Assembly (NCBI GenBank): GCA_013286235.1
Contig: JABDGE010000016.1
Span: forward strand, 1-53,833
Direction: 5' to 3'
Length of the DNA: 53,833 nt
From: Bacteroidota bacterium
GTDB lineage: Bacteria; Bacteroidota; Bacteroidia; Sphingobacteriales; Sphingobacteriaceae
Shown here piece after piece: positions 1-53,833 of the stretch. Under the pieces are notes generated by a model. That model worked only from the letters and a program-made list of their open reading frames with translations, made no database searches and had not been told where the DNA came from. How positions within the stretch are numbered: the stretch's first letter is position 1; each line of letters starts with the position of its first letter. The position numbers were made by a program, and so were the translations under genes.

Positions 1-724
1 GCACCTGGTATTCTCCGGCCGGGAACTTTTTTGTATATGAACCCGGTATAACAACCGATCGGGCTGGTACAAGGCCTTTATATTCAAGGGGCTTTTCGTG
101 GGTTACATCTATAATTTTGGTCGATGCAGTTAGCACCACGTTAGCCCCTAATACTACCTCTTGTTCCAGGTGAATCCCTTCAACCACGATTGATCTCGAT
201 CCCAAAAAACAATGGTCTTCTATAATTACGGGCGCTGCCTGTACCGGTTCCAATACGCCGCCTATACCCACGCCGCCGCTTAAATGTACATGCTTGCCGA
301 TCTGGGCACAAGATCCTACAGTAGCCCAGGTATCAACCATTGTACCCTCATCTACATAGGCGCCTATGTTCACATACGATGGCATCAGGATCACACCCTT
401 TGCAAGGTACGCACCATAACGGGCAATAGCATGTGGTACGACACGGACACCGGTTTTGGCGTAATCCGTTTTCAACTTCATTTTATCATGAAAAACAAAC
501 GGACCCACTTCAATCTCTTTCATATGCCGCGTTGGGAAATAAAGTATCACAGCTTTTTTCAGCCAATCGTTCGTATGCCAGCGTGTGCCGATCAGTTCCG
601 CCACACGCATTTCGCCTTTGTCCAATTTTTGAATTACAGTATCAATGGCCGTTACGTATTCGTTGTATTGCAATAGGTTCCTGTCCTGCCAGGCTTCCTC
701 AATTAGTTTCTTCAGGTTCTGCAT
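1..724 (-). CDS. dapD: 2,3,4,5-tetrahydropyridine-2,6-dicarboxylate N-succinyltransferase (partial, 3' end outside window)
   Basis: I translated this gene from the minus strand: ATG at 724-722 and 241 codons open to the window edge. DapD transfers a succinyl group from succinyl-CoA to tetrahydrodipicolinate in the cytosolic lysine and meso-diaminopimelate pathway. The N-terminal third is a helical domain with the stretch GTRWHTNDWLKKAVILYF. After it comes a left-handed beta-helix of hexapeptide repeats (VILMPSYVNIGAYVDEGTMV, then a glycine-rich turn and VIIEDHCFLGSRSIVVEG), as expected for this acyltransferase. The family is usually about 270 residues, so roughly 30 C-terminal residues are missing because the window ends. 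It is divergent from the S4-domain gene at 857. Confidence 0.93.
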   Translation of the reverse strand, partial: MQNLKKLIEEAWQDRNLLQYNEYVTAIDTVIQKLDKGEMRVAELIGTRWHTNDWLKKAVILYFPTRHMKEIEVGPFVFHDKMKLKTDYAKTGVRVVPHAIARYGAYLAKGVILMPSYVNIGAYVDEGTMVDTWATVGSCAQIGKHVHLSGGVGIGGVLEPVQAAPVIIEDHCFLGSRSIVVEGIHLEQEVVLGANVVLTASTKIIDVTHEKPLEYKGLVPARSVVIPGSYTKKFPAGEYQV

Positions 725-856
725 CAGTTTATAATATTTAGGCAAATTAAATCAATTTTAAGCAATTTATAAGCCCTTGTTAACGGGCCTCTACCTATCG
801 AAATGTTCAATTTGCGAGTAATAGTCCTTTAAAACTTGTTAAATTTGGACATTATT

Positions 857-1249
857 ATGGCCGAAAAAGAAAAGCTGCGGATCGATAAGTACTTGTGGGC
901 CATCCGGGCATTCAAGACACGTACATTAGCTGCTGAGGCCTGCAAAGCCGGGCGCGTCAAGTTGGAAGGAAATAACATCAAGCCCTCGCACGAAGTAAAG
1001 GCGGGAGAGGTATACCAGGTGTCGAAGGGCGTTGAGCGTCGGGTATTGAAAGTGAATGCGCTGTTAGAAAACCGGGTCGACGCCAAAACTGCCGTTAATT
1101 TTTACGATGATATAACACCGGTTGAACAGACACAGGCCTTCAAATCGATGTTTCAGGCGCCAATACTCAAACGCGATAGGGGCGCCGGCAGGCCAACCAA
1201 AAAAGAGAGACGAGATATTGACGAGTTAAAAGATGACTTCTTTGACTAA
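857..1249 (+). CDS. S4-domain RNA-binding protein, Hsp15 family
   Basis: This 130-aa cytosolic protein starts with an S4 RNA-binding domain: RIDKYLWAIRAFKTRTLAAE, then GRVKLEGNNIKPSHEVKAGE, where the glycine-asparagine turn and the following proline are typical. The C-terminus is basic (RDRGAGRPTKKERRDIDEL), as in Hsp15, which binds nascent-chain-blocked 50S subunits in E. coli. The frame is open from a TTG at 836, but the ATG at 857 places Met directly before the conserved domain, so I use it. No Shine-Dalgarno sequence is visible, which is normal for Bacteroidota. Hsp15 function is inferred from the family; a general S4-domain role is also possible. Confidence 0.85.
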   Translation: MAEKEKLRIDKYLWAIRAFKTRTLAAEACKAGRVKLEGNNIKPSHEVKAGEVYQVSKGVERRVLKVNALLENRVDAKTAVNFYDDITPVEQTQAFKSMFQAPILKRDRGAGRPTKKERRDIDELKDDFFD

Positions 1250-1377
1250 TTAAAAATTGTATGAGCGTCGCATTTGATGTTAACTAAAAATGCTTCCAGG
1301 GAACTTGAAAAATATTTCCTGAGCAGATTAAGGGCTGTTTAATTACACAAATGTTTTCATTAATTTAATAAAATTCA

Positions 1378-1385
1378 TAGTTTTG
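1378..1385 (+). promoter_or_regulatory. Candidate -7 promoter element
   Basis: TAGTTTTG matches the Bacteroidota -7 consensus TAnnTTTG exactly and lies in AT-rich DNA. It is about 50 bases before the small ORF at 1434 and 458 bases before the sugar transferase at 1843. No clear -33 element is seen. If used, it would give the transferase a long leader. Confidence 0.35.
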
Positions 1386-1433
1386 GGATATAACTTAAGA
1401 AAAAAATAATTTTCTTATACGATAATTTGAATT

Positions 1434-1685
1434 ATGGAAATAGAATTTTACCCAAATGATCTTTTAACCTTTATTTCAGTAGCTCTTTCAACTTCTGCGT
1501 CGAATATTACAACTGTTTTTTATGCTAAAAACTTTAATCGGCTTGATGGAGTTGAATTCCCCGGCGGCCGTTCGGTTCTCCTAAAGACTAAGTCGGGATT
1601 ACCCCATGCTTTTTATAATGCCTTTGTACCATTGACGGCACTTTTTTTACCTCCTGCCGAAAAATCATCGCGGGATAACAGATAA
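1434..1685 (+). CDS. Hypothetical small protein (uncertain)
   Basis: An 83-codon ATG ORF lies between the S4-domain gene and the sugar transferase. I do not recognise the product. It has no signal peptide or clear motif, and its C-terminus (LPPAEKSSRDNR) is polar. A consensus-like -7 box lies 49-56 bases upstream, which supports transcription, but the DNA is AT-rich and the codon use is less regular than in neighbours. It could be a real small gene, a decayed remnant, or chance ORF in the leader of the downstream gene. Confidence 0.3.
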   Translation: MEIEFYPNDLLTFISVALSTSASNITTVFYAKNFNRLDGVEFPGGRSVLLKTKSGLPHAFYNAFVPLTALFLPPAEKSSRDNR

Positions 1686-1842
1686 TATTTTGATGGCTGT
1701 TTCGCTTACGTTGAATGTTAATTTCAGTCACCGGCACTTGTTTAAACCCAATTATTATGAAAAATTACTTTCGTCTTAATATCACCACCAGGGAGATGGA
1801 AAAGAAGAATTTGATAGTTTGATTGATTTATAGATGTCTTAA

Positions 1843-3246
1843 ATGATAAACCGCCATACAGCATTTTTTAAAGCATTAAACCTCGCAATTGACTACCTGA
1901 TATTAAATATCAGCATGATCTCGGTGTACCTCATCGAAGAAAGATATACGATATATTGGAATACCAATCGGAAATATTTGCCTATCGTTTTAGTTTTTAA
2001 TTTAATTTGGCTGTTATCGGCGAATATTTCCGGCCTCTATGAACAGGTATTGAACAAAGACTCTATCAAAACTTATCGGGTGGTTATCCGAACCTATATT
2101 CTTTTTGTTAGTCTGATCTGTTTTACAATTCTCATCCTGATTGGAACCGAGGCGTATTTTATTACGAGGCAATATTTGTTCTACTCCCTTGCCTTGTTCG
2201 GATTTTTGCTCGGCTTATGGAAGTTGATATTCCTCACTATCCGTCGCGGCGAAAGAACGACCTTGATGGATACGAGGGAAGTGATTATTGTGGGATGGGG
2301 TAGGATTGGCAGTGATCTCTACAATTTTTTTGATGAAAATCCGGATCAGGGGTATAAGGTGATCGGCTTTTTTGATGACAATCCCCAGGTTGTTTCCAAC
2401 GGACACATGTACCTAGGCGATACGGCAAACTGCATTGACTACGTTTTGACCAATAAGGTTGACGAAATTTTTTGCACCCTTCCGGTTTCCGATTCAAAAA
2501 AAATACAGAGATTAATGGTAGATGCCGATAAAAACCTTATCCGATTTAAGTATGTCCCCGAATATTTCGACTATGCGAAAAAGCCGACCGTAGTGCAAAG
2601 CTTCGGGCACATTCCGGTCATTTCGGTAAGAACCGAGCCGCTCGAAAATCTTTTGAATCGTTCCATTAAACGTGGCTTTGATATAGCGTTTTCTCTCTTT
2701 ATTATCATCTTCGTCTTCAGTTGGCTATTCCCGATACTTGCTTTATTGATCAAGCTCGAATCAAAAGGCCCGGTGTTTTTTATGCAACTTCGGTCGGGCA
2801 GGGACAATAATCCATTCAATTGCTATAAGCTAAGGACTATGTACGTTAACAACGATGCCGACCACAAGCAAGCCACGCGCGATGATCGCAGGATCACAAG
2901 AATCGGCGCCTTTTTAAGGCGTACCAGCCTGGATGAACTGCCACAGTTTTTTAACGTCTTAAGGGGCAACATGTCCGTGGTTGGCCCACGGCCCCACATG
3001 CTAAAACACACTACGCAGTATTCTGCCCTGATTGACCAGTTTATGGTAAGGCATTTCCTTAAACCAGGCATTACCGGCTGGGCTCAGATACACGGCTTAC
3101 GTGGCGAAACCCGAACCGTAGAAGCCATGCTCGACCGTGTTGAAGCCGATGTCTGGTACCTTGAGAACTGGTCCTTTCTGCTTGATCTGAAAATTATCTT
3201 TCTCACCCTAAGGAACACCATCAAAGGCGATTCAAATGCTTTTTAA
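1843..3246 (+). CDS. Undecaprenyl-phosphate sugar-1-phosphate transferase (WcaJ/WbaP-like)
   Basis: This 467-aa polytopic inner-membrane protein should start exopolysaccharide or O-antigen assembly by moving a hexose-1-phosphate from a UDP-sugar onto undecaprenyl phosphate. Four hydrophobic segments occupy about residues 10-135. A Rossmann-like CoA-binding fold follows (IIVGWGRIGSDLYNFF, about 148-163), then a further membrane hairpin near 285-307. The catalytic domain carries KLRTM, the RRTSLDELPQFFNVL stretch around residue 361, SVVGPRP and KPGITGWAQ, all diagnostic of the bacterial sugar transferase family. Length is normal for the five-segment class. No glycosyltransferase, flippase or polymerase genes are adjacent, so it stands alone. 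The sugar (glucose is usual) cannot be read from sequence. Confidence 0.92.
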   Translation: MINRHTAFFKALNLAIDYLILNISMISVYLIEERYTIYWNTNRKYLPIVLVFNLIWLLSANISGLYEQVLNKDSIKTYRVVIRTYILFVSLICFTILILIGTEAYFITRQYLFYSLALFGFLLGLWKLIFLTIRRGERTTLMDTREVIIVGWGRIGSDLYNFFDENPDQGYKVIGFFDDNPQVVSNGHMYLGDTANCIDYVLTNKVDEIFCTLPVSDSKKIQRLMVDADKNLIRFKYVPEYFDYAKKPTVVQSFGHIPVISVRTEPLENLLNRSIKRGFDIAFSLFIIIFVFSWLFPILALLIKLESKGPVFFMQLRSGRDNNPFNCYKLRTMYVNNDADHKQATRDDRRITRIGAFLRRTSLDELPQFFNVLRGNMSVVGPRPHMLKHTTQYSALIDQFMVRHFLKPGITGWAQIHGLRGETRTVEAMLDRVEADVWYLENWSFLLDLKIIFLTLRNTIKGDSNAF

Positions 3247-3341
3247 CTCTGCCTGGTTTATCGGGGTTTCTATTGTTTGGTAACCTTTAGAAATTGAGTA
3301 GCGCCAATAAGGCTATTTTTTAATGAAAGAAACCTGTTTCA

Positions 3342-3377
3342 AATAAAAAGCCCCAGCAATCGTCAGGGCTTTTTATT
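3342..3377. terminator. Bidirectional intrinsic terminator
   Basis: A perfect 12-bp inverted repeat, AATAAAAAGCCC and GGGCTTTTTATT, is separated by a 12-base loop. Both arms carry A/T tracts, so it can act on both strands. It sits between the convergent sugar transferase (+) and ompH-like gene (-). Confidence 0.85.
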
Positions 3378-3391
3378 GGTAGCCGTATCTA

Positions 3392-3979
3392 TTATTTTTT
3401 GTCTTTTGAGTAAGCATCGTTAAGCCTTTTTACTACGTCCGCGGTAACGTCGAGGCTTTGATCGCCATATAAAATCGTCGGGTTGGCTTTTGAGTACATT
3501 AACACCAATTTGTAGCCTTTTTCCTTTGCATATCCTTTGGCAAAATCGGCTATCTTGTCGTATACTTTACCGGCCTCGGTTGATTGCTCATTTTGAAATT
3601 GCGCCGCTGCGTTTTGCTGGTAGCTTTGCAAATCCTGCTGTTCGCGCTGTAAACGTTGTTCGGTAGTCTGTCGCTGATCTGCAGGCATGGTGTTTACATT
3701 TTTTTGGTAATCCGCATACTCGCGCTGAAAAGCCTGGCCCCGTGATTGCACATCAGTTTGAGCAGCCTTACCTTTATCCTGTATACTTTTGTTGACATCT
3801 TTCGCGTAGTCATATTTGCTTAGCAAGGTATCCTGGTTAATATAAACAACGGTTTCTTTGGATGAGGTCGGCGAAGCTGCCGGTTTATCAGCGGGTTTTG
3901 TTTTGTTGCAGGCAAGCAGGCTTGCGGCAAGCACCGCGCCAAGGGCAATTCTGCTTAAATTGGGGGCAGTAATTTTCAT
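3392..3979 (-). CDS. OmpH/Skp-family periplasmic chaperone, lipoprotein form
   Basis: The 195-aa product has a lipoprotein signal, IALGAVLAASLLACNK, with Cys at about residue 23. The mature part is a long Gln-, Glu- and Lys-rich coiled coil, then a C-terminal strand region (KGYKLVLMYSKANPTILYG). This matches OmpH/Skp proteins, which hold unfolded outer-membrane proteins in the periplasm. I use the ATG at 3979: it directly precedes a basic n-region, and GGAG lies upstream. An in-frame start at 4051 would add 24 residues in front of the signal peptide. Skp is normally soluble; the lipid anchor is common in Bacteroidota. It is divergent from gyrB. Confidence 0.82.
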   Translation of the reverse strand: MKITAPNLSRIALGAVLAASLLACNKTKPADKPAASPTSSKETVVYINQDTLLSKYDYAKDVNKSIQDKGKAAQTDVQSRGQAFQREYADYQKNVNTMPADQRQTTEQRLQREQQDLQSYQQNAAAQFQNEQSTEAGKVYDKIADFAKGYAKEKGYKLVLMYSKANPTILYGDQSLDVTADVVKRLNDAYSKDKK

Positions 3980-4079
3980 TATCAATCGCTTTTTTTCTCC
4001 TGCATTAATCCAGGAATTTGAATCGTTTTTGTTTGAGTAAATTTTCGACAAAGATAAGGTTTCAGTTCAAGTATCCTAA

Positions 4080-6173
<2,094 letters not shown>

Positions 6174-6337
6174 TAGCAAGGCCTGTTTATCGATTTTTGA
6201 ATGATGCGAAGAGAAAGTCGAAACAACTTCTTTCCCTTTGCCTTTTTTGGATGTTTTACTTGTGCGTCTTTTTTCGGACTTGCGGTAAATTATCACGGAA
6301 AATTCGATAGGAGGTTTGGATATCGTTTGCCGGAAGG

Positions 6338-6788
6338 CTATTTCCCCAGCCAAAGCAGCCGTTCGCCATAGTCGATTACAGCTTTGTATTTCATAAGGAT
6401 GTCACCGCCCAAAACACCTAATACCCGGGGATGGTTCAGTTGCGCATAGGCAATATTAATTGCGCTAAGGTCTAAAACAGCCGCTTCAAATTCCTCTATA
6501 AGCAGGTCGCCGATGGTCAAATCATTTATAACTGCTGTAAATGATACCATGCTGTTAGTCCCTAAACCGGTTGAAAGCCTGTCGATTAAATTCATCAGGA
6601 TTGAGGGATTTGCCTCAAATAACAAGGTTTTATCAAACGCCGTCTTGGAAGCGCCGGTGTCCAGCACCAAAATAAAACCTTTTTCCAAAAAGCGTTACGG
6701 CAATTAACGGATGAAAACCCTCGGATTGCAGATCGATTATTTCTAAATTAACCCTTGTTTTTTGCTGATTTGTATCCCATGGAACCAT
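6338..6788 (-). pseudogene. Retropepsin-like aspartic protease with a one-base frameshift
   Basis: The intact frame from 6688 down to 6338 encodes VLDTGASKTAFDK, the Asp-Thr-Gly-Ala active site of retropepsin-like proteases, and ends GVLGGDILMKYKAVIDYGERLLWLGK. The first strands are missing from that frame but present in another: from ATG at 6788 it reads MVPWDTNQQKTRVNLEIIDL, then a stretch ending VTLFGKRFYF. Removing one base of the CC pair at 6667-6668 joins FYF to VLDTGAS and restores a normal 149-aa protein. So the gene is either newly inactivated or carries a sequencing indel. It lies between gyrB (convergent) and the PAS-domain gene (same strand). Confidence 0.75.
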
Positions 6789-6829
6789 TGCGGCAAAGTA
6801 ACGTAAAATTGTCTCGCCCCGGGTTCTGC

Positions 6830-9484
6830 TTAGTCATTTTCCTCCTGACCGGATGCTTCATCCGCCATTTCAATTATAATGGCGTCCATCCGGCTAAGTT
6901 CAGCCTCCATGTGCTCAAAGACAATACCTTCGGTTGGATTCTCCTTCAGCATTTCGGTGAGGCCTTTTAAATTGGCAAGCGGACTCCGGATCAGGTGTGA
7001 TTGTTTCCAGGCCATATCTTTGATCTTGTCGATGTGGTTGCTGATACGGCTATAGGCATTCTTTAAGTCCTGCTCGGCGTTTCTTCGCTCGGTTATATCA
7101 TATAAAGCCATCATCAGGCCGAGAATTTCCTTATGGTTGTTGGTTATCGGGAACAGGCGCACATCGTACCAGCACACAGCGCCGTCACTCATCCTGTAAT
7201 CTATTTCATAATTAATGTTCTTTCCCTGTAAGACTTCTATCGTATATTTTTCAAATTGCGGGAACCTGTCTTTAGGAAAATAATCGGACAGGCTATCGCC
7301 TTTTTCAGGTGTCCGGCCATAATGTTGTTCCATAAAACGAATAGCCTCTTTGTTAAACGAGATTACTTTAAGATTAAGATCAAAAAGGGCGTAAGCTGTC
7401 TCTGTTGTCTTAAGTATTGTTTGCAGGTTGGCTTCCGATTTTTTAAGCGATTCCTCAGCCTTCAGTTTTTCCGTAACATCCAGGGTTAACGAAAGTCTTA
7501 CCGGGCGACCTTCAAAAATAATGTCATGCACTATTAGCTGGACATATATTATCGTACCGTCTTTCTTTAAATGCCTTACGATTTCACGCTCCGACGAATA
7601 GGCTTTATCTACCCGGTAGCCCTTAGCTTGTTTTCCCCGGTCTTCCTTTGGCCTTAGCGATTTGACGTTCATTTGCATAAGCTCCTGCCGGCTATAGCCG
7701 TATAGGATTATGGCTGCATCATTTACTGCAATAATCTCCTGGGTGTCTTTGGCGATCATCCACATGGGCATCGGGTTGCTTTCAAACAAGAGCTTATATT
7801 TTAGCTCCGACGATTTTAATTCGTCCTCCGCCCGTTTTCGTTCCGTGATATCTATCATTGAACCGATAATCGTAGGCACGTCGCCAAAGTTGACCCTGCT
7901 TCCATAAAACTCCACCCAATTTAAGCGCCCGTTTTTCTTTTTCCCCCGGGCCTCATAATGTACGCTTTCTACTTCGCCCGCCATTCTTCGTCTCACATGC
8001 TCAAGGGAAATATATTTGTATTCGTCTGACAGTATTGCATCTACATTAACTGTGTTTATCAATTCTTCCGGCTCATAACCAAAAACGCCGGCAAACCGCG
8101 GGTTAACATAAATAAACTTGCTGTTTTGAACAATATAAACCCCAACCATCGATTTCTCAGCCAGTGTGCGGAATTTAAGCTCAGCTTCCCGGGTTTCTTT
8201 TTCCATCTTCTTACGATAGCTTATATCCCTCGCTATTACCATTATGCGATCGTCGACAAACAGCTTCACATTTATCTCAACAGGAAGTAACCTCCCGTCT
8301 TTCCGTAAAAATGTCCGTTCTCTGACGACCGACTTTTGCGGGCCCTTTAAGTTTTGCATCAGCGGGTCGACTTTGAGTTCCTCCGGATCGATAATTTCAC
8401 GCACATTCATTTTCAATAACTCTTCGCCCGAATAGCCAACTAATTGCGACATGCTGGCATTCACATCAAGGAAGCTGCCCTCAAAATCAAGTACATAAAT
8501 GGCATCTGAGGCTTGCTCGATCAGCGAACGGTATTTTTCCTCGCTTTTTCTGAATTCTTCCGACCGGTTTTGCACCCGCTTTTCGAGGTTGTTGTTTAGT
8601 TGGAGCAATTGGGTTTCGGCTGCCGATCGTTCTCCATCTATCCTGTTAAGCCAGTTGGCTGTATTCCAGATCATCAGGAGGCTTACTATCAAAAAACAGA
8701 CTGCGAGTAAAGCAATGCCAACGCTTAGAGATGAAAATAAACGGAGATCATAAAGCTGACTGCTTAAAATACCAAAAATGATGATCATTGCCGCCAGTAC
8801 CAGGTAGAGCCGTCGCGCCATGTGGTTACCCACATCGTTGCCTGATAAAAGCTTTACTATGCCGATAGACGGGTTCAAAAGGGCCGCAGCTATCGAAATA
8901 CAAAAAAATATAATAGCCGTGAAGGTGGCCATTGAGGTTTCGTAGAAAAATACCCGGAAAAAGGAGACACCGTACAGGTAGCCGACAAGAGCTATAGCCG
9001 AAAGGACGGTAACTGCGTGAAATAAAAATTGCGATAGTGCTTTGAACACATTCCGCCTGACGCCGACCGCGAGGAAACCTATGCCCAGAAGGAAGAAATT
9101 AACCGACGCGTTGAACGCCATTCTGCCGGGATATGGGAAGCTGTAGGACACTGCGGTATCGTCATGCACAAAAAATTGATCAATACCCGCACTGAAATGG
9201 AAAATATCCTGGCATAGTGTCAGCAACCCGATAAGGGCTACACTAATGCCAAAGAAATTAAATAGAAGCCTGTTAAACAGCGTTGGCTTAGTTTGCGCAA
9301 TTATTAACCCGGCGCCTAAAAAAACAAAGCACAAAGCCGCATTAAAGCGTATAGCGATGGACTCCGGGAAAATCACCTTCATGGGCGGCACATTCAATAC
9401 CCAGCCCAGCATAACAATCAGCCCGGTAATTACGGACAGCAAACCAATAACCCTTACAGTTCTACTTTTTCTCGGCGGATCCAT
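6830..9484 (-). CDS. Membrane-bound multi-PAS sensor with HisKA-like end, no ATPase domain
   Basis: The 884-aa protein begins with about 270 residues containing seven or so hydrophobic segments, then a coiled coil (LLQLNNNLEKRVQNRSEEF). Four PAS domains follow, beginning near residues 312 (KYRSLIEQASDAIYVLD), 437 (KFRTLAEKSMVGVYIVQ), 565 (KYKLLFESNPMPMWMIA) and 690 (NLQTILKTTETAYALFD). It ends with a dimerisation-helix-like segment, WKQSHLIRSPLANLKGLTEM, which resembles a histidine-kinase H-box. After it only about 40 residues remain, with no N, G1 or G2 box. It therefore looks like a kinase relative that cannot phosphorylate itself; it may be phosphorylated in trans or act as a scaffold. No response regulator is adjacent. 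Confidence 0.85.
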   Translation of the reverse strand: MDPPRKSRTVRVIGLLSVITGLIVMLGWVLNVPPMKVIFPESIAIRFNAALCFVFLGAGLIIAQTKPTLFNRLLFNFFGISVALIGLLTLCQDIFHFSAGIDQFFVHDDTAVSYSFPYPGRMAFNASVNFFLLGIGFLAVGVRRNVFKALSQFLFHAVTVLSAIALVGYLYGVSFFRVFFYETSMATFTAIIFFCISIAAALLNPSIGIVKLLSGNDVGNHMARRLYLVLAAMIIIFGILSSQLYDLRLFSSLSVGIALLAVCFLIVSLLMIWNTANWLNRIDGERSAAETQLLQLNNNLEKRVQNRSEEFRKSEEKYRSLIEQASDAIYVLDFEGSFLDVNASMSQLVGYSGEELLKMNVREIIDPEELKVDPLMQNLKGPQKSVVRERTFLRKDGRLLPVEINVKLFVDDRIMVIARDISYRKKMEKETREAELKFRTLAEKSMVGVYIVQNSKFIYVNPRFAGVFGYEPEELINTVNVDAILSDEYKYISLEHVRRRMAGEVESVHYEARGKKKNGRLNWVEFYGSRVNFGDVPTIIGSMIDITERKRAEDELKSSELKYKLLFESNPMPMWMIAKDTQEIIAVNDAAIILYGYSRQELMQMNVKSLRPKEDRGKQAKGYRVDKAYSSEREIVRHLKKDGTIIYVQLIVHDIIFEGRPVRLSLTLDVTEKLKAEESLKKSEANLQTILKTTETAYALFDLNLKVISFNKEAIRFMEQHYGRTPEKGDSLSDYFPKDRFPQFEKYTIEVLQGKNINYEIDYRMSDGAVCWYDVRLFPITNNHKEILGLMMALYDITERRNAEQDLKNAYSRISNHIDKIKDMAWKQSHLIRSPLANLKGLTEMLKENPTEGIVFEHMEAELSRMDAIIIEMADEASGQEEND

Positions 9485-9655
9485 TTAAAAACAGGTTTTA
9501 TCCCTTTTATGAAAAGATTCGGTATTCAAACCCTTGCTCGATTTAATTATTTACAATTTTCGGGAATAAAAATAGCACGAACGGGGAGTAAATCAAAAAT
9601 AACTCAAAATTAAAAAAATGTTTCCTACGAATTGCTAAGCGAAGATGTTTTTAGT

Positions 9656-11908
9656 TCAAAACGGGTAGCCTATGGCTAAATTAAATACAGCATCCTGCCA
9701 TGGATGCAGCGGTATAGCGGGGTTTGGTTCAAGTATGGGAAAACCAAAATCGGTACGCAATAGTAAAACCGTAAAATTAAAACGCAGTCCAACGCCGGCA
9801 TCCGCGGCTATCTGGCTCAGAAAATTCTTTCCAAAAGCGGCTCCGGATAAATAAGGATTACTATTGAGCAACCATATATTGCCGGCATCAACAAACACCG
9901 CCCCTTCTAAAAACCCGAAAAGTTTTGGCCGGTATTCAATATTAGCCTCAAGTTTTATGTCCCCCGACTCATCCGGCAAAAAGTTGGTCCCCATAGCCAG
10001 CGATGGCGGTAATTCATAAGCGCCTGGCCCGATAGAATGTGCCTGGAAACCCCGAAGGCTGTTGGCGCCACCGATAAAAAATTGCTGTGAATAGGGTAGG
10101 ACAGTAGAGTTGCCGTAGGGTAATCCAACATCAGCCATAAACCTCATGGCGAGGCTGGACGCAGGCCCCAACTTGTGGTAAAACCTGATCTCGTTCTCGA
10201 TCTTTACATATTGGTCGAACGGCGTTCCGAAGATCTTGCTTACCCTTTTTGGTGTATCGGCGCCGGTCGCGATACCTACGAGGTTGCCCGACAAGCTTAG
10301 TTTACCACTATAATAGAAAGTGTTTTGCTTATAGGTTTCCATCGTGTTGGTGTAGGTGTACCTGTACGATGGGCCGAATGTAAACTGTTTATTGATGACA
10401 TGCGCAAGCTCCGGATTTCGCGTCTTATGGATACTGTCCACGTACAGTTGGGTAACATTTTGGGGATCTACAAAGGTGAAATCTTCAATATCTACCTGGT
10501 GTGTTACTTGAAGGCTGGTTTTCCACTGGTAGCCAAAGGAGGCATTGAACGAATTGAGCGTATATAGCTGCGTCCGGATAATATATGTATAACCGGTGGT
10601 TAAAATGGACTGGGGAATAAATGCATTATCGGTATGGAAATTAAAAGGGCCCACAAACCTCGGCCAAATGAGGGATGGTTGAATGCCGATCTCATAAATG
10701 TTATACCCGTGATTATAAGGCCCAAACTGGATATCCTCATTACCGAACAAGGTTAATGTGTACAACTCCCCCCCCTTAAAAGTGTTCCGGTTTCTGAAAT
10801 TTATGTCGATTTGGGTACCGTCATAATCGGCCGAGTTCTGGCTTAAAACAAGGTCGGCCGTCAGCGACCTCTTTTTTTGCTGCGACAGAAAATAATAGAT
10901 ATCAAGTTTTGCCGAATCAGGCGTCACATCCTCGAACTCATTTTTTACATATTTAAAAGGCCCCAGCTCAATAAACCTGCTCAACGAGTTGGTATGCTCG
11001 GTCCGGTTGTAAATATCTCCCGGATGCAGCAATACGGTGTTCTTAAACGTATAAGGCCTGAATTCGTGTTTGGGGTCGATCACATTATACCAAAGATATT
11101 TTTGAGCAGAATCTAATTTCCTTGTGGTATCGGTAAGCGAGAATTCCGGGTAAACGTAAATGTTCCGAACGCTGTATACCCATCTTGCCTCGTCAGGTGT
11201 GGCGTCCTTTATCTTAACCCACATGTCTACCTGGTGACCGGCCACGGTACTGTCATATTGCATGATCAGGTCTTCCGGGGCAAAATAAAAATACCCTTCT
11301 TCCTTCAGCCGGGCGTCTACCCTTATCCGTTCGGCCTTAATGATATCAAGGTTAAACTTAGCCCCTGGCCGGAGTAAGGTCTGTTTCGAGGTCCCTGTAA
11401 CAGCCGTGTCCAGGTCATCATTTCCTTTCGGAAAGCTAATGTTCCGGTATTTGTAGGGAGGTCCGGTTTGTATAGTATAAACCGCTTTTGCCGTTTTCTT
11501 TTTACCAACAGTGTCGCCCGATACGTTTGCCAGAAAATAACCTTCATTTTGCAGCCGGTTTTGCAAAATACTGCTGTTTTTTACCAGGTCAACCGAGCTT
11601 ATCAGTACCGGCGGCTCGCCAAGTTGTGTGCTTATATAATGTTTAAGCCCCTTTTTCTTTGGTGTTTTGTACCTTTCATACAACCACAATTTCACCCGCA
11701 AACCTAATATGGAACCATTCGGCCGGGGCCGCAGCAAACCTTGCATTTCGGTGCTTAGAGCCTTGGCTTCACGTTTACTGGTATTTTTATCTGTAATTTT
11801 TACATCCGCCCCGGTATACAGTTTTTGGCCGGGCGCCAAATACTTGGTGGTGCTGCAGGAGGTGGCCAAAATAATAACGAATACAGATAAAAATATAAGT
11901 CTGTTCAT
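9656..11908 (-). CDS. tamL: TamL: TamA/BamA-like outer-membrane lipoprotein
   Basis: The 750-aa product carries a lipoprotein signal, FLSVFVIILATSCSTTKYL (Cys at about residue 18). POTRA-type repeats occupy about residues 35-350, and a 16-strand beta-barrel of the surface-antigen (Omp85) superfamily follows. The conserved SLRGFQAHSIGPGAYELP segment corresponds to the L6 (VRGF) loop, and the protein ends IGYPF with a terminal aromatic residue, the outer-membrane beta-signal. A lipidated TamA relative in Bacteroidota has been called TamL. It starts two bases after the tamB stop, so the pair is surely co-transcribed. Role: insertion or export of outer-membrane and surface proteins together with TamB. 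Confidence 0.9.
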   Translation of the reverse strand: MNRLIFLSVFVIILATSCSTTKYLAPGQKLYTGADVKITDKNTSKREAKALSTEMQGLLRPRPNGSILGLRVKLWLYERYKTPKKKGLKHYISTQLGEPPVLISSVDLVKNSSILQNRLQNEGYFLANVSGDTVGKKKTAKAVYTIQTGPPYKYRNISFPKGNDDLDTAVTGTSKQTLLRPGAKFNLDIIKAERIRVDARLKEEGYFYFAPEDLIMQYDSTVAGHQVDMWVKIKDATPDEARWVYSVRNIYVYPEFSLTDTTRKLDSAQKYLWYNVIDPKHEFRPYTFKNTVLLHPGDIYNRTEHTNSLSRFIELGPFKYVKNEFEDVTPDSAKLDIYYFLSQQKKRSLTADLVLSQNSADYDGTQIDINFRNRNTFKGGELYTLTLFGNEDIQFGPYNHGYNIYEIGIQPSLIWPRFVGPFNFHTDNAFIPQSILTTGYTYIIRTQLYTLNSFNASFGYQWKTSLQVTHQVDIEDFTFVDPQNVTQLYVDSIHKTRNPELAHVINKQFTFGPSYRYTYTNTMETYKQNTFYYSGKLSLSGNLVGIATGADTPKRVSKIFGTPFDQYVKIENEIRFYHKLGPASSLAMRFMADVGLPYGNSTVLPYSQQFFIGGANSLRGFQAHSIGPGAYELPPSLAMGTNFLPDESGDIKLEANIEYRPKLFGFLEGAVFVDAGNIWLLNSNPYLSGAAFGKNFLSQIAADAGVGLRFNFTVLLLRTDFGFPILEPNPAIPLHPWQDAVFNLAIGYPF

Positions 11909-11910
11909 GG

Positions 11911-14900
11911 TTACATTGATGTTGATTTTTGAGGTGGATTTACCGGCTGTGCCTGTGTTGCCGCCGAGTCTGCTTTTGCTTTCTGCTCTTCCTTTTTTTC
12001 CTTTTGTTCTTCTTTGTATTTCTTCTCGTCTGCCTTTTCTTCAGGTGTTTTTTTCGCGAACAATTCTTTAAAGGTGTTAAATTCGTAGGTTAAGGTAAAG
12101 CCGACGCCCGTTTCCACCACTTCGCCTTCCACCACAATGTATTGATCCCGGCGGTAAACGCGCACCATGTAGCGCCCGTCCTTGGTAAGCTTATAATTCA
12201 CCGACACATCTCCGGCAATATCTGTTGTTTTTTCTCCCGGCTGATTTTGTCCTTCGAGGTTAAAATTATTCCCCACCGTCACCGTCACCCGGTCATTCAG
12301 GAACGATTTTGATAGCCCAATGTTCAGGTCCGTCCGGTTTTGTGCCTCGCCTGTGGAGTAGTCTTCACCGGATGTGAGGTTGAAGCTCAATTGCACCCCG
12401 CCGATCAGGTTTCCGGCCAGTTTATTCAGCTGGTCGGATAACAGGCTGCTCACACTACCCCTTATAGCGCCGTTAATGCCGGTGCCACCGCCCTGGCTTT
12501 GCAGCGGATTGTCCCCTATAAAGTGCCCCAGTATCAGTACGCCGAGCACCTGTTTATTCATTTCGTTCGTATCCTGCCGCACCTGGTCGAGCCGGGCGTT
12601 GACGTTCGCGATCACTTCAGGCGACACGGAATAAGTACTATCGGGAAGTACGATGTCGAAGGTTATTTTGGGCTTCAGCAAGTCGTTAGTTAAGCCAAGA
12701 TCCACGTTAAACGGCAGTTTCTCCTTATACATCGTGGTGTTTTGCCCGCTGCCTAACTGGTCGCTCACGAGGTCAATCGGCGGTACGTTTGCAACGTAAA
12801 TAGCGGCGATATTGATATTCGCTTTCGTCGGATCCCCGGTCCAGGTAATGGTGCTGCCGCTTTTAAAGTTAAATTTCCGTTTCACCGTAGCGTAGGAAAG
12901 GTTGTACGAGCCCTGGTTGACCGTATAAGTTCCGGTGAGGCTTATTTTTCCGCTTGGGTCAATCCCCAGGTTAAGTTGCGCATCGCCTTTTATCTGAACG
13001 ATATCGCCGTTGCGCGCATCTACCACTACCGTAAAATTTGCTCTCTTGTTCACTTTTATAGTTGCTGAAATATCAAGCCCGGTCACCTCCGATTTACGCA
13101 GCGAGTCCAGCTGCCGCGCCAGGAATATCGAGTCTTCCTTCGGCGCATTCGGGTTGATAACTTCCACCACGCCTTTTCGGTCTTCAATGGCCGGGTCATC
13201 TTCCGGTAAAACAATGGTCAGGTCGGTTTTGTCGTTGACAGTAAGTTCGGCGTCCACTACGGGCTTTTTCATGTCACCGCGTATTTTGATGCGGGTGTCT
13301 ACGTAAAGCTTACCATAGTATAGTTTGTTATTCTCCTGGGTGGAATTGATCACCCTGAAGTTATTTGCGGTTATGTCAAGCCCGAAGCTGAAATCCGAAA
13401 ATGTTTTGGTATAAATTGTACCCGCCACCACCGCTTTATTACCGAGCGAGTCGACGAGTGTAAAATCATTGAATAATATGCCATCGTTGTTAAACGTGAT
13501 GCTTTCATTCGGCATGGTGAAATAGGAGTTCAGCATCGACACGTTAAATCCTACTTTATTGAACTTTACGTCCCCCCGCACAACCGGCGCATCCGTGGTT
13601 CCGGATATTTTCATATCCCCGCTTATTACCCCGCTTGCATTGTGTATCGCGCCGAAACTAAACCCTTCAATGCCCTTCATGTTCAGGCTTACGATGTTCA
13701 GGTCAAGGTCAAATTTGGCTGTCGGGGTGGTATAGTACATTCCTGTAAGGTTCACCTGGTTCCCTTTGCCCGTAATGCTCACATCAGCTGAATAGGCGCC
13801 AGCCGTTTGGTTGTTCACCTTTATATCGATGTTGCCCACCGTATCCTGCTTAAAATTGAAATTACCGATGTTCAGCGCAGCGGTAAACTTCATGGATGTT
13901 TGCAAATCGCTTAGGTGTGCCTCCCCGTTGATAAGGCCGCCGACCTGCAACGAATCCTGTTCCGCGGCCCGGGTTAAGGTTTCGATCTTAAAGTTGGTGA
14001 ACTTAACGGTCATCGGCGCATTCATTTCCTGCGAGTCGCTGTTCACACTCAATATCTGCCCGGCATTGGTGATCGAAAAGTCCTTCGCCAGTATGCCTTT
14101 GCTGCCAAATTCGAGGGCGTTATTGGCATTTACAACCCAGTTGTTGTAATCCATCATCAGGCCGTTCGGCGAAAAGCTAAACTGGTATTCGTTGGGCAAA
14201 ATGCTGAATACTCCCGCAACGCGGTACCGTGCTTTTTTGGTGGCATCACTCACCTGCAGCGCGATATTGAGCTTGTCGTTTTGCGCGTTGCCGGAAACAG
14301 TGGTGTACAGCAGGTCAAGCGAGGTTCCTGCTTTTATTTCGTCGACCGATACATTGTAATTAAGTGCGTTATTTCCCGTATTCAGCGCCAGTTTCACATT
14401 GGATATTGCATTTGTGCCATAAATGATCTTTGGCATCGTCCCGTTTACAATAAGGCTGCCGGCCTGGCTGTCAAATTGCCCTGTGATCAGCACGGGGTCA
14501 AGCTGTTTCAAATCGGGAACCAGGGTTGTGGCTATCGGTGTTTTGACTATGTGAATGTCAAACTTAAACTGCTGCGGTGAATAGGCCGGTTTGCCTATTG
14601 TTTGTGCCGATGCCGCCGCAGTGTTAAAATATTTGTTGGTCACATCCAGCAGCGCCGGCCCAATCTCAGCCAGCTGGTATTTCCCTGCCATATGGGCGTA
14701 AAGCATCGGCGCTTTTAGCTTGATGGTACTGCTGTCCGCAGTCGCGGTAGATATAAGACTAACTGTGTCCAGTTTAATTACCTGGCCTTTTTGCGCGAGC
14801 AGCAGGTCGGTTAGTTTGATATTGGCATTCAGATAATTCGGATCGGCAGTGGGCACATCGGCCACCAATTTTCCATGAAAGTTCATCTGGCCTTTTGAGA

Positions 14901-17043
14901 AATTGAGCTTTTGAAGATTTACGCTGTCCACCATCAACGTCGCGCTGACGGAGGGATACTTTTTGCTCATATCAGCTTTCCCATCCAGGCTAAAGTCGAT
15001 ATTCGGATCCTTCATCCTCGCTTTGGCGGTATAGCTGCCATTTTGTGCCGTACCGGAAAGGACGAGATTTTTATAGTCGTAGCCCTTAACATAGGCGCTG
15101 CCTACATCGCCGCTAAACTGCAGGCTTGCCTTTTTGGGATCAAGGCCGGTACCTGATACCTTCGCGGTTAATGCAATATTCCCCAGCATTTGCGGTTGTT
15201 TCGACAGCGCGCCGGCGTTCAGGTTATTGACTTTTATATCGGCGGTGTAGGCTGCTTTGGTCTTGCTGTTACCATTTTTCATGCCGGCAACGAGGTCGAT
15301 GGCGCCGTAGCTGGTGCGCAAACCAAGCCGTGTATTAAAATTATACATCCCTCCTTTAAATGTGCCCCTGAGGTTTAGACTTGCCGGTACACTCACTGAT
15401 GCCGGGATTGTTCCCGCGGGCGCCAGCTTCGAAATATCATTGCTTCCTGTAGTCAGATCAGCGAGGTTTACGTCAAAGTAAGCCTTGTTCATGTTCGGCA
15501 GCCCTTTCAAGTTAGCCGACGCCTTGATGTGCGTATGGCTTAGCCCGCTGACTTCGAAGTTGGCTATGTGCAGGTCATTAACCTTGCCAACAACCCGACC
15601 GTCGATTTTAAAAACAGCATTCGGCGAATGTTTAAAGGGTTCCATCGAAGCCATAGCCGGCATCAGCAGCAAAACATCGCGCAGGCAAAGCCGACTGCCA
15701 TTGAGGTTGGCATTGACATACAGCGCGCCCAAATTGGTGCTTAACGAAGCGATGGAAGGATAGCTCACCTGTAATTGCTGTTGAATAACAGTTTGCTGGG
15801 TTTCCACCAACAGATCGTTCAGGTAAGCGCTTTTAGGCCCGTATAAAAATTTAGTATGAAATTTTTTGATGGCAAGACCACTTTTATCGCTGAATGAAAA
15901 CGAGTTCACCTTGCCCGAAATCGTATCGGGGTTGTAGCTCAAATTTTCTATATCTGCATTAAAGTTGCGAATATCCATATGCCCAAAATCCAATCCCTTA
16001 GGCAGTGGCGCCTGGGCATTATTGTCGAATTTAACGTTGTCGTTACTAAAGCTTATTTTTCCAAGCCTGGCGGCCCAGCCTTTTGAGCTTTGCGGCGATG
16101 CGACTATGGTATCCAGCTTCTTCACAACCTTAACAATTTCCTTTTTTACCGACTGCGGTTTGGCAAGTGTTAAGCCGGCCCGCGTATCGTTCAGCTCGAT
16201 GCTTTTGATATCTACATTCTGATTTTTGAGGTCGATGTGATTGATCTCAACCAACAACTGACCCAAATTTACTTTGGTAGCCATTGTTCCGCTGCGGTAG
16301 TCGACCTTTATTTTTGAAATATCGATCGTTCCGAGGTTGAGCGACATATTCATCGGCTTAGCGGCCGTATCCACCGGCGTAACGGCCGCAGCGGCAACCG
16401 GCGTTTGAATAATGCGGGTATCGATGTCGGAAATGGTGATCTTCGGAATGGTGAATTTCATTTTATCCAGGTCGAACTCCTTGATTCGCGTATCGAAATG
16501 TCCCAGCAGGAATTTGATATTGTTGCCTGTAATCGCGTCCTTATAGGAAACGTTTATCCTGTCGAGCGTAACCGTGCCGATGGAGAACTTCATCGTCGAG
16601 GACGTGTCGGTTGGTTTTACCGGTTTCTTTTGCTCACTGGTGAAAGCGTTCAGGATATATTGAAAATTGAAAACGCTGTCGGGCCCGCGGCTGATATTGG
16701 TGGTAATTCCTTCAAGATCTATTTCGTTCACTTCCACTTTATGGCTCAGCAGCTTAAACAAGCTGATGTCCACTTTTAGTTTGTCGCCGGCAATAAGGGT
16801 ATCTTTTTTCTGATCCTCGAAATAAACGCCTTCCAGCACGATGAGTTTCGGCAGCCCGAGGCTGATATGGCTGATCTGAACTTTGGTATGGATCTTATCC
16901 TGGAGGAAACTAACCGCCTTATTTTTTAAAAGATTTTGAACCGACGGAACCTGGATGAGCACGACTACCAGCAGTACCAGGAACAGGATACTGGCTACTA
17001 TCCAAAGAATTGTTTTAAGGGCTATGCGTCCGAATCGTTCCAA
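11911..17043 (-). CDS. tamB: TamB-like translocation/assembly module protein (DUF490)
   Basis: The 1710-aa protein has one N-terminal membrane helix (TILWIVASILFLVLLVVVLI, about residues 10-29). A very long array of short amphipathic beta-strands follows and should fold into a periplasm-spanning groove. The conserved C-terminal TamB domain is recognisable by KLPFNVDLGLTNDLLKPKIT and GISLSKSFLNDRVTV-like strands. The last 45 residues are an unusual Lys/Glu/Gln-rich tail (EEKADEKKYKEEQKEKKEEQ). The frame has no ATG near its 5' end; the apparent start is TTG at 17043, placed just before the basic n-region. It works with tamL immediately downstream. Confidence 0.9.
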   Translation of the reverse strand: MERFGRIALKTILWIVASILFLVLLVVVLIQVPSVQNLLKNKAVSFLQDKIHTKVQISHISLGLPKLIVLEGVYFEDQKKDTLIAGDKLKVDISLFKLLSHKVEVNEIDLEGITTNISRGPDSVFNFQYILNAFTSEQKKPVKPTDTSSTMKFSIGTVTLDRINVSYKDAITGNNIKFLLGHFDTRIKEFDLDKMKFTIPKITISDIDTRIIQTPVAAAAVTPVDTAAKPMNMSLNLGTIDISKIKVDYRSGTMATKVNLGQLLVEINHIDLKNQNVDIKSIELNDTRAGLTLAKPQSVKKEIVKVVKKLDTIVASPQSSKGWAARLGKISFSNDNVKFDNNAQAPLPKGLDFGHMDIRNFNADIENLSYNPDTISGKVNSFSFSDKSGLAIKKFHTKFLYGPKSAYLNDLLVETQQTVIQQQLQVSYPSIASLSTNLGALYVNANLNGSRLCLRDVLLLMPAMASMEPFKHSPNAVFKIDGRVVGKVNDLHIANFEVSGLSHTHIKASANLKGLPNMNKAYFDVNLADLTTGSNDISKLAPAGTIPASVSVPASLNLRGTFKGGMYNFNTRLGLRTSYGAIDLVAGMKNGNSKTKAAYTADIKVNNLNAGALSKQPQMLGNIALTAKVSGTGLDPKKASLQFSGDVGSAYVKGYDYKNLVLSGTAQNGSYTAKARMKDPNIDFSLDGKADMSKKYPSVSATLMVDSVNLQKLNFSKGQMNFHGKLVADVPTADPNYLNANIKLTDLLLAQKGQVIKLDTVSLISTATADSSTIKLKAPMLYAHMAGKYQLAEIGPALLDVTNKYFNTAAASAQTIGKPAYSPQQFKFDIHIVKTPIATTLVPDLKQLDPVLITGQFDSQAGSLIVNGTMPKIIYGTNAISNVKLALNTGNNALNYNVSVDEIKAGTSLDLLYTTVSGNAQNDKLNIALQVSDATKKARYRVAGVFSILPNEYQFSFSPNGLMMDYNNWVVNANNALEFGSKGILAKDFSITNAGQILSVNSDSQEMNAPMTVKFTNFKIETLTRAAEQDSLQVGGLINGEAHLSDLQTSMKFTAALNIGNFNFKQDTVGNIDIKVNNQTAGAYSADVSITGKGNQVNLTGMYYTTPTAKFDLDLNIVSLNMKGIEGFSFGAIHNASGVISGDMKISGTTDAPVVRGDVKFNKVGFNVSMLNSYFTMPNESITFNNDGILFNDFTLVDSLGNKAVVAGTIYTKTFSDFSFGLDITANNFRVINSTQENNKLYYGKLYVDTRIKIRGDMKKPVVDAELTVNDKTDLTIVLPEDDPAIEDRKGVVEVINPNAPKEDSIFLARQLDSLRKSEVTGLDISATIKVNKRANFTVVVDARNGDIVQIKGDAQLNLGIDPSGKISLTGTYTVNQGSYNLSYATVKRKFNFKSGSTITWTGDPTKANINIAAIYVANVPPIDLVSDQLGSGQNTTMYKEKLPFNVDLGLTNDLLKPKITFDIVLPDSTYSVSPEVIANVNARLDQVRQDTNEMNKQVLGVLILGHFIGDNPLQSQGGGTGINGAIRGSVSSLLSDQLNKLAGNLIGGVQLSFNLTSGEDYSTGEAQNRTDLNIGLSKSFLNDRVTVTVGNNFNLEGQNQPGEKTTDIAGDVSVNYKLTKDGRYMVRVYRRDQYIVVEGEVVETGVGFTLTYEFNTFKELFAKKTPEEKADEKKYKEEQKEKKEEQKAKADSAATQAQPVNPPQKSTSM

Positions 17044-17273
17044 GGGTATAAGTTTTTTATCAGGCAGTTTCGTTATTTCACCAATATAAATAAAAAAACT
17101 ACCCTAAAGGTTTTGGAAAAGCGCTAAAAAATGGAATATTATTAAAATAATATTCAGACGCTCCTAAAATGCTAAAAAGGATAATAGTTAATGTGTTTTG
17201 CGCTTGGGTATTGCTAAAAAGGCAGGTAACCCGCTTTCGAAAATTAAGCATGTGTGTTTTTGGCGGCAAATTT

Positions 17274-17312
17274 AACCACGGAGGCCAAAGAGGACGCACG
17301 GAGAACACAGAG
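17274..17312. repeat. CACGGAGG-family intergenic repeat
   Basis: The words ACCACGGAGG, CACGGAGA and ACACAGAGG occur in series between tamB and pyrD. The same vocabulary recurs at 21052, 23095-23300 and 50520-50640, so this is a dispersed repeat of the genome. Confidence 0.6.
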
Positions 17313-17360
17313 GGGGAGTTTTAATTTTAGAAGAGAGACTTTTGAACACGATTTCCCGGC

Positions 17361-18410
17361 TTAAATTTGTAACGCCGCCAATTGTTTGTTAATTTGTTTA
17401 ATAAGGCCCGGACCCTCATAGATAAAGCCGGTATAAAGCTGCACCAACGAGGCTCCCGCCCGTAACTTTTCAATGGCGTCTTCGGGTGAATGTATCCCGC
17501 CGACACCGATGATCGGGAACTTTCCAGTGGATTTTTTTGCCAGGTAAGCGATCACCCCGGTTGAAAGCGCTGTTAACGGTTTGCCGCTTAGCCCGCCCGC
17601 CTCGTTTTTCAATTGCTCGTTCGAGGTAAGCCCATCCCGGCTGATGGTGGTATTGGTAGCCACAACACCAGCAATGCCTGTTTGCAGCACGATCCCGACG
17701 ATATCATCAAGCTGCTCTTTGCTTAGATCAGGCGCTATCTTGAGCAGGATCGGCCTGCTTATCCCATTTTTCAAATTGCGTTGCTGCAGGGTGTCCAAAA
17801 GATCCGTCAAAGGCTCCTTGTCCTGTAAGGCTCTTAGTCCGGGTGTGTTTGGTGAGCTCACGTTCACCACAAAGTAATCCACCAGGTCAAACAGGGCGTC
17901 GAAACATTTAACGTAATCGCTTACTGCATCTTCATTCGGCGTGGTTTTATTTTTGCCGATGTTGCCGCCGATGATGATTTCCTTCTGGCGGGCGCTTGCA
18001 TTTTTTCTGAAGGCTTTTATTCGCCCGGCCGCCGCTTCCACGCCGAGGTTATTAAATCCCATCCGGTTGATCAGGGCGCCGTCGGTCGGCAGCCTGAACA
18101 TGCGTAGCTTTGGATTGCCTGGCTGGGGGAGGGGTGTTACCGTACCTATTTCCACAAATCCAAACCCGACATTGGCCATTTCGGCTATCAGTTCACCGTT
18201 CTTGTCGAAACCGGCTGCAAGGCCTACGGGGTTTTTGAACTTCAACCCAAAAACTTCCTTTTCCAGCTGCTTATCTTCAAAGTCCCAGAGGCCCCGCATT
18301 AATGCCGCGCCTCCCGGAATCCGGTTGGCACGTTTGAGCCATGCAGTTACCACATGGTGTATTTTTTCAGGATCAAATTTGAAAAGTAAAGGTTTGATGA
18401 GCTGATACAT
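17361..18410 (-). CDS. pyrD: Dihydroorotate dehydrogenase (quinone), class 2
   Basis: The 349-aa flavoenzyme oxidises dihydroorotate to orotate in pyrimidine synthesis and passes electrons to quinone at the inner membrane. The class 2 N-terminal helices are present ([20 protein letters not shown]). FMN and substrate motifs follow: [48 protein letters not shown] (the catalytic Ser of class 2), VATNTTISR and [11 protein letters not shown]. Length is normal. It lies alone, with repeat DNA on both sides. Confidence 0.95.
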
Positions 18411-18759
18411 GCCGCGAAATTAGGGTTTTATTGTTAGTCCGAAAGTCTGAAAGTCCGAAAGTCGGAAAGAAACTGCGGCTGACATTTCGGCAAAAAACCT
18501 GGCATTGGGTAAATGAGGGACATGGAAGTTATTTGAAACAAGCAGCAAACATATTGATCTGTAACAAATTAAGATTTCAGGCACATTGTCGGCCAGGTTA
18601 CGGGCTGTTTGTTTTATGGTAGTTTAATGTTAGTTTGATGCGAGGTTAATGCGAGGTTAATGCGACGTTTATTACCTTTTTTGCCAGGTTGATGTTGGGT
18701 TAATGCGAGGTTGTTGCTATGTTATTGGTGGTTGAATTTATTACTTTTTTTAGTGTAGC
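18411..18759. repeat. Repeat-rich intergenic DNA (GTCCGAAA words; TAATGCGAGGT words)
   Basis: No gene is supported here. From 18436 to 18490 the word AGTCCGAA is repeated with variants and followed by AGAAACTGCGGCTGAC, a layout also seen at 25437 and 41798. From 18617 to 18722 a second set of words (TTAATGCGAGGT, TTGATGCGAGGT, TTAATGCGACGT) is repeated irregularly. Confidence 0.6.
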
Positions 18760-19050
18760 GCAGGGTCCTTTTCAAGTTTAAGTTAACCCACAAAACCTGG
18801 TTAGTCGGGCATAAGCGTCGACTTCACCAAGCGTTCCTACGGAACGCCACCGCACTTGTTTGTGTTCTACCAACGAAACGTTCCTATGGAACGTAAAACA
18901 TCGTCCTGTAAGGACGTCTGGTTGGTAGAAACAAATCAAAAAACGCCTTTACGTTCTGTAGGAACGTTTGGTGGTCACCGAATTAAAGGTAACGGAACGT
19001 TATCCTCGTCTAATTTTTGTGGGTTAACTTAAATTTTCAAGAGACCCTGC
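18760..19050. repeat. Nested-palindrome element, copy A (about 291 bp)
   Basis: Outer arms are GCAGGGTC (18760-18767) with GACCCTGC (19043-19050), and AAGTTAACCCACAAA (18780-18794) with its exact complement at 19016-19030. Inside, CCAAGCGTTCC pairs with GGAACGTTTGG (18961-18971), and TTCTACCAAC (18865-18874) pairs with GTTGGTAGAA (18921-18930). Local palindromes are GCGTTCCTACGGAACGC (18831-18847), ACGTTCCTATGGAACGT (18878-18894), CGTCCTGTAAGGACG (18902-18916) and ACGTTCTGTAGGAACGT (18951-18967). It has no ORF. A second copy lies at 47004-47303. Confidence 0.8.
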
Positions 19051-19787
19051 GGAGACGGAAAAAGGGCAAAATATGGTCTGCCGTGTGTTTTTTTGTTGAA
19101 AAACTTAAATTTATTGCGTCCGGAACAGATATTTTATATGTCAATTGACTAATAGTCAGTTATTTATAATTGAAATTATGGGGAAACACCGTGTGAATTC
19201 CATGTGATTTTTGTATAATTTGGTGTGAATGGCGTGTGATTTTGGTGTGAATGGTGTGTGAATTCCGTGTGATTTTTTTTCAGGACAAGACACACACACC
19301 GATTTTAGTTGATTTCACGGGTTGTTTGTTTTCTCATGGATTGTTATTTTTTTAAAGGCATTCGAGAGGGCTCACGCCGTTTTCAGCGACGTTCATGAAG
19401 GCGCCATTTCAGTGTGATTTTTTTTCCGGATTATTCACAAAACTCATATTCTAACAAATATTCAATATGTCAAAGAACCAGAACAAATTGGAAGCTCCCG
19501 TTGGTACCTCAAAATTCGACCCGGCACAAATATGTTTTGTTTTTATGGCGAATGCAAATCGGGTTTTCGTAAGCTTACTCGTAGTGTTAGCTTAGCTTAC
19601 TCGTAGTGTTACGTTACGAAAATTTGTTTTTTGGGATTTCACCGATTTTAATTTGATTTCACCGATTTTTTATAGTCCGAACCAATGATTAAAAGGATTC
19701 ATTGATTTCACAGATTAGGCTTTATGTTCCGAAGCTTTTATGAACTATTTTGTAACACTACCCTTTTCTTTTTTGACAAGATCCTTT
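19051..19787. repeat. Repeat-rich intergenic DNA with short tandem arrays
   Basis: No gene is supported. From 19189 to 19282 variants of GTGTGAATGG and CGTGTGATTTT alternate in tandem. From 19572 to 19611 AGCTTACTCGTAGTGTTA occurs twice with a 22-base period, bracketed by the inverted pair TTTTCGTAA (19564-19572) and TTACGAAAA (19614-19622). From 19637 to 19710 variants of GATTTCACCGATTTT recur three times. Confidence 0.6.
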
Positions 19788-20159
19788 TTACAGCAAGCTT
19801 CTTCTGTCGGGGAAAGTAAATAATCCACTGCCAGAATCGAAAGAAAGGCCTTTTATAGGCAATCCTAAGCTGTCACTTAATGCTTCAACGCAGGCGTATA
19901 AAACTAAAAGGTTATTTGTATCTATGGGCATCCACCTTATTTCATGAACGCGTATTTCTAAATCCCCTTTAATTTTTCTTATAAAATAATCATGAAATAA
20001 CAGCAGACCAGCCTTGCACATTGCCTCCCACTTTGGGTCTGCCAGGTACTCGACTTTTAGACGGCTACCGAAATTGTTAGTTAAAGCGACCTCAAAAAAA
20101 ATTTCTACGTAAAATCCCTTATCGCCCTGTTGTTTTTTAAGAGCATAGTTTTTTATCAT
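19788..20159 (-). CDS. Hypothetical protein behind a HigBA cassette
   Basis: I do not recognise this 123-aa protein. It is predicted soluble, with KGFYVEIFFEVALTNNFGSR near the start and DLEIRVHEIRWMPIDTNN in the middle. I start it at the ATG at 20159 because the longer frame, from 20234, overlaps the antitoxin gene. It begins 22 bases after the higA stop on the same strand and is probably co-transcribed with it. Whether it belongs to the toxin-antitoxin unit or is cargo cannot be told. The downstream DNA is all repeats, so it may be the last gene of an inserted cassette. Confidence 0.6.
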   Translation of the reverse strand: MIKNYALKKQQGDKGFYVEIFFEVALTNNFGSRLKVEYLADPKWEAMCKAGLLLFHDYFIRKIKGDLEIRVHEIRWMPIDTNNLLVLYACVEALSDSLGLPIKGLSFDSGSGLFTFPDRRSLL

Positions 20160-20181
20160 AGTGTTGGTTTGTACAGGAGTT

Positions 20182-20598
20182 TTATGCGGCTTCTGTCTTT
20201 TTAATCCTAAATGATGGAATCTCGTATTGCTCAAACGGCAGATTATCGTTTATAAAAATCGATGCCCGGATATTTAGCCGCTGCGAAAGCTTTCGGGCCA
20301 TTTCTAAGGTGATTTGGCGTTTGCCGCTTAATACCGATGAAACGTGGCTTTCTGATCCAATTACATCTACCAAATCCTTATTTTTAAGCCCCATTTCCTC
20401 CATGCGGAGCTTGATCATATCGATCGGGTCGGGCAGTTTTACGGGGTAGTGCTTTTCTTCGTAATCTTTGATCAGCAAAGCGAGCAGTTCCAGTTCATCT
20501 CCTTCATTTGTGCCCATGGCTGCATCGATCACTTCATCAAGCCTGGTTAAAGCATTCCTGTAATCGGTCTCTGTTTTTAATATCTTCCAGTTTTTCAT
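20182..20598 (-). CDS. higA: HigA-type antitoxin, XRE helix-turn-helix protein
   Basis: The 138-aa protein has an acidic helical N-terminus (about residues 1-55) and an XRE-type DNA-binding domain: IKLRMEEMGLKNKDLVDVIG, then SESHVSSVLSGKRQITLEMA with the recognition helix. This order, with the HTH in the second half, is typical of HigA-like antitoxins. It would neutralise the HigB toxin encoded five bases upstream and repress the operon through the palindrome at 20951. As in other higBA loci, the toxin gene comes first. Confidence 0.85.
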   Translation of the reverse strand: MKNWKILKTETDYRNALTRLDEVIDAAMGTNEGDELELLALLIKDYEEKHYPVKLPDPIDMIKLRMEEMGLKNKDLVDVIGSESHVSSVLSGKRQITLEMARKLSQRLNIRASIFINDNLPFEQYEIPSFRIKKTEAA

Positions 20599-20603
20599 GG
20601 CGA

Positions 20604-20924
20604 TTATTTATCAATTAATTTGTTATCGAAGCTGACGGTTTCCACGTCGATTTCATCATATTGCTTGTGTGTACCAAACCAGATGATATAGGGTATGGAA
20701 AACTCGTAACGTACTTTTACCACCAAGCGATATTTGTTTCCATGAATGTTAAAAACCACCCTGCGATTACCAACAATGCTTGAGTTGTCGTAAACTGCCT
20801 TAAGCTCCTGCGGTGTTTTAAAGTTTGATCGTTTAAACTGGTCGTACCAATCCTCTAACGCCGTCGCTGCTTCCGGAAAAACTTTTTGATAATATTCAAC
20901 AGTCAGGCGTTTAACAATATTCAT
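20604..20924 (-). CDS. higB: HigB-type toxin (ribosome-dependent mRNA interferase family)
   Basis: The 106-aa basic protein matches the HigB_toxin family of RelE-like folds: ALEDWYDQFKRSNFKTPQEL, then VGNRRVVFNIHGNKYRLVVK, and a final strand, IPYIIWFGTHKQYDEID. The KYRLVVKVRYE...IWFGTHKQYD ending holds the basic and His residues used by the family to cut mRNA on the ribosome. It is first in the operon, five bases before higA. Confidence 0.85.
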   Translation of the reverse strand: MNIVKRLTVEYYQKVFPEAATALEDWYDQFKRSNFKTPQELKAVYDNSSIVGNRRVVFNIHGNKYRLVVKVRYEFSIPYIIWFGTHKQYDEIDVETVSFDNKLIDK

Positions 20925-20950
20925 ATTATATCACTAAGATACGCAAAAAG

Positions 20951-20990
20951 TTCTCAATTTGAGAAGATTTATTTTTAATTGAGAATTAAT
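20951..20990. promoter_or_regulatory. Candidate HigA operator upstream of higB
   Basis: TTCTCAA-T-TTGAGAA (20951-20965) is a perfect palindrome 27 bases before the higB start. A further TTGAGAA half-site lies at 20979-20985 inside TTAATTGAGAATTAA. Two related sites next to the toxin start are what an autorepressing HigA dimer would need. Confidence 0.55.
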
Positions 20991-21033
20991 GAATACTGGC
21001 ATGGCGCGAGCGAACGCGGATTAGCATGCGGAT

Positions 21034-21053
21034 GGTCTGTGGGGACACAGACC
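21034..21053. repeat. Hairpin repeat GGTCTGTG-GGGA-CACAGACC
   Basis: An 8-bp perfect stem closes a GGGA loop and is followed by ACGGAGG. The same design with different stem bases is at 23199-23220 (GTGGTTGTG and CACAACCAC around GGGA). It lies upstream of the ABC-F start. Confidence 0.6.
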
Positions 21054-21149
21054 ACGGAGGAAACCCCTCCCTGCTCCTCTCAACGAGGGAACTTCATTAG
21101 TCGTAGCCGTTTCGCCATTCCCCTCAAAATCGGTATCTTTGTGCCCGAA

Positions 21150-23075
21150 ATGATCGCTATTAATAACCTCACTTTCGAGATCGGTGCGCGGGCCCTGTAC
21201 GACGAAGCCAACTGGCATATTAAACCCGGTGAAAAAATCGGCCTTATTGGCGCCAATGGAACCGGAAAAACTACCCTGCTCAAAATCATTGTAGGGGAAT
21301 TTGCCCCAACCTCGGGCACTATATCCATGGCAAAGGATATCGCCATAGGTTACCTGAACCAGGATTTACTTTCCTATTCTTCCGATAAAAACATTTTGCA
21401 CGTGGCGATGGAGGCTTTTGAGCGCCAGAACCAGCTGCACGACGAAATTGAGATCCTGCTGCAAAAGCTGGAAACGGATTATACCGAAGATCTGCTCCAT
21501 AAGCTAAGTGACCGGCAGCATGAGTTTGAAGTGCTGGACGGTTATAATATTGAATACAAGGCACACGAAATTTTAGCGGGTTTGGGCTTTACCGAAGCCG
21601 ACACTCACCGCAAGCTGAGTGAATTTTCCGGCGGATGGCGGATGCGCGTTATGCTGGCCAAAATATTACTGCAGGCTCCCGATATCCTGCTGCTGGATGA
21701 ACCTACCAACCACCTTGACTTGCCTTCGATCCAATGGCTGGAAGAATATTTGAAGGCCTTTGACGGGGCGGTGGTGATCGTATCGCATGACCGGTGGTTC
21801 CTGGATAAGGTGATCAACCGCACGGTTGAGGTGCGCAAGGGCAAGATCACGGTTTATGCAGGGAACTATTCGTTTTATATCAGCGAAAAGGCCCAGCGCG
21901 AAGAGATACAACGCGGCGAGTTTAAAAACCAGCAGTCCAAAATAAAGCAGGAGGAGCGGCTGATCGAACGTTTCAGGGCCAAGGCCTCGAAGGCGAAAAT
22001 GGCGCAGTCGCGTATCAAAGCGCTGGACAGGCTTGAAAGGGTAGATGATGTCGATGATGACAACCCGACGGTTAACTTTAGCTTCCGGTTCTCGAGGCAG
22101 TCCGGCCGGCATGTGATAACTCTTACGGACATCAGCAAATCATACCCGGCCATTGAGATATTATCACATGCGGAAGGCCTGATCGAAAAGGGCGACAAAA
22201 TTGCGTTGATAGGCGCTAACGGCAAGGGTAAATCTACTTTGCTGCGGATTATAGCAGGCACTGATCCCGACTTTACCGGCAAAAGGGAAACCGGCCATAA
22301 CGTAACGCAAACATTTTTTGCGCAGCACCAGCTCGAAGCCCTTCACCTGGAGCATACGGCTTTGCAGGAATTGCAATCGTTCGCCCCAAAGCATACGGAA
22401 ACAGAGTTGCGTACCATTTTGGGTTCGTTCCTGTTTACCGGCGATGACGTGTTCAAAAAAATAAAGGTTTTATCGGGAGGTGAGAAATCGCGCGTGGCGC
22501 TTGCCAAGGCGCTTACTGCCGACGCCAACTTCCTGGTACTGGATGAGCCGACCAATCACCTGGATATTCAATCGGTGAATATATTGGTGCAGGCGCTGCA
22601 ACAGTATGAAGGCACCCTGATCGTTGTTTCGCACGACCGGTATTTTTTGGATAATGTGGCGAATAAGATATGGTTTATTGAGGATCATAAAATAAAGGAA
22701 TACCCGGGTACTTATGCTGAATACGACGAGTGGAATGCCAAACGCAAGATTCAGCAGAAAAACGGGGCAACGCCTCCTCCTCCGCCTAAAAAGGAAGAAA
22801 AGACACCCGCGCCTGCCAAACCGGTAAACGACAACCGGATACAGCAGCTTAAGAAATTGAACCAGGAACTGACAAGGCTTGAAGAGCAGGCGGCCGCCCT
22901 GGAAAAGGTGGTGAAGCAATTGGAATTGGAGCTGAACGATGAAAAAATATATAATCAGCTGGCCAAAATGCACGAGATAAACAATAATTACGAGCTTAAG
23001 AAGTTAGAATTGGGCAGCGTACAGCTGAAGTGGGAAGCGCTGGCGGAGCAGATAATGGAGCTGGAGGCGCTGTAA
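21150..23075 (+). CDS. ABC-F family ATPase
   Basis: The 641-aa cytosolic protein has two ATP-binding cassettes and no membrane segments, the layout of ribosome-associated ABC-F factors. The first cassette has Walker A GANGTGKTTLL, signature LSEFSGGWRMRVMLAKILL and Walker B ILLLDEPTNHLDL. The second has GANGKGKSTLL, LSGGEKSRVALAKAL and VLDEPTNHLD. The linker between them is basic and helical, and the C-terminal 90 residues (after a PPPPPKK stretch) form a coiled coil like that of Uup. The frame is open from 20979, but those 57 residues come from a repeat and read poorly; Met at 21150 begins IAINNLTFEIGARALYD, the normal start of the family. Exact subfamily is uncertain. Confidence 0.92.
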   Translation: MIAINNLTFEIGARALYDEANWHIKPGEKIGLIGANGTGKTTLLKIIVGEFAPTSGTISMAKDIAIGYLNQDLLSYSSDKNILHVAMEAFERQNQLHDEIEILLQKLETDYTEDLLHKLSDRQHEFEVLDGYNIEYKAHEILAGLGFTEADTHRKLSEFSGGWRMRVMLAKILLQAPDILLLDEPTNHLDLPSIQWLEEYLKAFDGAVVIVSHDRWFLDKVINRTVEVRKGKITVYAGNYSFYISEKAQREEIQRGEFKNQQSKIKQEERLIERFRAKASKAKMAQSRIKALDRLERVDDVDDDNPTVNFSFRFSRQSGRHVITLTDISKSYPAIEILSHAEGLIEKGDKIALIGANGKGKSTLLRIIAGTDPDFTGKRETGHNVTQTFFAQHQLEALHLEHTALQELQSFAPKHTETELRTILGSFLFTGDDVFKKIKVLSGGEKSRVALAKALTADANFLVLDEPTNHLDIQSVNILVQALQQYEGTLIVVSHDRYFLDNVANKIWFIEDHKIKEYPGTYAEYDEWNAKRKIQQKNGATPPPPPKKEEKTPAPAKPVNDNRIQQLKKLNQELTRLEEQAAALEKVVKQLELELNDEKIYNQLAKMHEINNNYELKKLELGSVQLKWEALAEQIMELEAL

Positions 23076-23089
23076 CGAACAGGACTGTG

Positions 23090-23320
23090 GCAGGTTAACC
23101 ACGGAGGTCGCGGTGGCCGGCACGGAGAGCGCAGAGAGTTTTCCCTTTGGACTCCCCAATTCCAGTGAATTGAGGGGCAGGAATGAGATACAGGACGGTG
23201 GTTGTGGGGACACAACCACGAGGAGTTTATCTGGCTGTGGCAGGTAACCACGGAGGTCGCGGAGAAGGCGCAGAGAACGCAAAGGAATTTTGCACAGAGA
23301 AGTAAAATATTGGATCTCTA
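23090..23320. repeat. CACGGAGG-family repeat block with hairpin
   Basis: Two similar blocks (GTTAACCACGGAGGTCGCGG at 23093 and GGTAACCACGGAGGTCGCGG at 23242) flank the hairpin GTGGTTGTG-GGGA-CACAACCAC at 23199-23220. It fills the gap between the ABC-F gene and the plug gene. Confidence 0.65.
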
Positions 23321-23344
23321 TAACCACCATAATTATAAATTTTC

Positions 23345-24634
23345 ATGAAGAGTTTTATTGGAAGGTGCTTTTTGCCCCAAATCATCCTTTCCGCTGTTTG
23401 CCTGGTTATTACGGGTTTCAGCGCATCCGCCCAATCTCAATACGCCGATTCCATTTTTAGGCCTGAGATAAAAAGCGTGGAGTTTTATAACAGCCGCAAG
23501 CAAGGTACATTCCCCATTATTACACTTGGGTCGGCTGAAAAAGTTACGCTGGCGTTTGACAACCTTCTGGGCGGTTCCAACGACTATTCGTACACGATCG
23601 AGCATTGCGATGCTAATTGGAATTCGTCAAATCTCTCCACTACGGACTATCTGAAAAATTATTCGGACGACCACATAACCGGCTTTAGCTATTCGGTCGG
23701 CACTATCCAGAAATATACCCATTACCAGCTAAAGCTACCCAACGAAAATATTGCTCCAAAAATACCCGGGAATTATATCTTAAAGGTTTACCAGGATGGC
23801 GATCCTTCAAAGCTGGTGTTAACCAGGAAATTGTACGTGTTAAGCCCGAAAATAATGATCAATGCGGAGGTGGTTCCGTCAGACGACAATTCGACCCGTC
23901 AATCCAACCAGAAGGTCAATTTTACGCTGAACTACGGGGCCCTTCGGATACAAAACCCCAGCGCTGAGCTGCGAACGCTCATTATGCAGAACAGGCGGCC
24001 CGAAACAGGGATATGGAATACACAGCCCACTTACATCAACGGACCGCTGCTTACTTTTAATGATGTTACCCAAAATGATTTTCCGGGGGGTAATGAGTTC
24101 CGGCATTTCGATACTCGGACATTCAAATTAAATTCAGACCGCATTTTGCGGATCCTAAAAGATACGGCGAACGACGTAATTATGCTGACCGATCCCGACC
24201 TGAGCCGGCCCGACTACAGCTTTACATTCGACCAGGACGGGAACTTTTATATCTTAAACCAGGACGGCACGGATCCCCGTATCGACGCCGACTATGCCCA
24301 TATGTTTTTTACCCTAAGCACGGACCGTTCTGCAAACAGCGGAACGCCCTATATTGTCGGCCTGTTCAATAATTACAAACTCGACGATAACAGCCGCTTA
24401 CACATGGATCCTAATACAGGGAAATTTGCTACCCTCCAGTTTCTGAAACAGGGCGTATATGACTATGCTTACGTTTGGGTGGATAAAAACGGGAATGTTG
24501 TTCCCGGCGCCCTGGAAGGCAATCATTTCGAAACAGAAAACACCTATCAGCTATTGGTATATTACCGGCCGGCCGGTTCACGCTGGGAAGAGCTGATCGG
24601 GTCTAGGGAGTTGACGACCGCGAAGAAGCAGTAG
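23345..24634 (+). CDS. Type IX secretion system plug protein (DUF5103)
   Basis: The 429-aa protein has a cleavable signal peptide (PQIILSAVCLVITGFSASAQ, about residues 11-30). It then shows the beta-rich features of the DUF5103 family: SIFRPEIKSVEFYNSRKQGT, SYTIEHCDANWNSSNL and LDDNSRLHMDPNTGKFATLQ. In structural work on the SprA translocon this family plugs the large T9SS outer-membrane channel. The length is typical. Here it stands alone among repeats; its likely client in this window is the CTD protein at 32994. Confidence 0.88.
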   Translation: MKSFIGRCFLPQIILSAVCLVITGFSASAQSQYADSIFRPEIKSVEFYNSRKQGTFPIITLGSAEKVTLAFDNLLGGSNDYSYTIEHCDANWNSSNLSTTDYLKNYSDDHITGFSYSVGTIQKYTHYQLKLPNENIAPKIPGNYILKVYQDGDPSKLVLTRKLYVLSPKIMINAEVVPSDDNSTRQSNQKVNFTLNYGALRIQNPSAELRTLIMQNRRPETGIWNTQPTYINGPLLTFNDVTQNDFPGGNEFRHFDTRTFKLNSDRILRILKDTANDVIMLTDPDLSRPDYSFTFDQDGNFYILNQDGTDPRIDADYAHMFFTLSTDRSANSGTPYIVGLFNNYKLDDNSRLHMDPNTGKFATLQFLKQGVYDYAYVWVDKNGNVVPGALEGNHFETENTYQLLVYYRPAGSRWEELIGSRELTTAKKQ

Positions 24635-25010
24635 TGGGTAAGTCTAAAGTCTTGAGTCTGAAGTCAAAAGTGGCATTTAAGTAATCACCGACCTTATAAA
24701 CTCGTGGCCCATATGGTAGTCAACTAAGCGTCAGAACTGATTCCTACGCAATTTCACTACCCAAAGTGCCTTCTGGTGGCAGGGTAGCCCCTAACGGGGC
24801 AATCTTACATTTTTATGCTGTTTGCTACAAACGTTTTGCCCCTACGGGGCAGTCGCCACGCGATTTGATATTTAGATCAGTTTGTTCGGGCGAATCTTTA
24901 GTCGATTACATTTAATCTTTTTGTCTGGCAGTCGGGGCATGCTAATCTATACAATATTAGGTCTGATACATGGTTCGCAAATAGAGGCTTATATGGACGG
25001 TGCCAGGCAA
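24635..25010. repeat. Intergenic DNA with GCCCC-TA-GGGGC hairpins
   Basis: No gene is seen. GCCCCTAACGGGGC (24787-24800) and GCCCCTACGGGGC (24838-24850) are strong palindromes. The stretch GCTACAAACGTTTTGCCCC before the second resembles the ACCAAACGTTCC module of the element at 18760, with different stem bases. The sequence around 24640-24670 carries AGTCTAAAGTCTTGAGTC words. Confidence 0.55.
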
Positions 25011-25058
25011 AAAATTTAAAAACAAAAAAATCCCGCCGGTTATAAACCAGCAGGATTT
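25010..25058 (-). terminator. Intrinsic terminator of the 58-aa protein gene
   Basis: Read on the minus strand, AAATCCTGCTGGTT pairs with AACCGGCGGGATTT (14 bp, two G-U pairs) around a TAT loop and is followed by a long T-rich run. It lies 32 bases after the stop codon at 25091. Confidence 0.8.
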
Positions 25059-25090
25059 ATACTATTATTTCAGGGCAAATAAGCCTAAAC

Positions 25091-25267
25091 TTATTTTGCA
25101 GCGGCTGCTTTTAACAGGGCAGCGTTGTTTTTTGCAAGCTGGCTATTTTTTGGCTCTGCCGAACGGCTTCCTAATTCGAGGTTAGTGGCAAGCTTTAAAA
25201 ATTGAACTTCTAAACGCGAAACGGTCTTGTTTTTCCTGTCTTTCCTTTTTAAACGGGTAACGCCCAT
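25091..25267 (-). CDS. Conserved-looking 58-aa basic protein
   Basis: This short gene encodes MGVTRLKRKDRKNKTVSRLE followed by VQFLKLATNLELGSRSAEPK and an Ala-rich end. The first 20 residues hold nine Lys or Arg, suggesting RNA or ribosome contact; I do not know a function. The minus-strand terminator 32 bases downstream and tRNA-Cys 31 bases upstream on the same strand suggest that tRNA and small gene share a transcript. The start is the only ATG in frame. Reading quality and context make it a likely real gene despite its size. Confidence 0.7.
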   Translation of the reverse strand: MGVTRLKRKDRKNKTVSRLEVQFLKLATNLELGSRSAEPKNSQLAKNNAALLKAAAAK

Positions 25268-25298
25268 GATCTTATAAATTTTAATGTTTTAATTCCTG

Positions 25299-25369
25299 AG
25301 GTCGGGAGCGGATTCGAACCGCTGTAAAAGGTTTTGCAGACCTCTGCCTAGCCACTCGGCCACCCGACC
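25299..25369 (-). tRNA. tRNA-Cys (anticodon GCA)
   Basis: A 71-base cloverleaf on the minus strand: acceptor GGTCGGG with CCCGACC, U8, D-stem GCC with GGC, anticodon loop CTGCAAA, T-arm AGCGG-TTCGAAT-CCGCT and discriminator U73, the Cys identity base. All stems pair well. No CCA is encoded. Confidence 0.95.
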
Positions 25370-25436
25370 AATTTTCAAGGCTGCAAAAATAGGAATTTAT
25401 TTGTTGGCAGGCAAATTATTATTTGATTAATACTAG

Positions 25437-25540
25437 TCCGAAAGTCCGAAAGTCCGAAAGTCCGGATCCCGATAGCTATCGGGACCGAAAGAAGCTGCGA
25501 CTGACGTCCGCCAGCTGGCGGATAACTTAGGTTATATTGA
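25437..25540. repeat. GTCCGAAA repeat with embedded palindromes
   Basis: Four AGTCCGAA words are followed by the perfect palindrome TCCCGATAGCTATCGGGA (25467-25484), GAAGCTGCGACTGAC and a second palindrome, TCCGCCAGCTGGCGGA (25507-25522), then ATAACTTAGGTTATAT. The same word order appears at 18436 and 41798. The first palindrome recurs at 31441-31458. Confidence 0.65.
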
Positions 25541-25827
25541 AAAATAGCTTTAAGGCTTGTGGCTGGGGTAATTTGCATGTTGGGGCACGATTTAAGCATA
25601 GGCACTTAGGAGGCGCGAGACTTACTTTTCGGTGGCATTTGAGTGAGGGGCTCCTCTGGAGCCTATTGTAGCCCTTCTTTTTTCTATAAAACAGGTAACT
25701 ACGGGGTTTACAATCGAAGATAGGGGATGATTTAGAATTTCTGGAAAAGCAGCGTGTTTTTTAATGCCGCCTGTTTTTTACACACGCACGAAGGAGGAGC
25801 GGAGCGCGCAGATGAAGGAGTAGGTTT
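25541..25827. other. Intergenic DNA without a supported gene
   Basis: I see no gene or clear signal. Short open frames on both strands lack protein-like composition. Confidence 0.5.
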
Positions 25828-26571
25828 TTATTTACTTCTGCTTATTTCCGAACAAAACAGGGCGGTCGCAATCGCTACGTTTAGCGATTCTGCTTTACCT
25901 ACACGCGGAATGGTTACCGCCCTGGTTATGTGTTTTTGCAGTTCGGGCCGTATTCCGTTTCCCTCATTGCCCATCAGCAGCAAGCCTTCTTTACCAAAAT
26001 TGGTTTTGTAAATTGTTTTGCCATCCAGCATGGCGCCGAATATGGGCAGGTTTATCTTGGGTAGGGTTGTCGTTAATTCTGTATAGTGTACCCTTATTCG
26101 AGAGAGCGAGCCCATACTGGCCTGAACCACTTTCGGGTTATAGGCATCTACCGTGTCGGTTGAGCAGATAATGTCGGTGATCCCAAACCAGTCAGCCGTG
26201 CGAATGATCGTACCTATATTGCCCGGGTCCTGTATCCCGTCCAAAACAATCGAGAACTTTTCCTTTAAATCGCTGTTAGCTGGTTCAGGCCACCGGGGTA
26301 TCGCAATGGCAGCGATAACATCCTGCGGCGTTTTTAACCCGCTTATCTTTTGCATTTCCGTAGCAGAAATTGCATATAAGTTTATATTATGGGATAAATT
26401 CAGCATTTTTGGGTCGAAAGGCGCAGTATAATAAATGCCTTCCACCTGGTAAGAAGAGTCGATAAATTCAACTACCGATTTATAGCCTTCAACCAAAAAC
26501 AAGGCATTTTCAATCCGGCTTTTTTTTTGTTGAAGTGATTTTAATAAACTGATCTGATATTTTGAAAGCAT
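25828..26571 (-). CDS. TrmH/SpoU-family RNA 2'-O-methyltransferase
   Basis: The 247-aa protein should methylate a ribose in rRNA or tRNA using S-adenosylmethionine. An N-terminal substrate-binding domain (LFLVEGYKSVVEFIDSSYQV) is followed by the knotted SPOUT domain with its three motifs: DGIQDPGNIGTIIRTADWFG (the conserved Asn and Arg), LLLMGNEGNGI, and RVGKAESLNVAIATALF. I use the ATG at 26571; the frame upstream to 26601 adds ten residues inside the divergent neighbour. The starts of this gene and the TamL-like gene at 26562 overlap by ten bases on opposite strands, so their promoters must lie inside each other's coding sequence. Confidence 0.9.
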   Translation of the reverse strand: MLSKYQISLLKSLQQKKSRIENALFLVEGYKSVVEFIDSSYQVEGIYYTAPFDPKMLNLSHNINLYAISATEMQKISGLKTPQDVIAAIAIPRWPEPANSDLKEKFSIVLDGIQDPGNIGTIIRTADWFGITDIICSTDTVDAYNPKVVQASMGSLSRIRVHYTELTTTLPKINLPIFGAMLDGKTIYKTNFGKEGLLLMGNEGNGIRPELQKHITRAVTIPRVGKAESLNVAIATALFCSEISRSK

Positions 26572-28982
26572 ATACAAAACCAGGAGGCTACCATCTTGCA
26601 ATAATAAGTATTCTTCTGCTCATTCTGGTTTCGGGCTGCAGTATAACGCGGGGAATTAAAAAAGATCAGTCTATCGTACATAAAATCACCATGAAGGGCG
26701 TTGATAAGGAATTTGCGCTGGCGGCTCCAACTTATGTAGACAAAGAACAACAACCCAATAACTGGATCAATCTTCAGCTTTATTATCTTTTTAGTAATCA
26801 TGGCAAGAAAGATATCGGCGAACCCCCGGCAGTTTTAGACAGCGATCTGGTGGAGTTTTCGCGTAACCAAATCGAACGTTTTTTGCAAAGCAAAGGCTAT
26901 TTGAAAGTAAAGGTTGCCGACAGTATTAGCATAAAAAAGCAAAAAGCCGAATTGATATTTACGGCCACTGAAGGGCCATTGTTCCATATCCGAAAGATAC
27001 AGGACAGCATTGCCGATCCAAAGGTGCGGGCTTTATACCGCGTTAATCGTAAGCGTTTTTCGCATGTGCAGCCGGGAGGCCGGTTTGATACCGATAGCCT
27101 GGCGTATGACAGGGATGCGTTTTACCAGATCATGAAGGAAAATGGTTATTACGACTTTTACCGGCAATACATCAATTACACCTATGATTCTACCTTCCGC
27201 AGCAGTGTGGTGGATATTGTAATGTATGTTGTAAATCCCGTAGGAAAATCGTCCCATCCTGTTTACAGACTAAATAATACACTTATAACCATTGCCACCA
27301 CCGATGGTCAAACAAGCGGCAAGGCCGATACGCTCCAGGTGGATTCGGAGTTTCGTTATGTTGATTACTCGCACAAGTTTGCACCCCGAACAGTTATCGA
27401 CTACATCTTTCAGCATAAAGGGCAGTTATATGATGCCGACCGGCAAACGCTTACTACCTCCCGCCTGTCGGAACTAAATGTTTTTCGAAATGTGCCTAAC
27501 CCTACCTACACCAAACTACCGGACAGCACCAACCGGCTCAATACTAAAATAGACATCGTCCCGCTCAAGCAATTTTCAGATCGTGTGGACGCTGAATTTT
27601 TGTTCAATTCCGGGCAATATGGCTATAACCTTGCCAATACTTTCACTGACAGGGATGTATTTAAAAATGCCGCCATTTTACAGCTTAAGGTGAACTGGAG
27701 CGTATTGTATGATAAGGGCGGCAGCATCAGCAATTCACAGGGCATTGAAAACAATGACTTAACGATTGGCGGAAACCTCATTTATCCCCGGATCATTTCT
27801 CCTTTTGATTTGGCAATGCCAGGCAAATACGGCGTTCCGCACACAACGTTTTCCTCAAACTACCAGTTATTTTACGAAGCCGGGCTGGTGCAGCGCACCA
27901 GTTTGACCAACGCCATCACCTATGATTTTGCCGAATTGGCAAACAAAACGCATACTATTACGCCTATTGACATTGAATTTTCGCGTGGTGTGATCGACCC
28001 GATTGCACAAAACATACTGGCGGAGAAAGACTTGTATGCCTATAGCTATTTGATCGGCCGAACCATATTTACAGCGGGAAGCCAGTATACCTATCAGTTC
28101 AACGCCAACAAGCTCAATACCTTCACCAACTTCCTGTACCTGCGCGGGAGCATTGACGTAGGTGGCAATACGCTCGATTTACTGGCCCACCTGTTTAACA
28201 GTCCCCGCGACTCGACGGGCGAGCGACAGCTTTTGGGTTACACTTTTGCCCAATATGCCAAGGTGGAAACGGATTTTCGTGTATATCACAATTTTGGCGG
28301 CGAACGGGAGTTGGTTTTTCGGATCAATCCGGGAGTTGGTGTCCCTTATGGCAATAGCAGCCAACTGAAATTTAAGGATAGTACCTACGTTGGCGGGCTT
28401 ATTTTTGAGAAGAATTTTTATGCCGGCGGCGCAAATGATATGCGGGCCTGGCTGCCGCGCACATTAGGCCCCGGAGAATTTAACCGGGCTACCTTTTATG
28501 GTCCGCCCGGCACAACCTTAAAACCCTCGAGGGGCGACTCCTTAAGGACGCGTTTAAAATACCTGGATCAATTCGGGGAAATAAAGATCATTTCGAACCT
28601 TGAATACCGTTATAAGCTCGCTGACGATTTTTTTGGCTCGGTACTCAGGGGCGCGGTGTTTATGGATGCGGGCAACGTTTGGCGATTGCATGCGCAGGAG
28701 GGAGTTCCCAATGTCCAGTTCAGCCTGAATGATATTTTGCCGGGCACCGCGATTGACTTTGGCACAGGCTTAAGGTTTGATGTTGGTTTTTTCGTTTTCC
28801 GCCTCGATGCAGCTTTCAAATTCAAAGATCCCCAATTCACGGGCTCAAACCAATGGGTGCTGATCGACCATTTCGACGAATTGTTCTACAATGGTCCGTT
28901 TAAAAAAACATATGAAATCGACAACAGCGGCGATACCTATAACTTTATGCAGCTGAATTTTGGTGTGGGAATGCCGTTTTGA
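26562..28982 (+). CDS. Second TamL/BamA-like outer-membrane lipoprotein
   Basis: The 806-aa protein has a lipoprotein signal, LAIISILLLILVSGCSITRG, with Cys at about residue 26. POTRA-like repeats follow (FSRNQIERFLQSKGYLKVKV near residue 108), then an Omp85-type barrel with the AGGANDMRAWLPRTLGPGEF segment and terminal FGVGMPF. It parallels the TamL at 9656 but is clearly a diverged paralogue and has no TamB next to it. The only start that keeps the signal is TTG at 26562, which overlaps the divergent methyltransferase. Role inferred: outer-membrane protein assembly, with an unknown partner. Confidence 0.87.
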   Translation: MKAYTKPGGYHLAIISILLLILVSGCSITRGIKKDQSIVHKITMKGVDKEFALAAPTYVDKEQQPNNWINLQLYYLFSNHGKKDIGEPPAVLDSDLVEFSRNQIERFLQSKGYLKVKVADSISIKKQKAELIFTATEGPLFHIRKIQDSIADPKVRALYRVNRKRFSHVQPGGRFDTDSLAYDRDAFYQIMKENGYYDFYRQYINYTYDSTFRSSVVDIVMYVVNPVGKSSHPVYRLNNTLITIATTDGQTSGKADTLQVDSEFRYVDYSHKFAPRTVIDYIFQHKGQLYDADRQTLTTSRLSELNVFRNVPNPTYTKLPDSTNRLNTKIDIVPLKQFSDRVDAEFLFNSGQYGYNLANTFTDRDVFKNAAILQLKVNWSVLYDKGGSISNSQGIENNDLTIGGNLIYPRIISPFDLAMPGKYGVPHTTFSSNYQLFYEAGLVQRTSLTNAITYDFAELANKTHTITPIDIEFSRGVIDPIAQNILAEKDLYAYSYLIGRTIFTAGSQYTYQFNANKLNTFTNFLYLRGSIDVGGNTLDLLAHLFNSPRDSTGERQLLGYTFAQYAKVETDFRVYHNFGGERELVFRINPGVGVPYGNSSQLKFKDSTYVGGLIFEKNFYAGGANDMRAWLPRTLGPGEFNRATFYGPPGTTLKPSRGDSLRTRLKYLDQFGEIKIISNLEYRYKLADDFFGSVLRGAVFMDAGNVWRLHAQEGVPNVQFSLNDILPGTAIDFGTGLRFDVGFFVFRLDAAFKFKDPQFTGSNQWVLIDHFDELFYNGPFKKTYEIDNSGDTYNFMQLNFGVGMPF

Positions 28983-28983
28983 G

Positions 28984-29390
28984 TGGGCAGTTGGCAGCTT
29001 GCCGTGGGCAGTAGGCAGTAGTGAATGGTGAGGCAGTGTTGAGTGGCAGTAGCAGTTGGCAGTTTGCTGTGGGCAGTAGGCAGTAGTGAATGGTGAGGCA
29101 GTGTTGAGTGGCAGTAGCAGTTGGCAGTTTGCTGTGGGCAGTAGGCAGTAGTGAATGGTGAGGCAGTGTTGAGTGGCAGTAGCAGTTGGCAGTTTGCTGT
29201 GGGCAGTAGGCAGTAGTGAATGGTGAGGCAGTGTTGAGTGGCAGTAGCAGTTGGCAGTTTGCTGTGGGCAGTAGGCAGTAGTGAATGGTGAGGCAGTGTT
29301 GAGTGGCAGTAGCAGTTGGCAGTTTGCTATGGGCAGTAGGCAGTAGTGAATGGTGAGGCAGCGTACGAGTTGGCGGTTGGCAGTCCATTT
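28984..29390. repeat. 65-bp tandem repeat, about six copies
   Basis: Copies begin with GTGGGCAGTAGGCAGTAGTG at 29004, 29069, 29134, 29199 and 29264, and a variant begins at 29329: an exact 65-base period. Each unit is itself built of GGCAGT-type words. It starts two bases after the TamL stop codon. The open frames across it on the minus strand are a by-product of the repeat. Confidence 0.92.
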
Positions 29391-29504
29391 CGAGCAGGGG
29401 TTGCAGCAATAGCAGTGTGGTTTGTGGTTCTTGATCCTGAGTCGGAAGGGCTTGGCTTTGCATCCGCTTTCGGCTCCCATTTTTTGCTTCCGGCTTATAA
29501 AATA

Positions 29505-29537
29505 AAAGCCCCCTTACTCTCGCAGTTCGGGGGCTTT
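29505..29537. terminator. Probable terminator hairpin
   Basis: AAAGCCCCC (29505-29513) pairs with GGGGGCTTT (29529-29537) around a 15-base loop. T-rich sequence follows on the minus strand. It lies beyond the tandem repeat behind the TamL-like gene. Confidence 0.6.
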
Positions 29538-29539
29538 AA

Positions 29540-29983
29540 CCTAAACCTTATCACAAAAGGCAAGTAGTAGAACCTGCCATATGAAGTAACAAACATAGCA
29601 TAAATTTTTCGTATTTAAAAATCCAAACGGTTAAATCACTCGCTTGTAAGTTGTAATAACTCAATATAACTGCCCTAAATACAGCAAACATGCTCTTTCG
29701 GGCATTAATAAAATAAAAAAATAATACAGCGACAGGCAATAAAAAATATTTTTTAAATAATGTTCGTGTGTTTTATGCCTCCGGTGCTTTGAAGCGAAAT
29801 TATAATGGGGGTATTAAATATTCAGCTGAGAATGATCTCTTCAATGATTTTGCTTTCTGAGCTGTAATCTTAGATAGTTTGGATCCAATAATGGACTTTT
29901 TGGCAGGCATTTAAACGCGGTTGAACGAAGGAGCTTTTTAATTATTTTTTATAAAATTGTATATTCACAATAAATTTTATCGC
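29540..29983. other. AT-rich intergenic DNA
   Basis: No gene is seen. The DNA is AT-rich with homopolymer runs near 29720-29760. It presumably carries the promoter of the lipoprotein gene at 29984, but no clear TAnnTTTG box could be assigned. Confidence 0.5.
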
Positions 29984-30331
29984 GTGAGAAGAATAATACT
30001 TGTTTTGGCAAGCGTTGCTTCAGTGGGCTGCGGCAACGTTGCGAGCGTTCATGCTCCAAATGATGTCGAGGCTGAAAATATAGCCCGTAATATCATAAAG
30101 GTTGCACTTGTTGACCCTGACGCCGAATTTTTGGACGAGACGGCGAAGATGGCTGCCTACCGCGATAGCAGCTACGTTTTTACCGGCGACGTTCGGGCGC
30201 TGGACAAGGCAGGGGAAAAAATGTCAATGAAATACAACGTGGGCATTAAATGGAAAGGCGGTAACCCACTGCAGGATAGCAGCTGGGTTGTTAAATTCTG
30301 TAATATCAAACCAAGCCCCCCAGCCCCCTGA
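29984..30331 (+). CDS. Small lipoprotein with repeat-derived C-terminus
   Basis: A 115-aa protein from GTG at 29984: basic n-region RRI, hydrophobic core and lipobox SVGCG (Cys at about residue 16). The body reads ENIARNIIKVALVDPDAEFL, then GIKWKGGNPLQDSSWVVKFC. I do not recognise a family. The last residues (PSPPAP and stop) are encoded by a CCCCCAGCCCCCTGAAGGGG repeat. Downstream, in the +1 frame, protein-like sequence NWWKVSQRRPGNSMEITYYF continues to a stop at 30512, so the native C-terminus may have been cut off by the repeat. A TTG at 29957 would add nine residues before the signal and is less likely. Confidence 0.6.
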   Translation: MRRIILVLASVASVGCGNVASVHAPNDVEAENIARNIIKVALVDPDAEFLDETAKMAAYRDSSYVFTGDVRALDKAGEKMSMKYNVGIKWKGGNPLQDSSWVVKFCNIKPSPPAP

Positions 30332-30372
30332 AGGGGAGTGTCGAAAGTCGAAAGCCGAAAGTCGGAAGCCCG
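30304..30372. repeat. CCCCCAGCCCCCTGAAGGGG repeat followed by GTCGAAAG words
   Basis: A GC-rich hairpin, CCCCTGAAGGGG, is followed by GTCGAAAGTCGAAAGCCGAA words. A closely matching hairpin lies at 31374-31401. The repeat provides the stop codon of the lipoprotein gene. Confidence 0.7.
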
Positions 30373-30592
30373 GGGTAGGGGTGAGTACTTCGGTTGAGAC
30401 GGCGGTAGGGGTGTACGCGAGCATGGTCGCTGACAATTGGTGGAAGGTAAGCCAACGACGCCCGGGGAATTCAATGGAAATCACTTATTACTTTGCACCC
30501 TCTTTGAATTGAAGTAATATATGGATATTCATCCCCTGCTAAATTGGCATAATTAATGTCGACGATTGTACACGCAAAGCAAAATAAACTAA

Positions 30593-31411
30593 ATGAACCC
30601 TGATAACGACCCAAATAAACCGCAAAAAATAGGATTAGCGCTGTCGGGGGGCGGTGTAAGGGGTGTGGCCCATTTAGGAGTGATACAAGCCCTGACCGAT
30701 CATGGTATTAAATTTTCGCATATATCGGGCACAAGCGCCGGGGCAATAGCCGCCGCTTTTTTTGCTGAAGGGTATGCACCCAAAGAGATTTTAAAAATAA
30801 TCCAGGAAGCCAGCCTGCTTAAATTGCTGCGGCCTTCTATTGGCAGTGCAGGCCTGGTTTCCATATTGAATGTCCGTTTTTTAATTGAGAAGTTTATACC
30901 GCACAATACTTTTCAGCAACTAAAAACCCGTGTCACCATTTCGGCTGTTGATTTAGGCGAAGGAAGGCTTGTTTACCTTACTGATGGCGAGCTGGACATG
31001 GCGCTTTTAGCCTCCTGTTGTTTACCGGGTATTTTTAAGCCCATTATTATTAATGGCCACATGTATGTGGATGGCGGAATACTCAATAATTTCCCAGTTG
31101 AACCATTGATAGGGAATTGCGATCTTATAATCGGTTCGTCCTGCAATCACTTACCGGTTGTTACAGAGATCAGATCCTTTGGTAACCTGGTTGACAGGGC
31201 CGCTATGATCGCCATTAACTCCAGCCTCAATACCCATAAAATTTTATGCGATGTTGTTATTGAGCCGGAGGGTTTGGGTGGTTATGGCATATTTGACACC
31301 GATGCAGCGGAGGAAATTTATATGATAGGCTACGAAGAAGGCTTAAAAGCGATCGAAGGGAACAAAAAGCTCACGCCCCCCAGCCCCCTGAAGGGGGAGT
31401 TGCTAACTTAG
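30593..31411 (+). CDS. Patatin-like phospholipase
   Basis: The 272-aa protein has the full patatin catalytic set: oxyanion-hole motif LSGGGVRGVAHLGV (about residues 16-29), nucleophile elbow ISGTSAGAIAAAFF (Ser near 48) and the dyad Asp in MYVDGGILNNFPVEPL (about 162-177). It resembles the bacterial RssA/YchK group and probably hydrolyses acyl esters in the cytosol or at the membrane. No signal peptide is seen. The last 14 residues (KKLTPPSPLKGELLT) come from the CCCCCTGAAGGGGG repeat at 31374-31401, so the native end is probably near EGLKAIEGN. Confidence 0.9.
   Translation: MNPDNDPNKPQKIGLALSGGGVRGVAHLGVIQALTDHGIKFSHISGTSAGAIAAAFFAEGYAPKEILKIIQEASLLKLLRPSIGSAGLVSILNVRFLIEKFIPHNTFQQLKTRVTISAVDLGEGRLVYLTDGELDMALLASCCLPGIFKPIIINGHMYVDGGILNNFPVEPLIGNCDLIIGSSCNHLPVVTEIRSFGNLVDRAAMIAINSSLNTHKILCDVVIEPEGLGGYGIFDTDAAEEIYMIGYEEGLKAIEGNKKLTPPSPLKGELLT
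31374..31401. repeat. GCCCCCCAGCCCCCTGAAGGGGGAG hairpin repeat inside a gene end
   Basis: CCCCCTGAAGGGGG is a near-perfect hairpin inside the 3' end of the patatin gene, matching the copy at 30304. A few bases later ACCCGATAGCTATCGGGT (31441-31458) is a perfect palindrome also found at 25467. Confidence 0.7.
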
Positions 31412-31466
31412 AGGAGTCGAATATCGGACGCTGAATGTTGACCCGATAGCTATCGGGTGATGAAGT

Positions 31467-32006
31467 TTAAAACATATTCTTCAACCCGTCAATGATGCTG
31501 TCGAAAAATGTGGGTAATGACAGCCCGTTATGGTAGTTAAAGAAAACGAATATGACGAATATGATGATGGCGATGATGATGAACCGTTTAAACATATAGG
31601 CCAGCAAAAAAAGCGCACAGGGGATGGCCAGCAACAAGTACCAGGGGATGTGTATGGGGGTTAATTTATCGTCCGTGCGGTAAACATAATACAGGATGGA
31701 ATGGACGCCGGTATCATTTTGATGCCTGGCATATAAAAAGGTTGAGCGCTGAAGCTTGTGCCGGTAGAAGGCAGTTCCTTTTTCAAATTTTAGGGTATCT
31801 TCTAAGCCGTTCACCGTAAAGTTAAACATCCCGTTTACGTTTTCGCGGATATTGCCCAGCGAGTCCGTCGCGATAATGGCTACTTCATCTTTGGCAAATG
31901 GATTTTCCTTTATCACAAAATGATTGATGGCCATGGTTACCGTATCGGCGTAGGAAAACGATGCGGAAGCAATGATTATAACTAAAGCGAGGGTTATTCT
32001 TTTCAT
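31467..32006 (-). CDS. Hypothetical membrane-anchored periplasmic protein
   Basis: The 179-aa protein has a signal peptide (ITLALVIIIASASFSYADT, about residues 4-22). A beta-rich periplasmic domain of some 100 residues follows, then two hydrophobic segments (IPWYLLLAIPCALFLLAYMF, about 118-137, and FIIIAIIIFVIFVFF, about 140-154) and a short amphipathic tail. I do not recognise the family. It is convergent with the patatin gene, with a palindrome between them. Confidence 0.7.
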   Translation of the reverse strand: MKRITLALVIIIASASFSYADTVTMAINHFVIKENPFAKDEVAIIATDSLGNIRENVNGMFNFTVNGLEDTLKFEKGTAFYRHKLQRSTFLYARHQNDTGVHSILYYVYRTDDKLTPIHIPWYLLLAIPCALFLLAYMFKRFIIIAIIIFVIFVFFNYHNGLSLPTFFDSIIDGLKNMF

Positions 32007-32040
32007 TTCGGTAGATAGATTAATGCCATAAAATTAACAA

Positions 32041-32297
32041 AATTTCCATGGTTCATAGTTCATGGCTCATAGTTCATAGCCGGAGGTGAGCGCTGCCAGT
32101 AGCAGTAGCAGTGGCAGTAGCAGTAGCAGTAGCAGTTTGATTGAGCTCATACGTCATAGTTTAGTGAGTAGTGAGAGTGTGATTATCGCTATGCACTATT
32201 GTCAACTCACTATTCCCAACTCCCTACCGCCCACTCACGACCGCCCACTCACCGCTCACCATTGCCTACTCACCACTCACCATGGCCCACTGCCTCC
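32041..32297. repeat. GCAGTA and GTGAGT word repeats
   Basis: TTCATAG/TTCATGG words (32050-32080) lead into GCAGTAGCAGTAGCAGTGGC (32093-32138). Then, in reverse orientation, come words such as CCCACTCACCG and CACTCACCATGG (32205-32297). The vocabulary is the same as in the 65-bp array at 28984. Confidence 0.65.
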
Positions 32298-32795
32298 TCA
32301 CCGATTCAGCGAAAAAATACTGTAATTCAGGATGGCGGCAAAGCTTACCCACAAAAAATAGGGGAGGAGCAGCCAACTTGCTGTCTTGCTGAATTTCCCA
32401 AACCACCTGACATTTAGTACGATCATGATCCAAAGCAAAATGATCACCAGTAATGCTCCCGCAATTTCATGAAGGGCGAAAAACACGATCGACCAGGAAA
32501 AATTAAGTCCCAGTTGCAGGATGTAAACGGTCCGCGTGGTGAGGTAACCGGTCGAGTTGTCGCGCTTTTCCCAAACGAGGTATGCGGCTATGGCGATGAG
32601 GATATAAATACTTGTCCAAACCGGCGCGAAAAGCCAGGATGGCGGATTAAAAACAGGTTTGTTCAGGGTGCTATACCAACCGGCAACTTCGGTCCGGTTG
32701 AATAAGAAGGCTGTAAACCCAATGGCGAGGGTTATGAGCAGGCTGATCAAAAATGGAAAAAACCGGAATTTTTTGCTGGATGCCTGGGCGTTCAT
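32298..32795 (-). CDS. tspO: TspO/MBR family tryptophan-rich sensory protein
   Basis: The 165-aa protein has five hydrophobic segments and the TspO signature residues: WYSTLNKPVFNPPSWLFAPV (about 40-59), WTSIYILIAIAAYLVW, LQLGLNFSWSIVFF and IVLNVRWFGKFSKTASWLLL. TspO proteins bind tetrapyrroles and are linked to stress responses. Length is normal. Its 3' end meets the repeat block at 32041-32297. It stands alone. Confidence 0.93.
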   Translation of the reverse strand: MNAQASSKKFRFFPFLISLLITLAIGFTAFLFNRTEVAGWYSTLNKPVFNPPSWLFAPVWTSIYILIAIAAYLVWEKRDNSTGYLTTRTVYILQLGLNFSWSIVFFALHEIAGALLVIILLWIMIVLNVRWFGKFSKTASWLLLPYFLWVSFAAILNYSIFSLNR

Positions 32796-32993
32796 TTCTA
32801 TTACGGTAACAATTGAATAATATACATATTTGGAAAGGCAAAGTTAGTTTAAAGGTCGCTTATCCGGAATTTTTCCCGGCGGCCAGTTTATTTTAGAAGC
32901 CGACCATACATAATGCTGTAACACAAGCTTTCGTGTTAACAATGTTTTTAATTTTCGGTATATTCGTTTGTTAACGATCACCAATCCACCTGC

Positions 32994-35642
32994 TTGAATT
33001 TTATTAAAACCTTCAGCACAATACCGGGTAGTGCCCCAATTAAAAAGGGCTTACGCTTTTTGTTTTTGATTCTATCTTTTAACGCTGCTCATTTTTGCGC
33101 CCATGCCCAGCAATTTGTACCAAAATGGGCTGCTGATTTAGGTGGGCCCAGCGCGTCGGGAGATGATGTTACCTGTGCTGTGGTTGATGTGGCAGTGGAC
33201 AACCAAAACAATGTTTATGTTACCGGTTCTTTTAACGGGACTGTCGATTTTGATCCCTCCCCCGGCGTCAAAAACCTAAGCACGGGTGGGGGTACTGCTA
33301 CATTTGTGGGTAAGTATAAAGCGGACGGAACGTTGATCTGGGTAGAATCCATTGGCGCTAATAATTCTGAAGACGCTACCTCCGTGGCACCCAATGGCAT
33401 GGCCGTCGATAAAGACGGCAATATTTCAATTACCGGAGCAAATAGCCCTTTCGATGCTGATCCGGGGCCGGGCGTAGATAGCCTGAAAGGGGGGGCATTT
33501 ATTATCCACTTGGATACCAATGGCAAGTTTCTTTGGGCTTATTCGATCGGTGATGCCAGCCTGAGAGGCGGTGAGCAGGTGGCTTCGGATAGCCAGGATA
33601 ATGTGATCGTCACCTCAAGTTTTAGCAAAGCAGTAACAATAGGAGACACCACCTATGCTGCGCCACCTCAGCCAAAGGAAGGTCAACCCATTTATCATGG
33701 CGTGGTCGTAAAATATGGCCCAACCGGCAATGTACTTTGGTCGATATGTATTGGCAATACCGACCTAAGAAGTGAAAGTGCTTTTGGCTGCAGGGTAGAC
33801 AGCCAGGATAATATCGTGATATCGGGCGCCTTCAATGAAACTGTTAATTTTAACCCGTTAGGAACCGCTTATAATGTAACTGCTACCAGCATAACCGAGG
33901 CTTATGTAGCAAAATATTCATCAATCGGGGGCCTAATGTGGGTGAATGGCTTAAATATGCCTGTTTTGGTATATTTTATGGATAATGAATCAAGGATCGG
34001 TCTCGACTCGCAAAACAACGCTTATTTTACCGCTTCATTCGCACAGCCCATCACTGTTGACGGCTCAGTTATATTAAATCCGAAGGGGACGCAGGATGTG
34101 GCTATCGTAAAATATTCACCGACCGGCGTTTTACAGTATGCCAAATCAATCGGTGGGCCGGGAGCGTACGCCGCAAATGGGAAAACGGTGGGAGATAAAA
34201 ACGGTAATATCTATCTGTCCGGAGCTTTTTCAACCGATAATACCTCTACCGTCACGGTGAATTTTAATCCAAACCCCGGACCTTCTGAAAACCTTTCAAC
34301 AGGTCCACAACAGGAGGAAATCTTCTATGTCGCCGAATATGACCCAAACGGAAATTACATCGATGCTTTTGACGGCGGACGTCCGAGTGGTTATAGGTCG
34401 GTCGCTTTTTGCCTTGCGATTGACGATAACAACAACTTAGATGTTGGCGGTGAGTTTAGCACGACTGTAAACTTCGACCCGAGCGGCTGTTCGCCTGACA
34501 GTTTAACTGCGAAAACTTCCTTCCCCCTCTGGGATGGTTTCATCGTCCAGTATTCGCCCGGGGTTATTTCAAATAATGTAATTACCGCGCCTTTGGTAAG
34601 CACTTTTTGCGCAAGCGGAATCCCTGCAGCAATAACGGGCAGCACACCTTCAGGCGGCACGGGTCCCTACACATACCAATGGCAAAGCTCAACCGATAGC
34701 GTAAATTTTACCAGCATCCAGGGAGCCGACTCGATAAATTATACACCAGTGTTGTTAAACGCAACCACTTATTACCGGCGAAATGTTTCGGTAAATTGTG
34801 CAACCCCATCAATCAGCAACATTGTGCCCTTAGTAGTGAGCAGTCCGCCTGGCCCGCCGCTGGCGGCCGGCGACACCATATGCACGGGATCAACAACAAC
34901 GCTTTCAATAACATCGCCGCAGGCAGGACTAAGCTACAACTGGTACGCCGGCACAACAGGCGATACTTCGTTGTTCACCGGTGTTAGTTTTACCACCCCG
35001 GCGTTAACCGCAAACACTACCTATTATGCAGCTGCGGCAAACGCTGCCGGGTGCGGCTCCACAACGCGCGCTGTGGTAAACGTAACCGTTTTACAGCCAC
35101 TGGCGGCGCCGGTTGTTACAGTTGGCGCCATTACCTCAACGAGTGTAAGCTTTCAATGGACTGCGGTTGCAGGGGCGACGGGCTACCAAGTAAGCATCGA
35201 TAGCGGTAAGACCTTTATCAGCCCAAGTTCAGGAGCCGATAGTTTAAGCACGACTATTTCAGGCTTACAGCCGGAAGCAAGCGTTAGCCTCATAGTGCAG
35301 GCTATTGGTGTTTTGCCCTGCCAGCTAAGCGCCAGTTCCGCTCCGGTTACTGGCGCCATCCCGCCAAGCGAGCTGATCTATGTCCCTAACGCCTTTACGC
35401 CCAATGGCGACGGGATAAATGACGTGGTGCATGTGCATAGTGAAAGTATAGCAAATCTTAAGTTTTATATATACGACCAATGGGGTGAACTGCTGTTTAC
35501 TTCGACCAGCATACAAAACGGCTGGGACGGAACCTACAAGGGTAAAAAGGAACCGGTTGGTGTCTATGTGTACTACCTGCAGGCTGTGATGAACGACGGT
35601 ACTGTCGTGAATAAAAAGGGAACGATCACCTTACTGAAGTGA
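32994..35642 (+). CDS. Secreted T9SS cargo: beta-propeller-like repeats, Ig-like and FN3 domains, gliding-motility CTD
   Basis: The 882-aa protein has a signal peptide (LRFLFLILSFNAAHFCAHAQ, about residues 20-39). About 500 residues of SBBP-type repeats follow, each with VDSQDNIVISGAFNETVNFN-like strands. Then come Ig-like segments (GGTGPYTYQWQSSTDSVNF near 555), a fibronectin-like domain (TSVSFQWTAVAGATGYQVS) and a type-B T9SS sorting domain: YVPNAFTPNGDGINDVVHV, FYIYDQWGELLF, NGWDGTYKGK, PVGVYVYYL. This end directs export by T9SS to the surface or medium. The frame's only suitable start is TTG at 32994. Ligand unknown; probably an adhesin or surface structure. Confidence 0.9.
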   Translation: MNFIKTFSTIPGSAPIKKGLRFLFLILSFNAAHFCAHAQQFVPKWAADLGGPSASGDDVTCAVVDVAVDNQNNVYVTGSFNGTVDFDPSPGVKNLSTGGGTATFVGKYKADGTLIWVESIGANNSEDATSVAPNGMAVDKDGNISITGANSPFDADPGPGVDSLKGGAFIIHLDTNGKFLWAYSIGDASLRGGEQVASDSQDNVIVTSSFSKAVTIGDTTYAAPPQPKEGQPIYHGVVVKYGPTGNVLWSICIGNTDLRSESAFGCRVDSQDNIVISGAFNETVNFNPLGTAYNVTATSITEAYVAKYSSIGGLMWVNGLNMPVLVYFMDNESRIGLDSQNNAYFTASFAQPITVDGSVILNPKGTQDVAIVKYSPTGVLQYAKSIGGPGAYAANGKTVGDKNGNIYLSGAFSTDNTSTVTVNFNPNPGPSENLSTGPQQEEIFYVAEYDPNGNYIDAFDGGRPSGYRSVAFCLAIDDNNNLDVGGEFSTTVNFDPSGCSPDSLTAKTSFPLWDGFIVQYSPGVISNNVITAPLVSTFCASGIPAAITGSTPSGGTGPYTYQWQSSTDSVNFTSIQGADSINYTPVLLNATTYYRRNVSVNCATPSISNIVPLVVSSPPGPPLAAGDTICTGSTTTLSITSPQAGLSYNWYAGTTGDTSLFTGVSFTTPALTANTTYYAAAANAAGCGSTTRAVVNVTVLQPLAAPVVTVGAITSTSVSFQWTAVAGATGYQVSIDSGKTFISPSSGADSLSTTISGLQPEASVSLIVQAIGVLPCQLSASSAPVTGAIPPSELIYVPNAFTPNGDGINDVVHVHSESIANLKFYIYDQWGELLFTSTSIQNGWDGTYKGKKEPVGVYVYYLQAVMNDGTVVNKKGTITLLK

Positions 35643-35791
35643 GTAGGAAAACAATCGCCCTCACGTGGCAACGCCCAAGTCAGCTCCTTATTCTCCTATT
35701 GTTATTACCGGCAAACGACGCTTTTTTAGTGTGAAATTGAGTGTTTTAGAAATAATTATATAAAATCTATAGGAATTATAGAATTTATATT

Positions 35792-35799
35792 TATGTTTG
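35792..35799 (+). promoter_or_regulatory. Candidate -7 promoter of the riboswitch RNA
   Basis: TATGTTTG matches TAnnTTTG exactly and ends 24 bases before the riboswitch P1 stem, placing transcription start just ahead of the aptamer. Confidence 0.5.
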
Positions 35800-35822
35800 T
35801 ATCGAAATCGTTCTTTATATTA

Positions 35823-35966
35823 CTTATCCAGAAAGACTGAGGGAAAGGCCCGGTGAAGTCTTGGCAACCTGTTGAGCAGCCATCAACATGCTTTAAGCTT
35901 TTTGCTTTCAGCTTTTTGCTCAGAAAAAGGTGCTAACTCCTGCTCCGTTATGCGGAGAAAGATAAG
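35823..35966 (+). ncRNA. SAM-I (S-box) riboswitch
   Basis: P1 is CTTATC (35823-35828) with GATAAG (35961-35966). Conserved core segments are in order: AGA, CTGAGGGAAAGGCCC, GGTGAAGTCTTGGCAACC, AGGTGCTAACTCCTGC, a CTCCG/CGGAG hairpin, and GAAAGATAAG. These are the S-adenosylmethionine-binding features of the S-box. The P3 region is enlarged by a near-duplicated AGCTTTTTGCTTTC stretch. No methionine or cysteine gene follows; the next element on the strand is a tRNA-Cys 48 bases away. No clear terminator/antiterminator platform is seen. Confidence 0.93.
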
Positions 35967-36014
35967 GTTGAACTCCTCTTGTTCCCTGGTAAGTGATTAA
36001 ATAGTTTTTTTAAA

Positions 36015-36085
36015 AGTCGCGTGACCGAGAGGATAGGTGGGAGTCTGCAAAACCCCCAACGGCAGTTCGAATCTGCCCGCGACGT
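36015..36085 (+). tRNA. Second tRNA-Cys (anticodon GCA), slightly irregular
   Basis: A 71-base cloverleaf: acceptor AGTCGCG with CGCGACG (six pairs, A1-G72 mismatch), U8, D-stem ACC with GGT, anticodon arm GGAGT-CTGCAAA-ACCCC (one A-C mismatch), variable CAAC, perfect T-arm GGCAG-TTCGAAT-CTGCC and U73. GCA and U73 are the key Cys identity elements, so it may be functional, but the two mismatches are unlike the copy at 25299. Confidence 0.8.
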
Positions 36086-36422
36086 CGAACGTTAAGTCAT
36101 TAGTCTAAAGTCGGGAAAACTTTTTCTTACTTAATTACAAACCAAGGCCGGCCTCAAATATATCCCACCACAATAAAATATTATTCAAGACTACTCGCAA
36201 TAGCATGGGCGGGAATCGCTTGCAGGGTGGTGGTTCTGACCAAATTTTGCATATTGATTTGCATGTGTAGCGATTGCTTCGTTCCTCGCAAGGACTCGTA
36301 ACTTATTTATTTTTAATATGTTAGTTGGACGCGCCGAGCCAAAAATAATTGTCCGGTTTGCGTCTTTGTGGGTAAACCTAAAGCTGCAGGCGACCGGGCG
36401 GATATGGAATGAGACAAAAATT
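36086..36422. other. Gene-free stretch with a repeat remnant
   Basis: No gene is seen. CTTTGTGGGTAAACCTAAAG (36364-36383) matches the right arm of the nested-palindrome element (TTTGTGGGTTAACCTAAAGC at 47273), so a decayed end of that element lies here. GCGATTGCTTCGTTCCTCGC (36269 onward) is a further short repeat-like word. Confidence 0.5.
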
Positions 36423-38927
36423 TTAATTTTTAAGGATATGGTCAGCAGCGAGAATCAGGAACAGGTAATCGCTGGTTCCGCCGCCTAAAACGTATTCGCC
36501 CTGCTGCCATAAATACGGCCATTTTAATAATTCAGGGAAATCCGGGCGGATAAGCGCTGTGCCTGAACTCACTCCTCCGGGTATATACGACCAATCAGCG
36601 CGGTTAAAACCATATCCGGGAATCATTGATTCAGCACCTACACCAGAAACGAAGGACGATGTATTTGATCCCGGATGACAACCCAATATAAAATTGATGG
36701 CGCTCAGCATATAATCTGTGGAAAATATCTGCGGAAAAGCCTCATGTAAAAAATACTGCTTATAGCCAAAATTCTGTATATCCCATCCGGCTCCCCAGAT
36801 GTTTGGTTTATAGGGTACGCCATAAGGCGTTTTACTGCCTTCGGTTTTTATTTGCTCAAAAAGCTTTTCGGCTGCGGCAGTAATGGTTTTGGTGTATTGC
36901 TGATCATTTACCAATGCCACGGAACGTGCGGCGAGCCAGCCCACATACCCCATCGCGCCGGCAATCTCCTGCTGGTGGCCGATGAGAAAGTCAGCATACT
37001 GGCGGTCTTTTGTGGTTTGCAATAGTTCAACCGCAAGGTTTAGCTTTTGCAGGGGCCTGGCCTTTTCGTTCCTGTTCCACACCTCCTTTGCAATAGCAAG
37101 GCATTGGGTTGCAAGGGTATCATTAAACCCTTTCATCACCCTGGCGGCTGCAGCCAATGATGCAGCCACTTCCAATTCCCTCGATGCATTTGCTTCTGTA
37201 AAAACCCAGCGGTCATCTGGCGCGCCGGGTGTACCTACAGCAGGCACAGGACTGCCGTCTGTGGGGGCCACGTAAAATTTGTTGTCGGTAATGTTTGTTG
37301 GGTCGCCTAATGTGGTGTACTGCCGTTTCGTGGGCTCGATAATGCCCCGGTAAAACCTTCCCATCGCCTGGTAGCCGCCCACAATGGATAATAATCCATG
37401 CTCAACCTGCTGCAAAATATCCGGTTTGCCATCCGGCTGCTGTATTTCTACCACATGGTTTACCTGGTCGACCGTAGTATTATCGTATTGTACGTCAAAC
37501 AACTCATAGGCTAAAGTTAAGCCCTGTACCGTCGTGGCCTGCGACTCAACGCGCAGATCAAAGTCGCCGGCATCGTGCCAGCCGCCACGGTTCAGGAAGG
37601 GCACTGTTTGGCCCGATTTATATTTATTCAGGGTTGAATGCCCTTGTATATAGCCGTCAAAATGGTTTGAGTCGGTAGGCGCCATTCTTGCATCATCCAT
37701 GTGGCACAGACCGTGCCATACCCTGTACTTGTCGTTCACCCGCATATGGCACATTTGCACGGGTAAAAAATATTCCAGCGTGGGCTGCCATACATCGCGA
37801 CTATACACGGAAGGGCTGATCTGGAAGGGATGGGTCTGAACATTCCCGTAACGCACCTCGTACATGCCGGGCGCCTTCACATTCGAAAAATCAAACTGAA
37901 GGTAATGGTAACGCAAAAAGTTACCCCAAACTTTGGCTTCGGTTTTTAAAACAGTTGTTAAACCGCCATTTTCGTGTATCCTCAGCAGTTCGGGCTGAAA
38001 TTTACGCTTATCATTTTTGTCCAGCTCGATCACAGCGATCTTTGACTGGCTGGGATGGTAACCCACCTGCGAAACCTGCACTACCGGAGGTGCGGTCCAA
38101 CCTTCAATGGCATGGGGCGTTACTAACCATACAATGGCATTTTTAGTTGCGCCTTTTGCAATAAGCGATCTTACCACAAACCACCCGTTATTATGTTTGC
38201 CCCGTCCGTCGAGCAACTCCAGGTTACCGGGCCCTTCATTTTCGATGATCATACGCTGGCTTTCCGATTCGGGCGCCACAGTGAGTTTTTTACCTGCGGC
38301 CATCGCGGTTGTTTGCAAATCGCCATCCTCGTCCTTATACATCTGGTCGTCGGGCTGCCTCGGGAATATACCAAACTGCTTATCCATGTAATACGATTTG
38401 CCAAACAATATCCCCGGGTATAGCTCAAAGTTAAAGCCTACCTTGCCAATCCAGCTGTCGGGCAATGGCGCATCCAGGTCGACAATTATCCGGAATCCTT
38501 TGCCGGCGGGTTCAACCCGTGTGGTATAGCCAAATTTGAGGTCTGGGTAGATCACCGGGTTAAAGCCCTTGCGGTCGATCGATGAATCGGGGAAATGCAT
38601 ATGTACGCTGATCTGCTGATTGTTAACGTCGACCATGCGTTTGCCCACCTTTGGTATAGGCTGCCATTGGCCGGGCGTAGGCTCAAGCCGAATATCGCCA
38701 TTGGTAGCCACCCGCTGACCGTTTTGGATCACACCTACGCCGCCCTGGTGCCCTTCGGGATAAAAATCATGGGCAAGCATTACGTTAACACCCTGGTATT
38801 GGAGGTACTCCAGGTCGTTAAGTTGCATCCCGGGCGCCTTATGCGTTGCCTGGGCATCTACATCAGAAACCCCGACAAATAAACACACGCTCAAACAAAC
38901 AAACGAAATGAATTTATTACTGCTCAT
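36423..38927 (-). CDS. Glycoside hydrolase family 9 (endo-beta-glucanase type)
   Basis: The 834-aa secreted enzyme has a signal peptide (ISFVCLSVCLFVGVSDVDAQ). An unassigned N-terminal part of about 270 residues follows, then the cellulase N-terminal Ig-like domain beginning VVQVSQVGYHPSQSKIAVIE (about 284). The GH9 (alpha/alpha)6 domain has the catalytic Asp pair in GGWHDAGDFDLR (about 447-458) and the acid Glu in WQQGEYVLGGGTSDYLFLIL near residue 811. It should cut beta-1,4- or mixed-linkage glucans in the periplasm or outside. The long N-terminal extension is unusual for GH9. It is divergent from the epimerase gene at 39121. Confidence 0.9.
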   Translation of the reverse strand: MSSNKFISFVCLSVCLFVGVSDVDAQATHKAPGMQLNDLEYLQYQGVNVMLAHDFYPEGHQGGVGVIQNGQRVATNGDIRLEPTPGQWQPIPKVGKRMVDVNNQQISVHMHFPDSSIDRKGFNPVIYPDLKFGYTTRVEPAGKGFRIIVDLDAPLPDSWIGKVGFNFELYPGILFGKSYYMDKQFGIFPRQPDDQMYKDEDGDLQTTAMAAGKKLTVAPESESQRMIIENEGPGNLELLDGRGKHNNGWFVVRSLIAKGATKNAIVWLVTPHAIEGWTAPPVVQVSQVGYHPSQSKIAVIELDKNDKRKFQPELLRIHENGGLTTVLKTEAKVWGNFLRYHYLQFDFSNVKAPGMYEVRYGNVQTHPFQISPSVYSRDVWQPTLEYFLPVQMCHMRVNDKYRVWHGLCHMDDARMAPTDSNHFDGYIQGHSTLNKYKSGQTVPFLNRGGWHDAGDFDLRVESQATTVQGLTLAYELFDVQYDNTTVDQVNHVVEIQQPDGKPDILQQVEHGLLSIVGGYQAMGRFYRGIIEPTKRQYTTLGDPTNITDNKFYVAPTDGSPVPAVGTPGAPDDRWVFTEANASRELEVAASLAAAARVMKGFNDTLATQCLAIAKEVWNRNEKARPLQKLNLAVELLQTTKDRQYADFLIGHQQEIAGAMGYVGWLAARSVALVNDQQYTKTITAAAEKLFEQIKTEGSKTPYGVPYKPNIWGAGWDIQNFGYKQYFLHEAFPQIFSTDYMLSAINFILGCHPGSNTSSFVSGVGAESMIPGYGFNRADWSYIPGGVSSGTALIRPDFPELLKWPYLWQQGEYVLGGGTSDYLFLILAADHILKN

Positions 38928-39120
38928 GACAATTTAATATGTACAAGATTAGTGTTATTTATCCGCATGTTAAACTTAATACAGCCCTCAAAAAAGCCAT
39001 GGTTGGTAAAAATATAAAGACAAATCGGGTGTAGGTAATTAAAAACTGTATTTTGTACATTAATAGCCGGGTGAAGGATTTTCTTTTATTAGCGGCTCTT
39101 AATTCAGCCCAAAAAATTCC

Positions 39121-40731
39121 ATGAAAACATCAAATCTCACCTTTTTTCTTTTGCTGCTCTTAATTACTCCGGTAGCTGCCCAAAGAAGCACGCTGGAGCA
39201 AGCGGCCCGGCTGAAAATCTACCGCGAAATGAAAAAGTCGATGGTGGATGAATTATTAAAACCATGGTACCCGGCCTCGATCGATACTGTATATGATGGC
39301 TTCCTGAGCACATTTACTTATGATTTTAAACCCCGTGGGAGCCAGGATAAGATGGTGGTTACGCAGGCAAGGCATACCTGGAGCAATGCAAAAGCAGCCG
39401 AACTATATCCCTCGGTCGCCTGGTATAGAAAAGGAGAGGAATCCGGGTACCGGTTTTTGCGGGATAAAATGTGGGATAAACAATTCGGCGGATTTTATAC
39501 CTATACCGACAGGCAGGGGAACCCCAAATCGGGCGGCTTTGCGCCAAAGGAGGCCTACGGAAATTCGTTCGCTCTTTATGCGCTGGCGGCGTTTTACCAA
39601 AGTACCGGGGATACCAGCGCACTTAACCTTGCTGTAAAAGAGTTTCACTGGCTGGAGAAGCATAGCCACGACCCGGTTTACAAGGGCTATTACCAGCATA
39701 TGGAAAGGGATGGTACGCCCATAAAGCGAACGGCATCCACACCGTCCACGGCCGAATTGGGTTATAAAGACCAAAATACTTCTATCCATTTGCTGGAATC
39801 GTTTACGGAATTGTACAATGTTTGGCCCGATAGTTTGCTGCGGCTTCGACTGCACGAAATGCTGCACCTGGTGCGCGACGTTATCACAGATGAAAAAGGC
39901 GACCTCCGGCTGTTTTTTCAGCCCGACTGGACGCCGGTTTCCTACCGGGACTCGAGCTACGCGGTTGTTTTGAAGCACCGCAATATTGACTGCGTTTCAT
40001 TCGGGCATAATGTTGAAACGGCGTACTTAATGCTCGAGACTTCGCATGTGTTGGGCATTGAACATGATACACTGACCAACCGGGTCGCTAAAAAAATGAT
40101 CGACAATGCTTTAACCGACGGCTGGGATAATACTGTGGGCGGTTTTTATGACCAGGGCTATTATTTTAAAGATAAGCCCGGAATCACCATTATAGCCGAT
40201 ACAAAAAACTGGTGGGCGCAGGCCGAAGGTTTAAATACTTTACTGTTGATGGCTGATAAATATCCGCATGACCCGCTTCAATACGAAAAGAAATTTAAGC
40301 AGCAATGGCAGTACGTGCAAACCTACCTGATTGACCATGAACATGGTGATTGGTACCAGGGCGGCCTGGATAAACAACCCAATTATAGATTGGCGCTCAA
40401 AGGGCAGATATGGAAAGGTACTTATCATGTGTTGAGGGCGTTCATCAATTGCACCAACCGTTTAAAGCCTGATAAAATACCGCCGTCGGCGCCGGCCCGT
40501 GTCACCTATACAAAAGTCCCGCTGCCGGTTTTACGATGGACGCCGTCAACTGATAATACCGGGGTTTTGGGTTATAATATTTACTGCAAGGGGAGGCGGA
40601 TCGCATTTACGCCGCTTACTTACTGGAATGCAGACCGTGCTTTACCTGTTCACGGAAAAATAGCTGTTCGTGCGGTTGATTTGCAGGGGAATGAGTCGGA
40701 CCCTGGGGAAGCAGTAGGCAGTTTGCAGTAG
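39121..40731 (+). CDS. Secreted AGE-family epimerase (cellobiose 2-epimerase-like) with C-terminal FN3 domain
   Basis: The 536-aa protein starts with a signal peptide (FFLLLLLITPVAAQ). The (alpha/alpha)6 domain of the N-acylglucosamine/cellobiose 2-epimerase superfamily follows: TQARHTWSNAKAAELYP, FGHNVETAYLMLETSHVLG, TKNWWAQAEGLNTLLLM and GQIWKGTYHVLRAF, holding the conserved Arg and His residues. From about residue 445 a fibronectin-like domain follows (PPSAPARVTYTKVP, TPSTDNTGVLGYNIYCKG). Cellobiose epimerases are normally cytosolic, so the signal peptide and FN3 domain are notable. The last residues (EAVGSLQ) and the stop lie in a GCAGTAGGCAGTTT repeat. Substrate is inferred from the GH9 neighbour. 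Confidence 0.85.
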   Translation: MKTSNLTFFLLLLLITPVAAQRSTLEQAARLKIYREMKKSMVDELLKPWYPASIDTVYDGFLSTFTYDFKPRGSQDKMVVTQARHTWSNAKAAELYPSVAWYRKGEESGYRFLRDKMWDKQFGGFYTYTDRQGNPKSGGFAPKEAYGNSFALYALAAFYQSTGDTSALNLAVKEFHWLEKHSHDPVYKGYYQHMERDGTPIKRTASTPSTAELGYKDQNTSIHLLESFTELYNVWPDSLLRLRLHEMLHLVRDVITDEKGDLRLFFQPDWTPVSYRDSSYAVVLKHRNIDCVSFGHNVETAYLMLETSHVLGIEHDTLTNRVAKKMIDNALTDGWDNTVGGFYDQGYYFKDKPGITIIADTKNWWAQAEGLNTLLLMADKYPHDPLQYEKKFKQQWQYVQTYLIDHEHGDWYQGGLDKQPNYRLALKGQIWKGTYHVLRAFINCTNRLKPDKIPPSAPARVTYTKVPLPVLRWTPSTDNTGVLGYNIYCKGRRIAFTPLTYWNADRALPVHGKIAVRAVDLQGNESDPGEAVGSLQ

Positions 40732-40855
40732 GCAGTTTGCAGTGGGCAGTGTGAGTGGGTTTCAGTAGCAGTGGCAGTTGGCAAAGGGCAGTTTGCAGCA
40801 GGCGGTTTGCAGTTGGCGATTAGCATGAACGCTGAATAGTGAGTTTGCAGTTGGT
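40709..40855. repeat. GGCAGTTTGCAGT word repeat
   Basis: Irregular repeats of GTAGGCAGTTTGCA begin inside the last codons of the epimerase gene and continue to GTTGGTGGTCAGTGAGTGG. The vocabulary matches the 65-bp array at 28984. Confidence 0.7.
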
Positions 40856-40911
40856 GGTCAGTGAGTGGTTATGATCTCGTTTTTATTAGCAAGGTGGTAA
40901 ACGTAATCCGA

Positions 40912-41757
40912 TCATAAATACGCAATCCCCTTAGTTTGCCCGTCCACGTAAAAAAACGGCTCAAAGCCGTCTTCGGCAAGTTCACAGCTTACCTGCATAG
41001 TATAAAGCATAATATCTCCAAATATGTTGGCCAGGGCAGTGTCGGCAGCGTCGCGGCCGGAGGCGATTTTTACGAGCCCGTTCAATGGGGCTTTCCTGGT
41101 GGCATCAAACAAAACCCATTTATGGCCGATGTATGCCTCAAAACAGGCATGAAAATCGGCCGGTTTTAAGCTATAGGCGTAACCGGTAAAATAACGCGCC
41201 GGGATGGTCAGCGCCCGGCATAAAGCAATCCCTAAATGGGCAAAGTCACGGCAAACGCCCGCTTGTTCTGTCACCGTATCAAATGCCGATGTTTGCGCAT
41301 TGGTGAGGCCGCCCAGGTATTCCACATTTTTGTTGATCCAGGCTGTTAGCGCCATTACCTGTTCAAAGGGGCTGCTGATCTGGCCAAACAGGTTGTGGGC
41401 AAGCCGGTACAATTTGTCGGACTGGCAGTAGCGGCTCGGGTATAAGTAGGGGAGGACCGAGGCGTCCAGGTCGGACGCTTCCATTACCTCCGCATCGCGG
41501 AAATCGGCCAGCTCAAAAGAATTATCTACCAGCGCTTTATAACCAACTTTAAATTGGCCCGGCCCCTGCAAGGCAAAACGCACGAGGCGGTTTCCTTCGG
41601 TAAAAGAAATCAACTCCTCGGTTTTGGTATAAGGATCGATTGTAACCTCTTCACTGATCACCGTTTGATGCGGCGTACGCAAAGCATGTATGTTCAGGAT
41701 GAGCGTGCCCGGCGAGCGCGCCTGGTATTCCATTTCGGACCAAACGTTGAATTTCAT
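40912..41757 (-). CDS. Transglutaminase-like cysteine protease family protein
   Basis: The 281-aa cytosolic protein has a beta-rich N-terminal half. It then has the transglutaminase fold with the Cys-His-Asp triad in EQAGVCRDFAHLGIALCRAL (Cys about residue 168), ADFHACFEAYIGHKWVLFDA (His) and FDATRKAPLNG (Asp). Proteins of this type commonly accompany the Anbu proteasome-like protease, which lies 274 bases upstream on the same strand, with a repeat element between. The usual partners, an alpha-E protein and an ATP-grasp protein, are not in the window. Confidence 0.88.
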   Translation of the reverse strand: MKFNVWSEMEYQARSPGTLILNIHALRTPHQTVISEEVTIDPYTKTEELISFTEGNRLVRFALQGPGQFKVGYKALVDNSFELADFRDAEVMEASDLDASVLPYLYPSRYCQSDKLYRLAHNLFGQISSPFEQVMALTAWINKNVEYLGGLTNAQTSAFDTVTEQAGVCRDFAHLGIALCRALTIPARYFTGYAYSLKPADFHACFEAYIGHKWVLFDATRKAPLNGLVKIASGRDAADTALANIFGDIMLYTMQVSCELAEDGFEPFFYVDGQTKGIAYL

Positions 41758-41797
41758 AATGTGTTGTAAATGCCGGTAAAGGCGGAATTGTTTTGAT

Positions 41798-42028
41798 TAG
41801 TCCGAAAGTCCGAAAGTCCGGAAGTCCGAAAGTCCGGAAGAAGATCCAACTGACGCTTCGGAAAAAATAACTAAGCTATATAGAAAACATTCGCCGTTTG
41901 CACCGATCGAAACTTCGACAGGGTTTTAAAAATCACAAATCGTAACGACGCTCCTTTTAAATAACCAAATTATGTACTGAAACATTAATCGCAGCTTCTT
42001 TCGGAGTTTACTGACTTTCGGACTTCCC
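41798..42028. repeat. GTCCGAAA element with inverted ends (MITE-like)
   Basis: The left end reads AGTCCGAAAGTCCGAAAGTC and GGAAGAAGATCCAACTGACG. The right end is its inverse: GCAGCTTCTTTCGGAG, then ACTGACTTTCGGACTTCC. No ORF lies inside. It separates the Anbu and transglutaminase genes. Confidence 0.6.
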
Positions 42029-42031
42029 ACA

Positions 42032-42763
42032 CTATTCCTGCTTCACGTCAAGTTTATCAAACGCCGGATCCATCCAATCCTCCGAAATATGTTCAAGGGC
42101 GGCTTTCAGTTCTTCGGCCCATTGCGTCGAGATGTAGCCGAGATCCTTCTCCTCGTAGCGTTGCTCAACCATATGGAAAGTATCCCGGCGGTATAAAACA
42201 ACATCTATCGGATAATCAACATTGTTGGAGCTTACCCGCGTAGAATCGAAAGACAGGAAGCCGGTTTTTAAGGAAAGCTTTAAGCTCGAATTTTCGTCCA
42301 GCGTTCTGTTTAAAATGGGCTTCCCATAGCCTGAGTTACCTATGATCACATAAGGTGCACCCTGGCCCAGTTCCACCCAGTTGCCTTCCGGGTACAACAG
42401 GAATAGCTTATGCTCGTCGTCGTCCCTTAGCTGCCCGCCAATGATCGTATTCAGGTCGAACTTAAAACCTGCTTTTTCGAGGGATTCCCTGTCTTCCTTT
42501 CCGACACGTTTCACCTGTTCGCCAAAGGCGTTTACAGCCTTATACAACTTGTTGTACTCCTTTGTCTCCAGTAATTCGTTAAAATAAACAAGCGCCTTGT
42601 CCCGCACCGAACGAAGGCCGCTGGTCATGATAAAAAGTGAAAAATTGTCCTTTTGCTGTATCGTGATCTTTTTTTTGACAGTGGTATCGGTGCCCGAGGT
42701 AATCCGGGTGTCGGCTATTGCTAAAAGGCCTTCTTTAACTTTTATTCCTAAACAGTAGGTCAT
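42032..42763 (-). CDS. Anbu-type bacterial proteasome-like protease
   Basis: The 243-aa protein begins MTYCLGIKVKEGLLAIADTR. Thr2 follows the initiator Met directly, as in Anbu (ancestral beta subunit), whose N-terminal Thr is the nucleophile once Met is removed. The Ntn-hydrolase fold continues with DTRITSGTDTTVKKKI, KDNFSLFIMTSGLRSVRDKA, IIGGQLRDDDEHKLFLLYPE and YVIIGNSGYGKPIL. Anbu proteins form open helical rings. The gene starts two bases after a 59-codon ORF, which itself follows the DUF218 gene, so the three look co-transcribed. The physiological substrate is unknown. Confidence 0.9.
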   Translation of the reverse strand: MTYCLGIKVKEGLLAIADTRITSGTDTTVKKKITIQQKDNFSLFIMTSGLRSVRDKALVYFNELLETKEYNKLYKAVNAFGEQVKRVGKEDRESLEKAGFKFDLNTIIGGQLRDDDEHKLFLLYPEGNWVELGQGAPYVIIGNSGYGKPILNRTLDENSSLKLSLKTGFLSFDSTRVSSNNVDYPIDVVLYRRDTFHMVEQRYEEKDLGYISTQWAEELKAALEHISEDWMDPAFDKLDVKQE

Positions 42764-42765
42764 TT

Positions 42766-42945
42766 CTAGTTTAAATGTATATCGGGTCTGTTAATGGCTT
42801 TTACCCATGCCAAGGGCACCAGCTTCCGGTGACGAAGATAACGCAACGCGCCAATTTCACCTAATCGTATGTTAACAAAATTGCGGTAAGCGTTAAAAAT
42901 GCGATCGTCGGCGACATCCCGGCAAAGCTGATTGGGTGACAGCAC
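42766..42945 (-). CDS. 59-aa ORF between DUF218 and Anbu genes
   Basis: The frame runs from GTG at 42945 to TAG at 42766 and encodes VLSPNQLCRDVADDRIFNAY, then RNFVNIRLGEIGALRYLRHR, ending INRPDIHLN. It fits exactly between its neighbours: one base after the DUF218 stop and two bases before the Anbu ATG. The composition is protein-like and basic, and the codons resemble those of the neighbours. I do not recognise it. It could be a real small operon member, the tail of a lost gene, or a decayed Anbu-cluster gene. Confidence 0.5.
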   Translation of the reverse strand: MLSPNQLCRDVADDRIFNAYRNFVNIRLGEIGALRYLRHRKLVPLAWVKAINRPDIHLN

Positions 42946-42946
42946 A

Positions 42947-43696
42947 CTATGACCGAAGTTTATTTACCAGCGACCCTATAAGTTCTTTGATATAAGTATT
43001 CCAGCCACCGAATGTACCGCCATCCGGCACAAAATCACCCGCGGTGATATTGCCAATTCCTCCAATAAAATTGCATGGATAGGGCACAACAGGTATGTGC
43101 TGCTTTCCGAATATCGCCAGCGATCGTCGCATGTGGAAGGCCGAAGTAACCAAAACATAGGGGGGCCTTAGGTCCGATCGCCCCAAAACAACCTTTGTGA
43201 AGGCCGCGTTTTCGAGGGTATTCCTGCTCTTGTCCTCAATCAGGATGCAGCTATCCGGCACCTTAAATGCCATCAGCTCTTTCTCAACCCAATCAGCCTC
43301 TTTAAACCCACGGTCCAGTAGGTTGCCATTACCCCCTGTGACCAAAATATGCGACACTTTTCCGGTTGTGTACAATTTGAGAGCTTGTATAAACCGGTCG
43401 GCGCTCCAGTTGAAATACCCGGAATCCTTCTTCATTTCCGACGAAAATCCCCCAAGAACAATTGCACAGCTGTATTTTTGTGCCGGGTTTAACGCCTGCT
43501 TTCTGATGTCCCAGCGTTGGACAAACTGGTTTAGCAAAAACGGATTGCTGAAGATCACTAAAACGGCTAAAGCGGCAATAAACAATTTTCGTCGCAAGCC
43601 AATTTTTTTCACAAGTAATGCAAGAACCATTAAGATCAAAACCCAGGACAAGGGATAAATAAAAAATTCAAAGATCTTTGAAAGGAAGAAAAACAT
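42947..43696 (-). CDS. YdcF/ElyC-family protein (DUF218)
   Basis: The 249-aa protein has two N-terminal membrane helices (PLSWVLILMVLALLVKKIG, about 15-33, and LFIAALAVLVIFSNPFLLN, about 38-56). A DUF218 domain follows with CAIVLGGFSSEM, HILVTGGNGNLLDRGFKEAD, IEDKSRNTLENAAFT and LVTSAFHMRRSLAIF. ElyC of E. coli affects cell-envelope and lipid-carrier metabolism; the reaction is not established. It is the first gene of the apparent DUF218, 59-aa ORF, Anbu unit. Confidence 0.87.
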   Translation of the reverse strand: MFFFLSKIFEFFIYPLSWVLILMVLALLVKKIGLRRKLFIAALAVLVIFSNPFLLNQFVQRWDIRKQALNPAQKYSCAIVLGGFSSEMKKDSGYFNWSADRFIQALKLYTTGKVSHILVTGGNGNLLDRGFKEADWVEKELMAFKVPDSCILIEDKSRNTLENAAFTKVVLGRSDLRPPYVLVTSAFHMRRSLAIFGKQHIPVVPYPCNFIGGIGNITAGDFVPDGGTFGGWNTYIKELIGSLVNKLRS

Positions 43697-43941
43697 TTGC
43701 GGCTATTTGCTTTTGGGGCAAAAATAGCCAAACCAACCAGAATTAAGTACTAATTGATACTTTATCATCACAAAATAATTGTCAATTTCACAAATAACTG
43801 ACTGCTATACTTGTTTAGTCAGATGGTAAATTTTGACAATTCAATGAGCAGGTATTACGTCCGCAAATCTAAATTTGCCTTTGAAAAATAAAATTTCATT
43901 ATCTATCTTAGTGTTTTCAGCTTGCCCGTAACAATTTCTTA

Positions 43942-44970
43942 ATGAGAAAAAAGATACTTTTTATAGTGGGTTCGATGAATCAAACCTCGCAAATGCATAA
44001 AATTTCCCAGCATTTGACCGAATATGATTGCTGGTTCAGCCAGTTTTTTACAGATTCAGAATTTGGCAAAGCTTTGCTAAAATACACCCCCATCCTTGAC
44101 AATACGATACTTTCCGGGCAATTCAGGGCCAATTCTGAAAAATATCTCACAGCCAATGGCCTGCAGATAGATTACGCGGCAAAGAAAAACAACTACGACC
44201 TGGCAGTCTATTGCTCCGACTTGCATATCCCCGAAAGATTGCGAAAAGTAAAGACTATTTGGGTGCAGGAGGGGATGACAGACCCATTTAGCCTGTTCAG
44301 CAGAATTGTAAAGGCGCTGAATTTGCCGACCTCCACGACGGGTAATACCTCGTTAAATGGCACATCGAACATTTGCGATGTGTATTGCGCAGGCTCGGAA
44401 GGCTATAAAGAGCAATTTGCCAGGCTTGGGACCGACCGCAGCAAGATCATCGTCACAGGTATTCCCAATTTCGATAATGTAGAACAATTCCTGGATAACG
44501 ATTTTCCGTATAAGGATTACGTGATGGTAGCTACGACGGATATGCGCGAAACGTATAGATGGGAAAACCGCCCCGCGTTTATCCGCAAAGCCGTGAAAAT
44601 TGCCAACGGCCGTAAACTGCTTTTCAAATTGCACCCGAACGAGAATTTTGAACGCGCCGAGCGGGAGATCGCCAAATACGCCCCGGCTGGAACACTCATT
44701 TACCGCACCGGCAATACTAACCACATGATAGCCAATTGTACCGAGCTCATCACCCAATATTCCACGGTGGTATACGTAGGCCTGGCGCTGGGGAAAAAGG
44801 TTCATTCCTATTTTGACCTGGAGGAGTTAAAGCGGTTAGCGCCCGTGCAAAACGGTGGCACTTCGGCTTATCACATCGCAAGCATTTGCCGGGGCTTTTT
44901 GCAGCCGGCAGCGGAAGACGTTGCAGAGGTGGTGGAAAGTTACGAGTTTGAGCAGCATATGCAGGGTTGA
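43942..44970 (+). CDS. GT-B-like glycosyltransferase family protein (tentative)
   Basis: The 342-aa cytosolic protein begins with a Rossmann-like strand and loop (KKILFIVGSMNQTSQMHKIS). Its second half contains KIIVTGIPNFDNVEQFL, LLFKLHPNENFERAEREI and ITQYSTVVYVGLALGKKVHS. The HPNE motif and the Ser-Thr loop near the end recall CDP-glycerol glycerophosphotransferases and UDP-GlcNAc 2-epimerase-like GT-B folds. I cannot name the substrate. It lies alone between the DUF218 gene (divergent) and the GH13 gene (same strand, 174 bases away). Confidence 0.6.
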   Translation: MRKKILFIVGSMNQTSQMHKISQHLTEYDCWFSQFFTDSEFGKALLKYTPILDNTILSGQFRANSEKYLTANGLQIDYAAKKNNYDLAVYCSDLHIPERLRKVKTIWVQEGMTDPFSLFSRIVKALNLPTSTTGNTSLNGTSNICDVYCAGSEGYKEQFARLGTDRSKIIVTGIPNFDNVEQFLDNDFPYKDYVMVATTDMRETYRWENRPAFIRKAVKIANGRKLLFKLHPNENFERAEREIAKYAPAGTLIYRTGNTNHMIANCTELITQYSTVVYVGLALGKKVHSYFDLEELKRLAPVQNGGTSAYHIASICRGFLQPAAEDVAEVVESYEFEQHMQG

Positions 44971-45050
44971 CGAGGCTGTTTGTTAGGTATAACTGCCAGG
45001 CAGGCGCACAAACATGTTACATATTTCCCGGTTTTTCCATCGACATAAGG

Positions 45051-45081
45051 TTGCATTTTAACCCAAACTGCGTTTACTTTG
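45051..45081 (+). promoter_or_regulatory. Possible promoter of the GH13 gene
   Basis: TTGC at 45051 and TACTTTG at 45075 resemble the Bacteroidota -33 and -7 elements with acceptable spacing, though the -7 box is one base short of TAnnTTTG. The start codon is at 45145. Confidence 0.25.
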
Positions 45082-45144
45082 AACGTTTTCCCGTGCGGCT
45101 TCTCACGCCGTTACGGTTTTGATCGCCTCTCTAATTGAATCTTT

Positions 45145-46983
45145 ATGTATAAGAAATTATTTCCCGGCCTGGTATGTGCAATCGTACTCTCCGCAGTACA
45201 CCCGGCTAACGCCATAACCATCACCCGTGTGGAACCCGCTAACTGGTGGGTTGGGATGAAAAACCACGAGCTGCAGATCATGGTTTACGGGCCTGACATC
45301 AGTAAGGCACAACTGTTTATCAACTACCCGGGTATAAAGGTGAAAGAGATCGCGAAAACAGATAACCCGAATTACCTATTTGTGTACCTCGATATTTCAA
45401 ATACAGTGAAGCCCGGTAACGTTCCGCTGCGCTTTGTTAATGGCGAAGAAAAATTCACTTACCCATACCCGCTTTTGGCCCGCGACGATAGAAGCGGGGC
45501 GCAGGGTTTTAACGCTTCGGACGTGTTATACCTCATCACCCCTGATCGTTTCGCCAATGGCAATCCCGGTAATGATAACCTGGATTCTGTGAAGGTTAAC
45601 CGCCAAAATCCCAATGCCCGCCACGGCGGCGACCTGCAGGGCGTGGCCGATCATCTTGATTATTTAAAAGACCTGGGAATTACTACCGTTTGGCTTAACC
45701 CGACGCAGGAAAACCGGATGAGAGGCGGCTCTTATCACGGCTATGCGATCACTGATTTCTATAAAATAGACCCGAGGTTTGGCTCGAACGAGGAGTTTCG
45801 CACATTGATAAAGACCATACACCAAAAAGGCCTTAAAATGGTAATGGATATGGTTTTTAACCATTGCGGCAGCTCGCATTGGTGGATGAACGACCTGCCT
45901 GCGAAGGATTGGATAAATAACGGCGGCAAATACATGCAAACCAACCATGCTACGTTGACTGCGATGGACATCCATGGTGCGGCAACAGAAAAGGAGACAT
46001 TCCAGGATGGCTGGTTTTCGCGCGGGATGCCCGATCTGAATCAACGCGACCGGCACCTGGCCACATATTTGATCCAGAACAGCATCTGGTGGATAGAGTA
46101 TGCACGTATCGACGGCATCAGGCAGGATACCTATTCGTACATGGATTTTGATTTCCTGGCGCGCTGGTGCAAGGAGGTGACGGATGAATACCCTAACTTT
46201 AATATTGTTGGCGAAACCTGGTATAATAAAAGCTCTTCATCAGCCTGGTGGCAGGCCAACTCCCGCCTGAACCCGAAGAACAGCCATTTAAAAACGGTGA
46301 TGGATTTTTCCCTGACCTTTATCACCCAAAAAGCATTCGACAGCAAAAGCGATAACGGGTATCTGAATGATATTTTTGAAGACATAGCCCAGGATTTTTT
46401 ATATCCCGATCCCTATAATATCCTGATATTTTTGGATAACCATGACATGAGCCGTTTTAACCATAAAGACGAGCCGGATTTAACCCGGTACAAACAGGGC
46501 ATCGCCTTTTTATTAACCACCCGCGGCATACCACAGCTATTTTACGGCACTGAAATATTAATGACGGGCACCAAAGAAGAAGGGGATGGGCTGATCCGGA
46601 AGGATTTTCCCGGTGGCTGGCCCGGCGATACCACAAATGCCTTTACAAAAGCCGGACGTACACCGATGCAAAATGAGGCCTGGGACTATACCCAAAAACT
46701 GCTGCAATGGCGCAAAACCAATATTGCCGTAACCGGGGGAAAGTTGATCCATTATAAGCCCCAAAAAGGCATTTACATTTACGGCCGCATAAAAGACGGG
46801 CATACGGTTATGGTTATCCTGAATTCGGCGCTTAAGGATGAAACGGTGCCGATGGACCGTTATAGTGATATTACAGCGGGATTTACCATGGGGCGCGATG
46901 TGATTACCGATAAGGTGATCGATATAAAAAATCCAATTACTATACCGGCGAAAGGGGCGTATGTGCTGGAGTTGGGGAGGTGA
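45145..46983 (+). CDS. GH13 neopullulanase/cyclomaltodextrinase (SusA-like)
   Basis: The 612-aa secreted enzyme has a signal peptide (LFPGLVCAIVLSAVHPANA) and an N-terminal cyclomaltodextrinase-type domain (ITRVEPANWWVGMKNHELQI). The TIM barrel follows with all GH13 regions: MVMDMVFNHCGSSH, the nucleophile Asp in DGIRQDTYSYMD (about residue 327), the acid Glu in VGETWYN (about 355) and the third Asp in FLDNHDMSRF (about 430). It should hydrolyse alpha-1,4-glucan or cyclodextrins in the periplasm. No SusCD pair is in the window, so it is not in a standard starch locus here. Confidence 0.93.
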   Translation: MYKKLFPGLVCAIVLSAVHPANAITITRVEPANWWVGMKNHELQIMVYGPDISKAQLFINYPGIKVKEIAKTDNPNYLFVYLDISNTVKPGNVPLRFVNGEEKFTYPYPLLARDDRSGAQGFNASDVLYLITPDRFANGNPGNDNLDSVKVNRQNPNARHGGDLQGVADHLDYLKDLGITTVWLNPTQENRMRGGSYHGYAITDFYKIDPRFGSNEEFRTLIKTIHQKGLKMVMDMVFNHCGSSHWWMNDLPAKDWINNGGKYMQTNHATLTAMDIHGAATEKETFQDGWFSRGMPDLNQRDRHLATYLIQNSIWWIEYARIDGIRQDTYSYMDFDFLARWCKEVTDEYPNFNIVGETWYNKSSSSAWWQANSRLNPKNSHLKTVMDFSLTFITQKAFDSKSDNGYLNDIFEDIAQDFLYPDPYNILIFLDNHDMSRFNHKDEPDLTRYKQGIAFLLTTRGIPQLFYGTEILMTGTKEEGDGLIRKDFPGGWPGDTTNAFTKAGRTPMQNEAWDYTQKLLQWRKTNIAVTGGKLIHYKPQKGIYIYGRIKDGHTVMVILNSALKDETVPMDRYSDITAGFTMGRDVITDKVIDIKNPITIPAKGAYVLELGR

Positions 46984-47003
46984 AAAAAGGGGCGTTATGC
47001 ATC

Positions 47004-47303
47004 GCAGGGTCCGCTACGCGTTTAAGTTTACCCATAAAATCGAGGCGCATATATCACGCGCTCACGGTTAATTCGGCGATCACCAAACGTTCCTACGGAA
47101 CGTAAGAGCCGTTTTTTTGGCGATTTCTACCAACCAAACGTTCCTACGGAACGAATTTTTTAGTTTTTCGCCCCATCGGGGGCGTCTGGTTGGTAGACAA
47201 TGTAGTTTCCGACAGATACGTTCCATAGGAACGTTTGGTGAAATCGACGACTATATCCGCCAAATCAAATTTTGTGGGTTAACCTAAAGCTACGCGAGAC
47301 CCT
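47004..47303. repeat. Nested-palindrome element, copy B (about 300 bp)
   Basis: Outer arms are AGGGTC (47006-47011) with GACCCT (47298-47303), plus imperfect AAGTTTACCCATAAAAT with ATTTTGTGGGTTAACCT. Inside, TCACCAAACGTTCC (47080-47093) pairs exactly with GGAACGTTTGGTGA (47228-47241), and TCTACCAACC (47126-47135) with GGTTGGTAGA (47188-47197). The central hairpin is CGCCCCATCGGGGGCG (47169-47184). The arrangement matches copy A at 18760, but the central stem has different bases. Confidence 0.8.
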
Positions 47304-47431
47304 AACGGAAATAGGATGTTGTACGCTCTGTAGCTCGAGCCGCCACGATAACGCCGACGATTATATTCTTTCTTTGGTGATGAAATGTCGACCTTGACAT
47401 GCTTTGGGAAAGTAATTCCGGCAATTTGCTA

Positions 47432-48550
47432 ATGAGGACTATTTTTAATCTTTGTTTTTGCGTTTTAATTCTCTATTGCCAGGCCGCAAACGCTGCCGGT
47501 TACAACATTACAGGCAGCTTTACCGGTTTTAAAAACGGGGTCAAAGTATATTTACTGGATAAGGAATCGGAAGATGTTGTCGACAGCACAATAATAGATA
47601 AGGGAAGATTTCAGCTAAAAGGTCACCTGGAACATGGCCCAATGTACTTATCAGTTGAAATACGCGACCAGGAAGGCAGATATCAAACATTAGTTTTTGC
47701 AGGTTCTGGCGCCGTTTCGATTTCCGGGGACAAGAATGATTTCCCGTATAATGTTTCCGTCAGTGGAAGTTTGGAGCAAAACAGGTACAATGCTTACCTG
47801 GATTTGGTTAAGCCAATATACATGGCAGCCGATGCCGCCTTTTTAACCTATACAAAAGCAAAGCCGGATACGAAAATGGAAGCAGGGCTTGCGTACAACA
47901 AAATTGGAGATAAAAAACGCCGGATCTTGAAAAAGTGGATTTTCGCCAATAAGGATAGCTATTTCGCCGCAAATCAAATTTATAACTATGTAAATGAACT
48001 TCCCCGAGATTCAATCGACATGTTTTATGCAGAACTTCCCGGTAATCTGCAACACAGCATCTACGGCAAAAGAATCTACGCCTATTTAACAAAAGGGGAT
48101 ACTTTAAAAATAAGTGATAAATATTTCGATTTTGAAGCTTACGATGCCTTTGGGAAAAAGCTAACGTTATCTTCCTTTAGTGGGAAATACATTCTTCTTG
48201 ATTTTTCTTCTGTAGCCTGCGGTCCATGCAGAGCATCGATCGACGAATTGCGATTAATATCACAAAAATATAAAGACCAGCTTAGTGTTATCAGCTATAC
48301 CCTCGATAAGCACTCTGACTGGCAGCAGCAGATAAAAGATGACAACGTTACCTGGACGACTGTAATTGACCCGGAAGGAAACTACAGTAAAACACAGCTA
48401 AAATACAATATACAGTTGGTACCGGCTTTTTACCTTATTTCGCCAAAAGGAATCATTTTAGACAAATGGACCGGCTATGAAAAAGTGGCTTCGGGCACTG
48501 GCGAGTTGGAAAAACATTTATTGAACGTTGGATTGGCGAAAAATGAATAG
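47432..48550 (+). CDS. TlpA/ResA-like thiol-disulfide oxidoreductase with DUF4369-type N-terminus
   Basis: The 372-aa periplasmic protein has a signal peptide (IFNLCFCVLILYCQAANA). A beta-rich N-terminal domain of the DUF4369 type follows (YNITGSFTGFKNGVKVYLLD), then a helical linker. The thioredoxin-like domain carries VACGPCRASIDELR, with the Cys-Gly-Pro-Cys active site near residue 262. It should reduce or exchange disulfides in the periplasm. The frame opens at 47399, but ATG at 47432 directly precedes the signal peptide and is preferred. It stands alone downstream of nested-palindrome copy B. Confidence 0.87.
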   Translation: MRTIFNLCFCVLILYCQAANAAGYNITGSFTGFKNGVKVYLLDKESEDVVDSTIIDKGRFQLKGHLEHGPMYLSVEIRDQEGRYQTLVFAGSGAVSISGDKNDFPYNVSVSGSLEQNRYNAYLDLVKPIYMAADAAFLTYTKAKPDTKMEAGLAYNKIGDKKRRILKKWIFANKDSYFAANQIYNYVNELPRDSIDMFYAELPGNLQHSIYGKRIYAYLTKGDTLKISDKYFDFEAYDAFGKKLTLSSFSGKYILLDFSSVACGPCRASIDELRLISQKYKDQLSVISYTLDKHSDWQQQIKDDNVTWTTVIDPEGNYSKTQLKYNIQLVPAFYLISPKGIILDKWTGYEKVASGTGELEKHLLNVGLAKNE

Positions 48551-48622
48551 GGAACTCTTCGCTCTCCCCAAACATTGTCTACCACAGCAACAAGCTACAG
48601 CTTGAAACCACGAGGCGGAAAA

Positions 48623-49045
48623 TCATTCATGCCCTGCTACATTCCCCTCTGCATCCATTTCTAAAAACGGGTTATAGGCGATCTCCCATAGGTTATCTTC
48701 ACTATCTGCGACATAGCCGCTGTAGCCGCCCCAGGATGCTTTTTGCGGCGCCTTGATCACTTTTACCCCGCGTTTTTCCAGCGTGTCAAATATGCCATCA
48801 ACCTCTTGTTCCGAGCGGTAATTGATGGCGAGGGTGAACTGCTTAAAACCGGGTGCGCCTGATTGCACGCCGACATCCTGCGCAAGTTCATCGGCAGGGA
48901 AAAGCGCAAGAATAAAACCGTTCATTTTAAAAAATACGATGCCGTCGGTTTTTACAGGCGTCCATTTGAATTTTTCGACATAGAAGTTTTTCAGGCTATC
49001 CAAATTTTTTGCGCCGAGGGTGATGAATGATAATCGCTGTTCCAT
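48623..49045 (-). CDS. VOC (glyoxalase/bleomycin-resistance fold) protein
   Basis: The 140-aa cytosolic protein has the paired beta-alpha-beta-beta-beta modules of the VOC superfamily: LSFITLGAKNLDSLKNFYVE with FYVEKFKWTPVKTDG, and the second half KQFTLAINYRSEQEVDGIFD with YSGYVADSEDNLWEIAYNPF. The final DSEDNLWEIAYNP contains the usual Glu metal ligand. The substrate cannot be assigned from sequence. It stands alone. Confidence 0.88.
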   Translation of the reverse strand: MEQRLSFITLGAKNLDSLKNFYVEKFKWTPVKTDGIVFFKMNGFILALFPADELAQDVGVQSGAPGFKQFTLAINYRSEQEVDGIFDTLEKRGVKVIKAPQKASWGGYSGYVADSEDNLWEIAYNPFLEMDAEGNVAGHE

Positions 49046-49235
49046 GGTTGTTTGCCGTCAAAAAGAATGCCTGAAAATACGAAACGCCCTGCATAATACA
49101 AGGCGCTTGTTATTAAGATTGGTTTGTCGCGGATTTTCGCACTGGAACGGAGGGTTATACAATGAGTTTAACGAACGCATTGGCGGTAATTGACGCGCTC
49201 CGTTAACTCACCCGAACATCGCTTCGCTCGTCCAG

Positions 49236-49263
49236 CCCTCTCTTCCGCGGGCGGAAAAGAGGG
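49236..49263. repeat. Intergenic hairpin CCCTCTCTTCCGC-GG-GCGGAAAAGAGGG
   Basis: A 13-bp stem with one mismatch and a two-base loop. No T-run follows, so it is more likely a repeat than a terminator. Confidence 0.5.
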
Positions 49264-49321
49264 CAAAGAGTGATAATTTCTCTTAATCTAATAATATTGG
49301 CGAGACGGAAACGAGGATTGA

Positions 49322-50473
49322 TTAGTCATTAAACCCGGTATCCTGCAACTTTATATAATCATCCAGCGTGTGCAGCTGCATGCCTTTAGCGCGGGCTTTT
49401 TTAATGAAATTGACGGTAACCCCATGATCGCAAAGCTCTTCGGCTTTTTCGAGGCTGAGGTCCTTAAAGCCAAGATCTTCGATCCCGCGGATAAAGTTCG
49501 CGCTTACGCCGTGATCAACCAGGTTCTGGGCGCGTTCAAGCGATATGTTTTTGTAGCCAAGCTCCTGCAGGCTACTGATGTAATTCGCACTTACGCCATG
49601 GTCGACCAATTCTTCCGCACGGTCAACTGTAACGCCGGTATAACCCATTTTGTTCAATTTTTCGATGTAATCCGAACTTACGCCATGATCAACCAGTTCC
49701 TCCGCTTTTTCGAGCGTTAGGTTGGGATAGCCCAGCTTTTTGATCTCAGCGATGTAGCGGGCGCTTACGCCATGGTCGCATAGCTCCAGCGCCCTGTCGA
49801 GCGAAAAGCCTTTATAGCCTGCCTCGTGCAACTCGGCTATGTATTTGGCGCTTACGCCATGTTCGCGCAGCTCAATTATTTTACTTAAAGTTTGGTGCCC
49901 GTAGCCCTCGGCTTTAAACAGGTTAAAGTAATCCTGCATCACTTTGCGGTTCATATCCTGTTCCGCCAGGCCTTTAAACTGATCGTTTTTGATAGCCTCG
50001 TAACCGTTATCTTTCAAAAAGTCGAAATAGCCCTTGTTGATGTCGGTAGTGAATACGCTGAACATTAATTCCTCATTCAGCCCGGTATAGCCTTTTTGTG
50101 CCAGCCAGCTTTTGAAGGCTGCATTTTCTGTGAATTGATAAGTCCCGTGGCCCCAATGATCCTGGAAAACACCTTTGAAGGTAGCTTTGCCGGATTCGCG
50201 GGTTAAACTAAACTCGCCGACTTTGTCCACTGGTAAAGTTCCAAACTCGGCTACGGAGAAGTTCCGCCCGTCGGTCCAATCTTCGCCATAAAACTGGATG
50301 TTGATCTCGTTATCTTTTATCACGGCGTCCCAGCTTCCGGGCGCGTTATTATTCCAGCGGTTGTGGACGCCTTCAACCTTAACTTTTACTTTTACGTTTT
50401 GCTGGGAGATTGCCGGCCCGCAAAGGCTTAGCATTGCGGCAGTAGCAAGAGCGCCGAAAATTGTTTTTTTCAT
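49322..50473 (-). CDS. Secreted 29-residue-repeat protein (paralogue 3 of 3)
   Basis: The 383-aa protein has a signal peptide (IFGALATAAMLSLCGPAISQ). An N-terminal domain of about 120 residues follows (WDAVIKDNEINIQFYGEDW, VGEFSLTRESGKATFKGVF, HGTYQFTENAAFKSW), then about six 29-residue repeats, each like VDHGVSANYISSLQELGYKN plus ISLERAQNL; the 87-base DNA period is exact between 49594 and 49681. It ends ARAKGMQLHTLDDYIKLQD, as its two paralogues do. I start at ATG 50473, before the signal. The repeats should be helical, probably for protein binding. I know such repeats only from proteins near BlaR1-like M56 peptidases. Confidence 0.82.
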   Translation of the reverse strand: MKKTIFGALATAAMLSLCGPAISQQNVKVKVKVEGVHNRWNNNAPGSWDAVIKDNEINIQFYGEDWTDGRNFSVAEFGTLPVDKVGEFSLTRESGKATFKGVFQDHWGHGTYQFTENAAFKSWLAQKGYTGLNEELMFSVFTTDINKGYFDFLKDNGYEAIKNDQFKGLAEQDMNRKVMQDYFNLFKAEGYGHQTLSKIIELREHGVSAKYIAELHEAGYKGFSLDRALELCDHGVSARYIAEIKKLGYPNLTLEKAEELVDHGVSSDYIEKLNKMGYTGVTVDRAEELVDHGVSANYISSLQELGYKNISLERAQNLVDHGVSANFIRGIEDLGFKDLSLEKAEELCDHGVTVNFIKKARAKGMQLHTLDDYIKLQDTGFND

Positions 50474-50519
50474 AATTATTCTCTTTAAAAATCTTCTCTT
50501 TAACAAAACCGTTAAGAGT

Positions 50520-50640
50520 TTTACCACAGAGGACACGGAGGAGGCACAGAGGTCACAGAGCCTTTATAGTTTGCCAAATTTATTCTTTTCTCAGTGTTCT
50601 CTGCGCATTCGCTGCGGCCTACGTGGTTAAAATCGAATTT
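50520..50640. repeat. CACGGAGG-family foldback repeat
   Basis: TTTTACCACAGAGGACACGG at the left and CTGCGGCCTACGTGGTTAAA at the right are roughly inverse. CACAGAGG words follow the left arm and TTCTCTGCGC precedes the right, giving a foldback of about 120 bases between two repeat-protein genes. Confidence 0.55.
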
Positions 50641-50714
50641 ATTTTTTACCACTTATTTTAGCTGAAACATCAGCCCTTATTTTTCACTAACCTCTAATCA
50701 CTAACCTCTAATCT

Positions 50715-52376
50715 CTAATTAAACGCATTCTTCATATCCATATACTTCCTCAAATTATCCGACTTGAAGCCTTTCTGCTGCATTTCTGTCACATATTCGG
50801 GGGTTACGCCGCTTGATTTTAAAGCCGGCAACTCATGCAGCGGAATGTCTTTAAACCCAAGTTTTTGGAAACCGCTGACAAATTCTGGTGTAATGTTCAT
50901 GGATTTGAGGGGAATTACGGCATGTGCTGGGACCTCGGTATAACCAAGGTCGATAAAGCCTTTGATGTATTCGGGGGTAATATCGAGGGATTTAAAGGCG
51001 ATGATATCATGCGCGGCGATGTCTTTCATGCCGATTGACATGAAACCCTTTACGTATTCAGGGGTGATTCCCTCCGATTTGAAGGCGACAATGTCGTGGG
51101 CTGCAATATTGGTGTAACCCACCTGCTCAAATTCTTTGATATAATCGGATGTGATACCCATCGACTTAAAGGCGATAATATCGTGCGGAGCGATGTCTTT
51201 GAATCCCGCCGAAACGAACCCTTTGACATACTCCGGGGTGATCCCCTCTGATTTAAAAGCGATGATGTCGTGGATCGGGATATTGGTGTAGCCCACCTGT
51301 TCAAAACCTTTGATATAATCTGCTGAAATATCCATCGATTTGAAAGCGATAATGTCATGCAGCGGCACGTCTTTATAACCGTACTGGCTGAAGTTTTTTA
51401 CATAATCAGCAGTTATCTTCATCGATTTTAAAGCGACCAGCTCGTGGGCAGGCATGTCTTTATAGCCGATGGCGTGGAACGATTGTATATAATCCGCTTC
51501 GATCTTCATGGACGACATGGCAATCAGGTTATGCGAAGCGATGTCCTTATAGCCGTTTTGCGCCAGCATTTCTACGTAGCCCTTTTTCAGGTCGATGTTA
51601 AACCAGGCGAAAGGGTCGTTTTCGTGGATTTCGGTGACACCGGAATTTTTGATGTAATCATCGAATTCCTTGTTGGGTGTGAATTTATAGGTGCCAAAAC
51701 CCATATCATCCTCAAACTTGCCATTAAATACCAATATACCGGCTTCTCTTTTCAGGCTGAATTCGCCTTTTTCACCTTTGGGCAGGGTGGGGAAATCGCT
51801 CAGGCTAAACGTCTCGTTGCTCGACCAGTGATTTTCATCGTCATCACTTTTGCCTTTAAACTCGAACTCTATCTTGTCGCCCTTAATGGTGGCAAACCAT
51901 TTCCCTTCGGTCATATCGACGCCGGTAATGTTTACGTCCACGTCGACATCGGGATTAACATCCACATTTACATTAGGATTAACATCCACGTTCGGGTTAA
52001 TATCAGGCATAACAAGTGGCGGCACAATTACGGGGTTTACAACCGGGTTTACGTTAACAACCGGGTTCACCATCGGGTTAACATGCGCATTTACTACAGG
52101 TGTTACCATAGCGTTTACCGTGCTTGTGACAACGGGGGTAACGATGGCGTTTACTTCGGCATTGACAGTAGCAGTTACCACCGGGGTAACAGTTGAAGTT
52201 ATTACAGGGGTTACGGTTGACGTTACAATTGGGGTTACTGTAGTGGTTACAACCGGCGCTACAACGGGTGTGGGCGTAACTACAACCTGTGCTTTGGCAA
52301 GCGGCGCAGCCAGCACAAGGCAGGCGATGGCCAATTTGGCGCCCCTGCGTAGTTGATGGAATATTGTTGGTTTCAT
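50715..52376 (-). CDS. Secreted 29-residue-repeat protein with TPV/VNP low-complexity linker (paralogue 2 of 3)
   Basis: The 553-aa protein has a signal peptide (LAIACLVLAAPLAKAQ). About 115 residues of low-complexity TVTPVVTSTVTP, then NPVVNVNP and DVNPNVNVDV, follow. Next is the shared domain (GKWFATIKGDKIEFEFKGKS, GEFSLKREAGILVFNGKF, GFGTYKFTPNKEFDD), then about nine repeats such as KSEGITPEYVKGFVSAGFKD with IAPHDIIAF. Alternate repeats (SADYIKGFEQVGYTNI, TPEYVKGF) are more alike than neighbours, a 58-residue higher-order period. It ends QQKGFKSDNLRKYMDMKNAF, close to paralogue 1. Probably exported and lying in the periplasm; function unknown. Confidence 0.83.
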   Translation of the reverse strand: MKPTIFHQLRRGAKLAIACLVLAAPLAKAQVVVTPTPVVAPVVTTTVTPIVTSTVTPVITSTVTPVVTATVNAEVNAIVTPVVTSTVNAMVTPVVNAHVNPMVNPVVNVNPVVNPVIVPPLVMPDINPNVDVNPNVNVDVNPDVDVDVNITGVDMTEGKWFATIKGDKIEFEFKGKSDDDENHWSSNETFSLSDFPTLPKGEKGEFSLKREAGILVFNGKFEDDMGFGTYKFTPNKEFDDYIKNSGVTEIHENDPFAWFNIDLKKGYVEMLAQNGYKDIASHNLIAMSSMKIEADYIQSFHAIGYKDMPAHELVALKSMKITADYVKNFSQYGYKDVPLHDIIAFKSMDISADYIKGFEQVGYTNIPIHDIIAFKSEGITPEYVKGFVSAGFKDIAPHDIIAFKSMGITSDYIKEFEQVGYTNIAAHDIVAFKSEGITPEYVKGFMSIGMKDIAAHDIIAFKSLDITPEYIKGFIDLGYTEVPAHAVIPLKSMNITPEFVSGFQKLGFKDIPLHELPALKSSGVTPEYVTEMQQKGFKSDNLRKYMDMKNAFN

Positions 52377-52557
52377 GTTTTATTTTTTAGTTTTTTTTAT
52401 GTTTTGTTGTTGATTTTTAATGAATTATATATTTTTTCATGCCTACATCGAGGCGAAACCCCTCCTGCCCTCCCCCCTCCAACTATGTTGGGGGCAAGCG
52501 GGGAGGGAACTGAATATTTATCTTAGAAAAAATAATTAATCTATAGCCTGTAATTAA
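52377..52557. repeat. Intergenic gap with GC-rich hairpin
   Basis: CCCTCCCCCCTCCAAC and GTTGGGGGCAAGCGGGGAGG (52469-52507) form an imperfect stem around TAT, as in the other C/G-rich hairpins of this window. The rest is AT-rich and may hold the promoter of the gene at 52376. Confidence 0.45.
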
Positions 52558-53833
52558 CTATTCTCCAAACGCATTTTTTAAGCGGATATATTTCTCCAGG
52601 TCGTCGGAGTTAAAGCCTTTGCCGCGCATTTCGGTTACGTATTGCGGCGTTATACCTTGCGCTTTTGCCGATGTAAGCTGGTTGATGCTGATGTCCTTAA
52701 AACCGATGTCCCTGAAGCCTTTGATATAATCGGGTGTGATGTTCATGGCCTTCAATTCGTTCAGGTTGTTCACCGAAAGGTCTTTGTAACCAATTGCCGT
52801 GTATTCCTTTACAAAATCGGGGGTTATGCCCATGGCCTTCAGCTCGTTTAAATTATTGGCTGACAGGTCGTGGTATCCTATGGCATCAAACTCCTTTATA
52901 AAGTCGGGTGTTACGCCAACGGCTTTCATGTTTTGAATGCCATTCAGGTTAAGGTCTTTCAGGCCCATTTCCTGCAGGCTTTTTATATATTCGGGCGTTA
53001 CGCCCACAGCTTTTGCATTGGAAATGCTGTTGAGTGACAAATCTTTAAAGCCCATTGCCTGCAAGCTTTTTATATATTCAGACGATACCCCCACAGCTTT
53101 CATGTTTGAAATATTGTTGAGCGTTAGGTCTTTAAAACCCATTCCCTGCAGGCTTTTGATGTATTCAGGCGTTACGCCCACGGCCTTCATATTTGCCAGG
53201 TGGCTTGCTGAAAGGTCCTTCAGCCCCAAAGCCTGCACGGTTTTGATGTATTCGGGTGTTACGCCGACAGCTTTCAGCTCGGTTAGATTGTTTACCGTAA
53301 GGTCTTTGTAGCCCATAAGCTTGAAGCTTTGTACATAAGCCGGGGTAATACCCAGTGATTTTAAGCTGCTGAGATTTTCGACCGTAAGATTGGTGTAGCC
53401 GATGTCTTTGAAGCTTTTAATAAAGGCGGGTGTAATGTTAAGCGCTTTTAAGGTTGTCAGCTCGCGATACGGGATGTTTTTGTAGCCAACTGCAGCAAGC
53501 GAATGCACATAGCTTGAGTCGATGTTCATAGCCTTATAGCTCGAAATGTCGTTCGGGCTTGGCATATGGTCATCGCCTTTATCGCTGTCATCGTTGTCGT
53601 CTTTTAATTTGGCTTTCTTAATGCTCGAAATATATTTGGCATCGATGTGCTGGGCCTTAAAGCTGATCAGCTCGTTAAACGAAATGTTTTTATAACCGGC
53701 ATTGTGTATTTCCTGGATATATTCCCCGGTTACATGCAGCGCCTTGCCCGAAACAAGATCATTTGGACTAAGGTCATTATAACCGTTTTCTTTCACCATT
53801 TTTATATAGGGTTCATCCACCTTAAGCGCGGCC
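52558..53833 (-). CDS. 29-residue-repeat protein (paralogue 1 of 3; 5' end outside window)
   Basis: The visible 425 codons run in frame off the window end (AALKVDEPYIKMVKENGYND at the edge), so the start is not here. All of it is repeats, about 14 of them, with the pattern KAVGVTPEYIKSLQGMGFKD plus LTLNNISNM. One unit is interrupted by an acidic/basic insert (KDDNDDSDKGDDH, near 53590). It ends MRGKGFNSDDLEKYIRLKNA, the same cap as paralogue 2. It is the first of the three genes in transcription order. In other genomes, as I recall, such repeats form the tail of BlaR1-like M56 metallopeptidases, so the missing N-terminus may be a membrane peptidase; this is inference. Confidence 0.8.
   Translation of the reverse strand, partial: AALKVDEPYIKMVKENGYNDLSPNDLVSGKALHVTGEYIQEIHNAGYKNISFNELISFKAQHIDAKYISSIKKAKLKDDNDDSDKGDDHMPSPNDISSYKAMNIDSSYVHSLAAVGYKNIPYRELTTLKALNITPAFIKSFKDIGYTNLTVENLSSLKSLGITPAYVQSFKLMGYKDLTVNNLTELKAVGVTPEYIKTVQALGLKDLSASHLANMKAVGVTPEYIKSLQGMGFKDLTLNNISNMKAVGVSSEYIKSLQAMGFKDLSLNSISNAKAVGVTPEYIKSLQEMGLKDLNLNGIQNMKAVGVTPDFIKEFDAIGYHDLSANNLNELKAMGITPDFVKEYTAIGYKDLSVNNLNELKAMNITPDYIKGFRDIGFKDISINQLTSAKAQGITPQYVTEMRGKGFNSDDLEKYIRLKNAFGE

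Follow-up and report, generated by a model that had tools for sequence, protein, structure and literature searches.

SAM-I riboswitches (RF00162), T-box leaders (RF00230), and noncanonical cysteine tRNAs are already known, and the riboswitches that we know of control protein genes. SAM-I aptamers usually stand before a gene of methionine or cysteine metabolism. T-box leaders resemble the locus described here in linking a leader RNA to a tRNA, but they sense the tRNA as a ligand, whereas the tRNA would be the output of our unit. The regulation of LsfA, a Pseudomonas peroxiredoxin, reportedly differs from SAM-I control. The selC* type of tRNA-Cys is likewise a second tRNA-Cys with an unusual 1·72 end, found beside an ordinary one; as described in the available part of a review (PMC7609411), it has 8/4 arms, an A1:U72 pair, and a dedicated copy of CysRS, unlike the tRNA studied here (tRNA-Cys2), which has ordinary 7/5 arms, a GCA anticodon, and a purine mismatch at 1·72. 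In sulfur starvation, lsfA of Pseudomonas aeruginosa, which encodes a 1-Cys peroxiredoxin, rises more than 45-fold (PMC12581299, in part). At 15 loci related to ours, the protein encoded between SAM-I and tRNA-Cys2 is also a peroxiredoxin with a 1-cysPrx_C domain (one member tested), but the part of the LsfA account available to us mentions neither SAM-I nor a tRNA. Among the matches listed in the open-licence PMC literature, none concerned a riboswitch controlling a tRNA, or this locus, and PMC8632094 and PMC2258182, in the parts available, name no tRNA target for a riboswitch.

The window, a stretch of 53,833 nt from a Bacteroidota contig (JABDGE010000016.1), contains a SAM-I aptamer followed directly by tRNA-Cys2 (Table 1). 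We consider it likely, with some reserve, that the riboswitch controls this variant tRNA as one unit and that pairing between spacer and tRNA in the SAM-bound state blocks tRNA folding. In this scheme, the SAM-bound transcript would have its spacer base-paired to the tRNA's 5' half, so that the tRNA could not fold; at low SAM, folding and maturation of the tRNA would proceed. This mechanism is likely in outline; within it, we infer SAM binding (predicted), the switching step during transcription, the block of tRNA processing, and the SAM-off direction, the last presumably following the usual behavior of the SAM-I class. Such a unit would extend SAM-sensing riboswitches to a novel type of target and, if the scheme is right, a metabolite sensor would act on the translation machinery itself by way of tRNA folding. 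The hosts of the direct riboswitch-tRNA order include culturable soil bacteria, such as Mucilaginibacter lappiensis and M. gossypii, so that the question is open to test.

TABLE 1 Features of the riboswitch-tRNA locus and the ordinary tRNA-Cys of the window
Feature	Position	Strand	Basis or remark
Palindrome CTATAGGAATTATAG, upstream of the promoter box	35767-35781	+	Likely regulator site
Promoter box TATGTTTG, Bacteroidota-type -7	35792-35799	+	Read from sequence; sole such box found for the unit
Conserved leader motif GTTCTTT, 5' of the aptamer	35810-35816	+	
SAM-I aptamer, enlarged P3	35821-35968	+	RF00162 over full length; also top match in genome search
Spacer (predicted expression platform)	35969-36014	+	
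Predicted anti-tRNA strand, complementary to tRNA positions 1-30	35971-35999	+	Duplex of -26.2 kcal/mol, 24 pairs
Variant tRNA-Cys(GCA), "tRNA-Cys2": A1·G72 mismatch, U73, A·C mismatch in anticodon stem	36015-36085	+	ARAGORN, Rfam tRNA, relatives
Ordinary tRNA-Cys(GCA), G1-C72, outside the unit	25298-25369	-	ARAGORN; Rfam tRNA, 62.5 bits

A SAM-I aptamer adjoining a tRNA gene

The initial annotation had described a complete S-box aptamer at this place and suggested a covariance search, which bears the description out: RF00162 matches from model position 1 to 108 of 108 with 77.6 bits, against a cutoff of 44.4 (E = 1.3e-16). Its report of a tRNA-Cys on the same strand agrees with ARAGORN, which ends the gene at 36086, and with the Rfam tRNA model, which scores it at 43.2 bits when 801 bases are searched with lax filters; the variant tRNA was absent from the Rfam output of a whole-window scan with default filters. 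The tRNA has the GCA cloverleaf and U73 (T at 36085) of a tRNA-Cys, and its 1·72 pair is open. It does begin shortly 3' of the aptamer, as had been claimed, across a gene-free gap that measures 46 nt in place of the 48 bases given.

A promoter box of the unit's own, also part of that description, can be read 5' of the aptamer in the form TAnnTTTG, which we take to be the Bacteroidota -7 box. The further claim that no plus-strand gene follows for 3 kb stands: the next long plus-strand open reading frame (ORF) starts at 39121 (536 amino acids [aa]), and the ORF list has only short plus-strand ORFs (63 to 97 aa) between 36087 and 39120, all within an 834-aa minus-strand ORF. The locus thus keeps the aptamer of the SAM-I family and departs from its usual setting, in that the adjoining feature is a tRNA gene and not a protein gene, the platform is predicted to base-pair with that tRNA, and a simple consensus scan of the plus strand from 35640 to 36450 found no intrinsic terminator-like site. 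The idea that the conserved spacer motif holds a minimal ORF starting with GTG was rejected by eye, the frame not being kept among loci.

The genome bin to which the contig belongs (4.3 Mb, 65% complete) contains three SAM-I copies, including that of the window. The other two have the usual setting, one preceding metH (TIGR02082, 1771 bits) and the other metY (TIGR01326, 649 bits).

Conservation of the riboswitch-tRNA order

A BLAST comparison with 60 relatives found the riboswitch-tRNA order in other genomes of the genus. We scanned one genome per species, for 84,980 species, with a pattern for tRNA-Cys having A1 and a purine at position 72, which yielded 116 loci of this second tRNA-Cys type; the pattern is fixed in length and therefore misses longer variants such as that of L057. 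The loci come from Mucilaginibacter, Pedobacter, Hufsiella, Segetibacter, Ferruginibacter, Chitinophagaceae, Chitinophagales, Sphingobacteriales, Bacteroidetes, and one Flavobacteriaceae. When the same fixed-length pattern was applied over the class, it matched in 5 of 295 genomes, all of them Mucilaginibacter.

A covariance model built from 20 SAM-I copies of this group detected SAM-I upstream on the same strand at 54 of the 116 loci: 34 with the direct order (35 with the window, which is additional), 15 with a peroxiredoxin gene between, 3 with a cysteine-desulfurase-like gene between, and 2 with a gap of about 250 nt. At the other 62 loci, no SAM-I was found in the available upstream stretch, which may be too short in some; one of these, the peroxiredoxin locus L141, shares its contig with L019, which does have SAM-I. 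The 62 loci weigh against the proposed control. The direct order was found in Mucilaginibacter and one relative. Its gap is 46 to 58 nt at 30 loci, and at the four with a reported gap of 127 to 145 nt, the model match ends inside a long P3; the remainder of the aptamer follows, and the true spacer is 43 to 50 nt, for an overall range of 43 to 58 nt. Since three SAM-I copies were found in the 4.3-Mb bin and the direct order recurs at 34 of the 116 other loci, a chance adjacency of SAM-I and tRNA is unlikely. The comparison indicates that the riboswitch-tRNA unit is real and conserved.

The proteins encoded between SAM-I and tRNA are of two kinds. At 15 loci it is a 211-aa protein with AhpC-TSA and 1-cysPrx_C domains that exceeds the cutoff of the NCBIfam PRK13189 peroxiredoxin model (one member tested). 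At the other three it is a protein of 378 to 386 aa with Pfam Aminotran_5 (3 of 3), for which the best NCBIfam models are cysteine desulfurases, with scores below the cutoffs of those models. At all 18 loci, the tRNA starts 8 to 20 nt past the stop codon on the same strand, so that gene and tRNA look like one SAM-controlled unit behind SAM-I. These loci bear on the two readings offered by the initial annotation, namely, that the controlled gene had been lost or that SAM controls a Cys tRNA, a target class not seen before. The comparison favors the second, because the direct order occurs at 34 more loci, no spacer has a promoter box, and spacers co-vary as a group with their tRNAs. Relatives with a gene between riboswitch and tRNA, the finding named as telling against a tRNA target, do exist (18 of 54), but the met gene that had been specified was found at none of the 54 loci, where there is a peroxiredoxin gene, a desulfurase-like gene, or no gene instead.

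The 18 loci also suggest that the riboswitch may be left over from a lost peroxiredoxin or desulfurase gene, with the nearness of the tRNA having no present function. One locus, L177, on the same contig as L011, fits such a history: it carries the palindrome, has a promoter box 96 nt upstream of its tRNA, and shows what may be remnants of the leader (by eye). We consider this account improbable, as 35 direct loci keep a full aptamer and a 43- to 58-nt spacer with a similar AGTGATT/AGTTTT motif at its 3' end (Hufsiella excepted), and the spacers contain no promoter box. Loss of a gene may instead be the history of the direct form, of which the tRNA would be the present product.

Several loci differ from these arrangements. 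At L078 and L150, 250 to 263 nt separate SAM-I from tRNA-Cys2 and may hold a short ORF of about 55 aa (by eye). L023, the same place as L052, has a tandem pair of tRNA-Cys2 genes behind SAM-I and a peroxiredoxin gene. L064 (6318-7216) has SAM-I, a gene for a thioredoxin-like protein, and then a tRNA-Cys with the ordinary G1-C72 end, and in L213 SAM-I precedes the only A1-U72 tRNA-Cys that the genus scan found; because of these two, SAM-linked tRNA-Cys extends beyond the mismatch type. The direct units of L091, L130, L143, and L185 lie 370 to 392 nt past the end of a long ORF whose product, by eye, resembles a nonribosomal peptide synthetase.

One recognizable promoter box for riboswitch and tRNA

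A promoter of the tRNA's own had been named as evidence against SAM control, and no recognizable one appears in the spacer: the TAnnTTTG box occurs within 75 nt 5' of the aptamer at 35 of 35 direct loci and in 0 of 35 spacers. The same 75 nt contain GTTCTTT at all 35 loci and a match to CTATAGGAATTATAG with up to 3 mismatches at all 35, the latter being a raw count. By eye, the 18 loci with an intervening gene have GTTCTTT and a similar, partly more divergent palindrome 5' of SAM-I, and neither element was seen before metH and metY of the window's own genome. The palindrome has a single exact copy in that genome bin, and a wide regulon for it was not borne out: with up to 2 mismatches allowed, the pattern matched 10 times and its reversal 21 times.

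Among loci without SAM-I, the TAnnTTTG box lies within 130 nt before the tRNA at 35 of 62, compared with 8.5% in mononucleotide shuffles. Three of them (L095, L122, and L179) have a related palindrome and a box 34 to 35 nt upstream of the tRNA, a layout that would fit a riboswitch having entered between promoter and tRNA when both were already in place, or having dropped out from that position.

A second tRNA-Cys with an open 1·72 end

Within the genus, the ordinary tRNA-Cys (G1-C72) is present in 141 of 149 genomes (117 of 117 good ones) and the A1·R72 class in 89 of 149 (73 of 117 good ones). Over the 116 loci, the 1·72 end is A·G at 97 and A·A at 19, a purine mismatch that the search pattern itself demands. 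Evidence that the mismatch is kept comes instead from the search of 149 genus genomes for a paired alternative, in which a single genome had a tRNA-Cys of the same layout that lacks G1 and carries a pyrimidine at 72 (A1-U72); from this rarity we conclude that the mismatch is retained although one change would close it. If the riboswitch does control it, tRNA-Cys2 with this kept mismatch becomes a candidate for a starvation-specific tRNA. The other helices are 95.3% paired among 79 distinct tRNAs, against 88.8% (maximum, 90.1%) with shuffled partners. Mismatches in the inner anticodon stem are more frequent in direct-type tRNAs (11 of 21 distinct tRNAs) than in the other groups (4 of 17 and 2 of 42), which fits a tRNA that yields to the spacer and also fits decay.

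The kinship with selC* tRNAs does not extend to membership, since tRNA-Cys2 has 7/5 arms (ARAGORN and pair count) and a search of 41 genomes for a second CysRS that might be dedicated to the odd tRNA gave no second full-length match. Exactly one full-length CysRS was found in 39 of the 41, and none in the window's own bin and one other incomplete genome. One enzyme would thus have to charge both tRNA-Cys species. According to the available part of the review on selC* (PMC7609411), an ordinary CysRS would not recognize the A1:U72 pair of selC* tRNA-Cys, and by analogy the cysteine charging of tRNA-Cys2 is possibly poor.

The prospect of poor charging, the purine mismatch, and the anticodon-stem mismatches could also mean that the product does not work as an elongator tRNA but serves as a processing signal or as a regulatory RNA of tRNA-like form, e.g., an uncharged starvation signal. 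We regard this as rather unlikely, given how well the helices besides 1·72 are paired and given that tRNA-Cys2 has GCA and U73, both fixed by the pattern, which are major cysteine identity elements (PMC9976931, in part). The same source, in the part available, lists a 1-72 mismatch as a formylation element in initiator tRNA.

Complementarity between spacer and tRNA

When spacer and tRNA are folded together, the spacer and the tRNA's 5' half pair in those Mucilaginibacter loci that were inspected and do not in Hufsiella. Since the duplex program chooses the pairs, only permutation counts as a test of co-variation. Duplexes within the same clade average -24.06 kcal/mol, compared with -21.32 (standard deviation, 1.07) in permutations of 8 tRNA types, 98 of 40,320 of which were as low; two of the eight types differ by a single base, at position 36, so that the units are not independent, and the clades are related, so that neither these counts nor those from shuffles are strict probabilities. 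Over the 31 distinct pairs from the 35 direct loci, the mean duplex energy is -24.4 kcal/mol with a spacer's own tRNA and -22.3 kcal/mol with foreign tRNAs; in 11 of the 31, however, the own tRNA is equaled by over half of the foreign ones. L078 and L150 were excluded from all spacer tests. The clearest co-variation is in the L113/L137 group, where TTAAGGTCT in the tRNA (TTAAGG) is matched by AGATCTTA in the spacer, and there are two-sided changes in the predicted pairing at tRNA positions 24 to 28.

Compared with shuffled spacers, eight representatives of the direct loci have a mean z of -1.79. Of 300 dinucleotide shuffles, only 1 was as low as the window duplex, and the counts were 3 for L092, 6 for L113, 7 for L082, and 11 for L146. 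Against the anti-tRNA model, L102, L076, and L098 do not rise above their shuffles (56, 75, and 100 of 300 as low). Among control leaders, the mean z is -0.33 for the 18 with an intervening protein gene and -0.27 for those lacking SAM-I (61 of 62, one being too short), with single cases, e.g., L118 and L095, below -3. The duplex energies of the control leaders are nevertheless sizeable, at -20.6 and -16.7 kcal/mol, and the window's ordinary tRNA-Cys gives -20.8 kcal/mol, which again counts against the model. On this comparative support, the spacers as a group are more complementary to their own clade's tRNA than to that of another clade, with Hufsiella as the exception.

Proposed switching between the two states

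Equilibrium models with P1 closed and P1 open were computed for 31 of the 35 direct loci, the four with a long P3 being left out. Anti-tRNA pairing is dominant in both states in 29 of the 31, so the models switch little, which counts against the proposed mechanism. The exceptions are L098 and L102, the former having a more probable cloverleaf with SAM bound than without, opposite to the proposed direction. Opening of P1 eases cloverleaf formation in 21 of the 31 loci, has no effect in 2, and opposes it in 8, with a mean of 1.5 kcal/mol over all. In models of the stage before the tRNA is synthesized, the spacer pairs more with the SAM-free than with the SAM-bound aptamer in 21 of 22 loci, three of them by 0.02 or less. 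For nine representatives, 4 to 46 of 60 shuffled spacers paired as well with the SAM-free aptamer, mostly placing the real spacers no higher than shuffles. Sequestration of the spacer by the SAM-free aptamer thus gained nothing from the shuffle control and is kept as conjecture; since shuffled spacers often pair as well, it is the anti-tRNA strand that is supported, and its release without SAM that we infer.

The scarcity of switching in the models leaves room for SAM to control the tRNA through transcription termination, e.g., by Rho, within a spacer rich in C and poor in G, or through RNA decay, with spacer-tRNA pairing being secondary. The spacers of the direct loci are C-rich, and in Hufsiella (L102) the order is direct although a good anti-tRNA strand is lacking. 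We judge this explanation unlikely: pairing is matched to clade beyond what composition alone explains, and the consensus scan of the plus strand around the unit found no terminator-like site of the intrinsic kind. Under control of tRNA folding by the riboswitch, which we prefer, tRNA-Cys2 would likely be made mainly when SAM runs low. More specifically, and more tentatively, the anti-tRNA platform may decide during transcription whether a starvation-specific tRNA-Cys with a kept 1·72 mismatch folds, so that the SAM supply would set the Cys-tRNA makeup of the cell; we put this fuller statement somewhat short of an even chance.

Possible association with sulfur starvation

That tRNA-Cys2 belongs to a sulfur-starvation program is suggested by its class also standing last in SAM-I operons that encode a 1-Cys peroxiredoxin or a cysteine-desulfurase-like protein. 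From this gene company, SAM-I, a peroxiredoxin or desulfurase-like gene, and tRNA-Cys2 read as a sulfur-starvation unit, of which the direct loci would be the tRNA-only form.

Other genes also precede tRNA-Cys2. At L164, L167, and L184, it lies 9 nt past the gene for a 419-aa membrane protein, which in L164 exceeds the cutoff for Pfam Cons_hypoth698 and falls below that for NCBIfam YeiH, a putative sulfate exporter. At seven loci (L075, L087, L119, L128, L133, L155, and L176), it lies 55 to 166 nt past the gene for a protein of 206 to 221 aa (AhpC-TSA in L075, the one tested), with a hairpin between gene and tRNA (by eye). In Pedobacter (L114, L152, L159, and L178), it lies 103 to 143 nt past the gene for a 104-aa protein, which in L114 is an iron-sulfur assembly protein (PF01883).

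Candidate roles for the extra tRNA are a specialized Cys-tRNA, an uncharged-tRNA signal, and the tuning of attenuators with Cys codons. A T-box partner was also sought, and 0 of 38 genomes had a match over the cutoff; one weak match (33.4 bits) lies outside the genus. The attenuator role has a concrete candidate in the genus, because a Cys-run short ORF follows the metY SAM-I at all nine loci read. In the window's own genome (contig C1, L002:1501-1732), SAM-I before metY is followed by a 38-aa ORF (1616-1732) ending in CMCMCCCC, and the Cys-run ending recurs at 9 of 9 loci (including L214 to L221), with SAM-I upstream in each. The arrangement looks like a Cys-tRNA-sensing attenuator downstream of a SAM riboswitch. 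The DNA motif of the Cys-run ORF is present in 35 of 61 genus genomes at up to 1 mismatch, compared with 0 for the reversed control.
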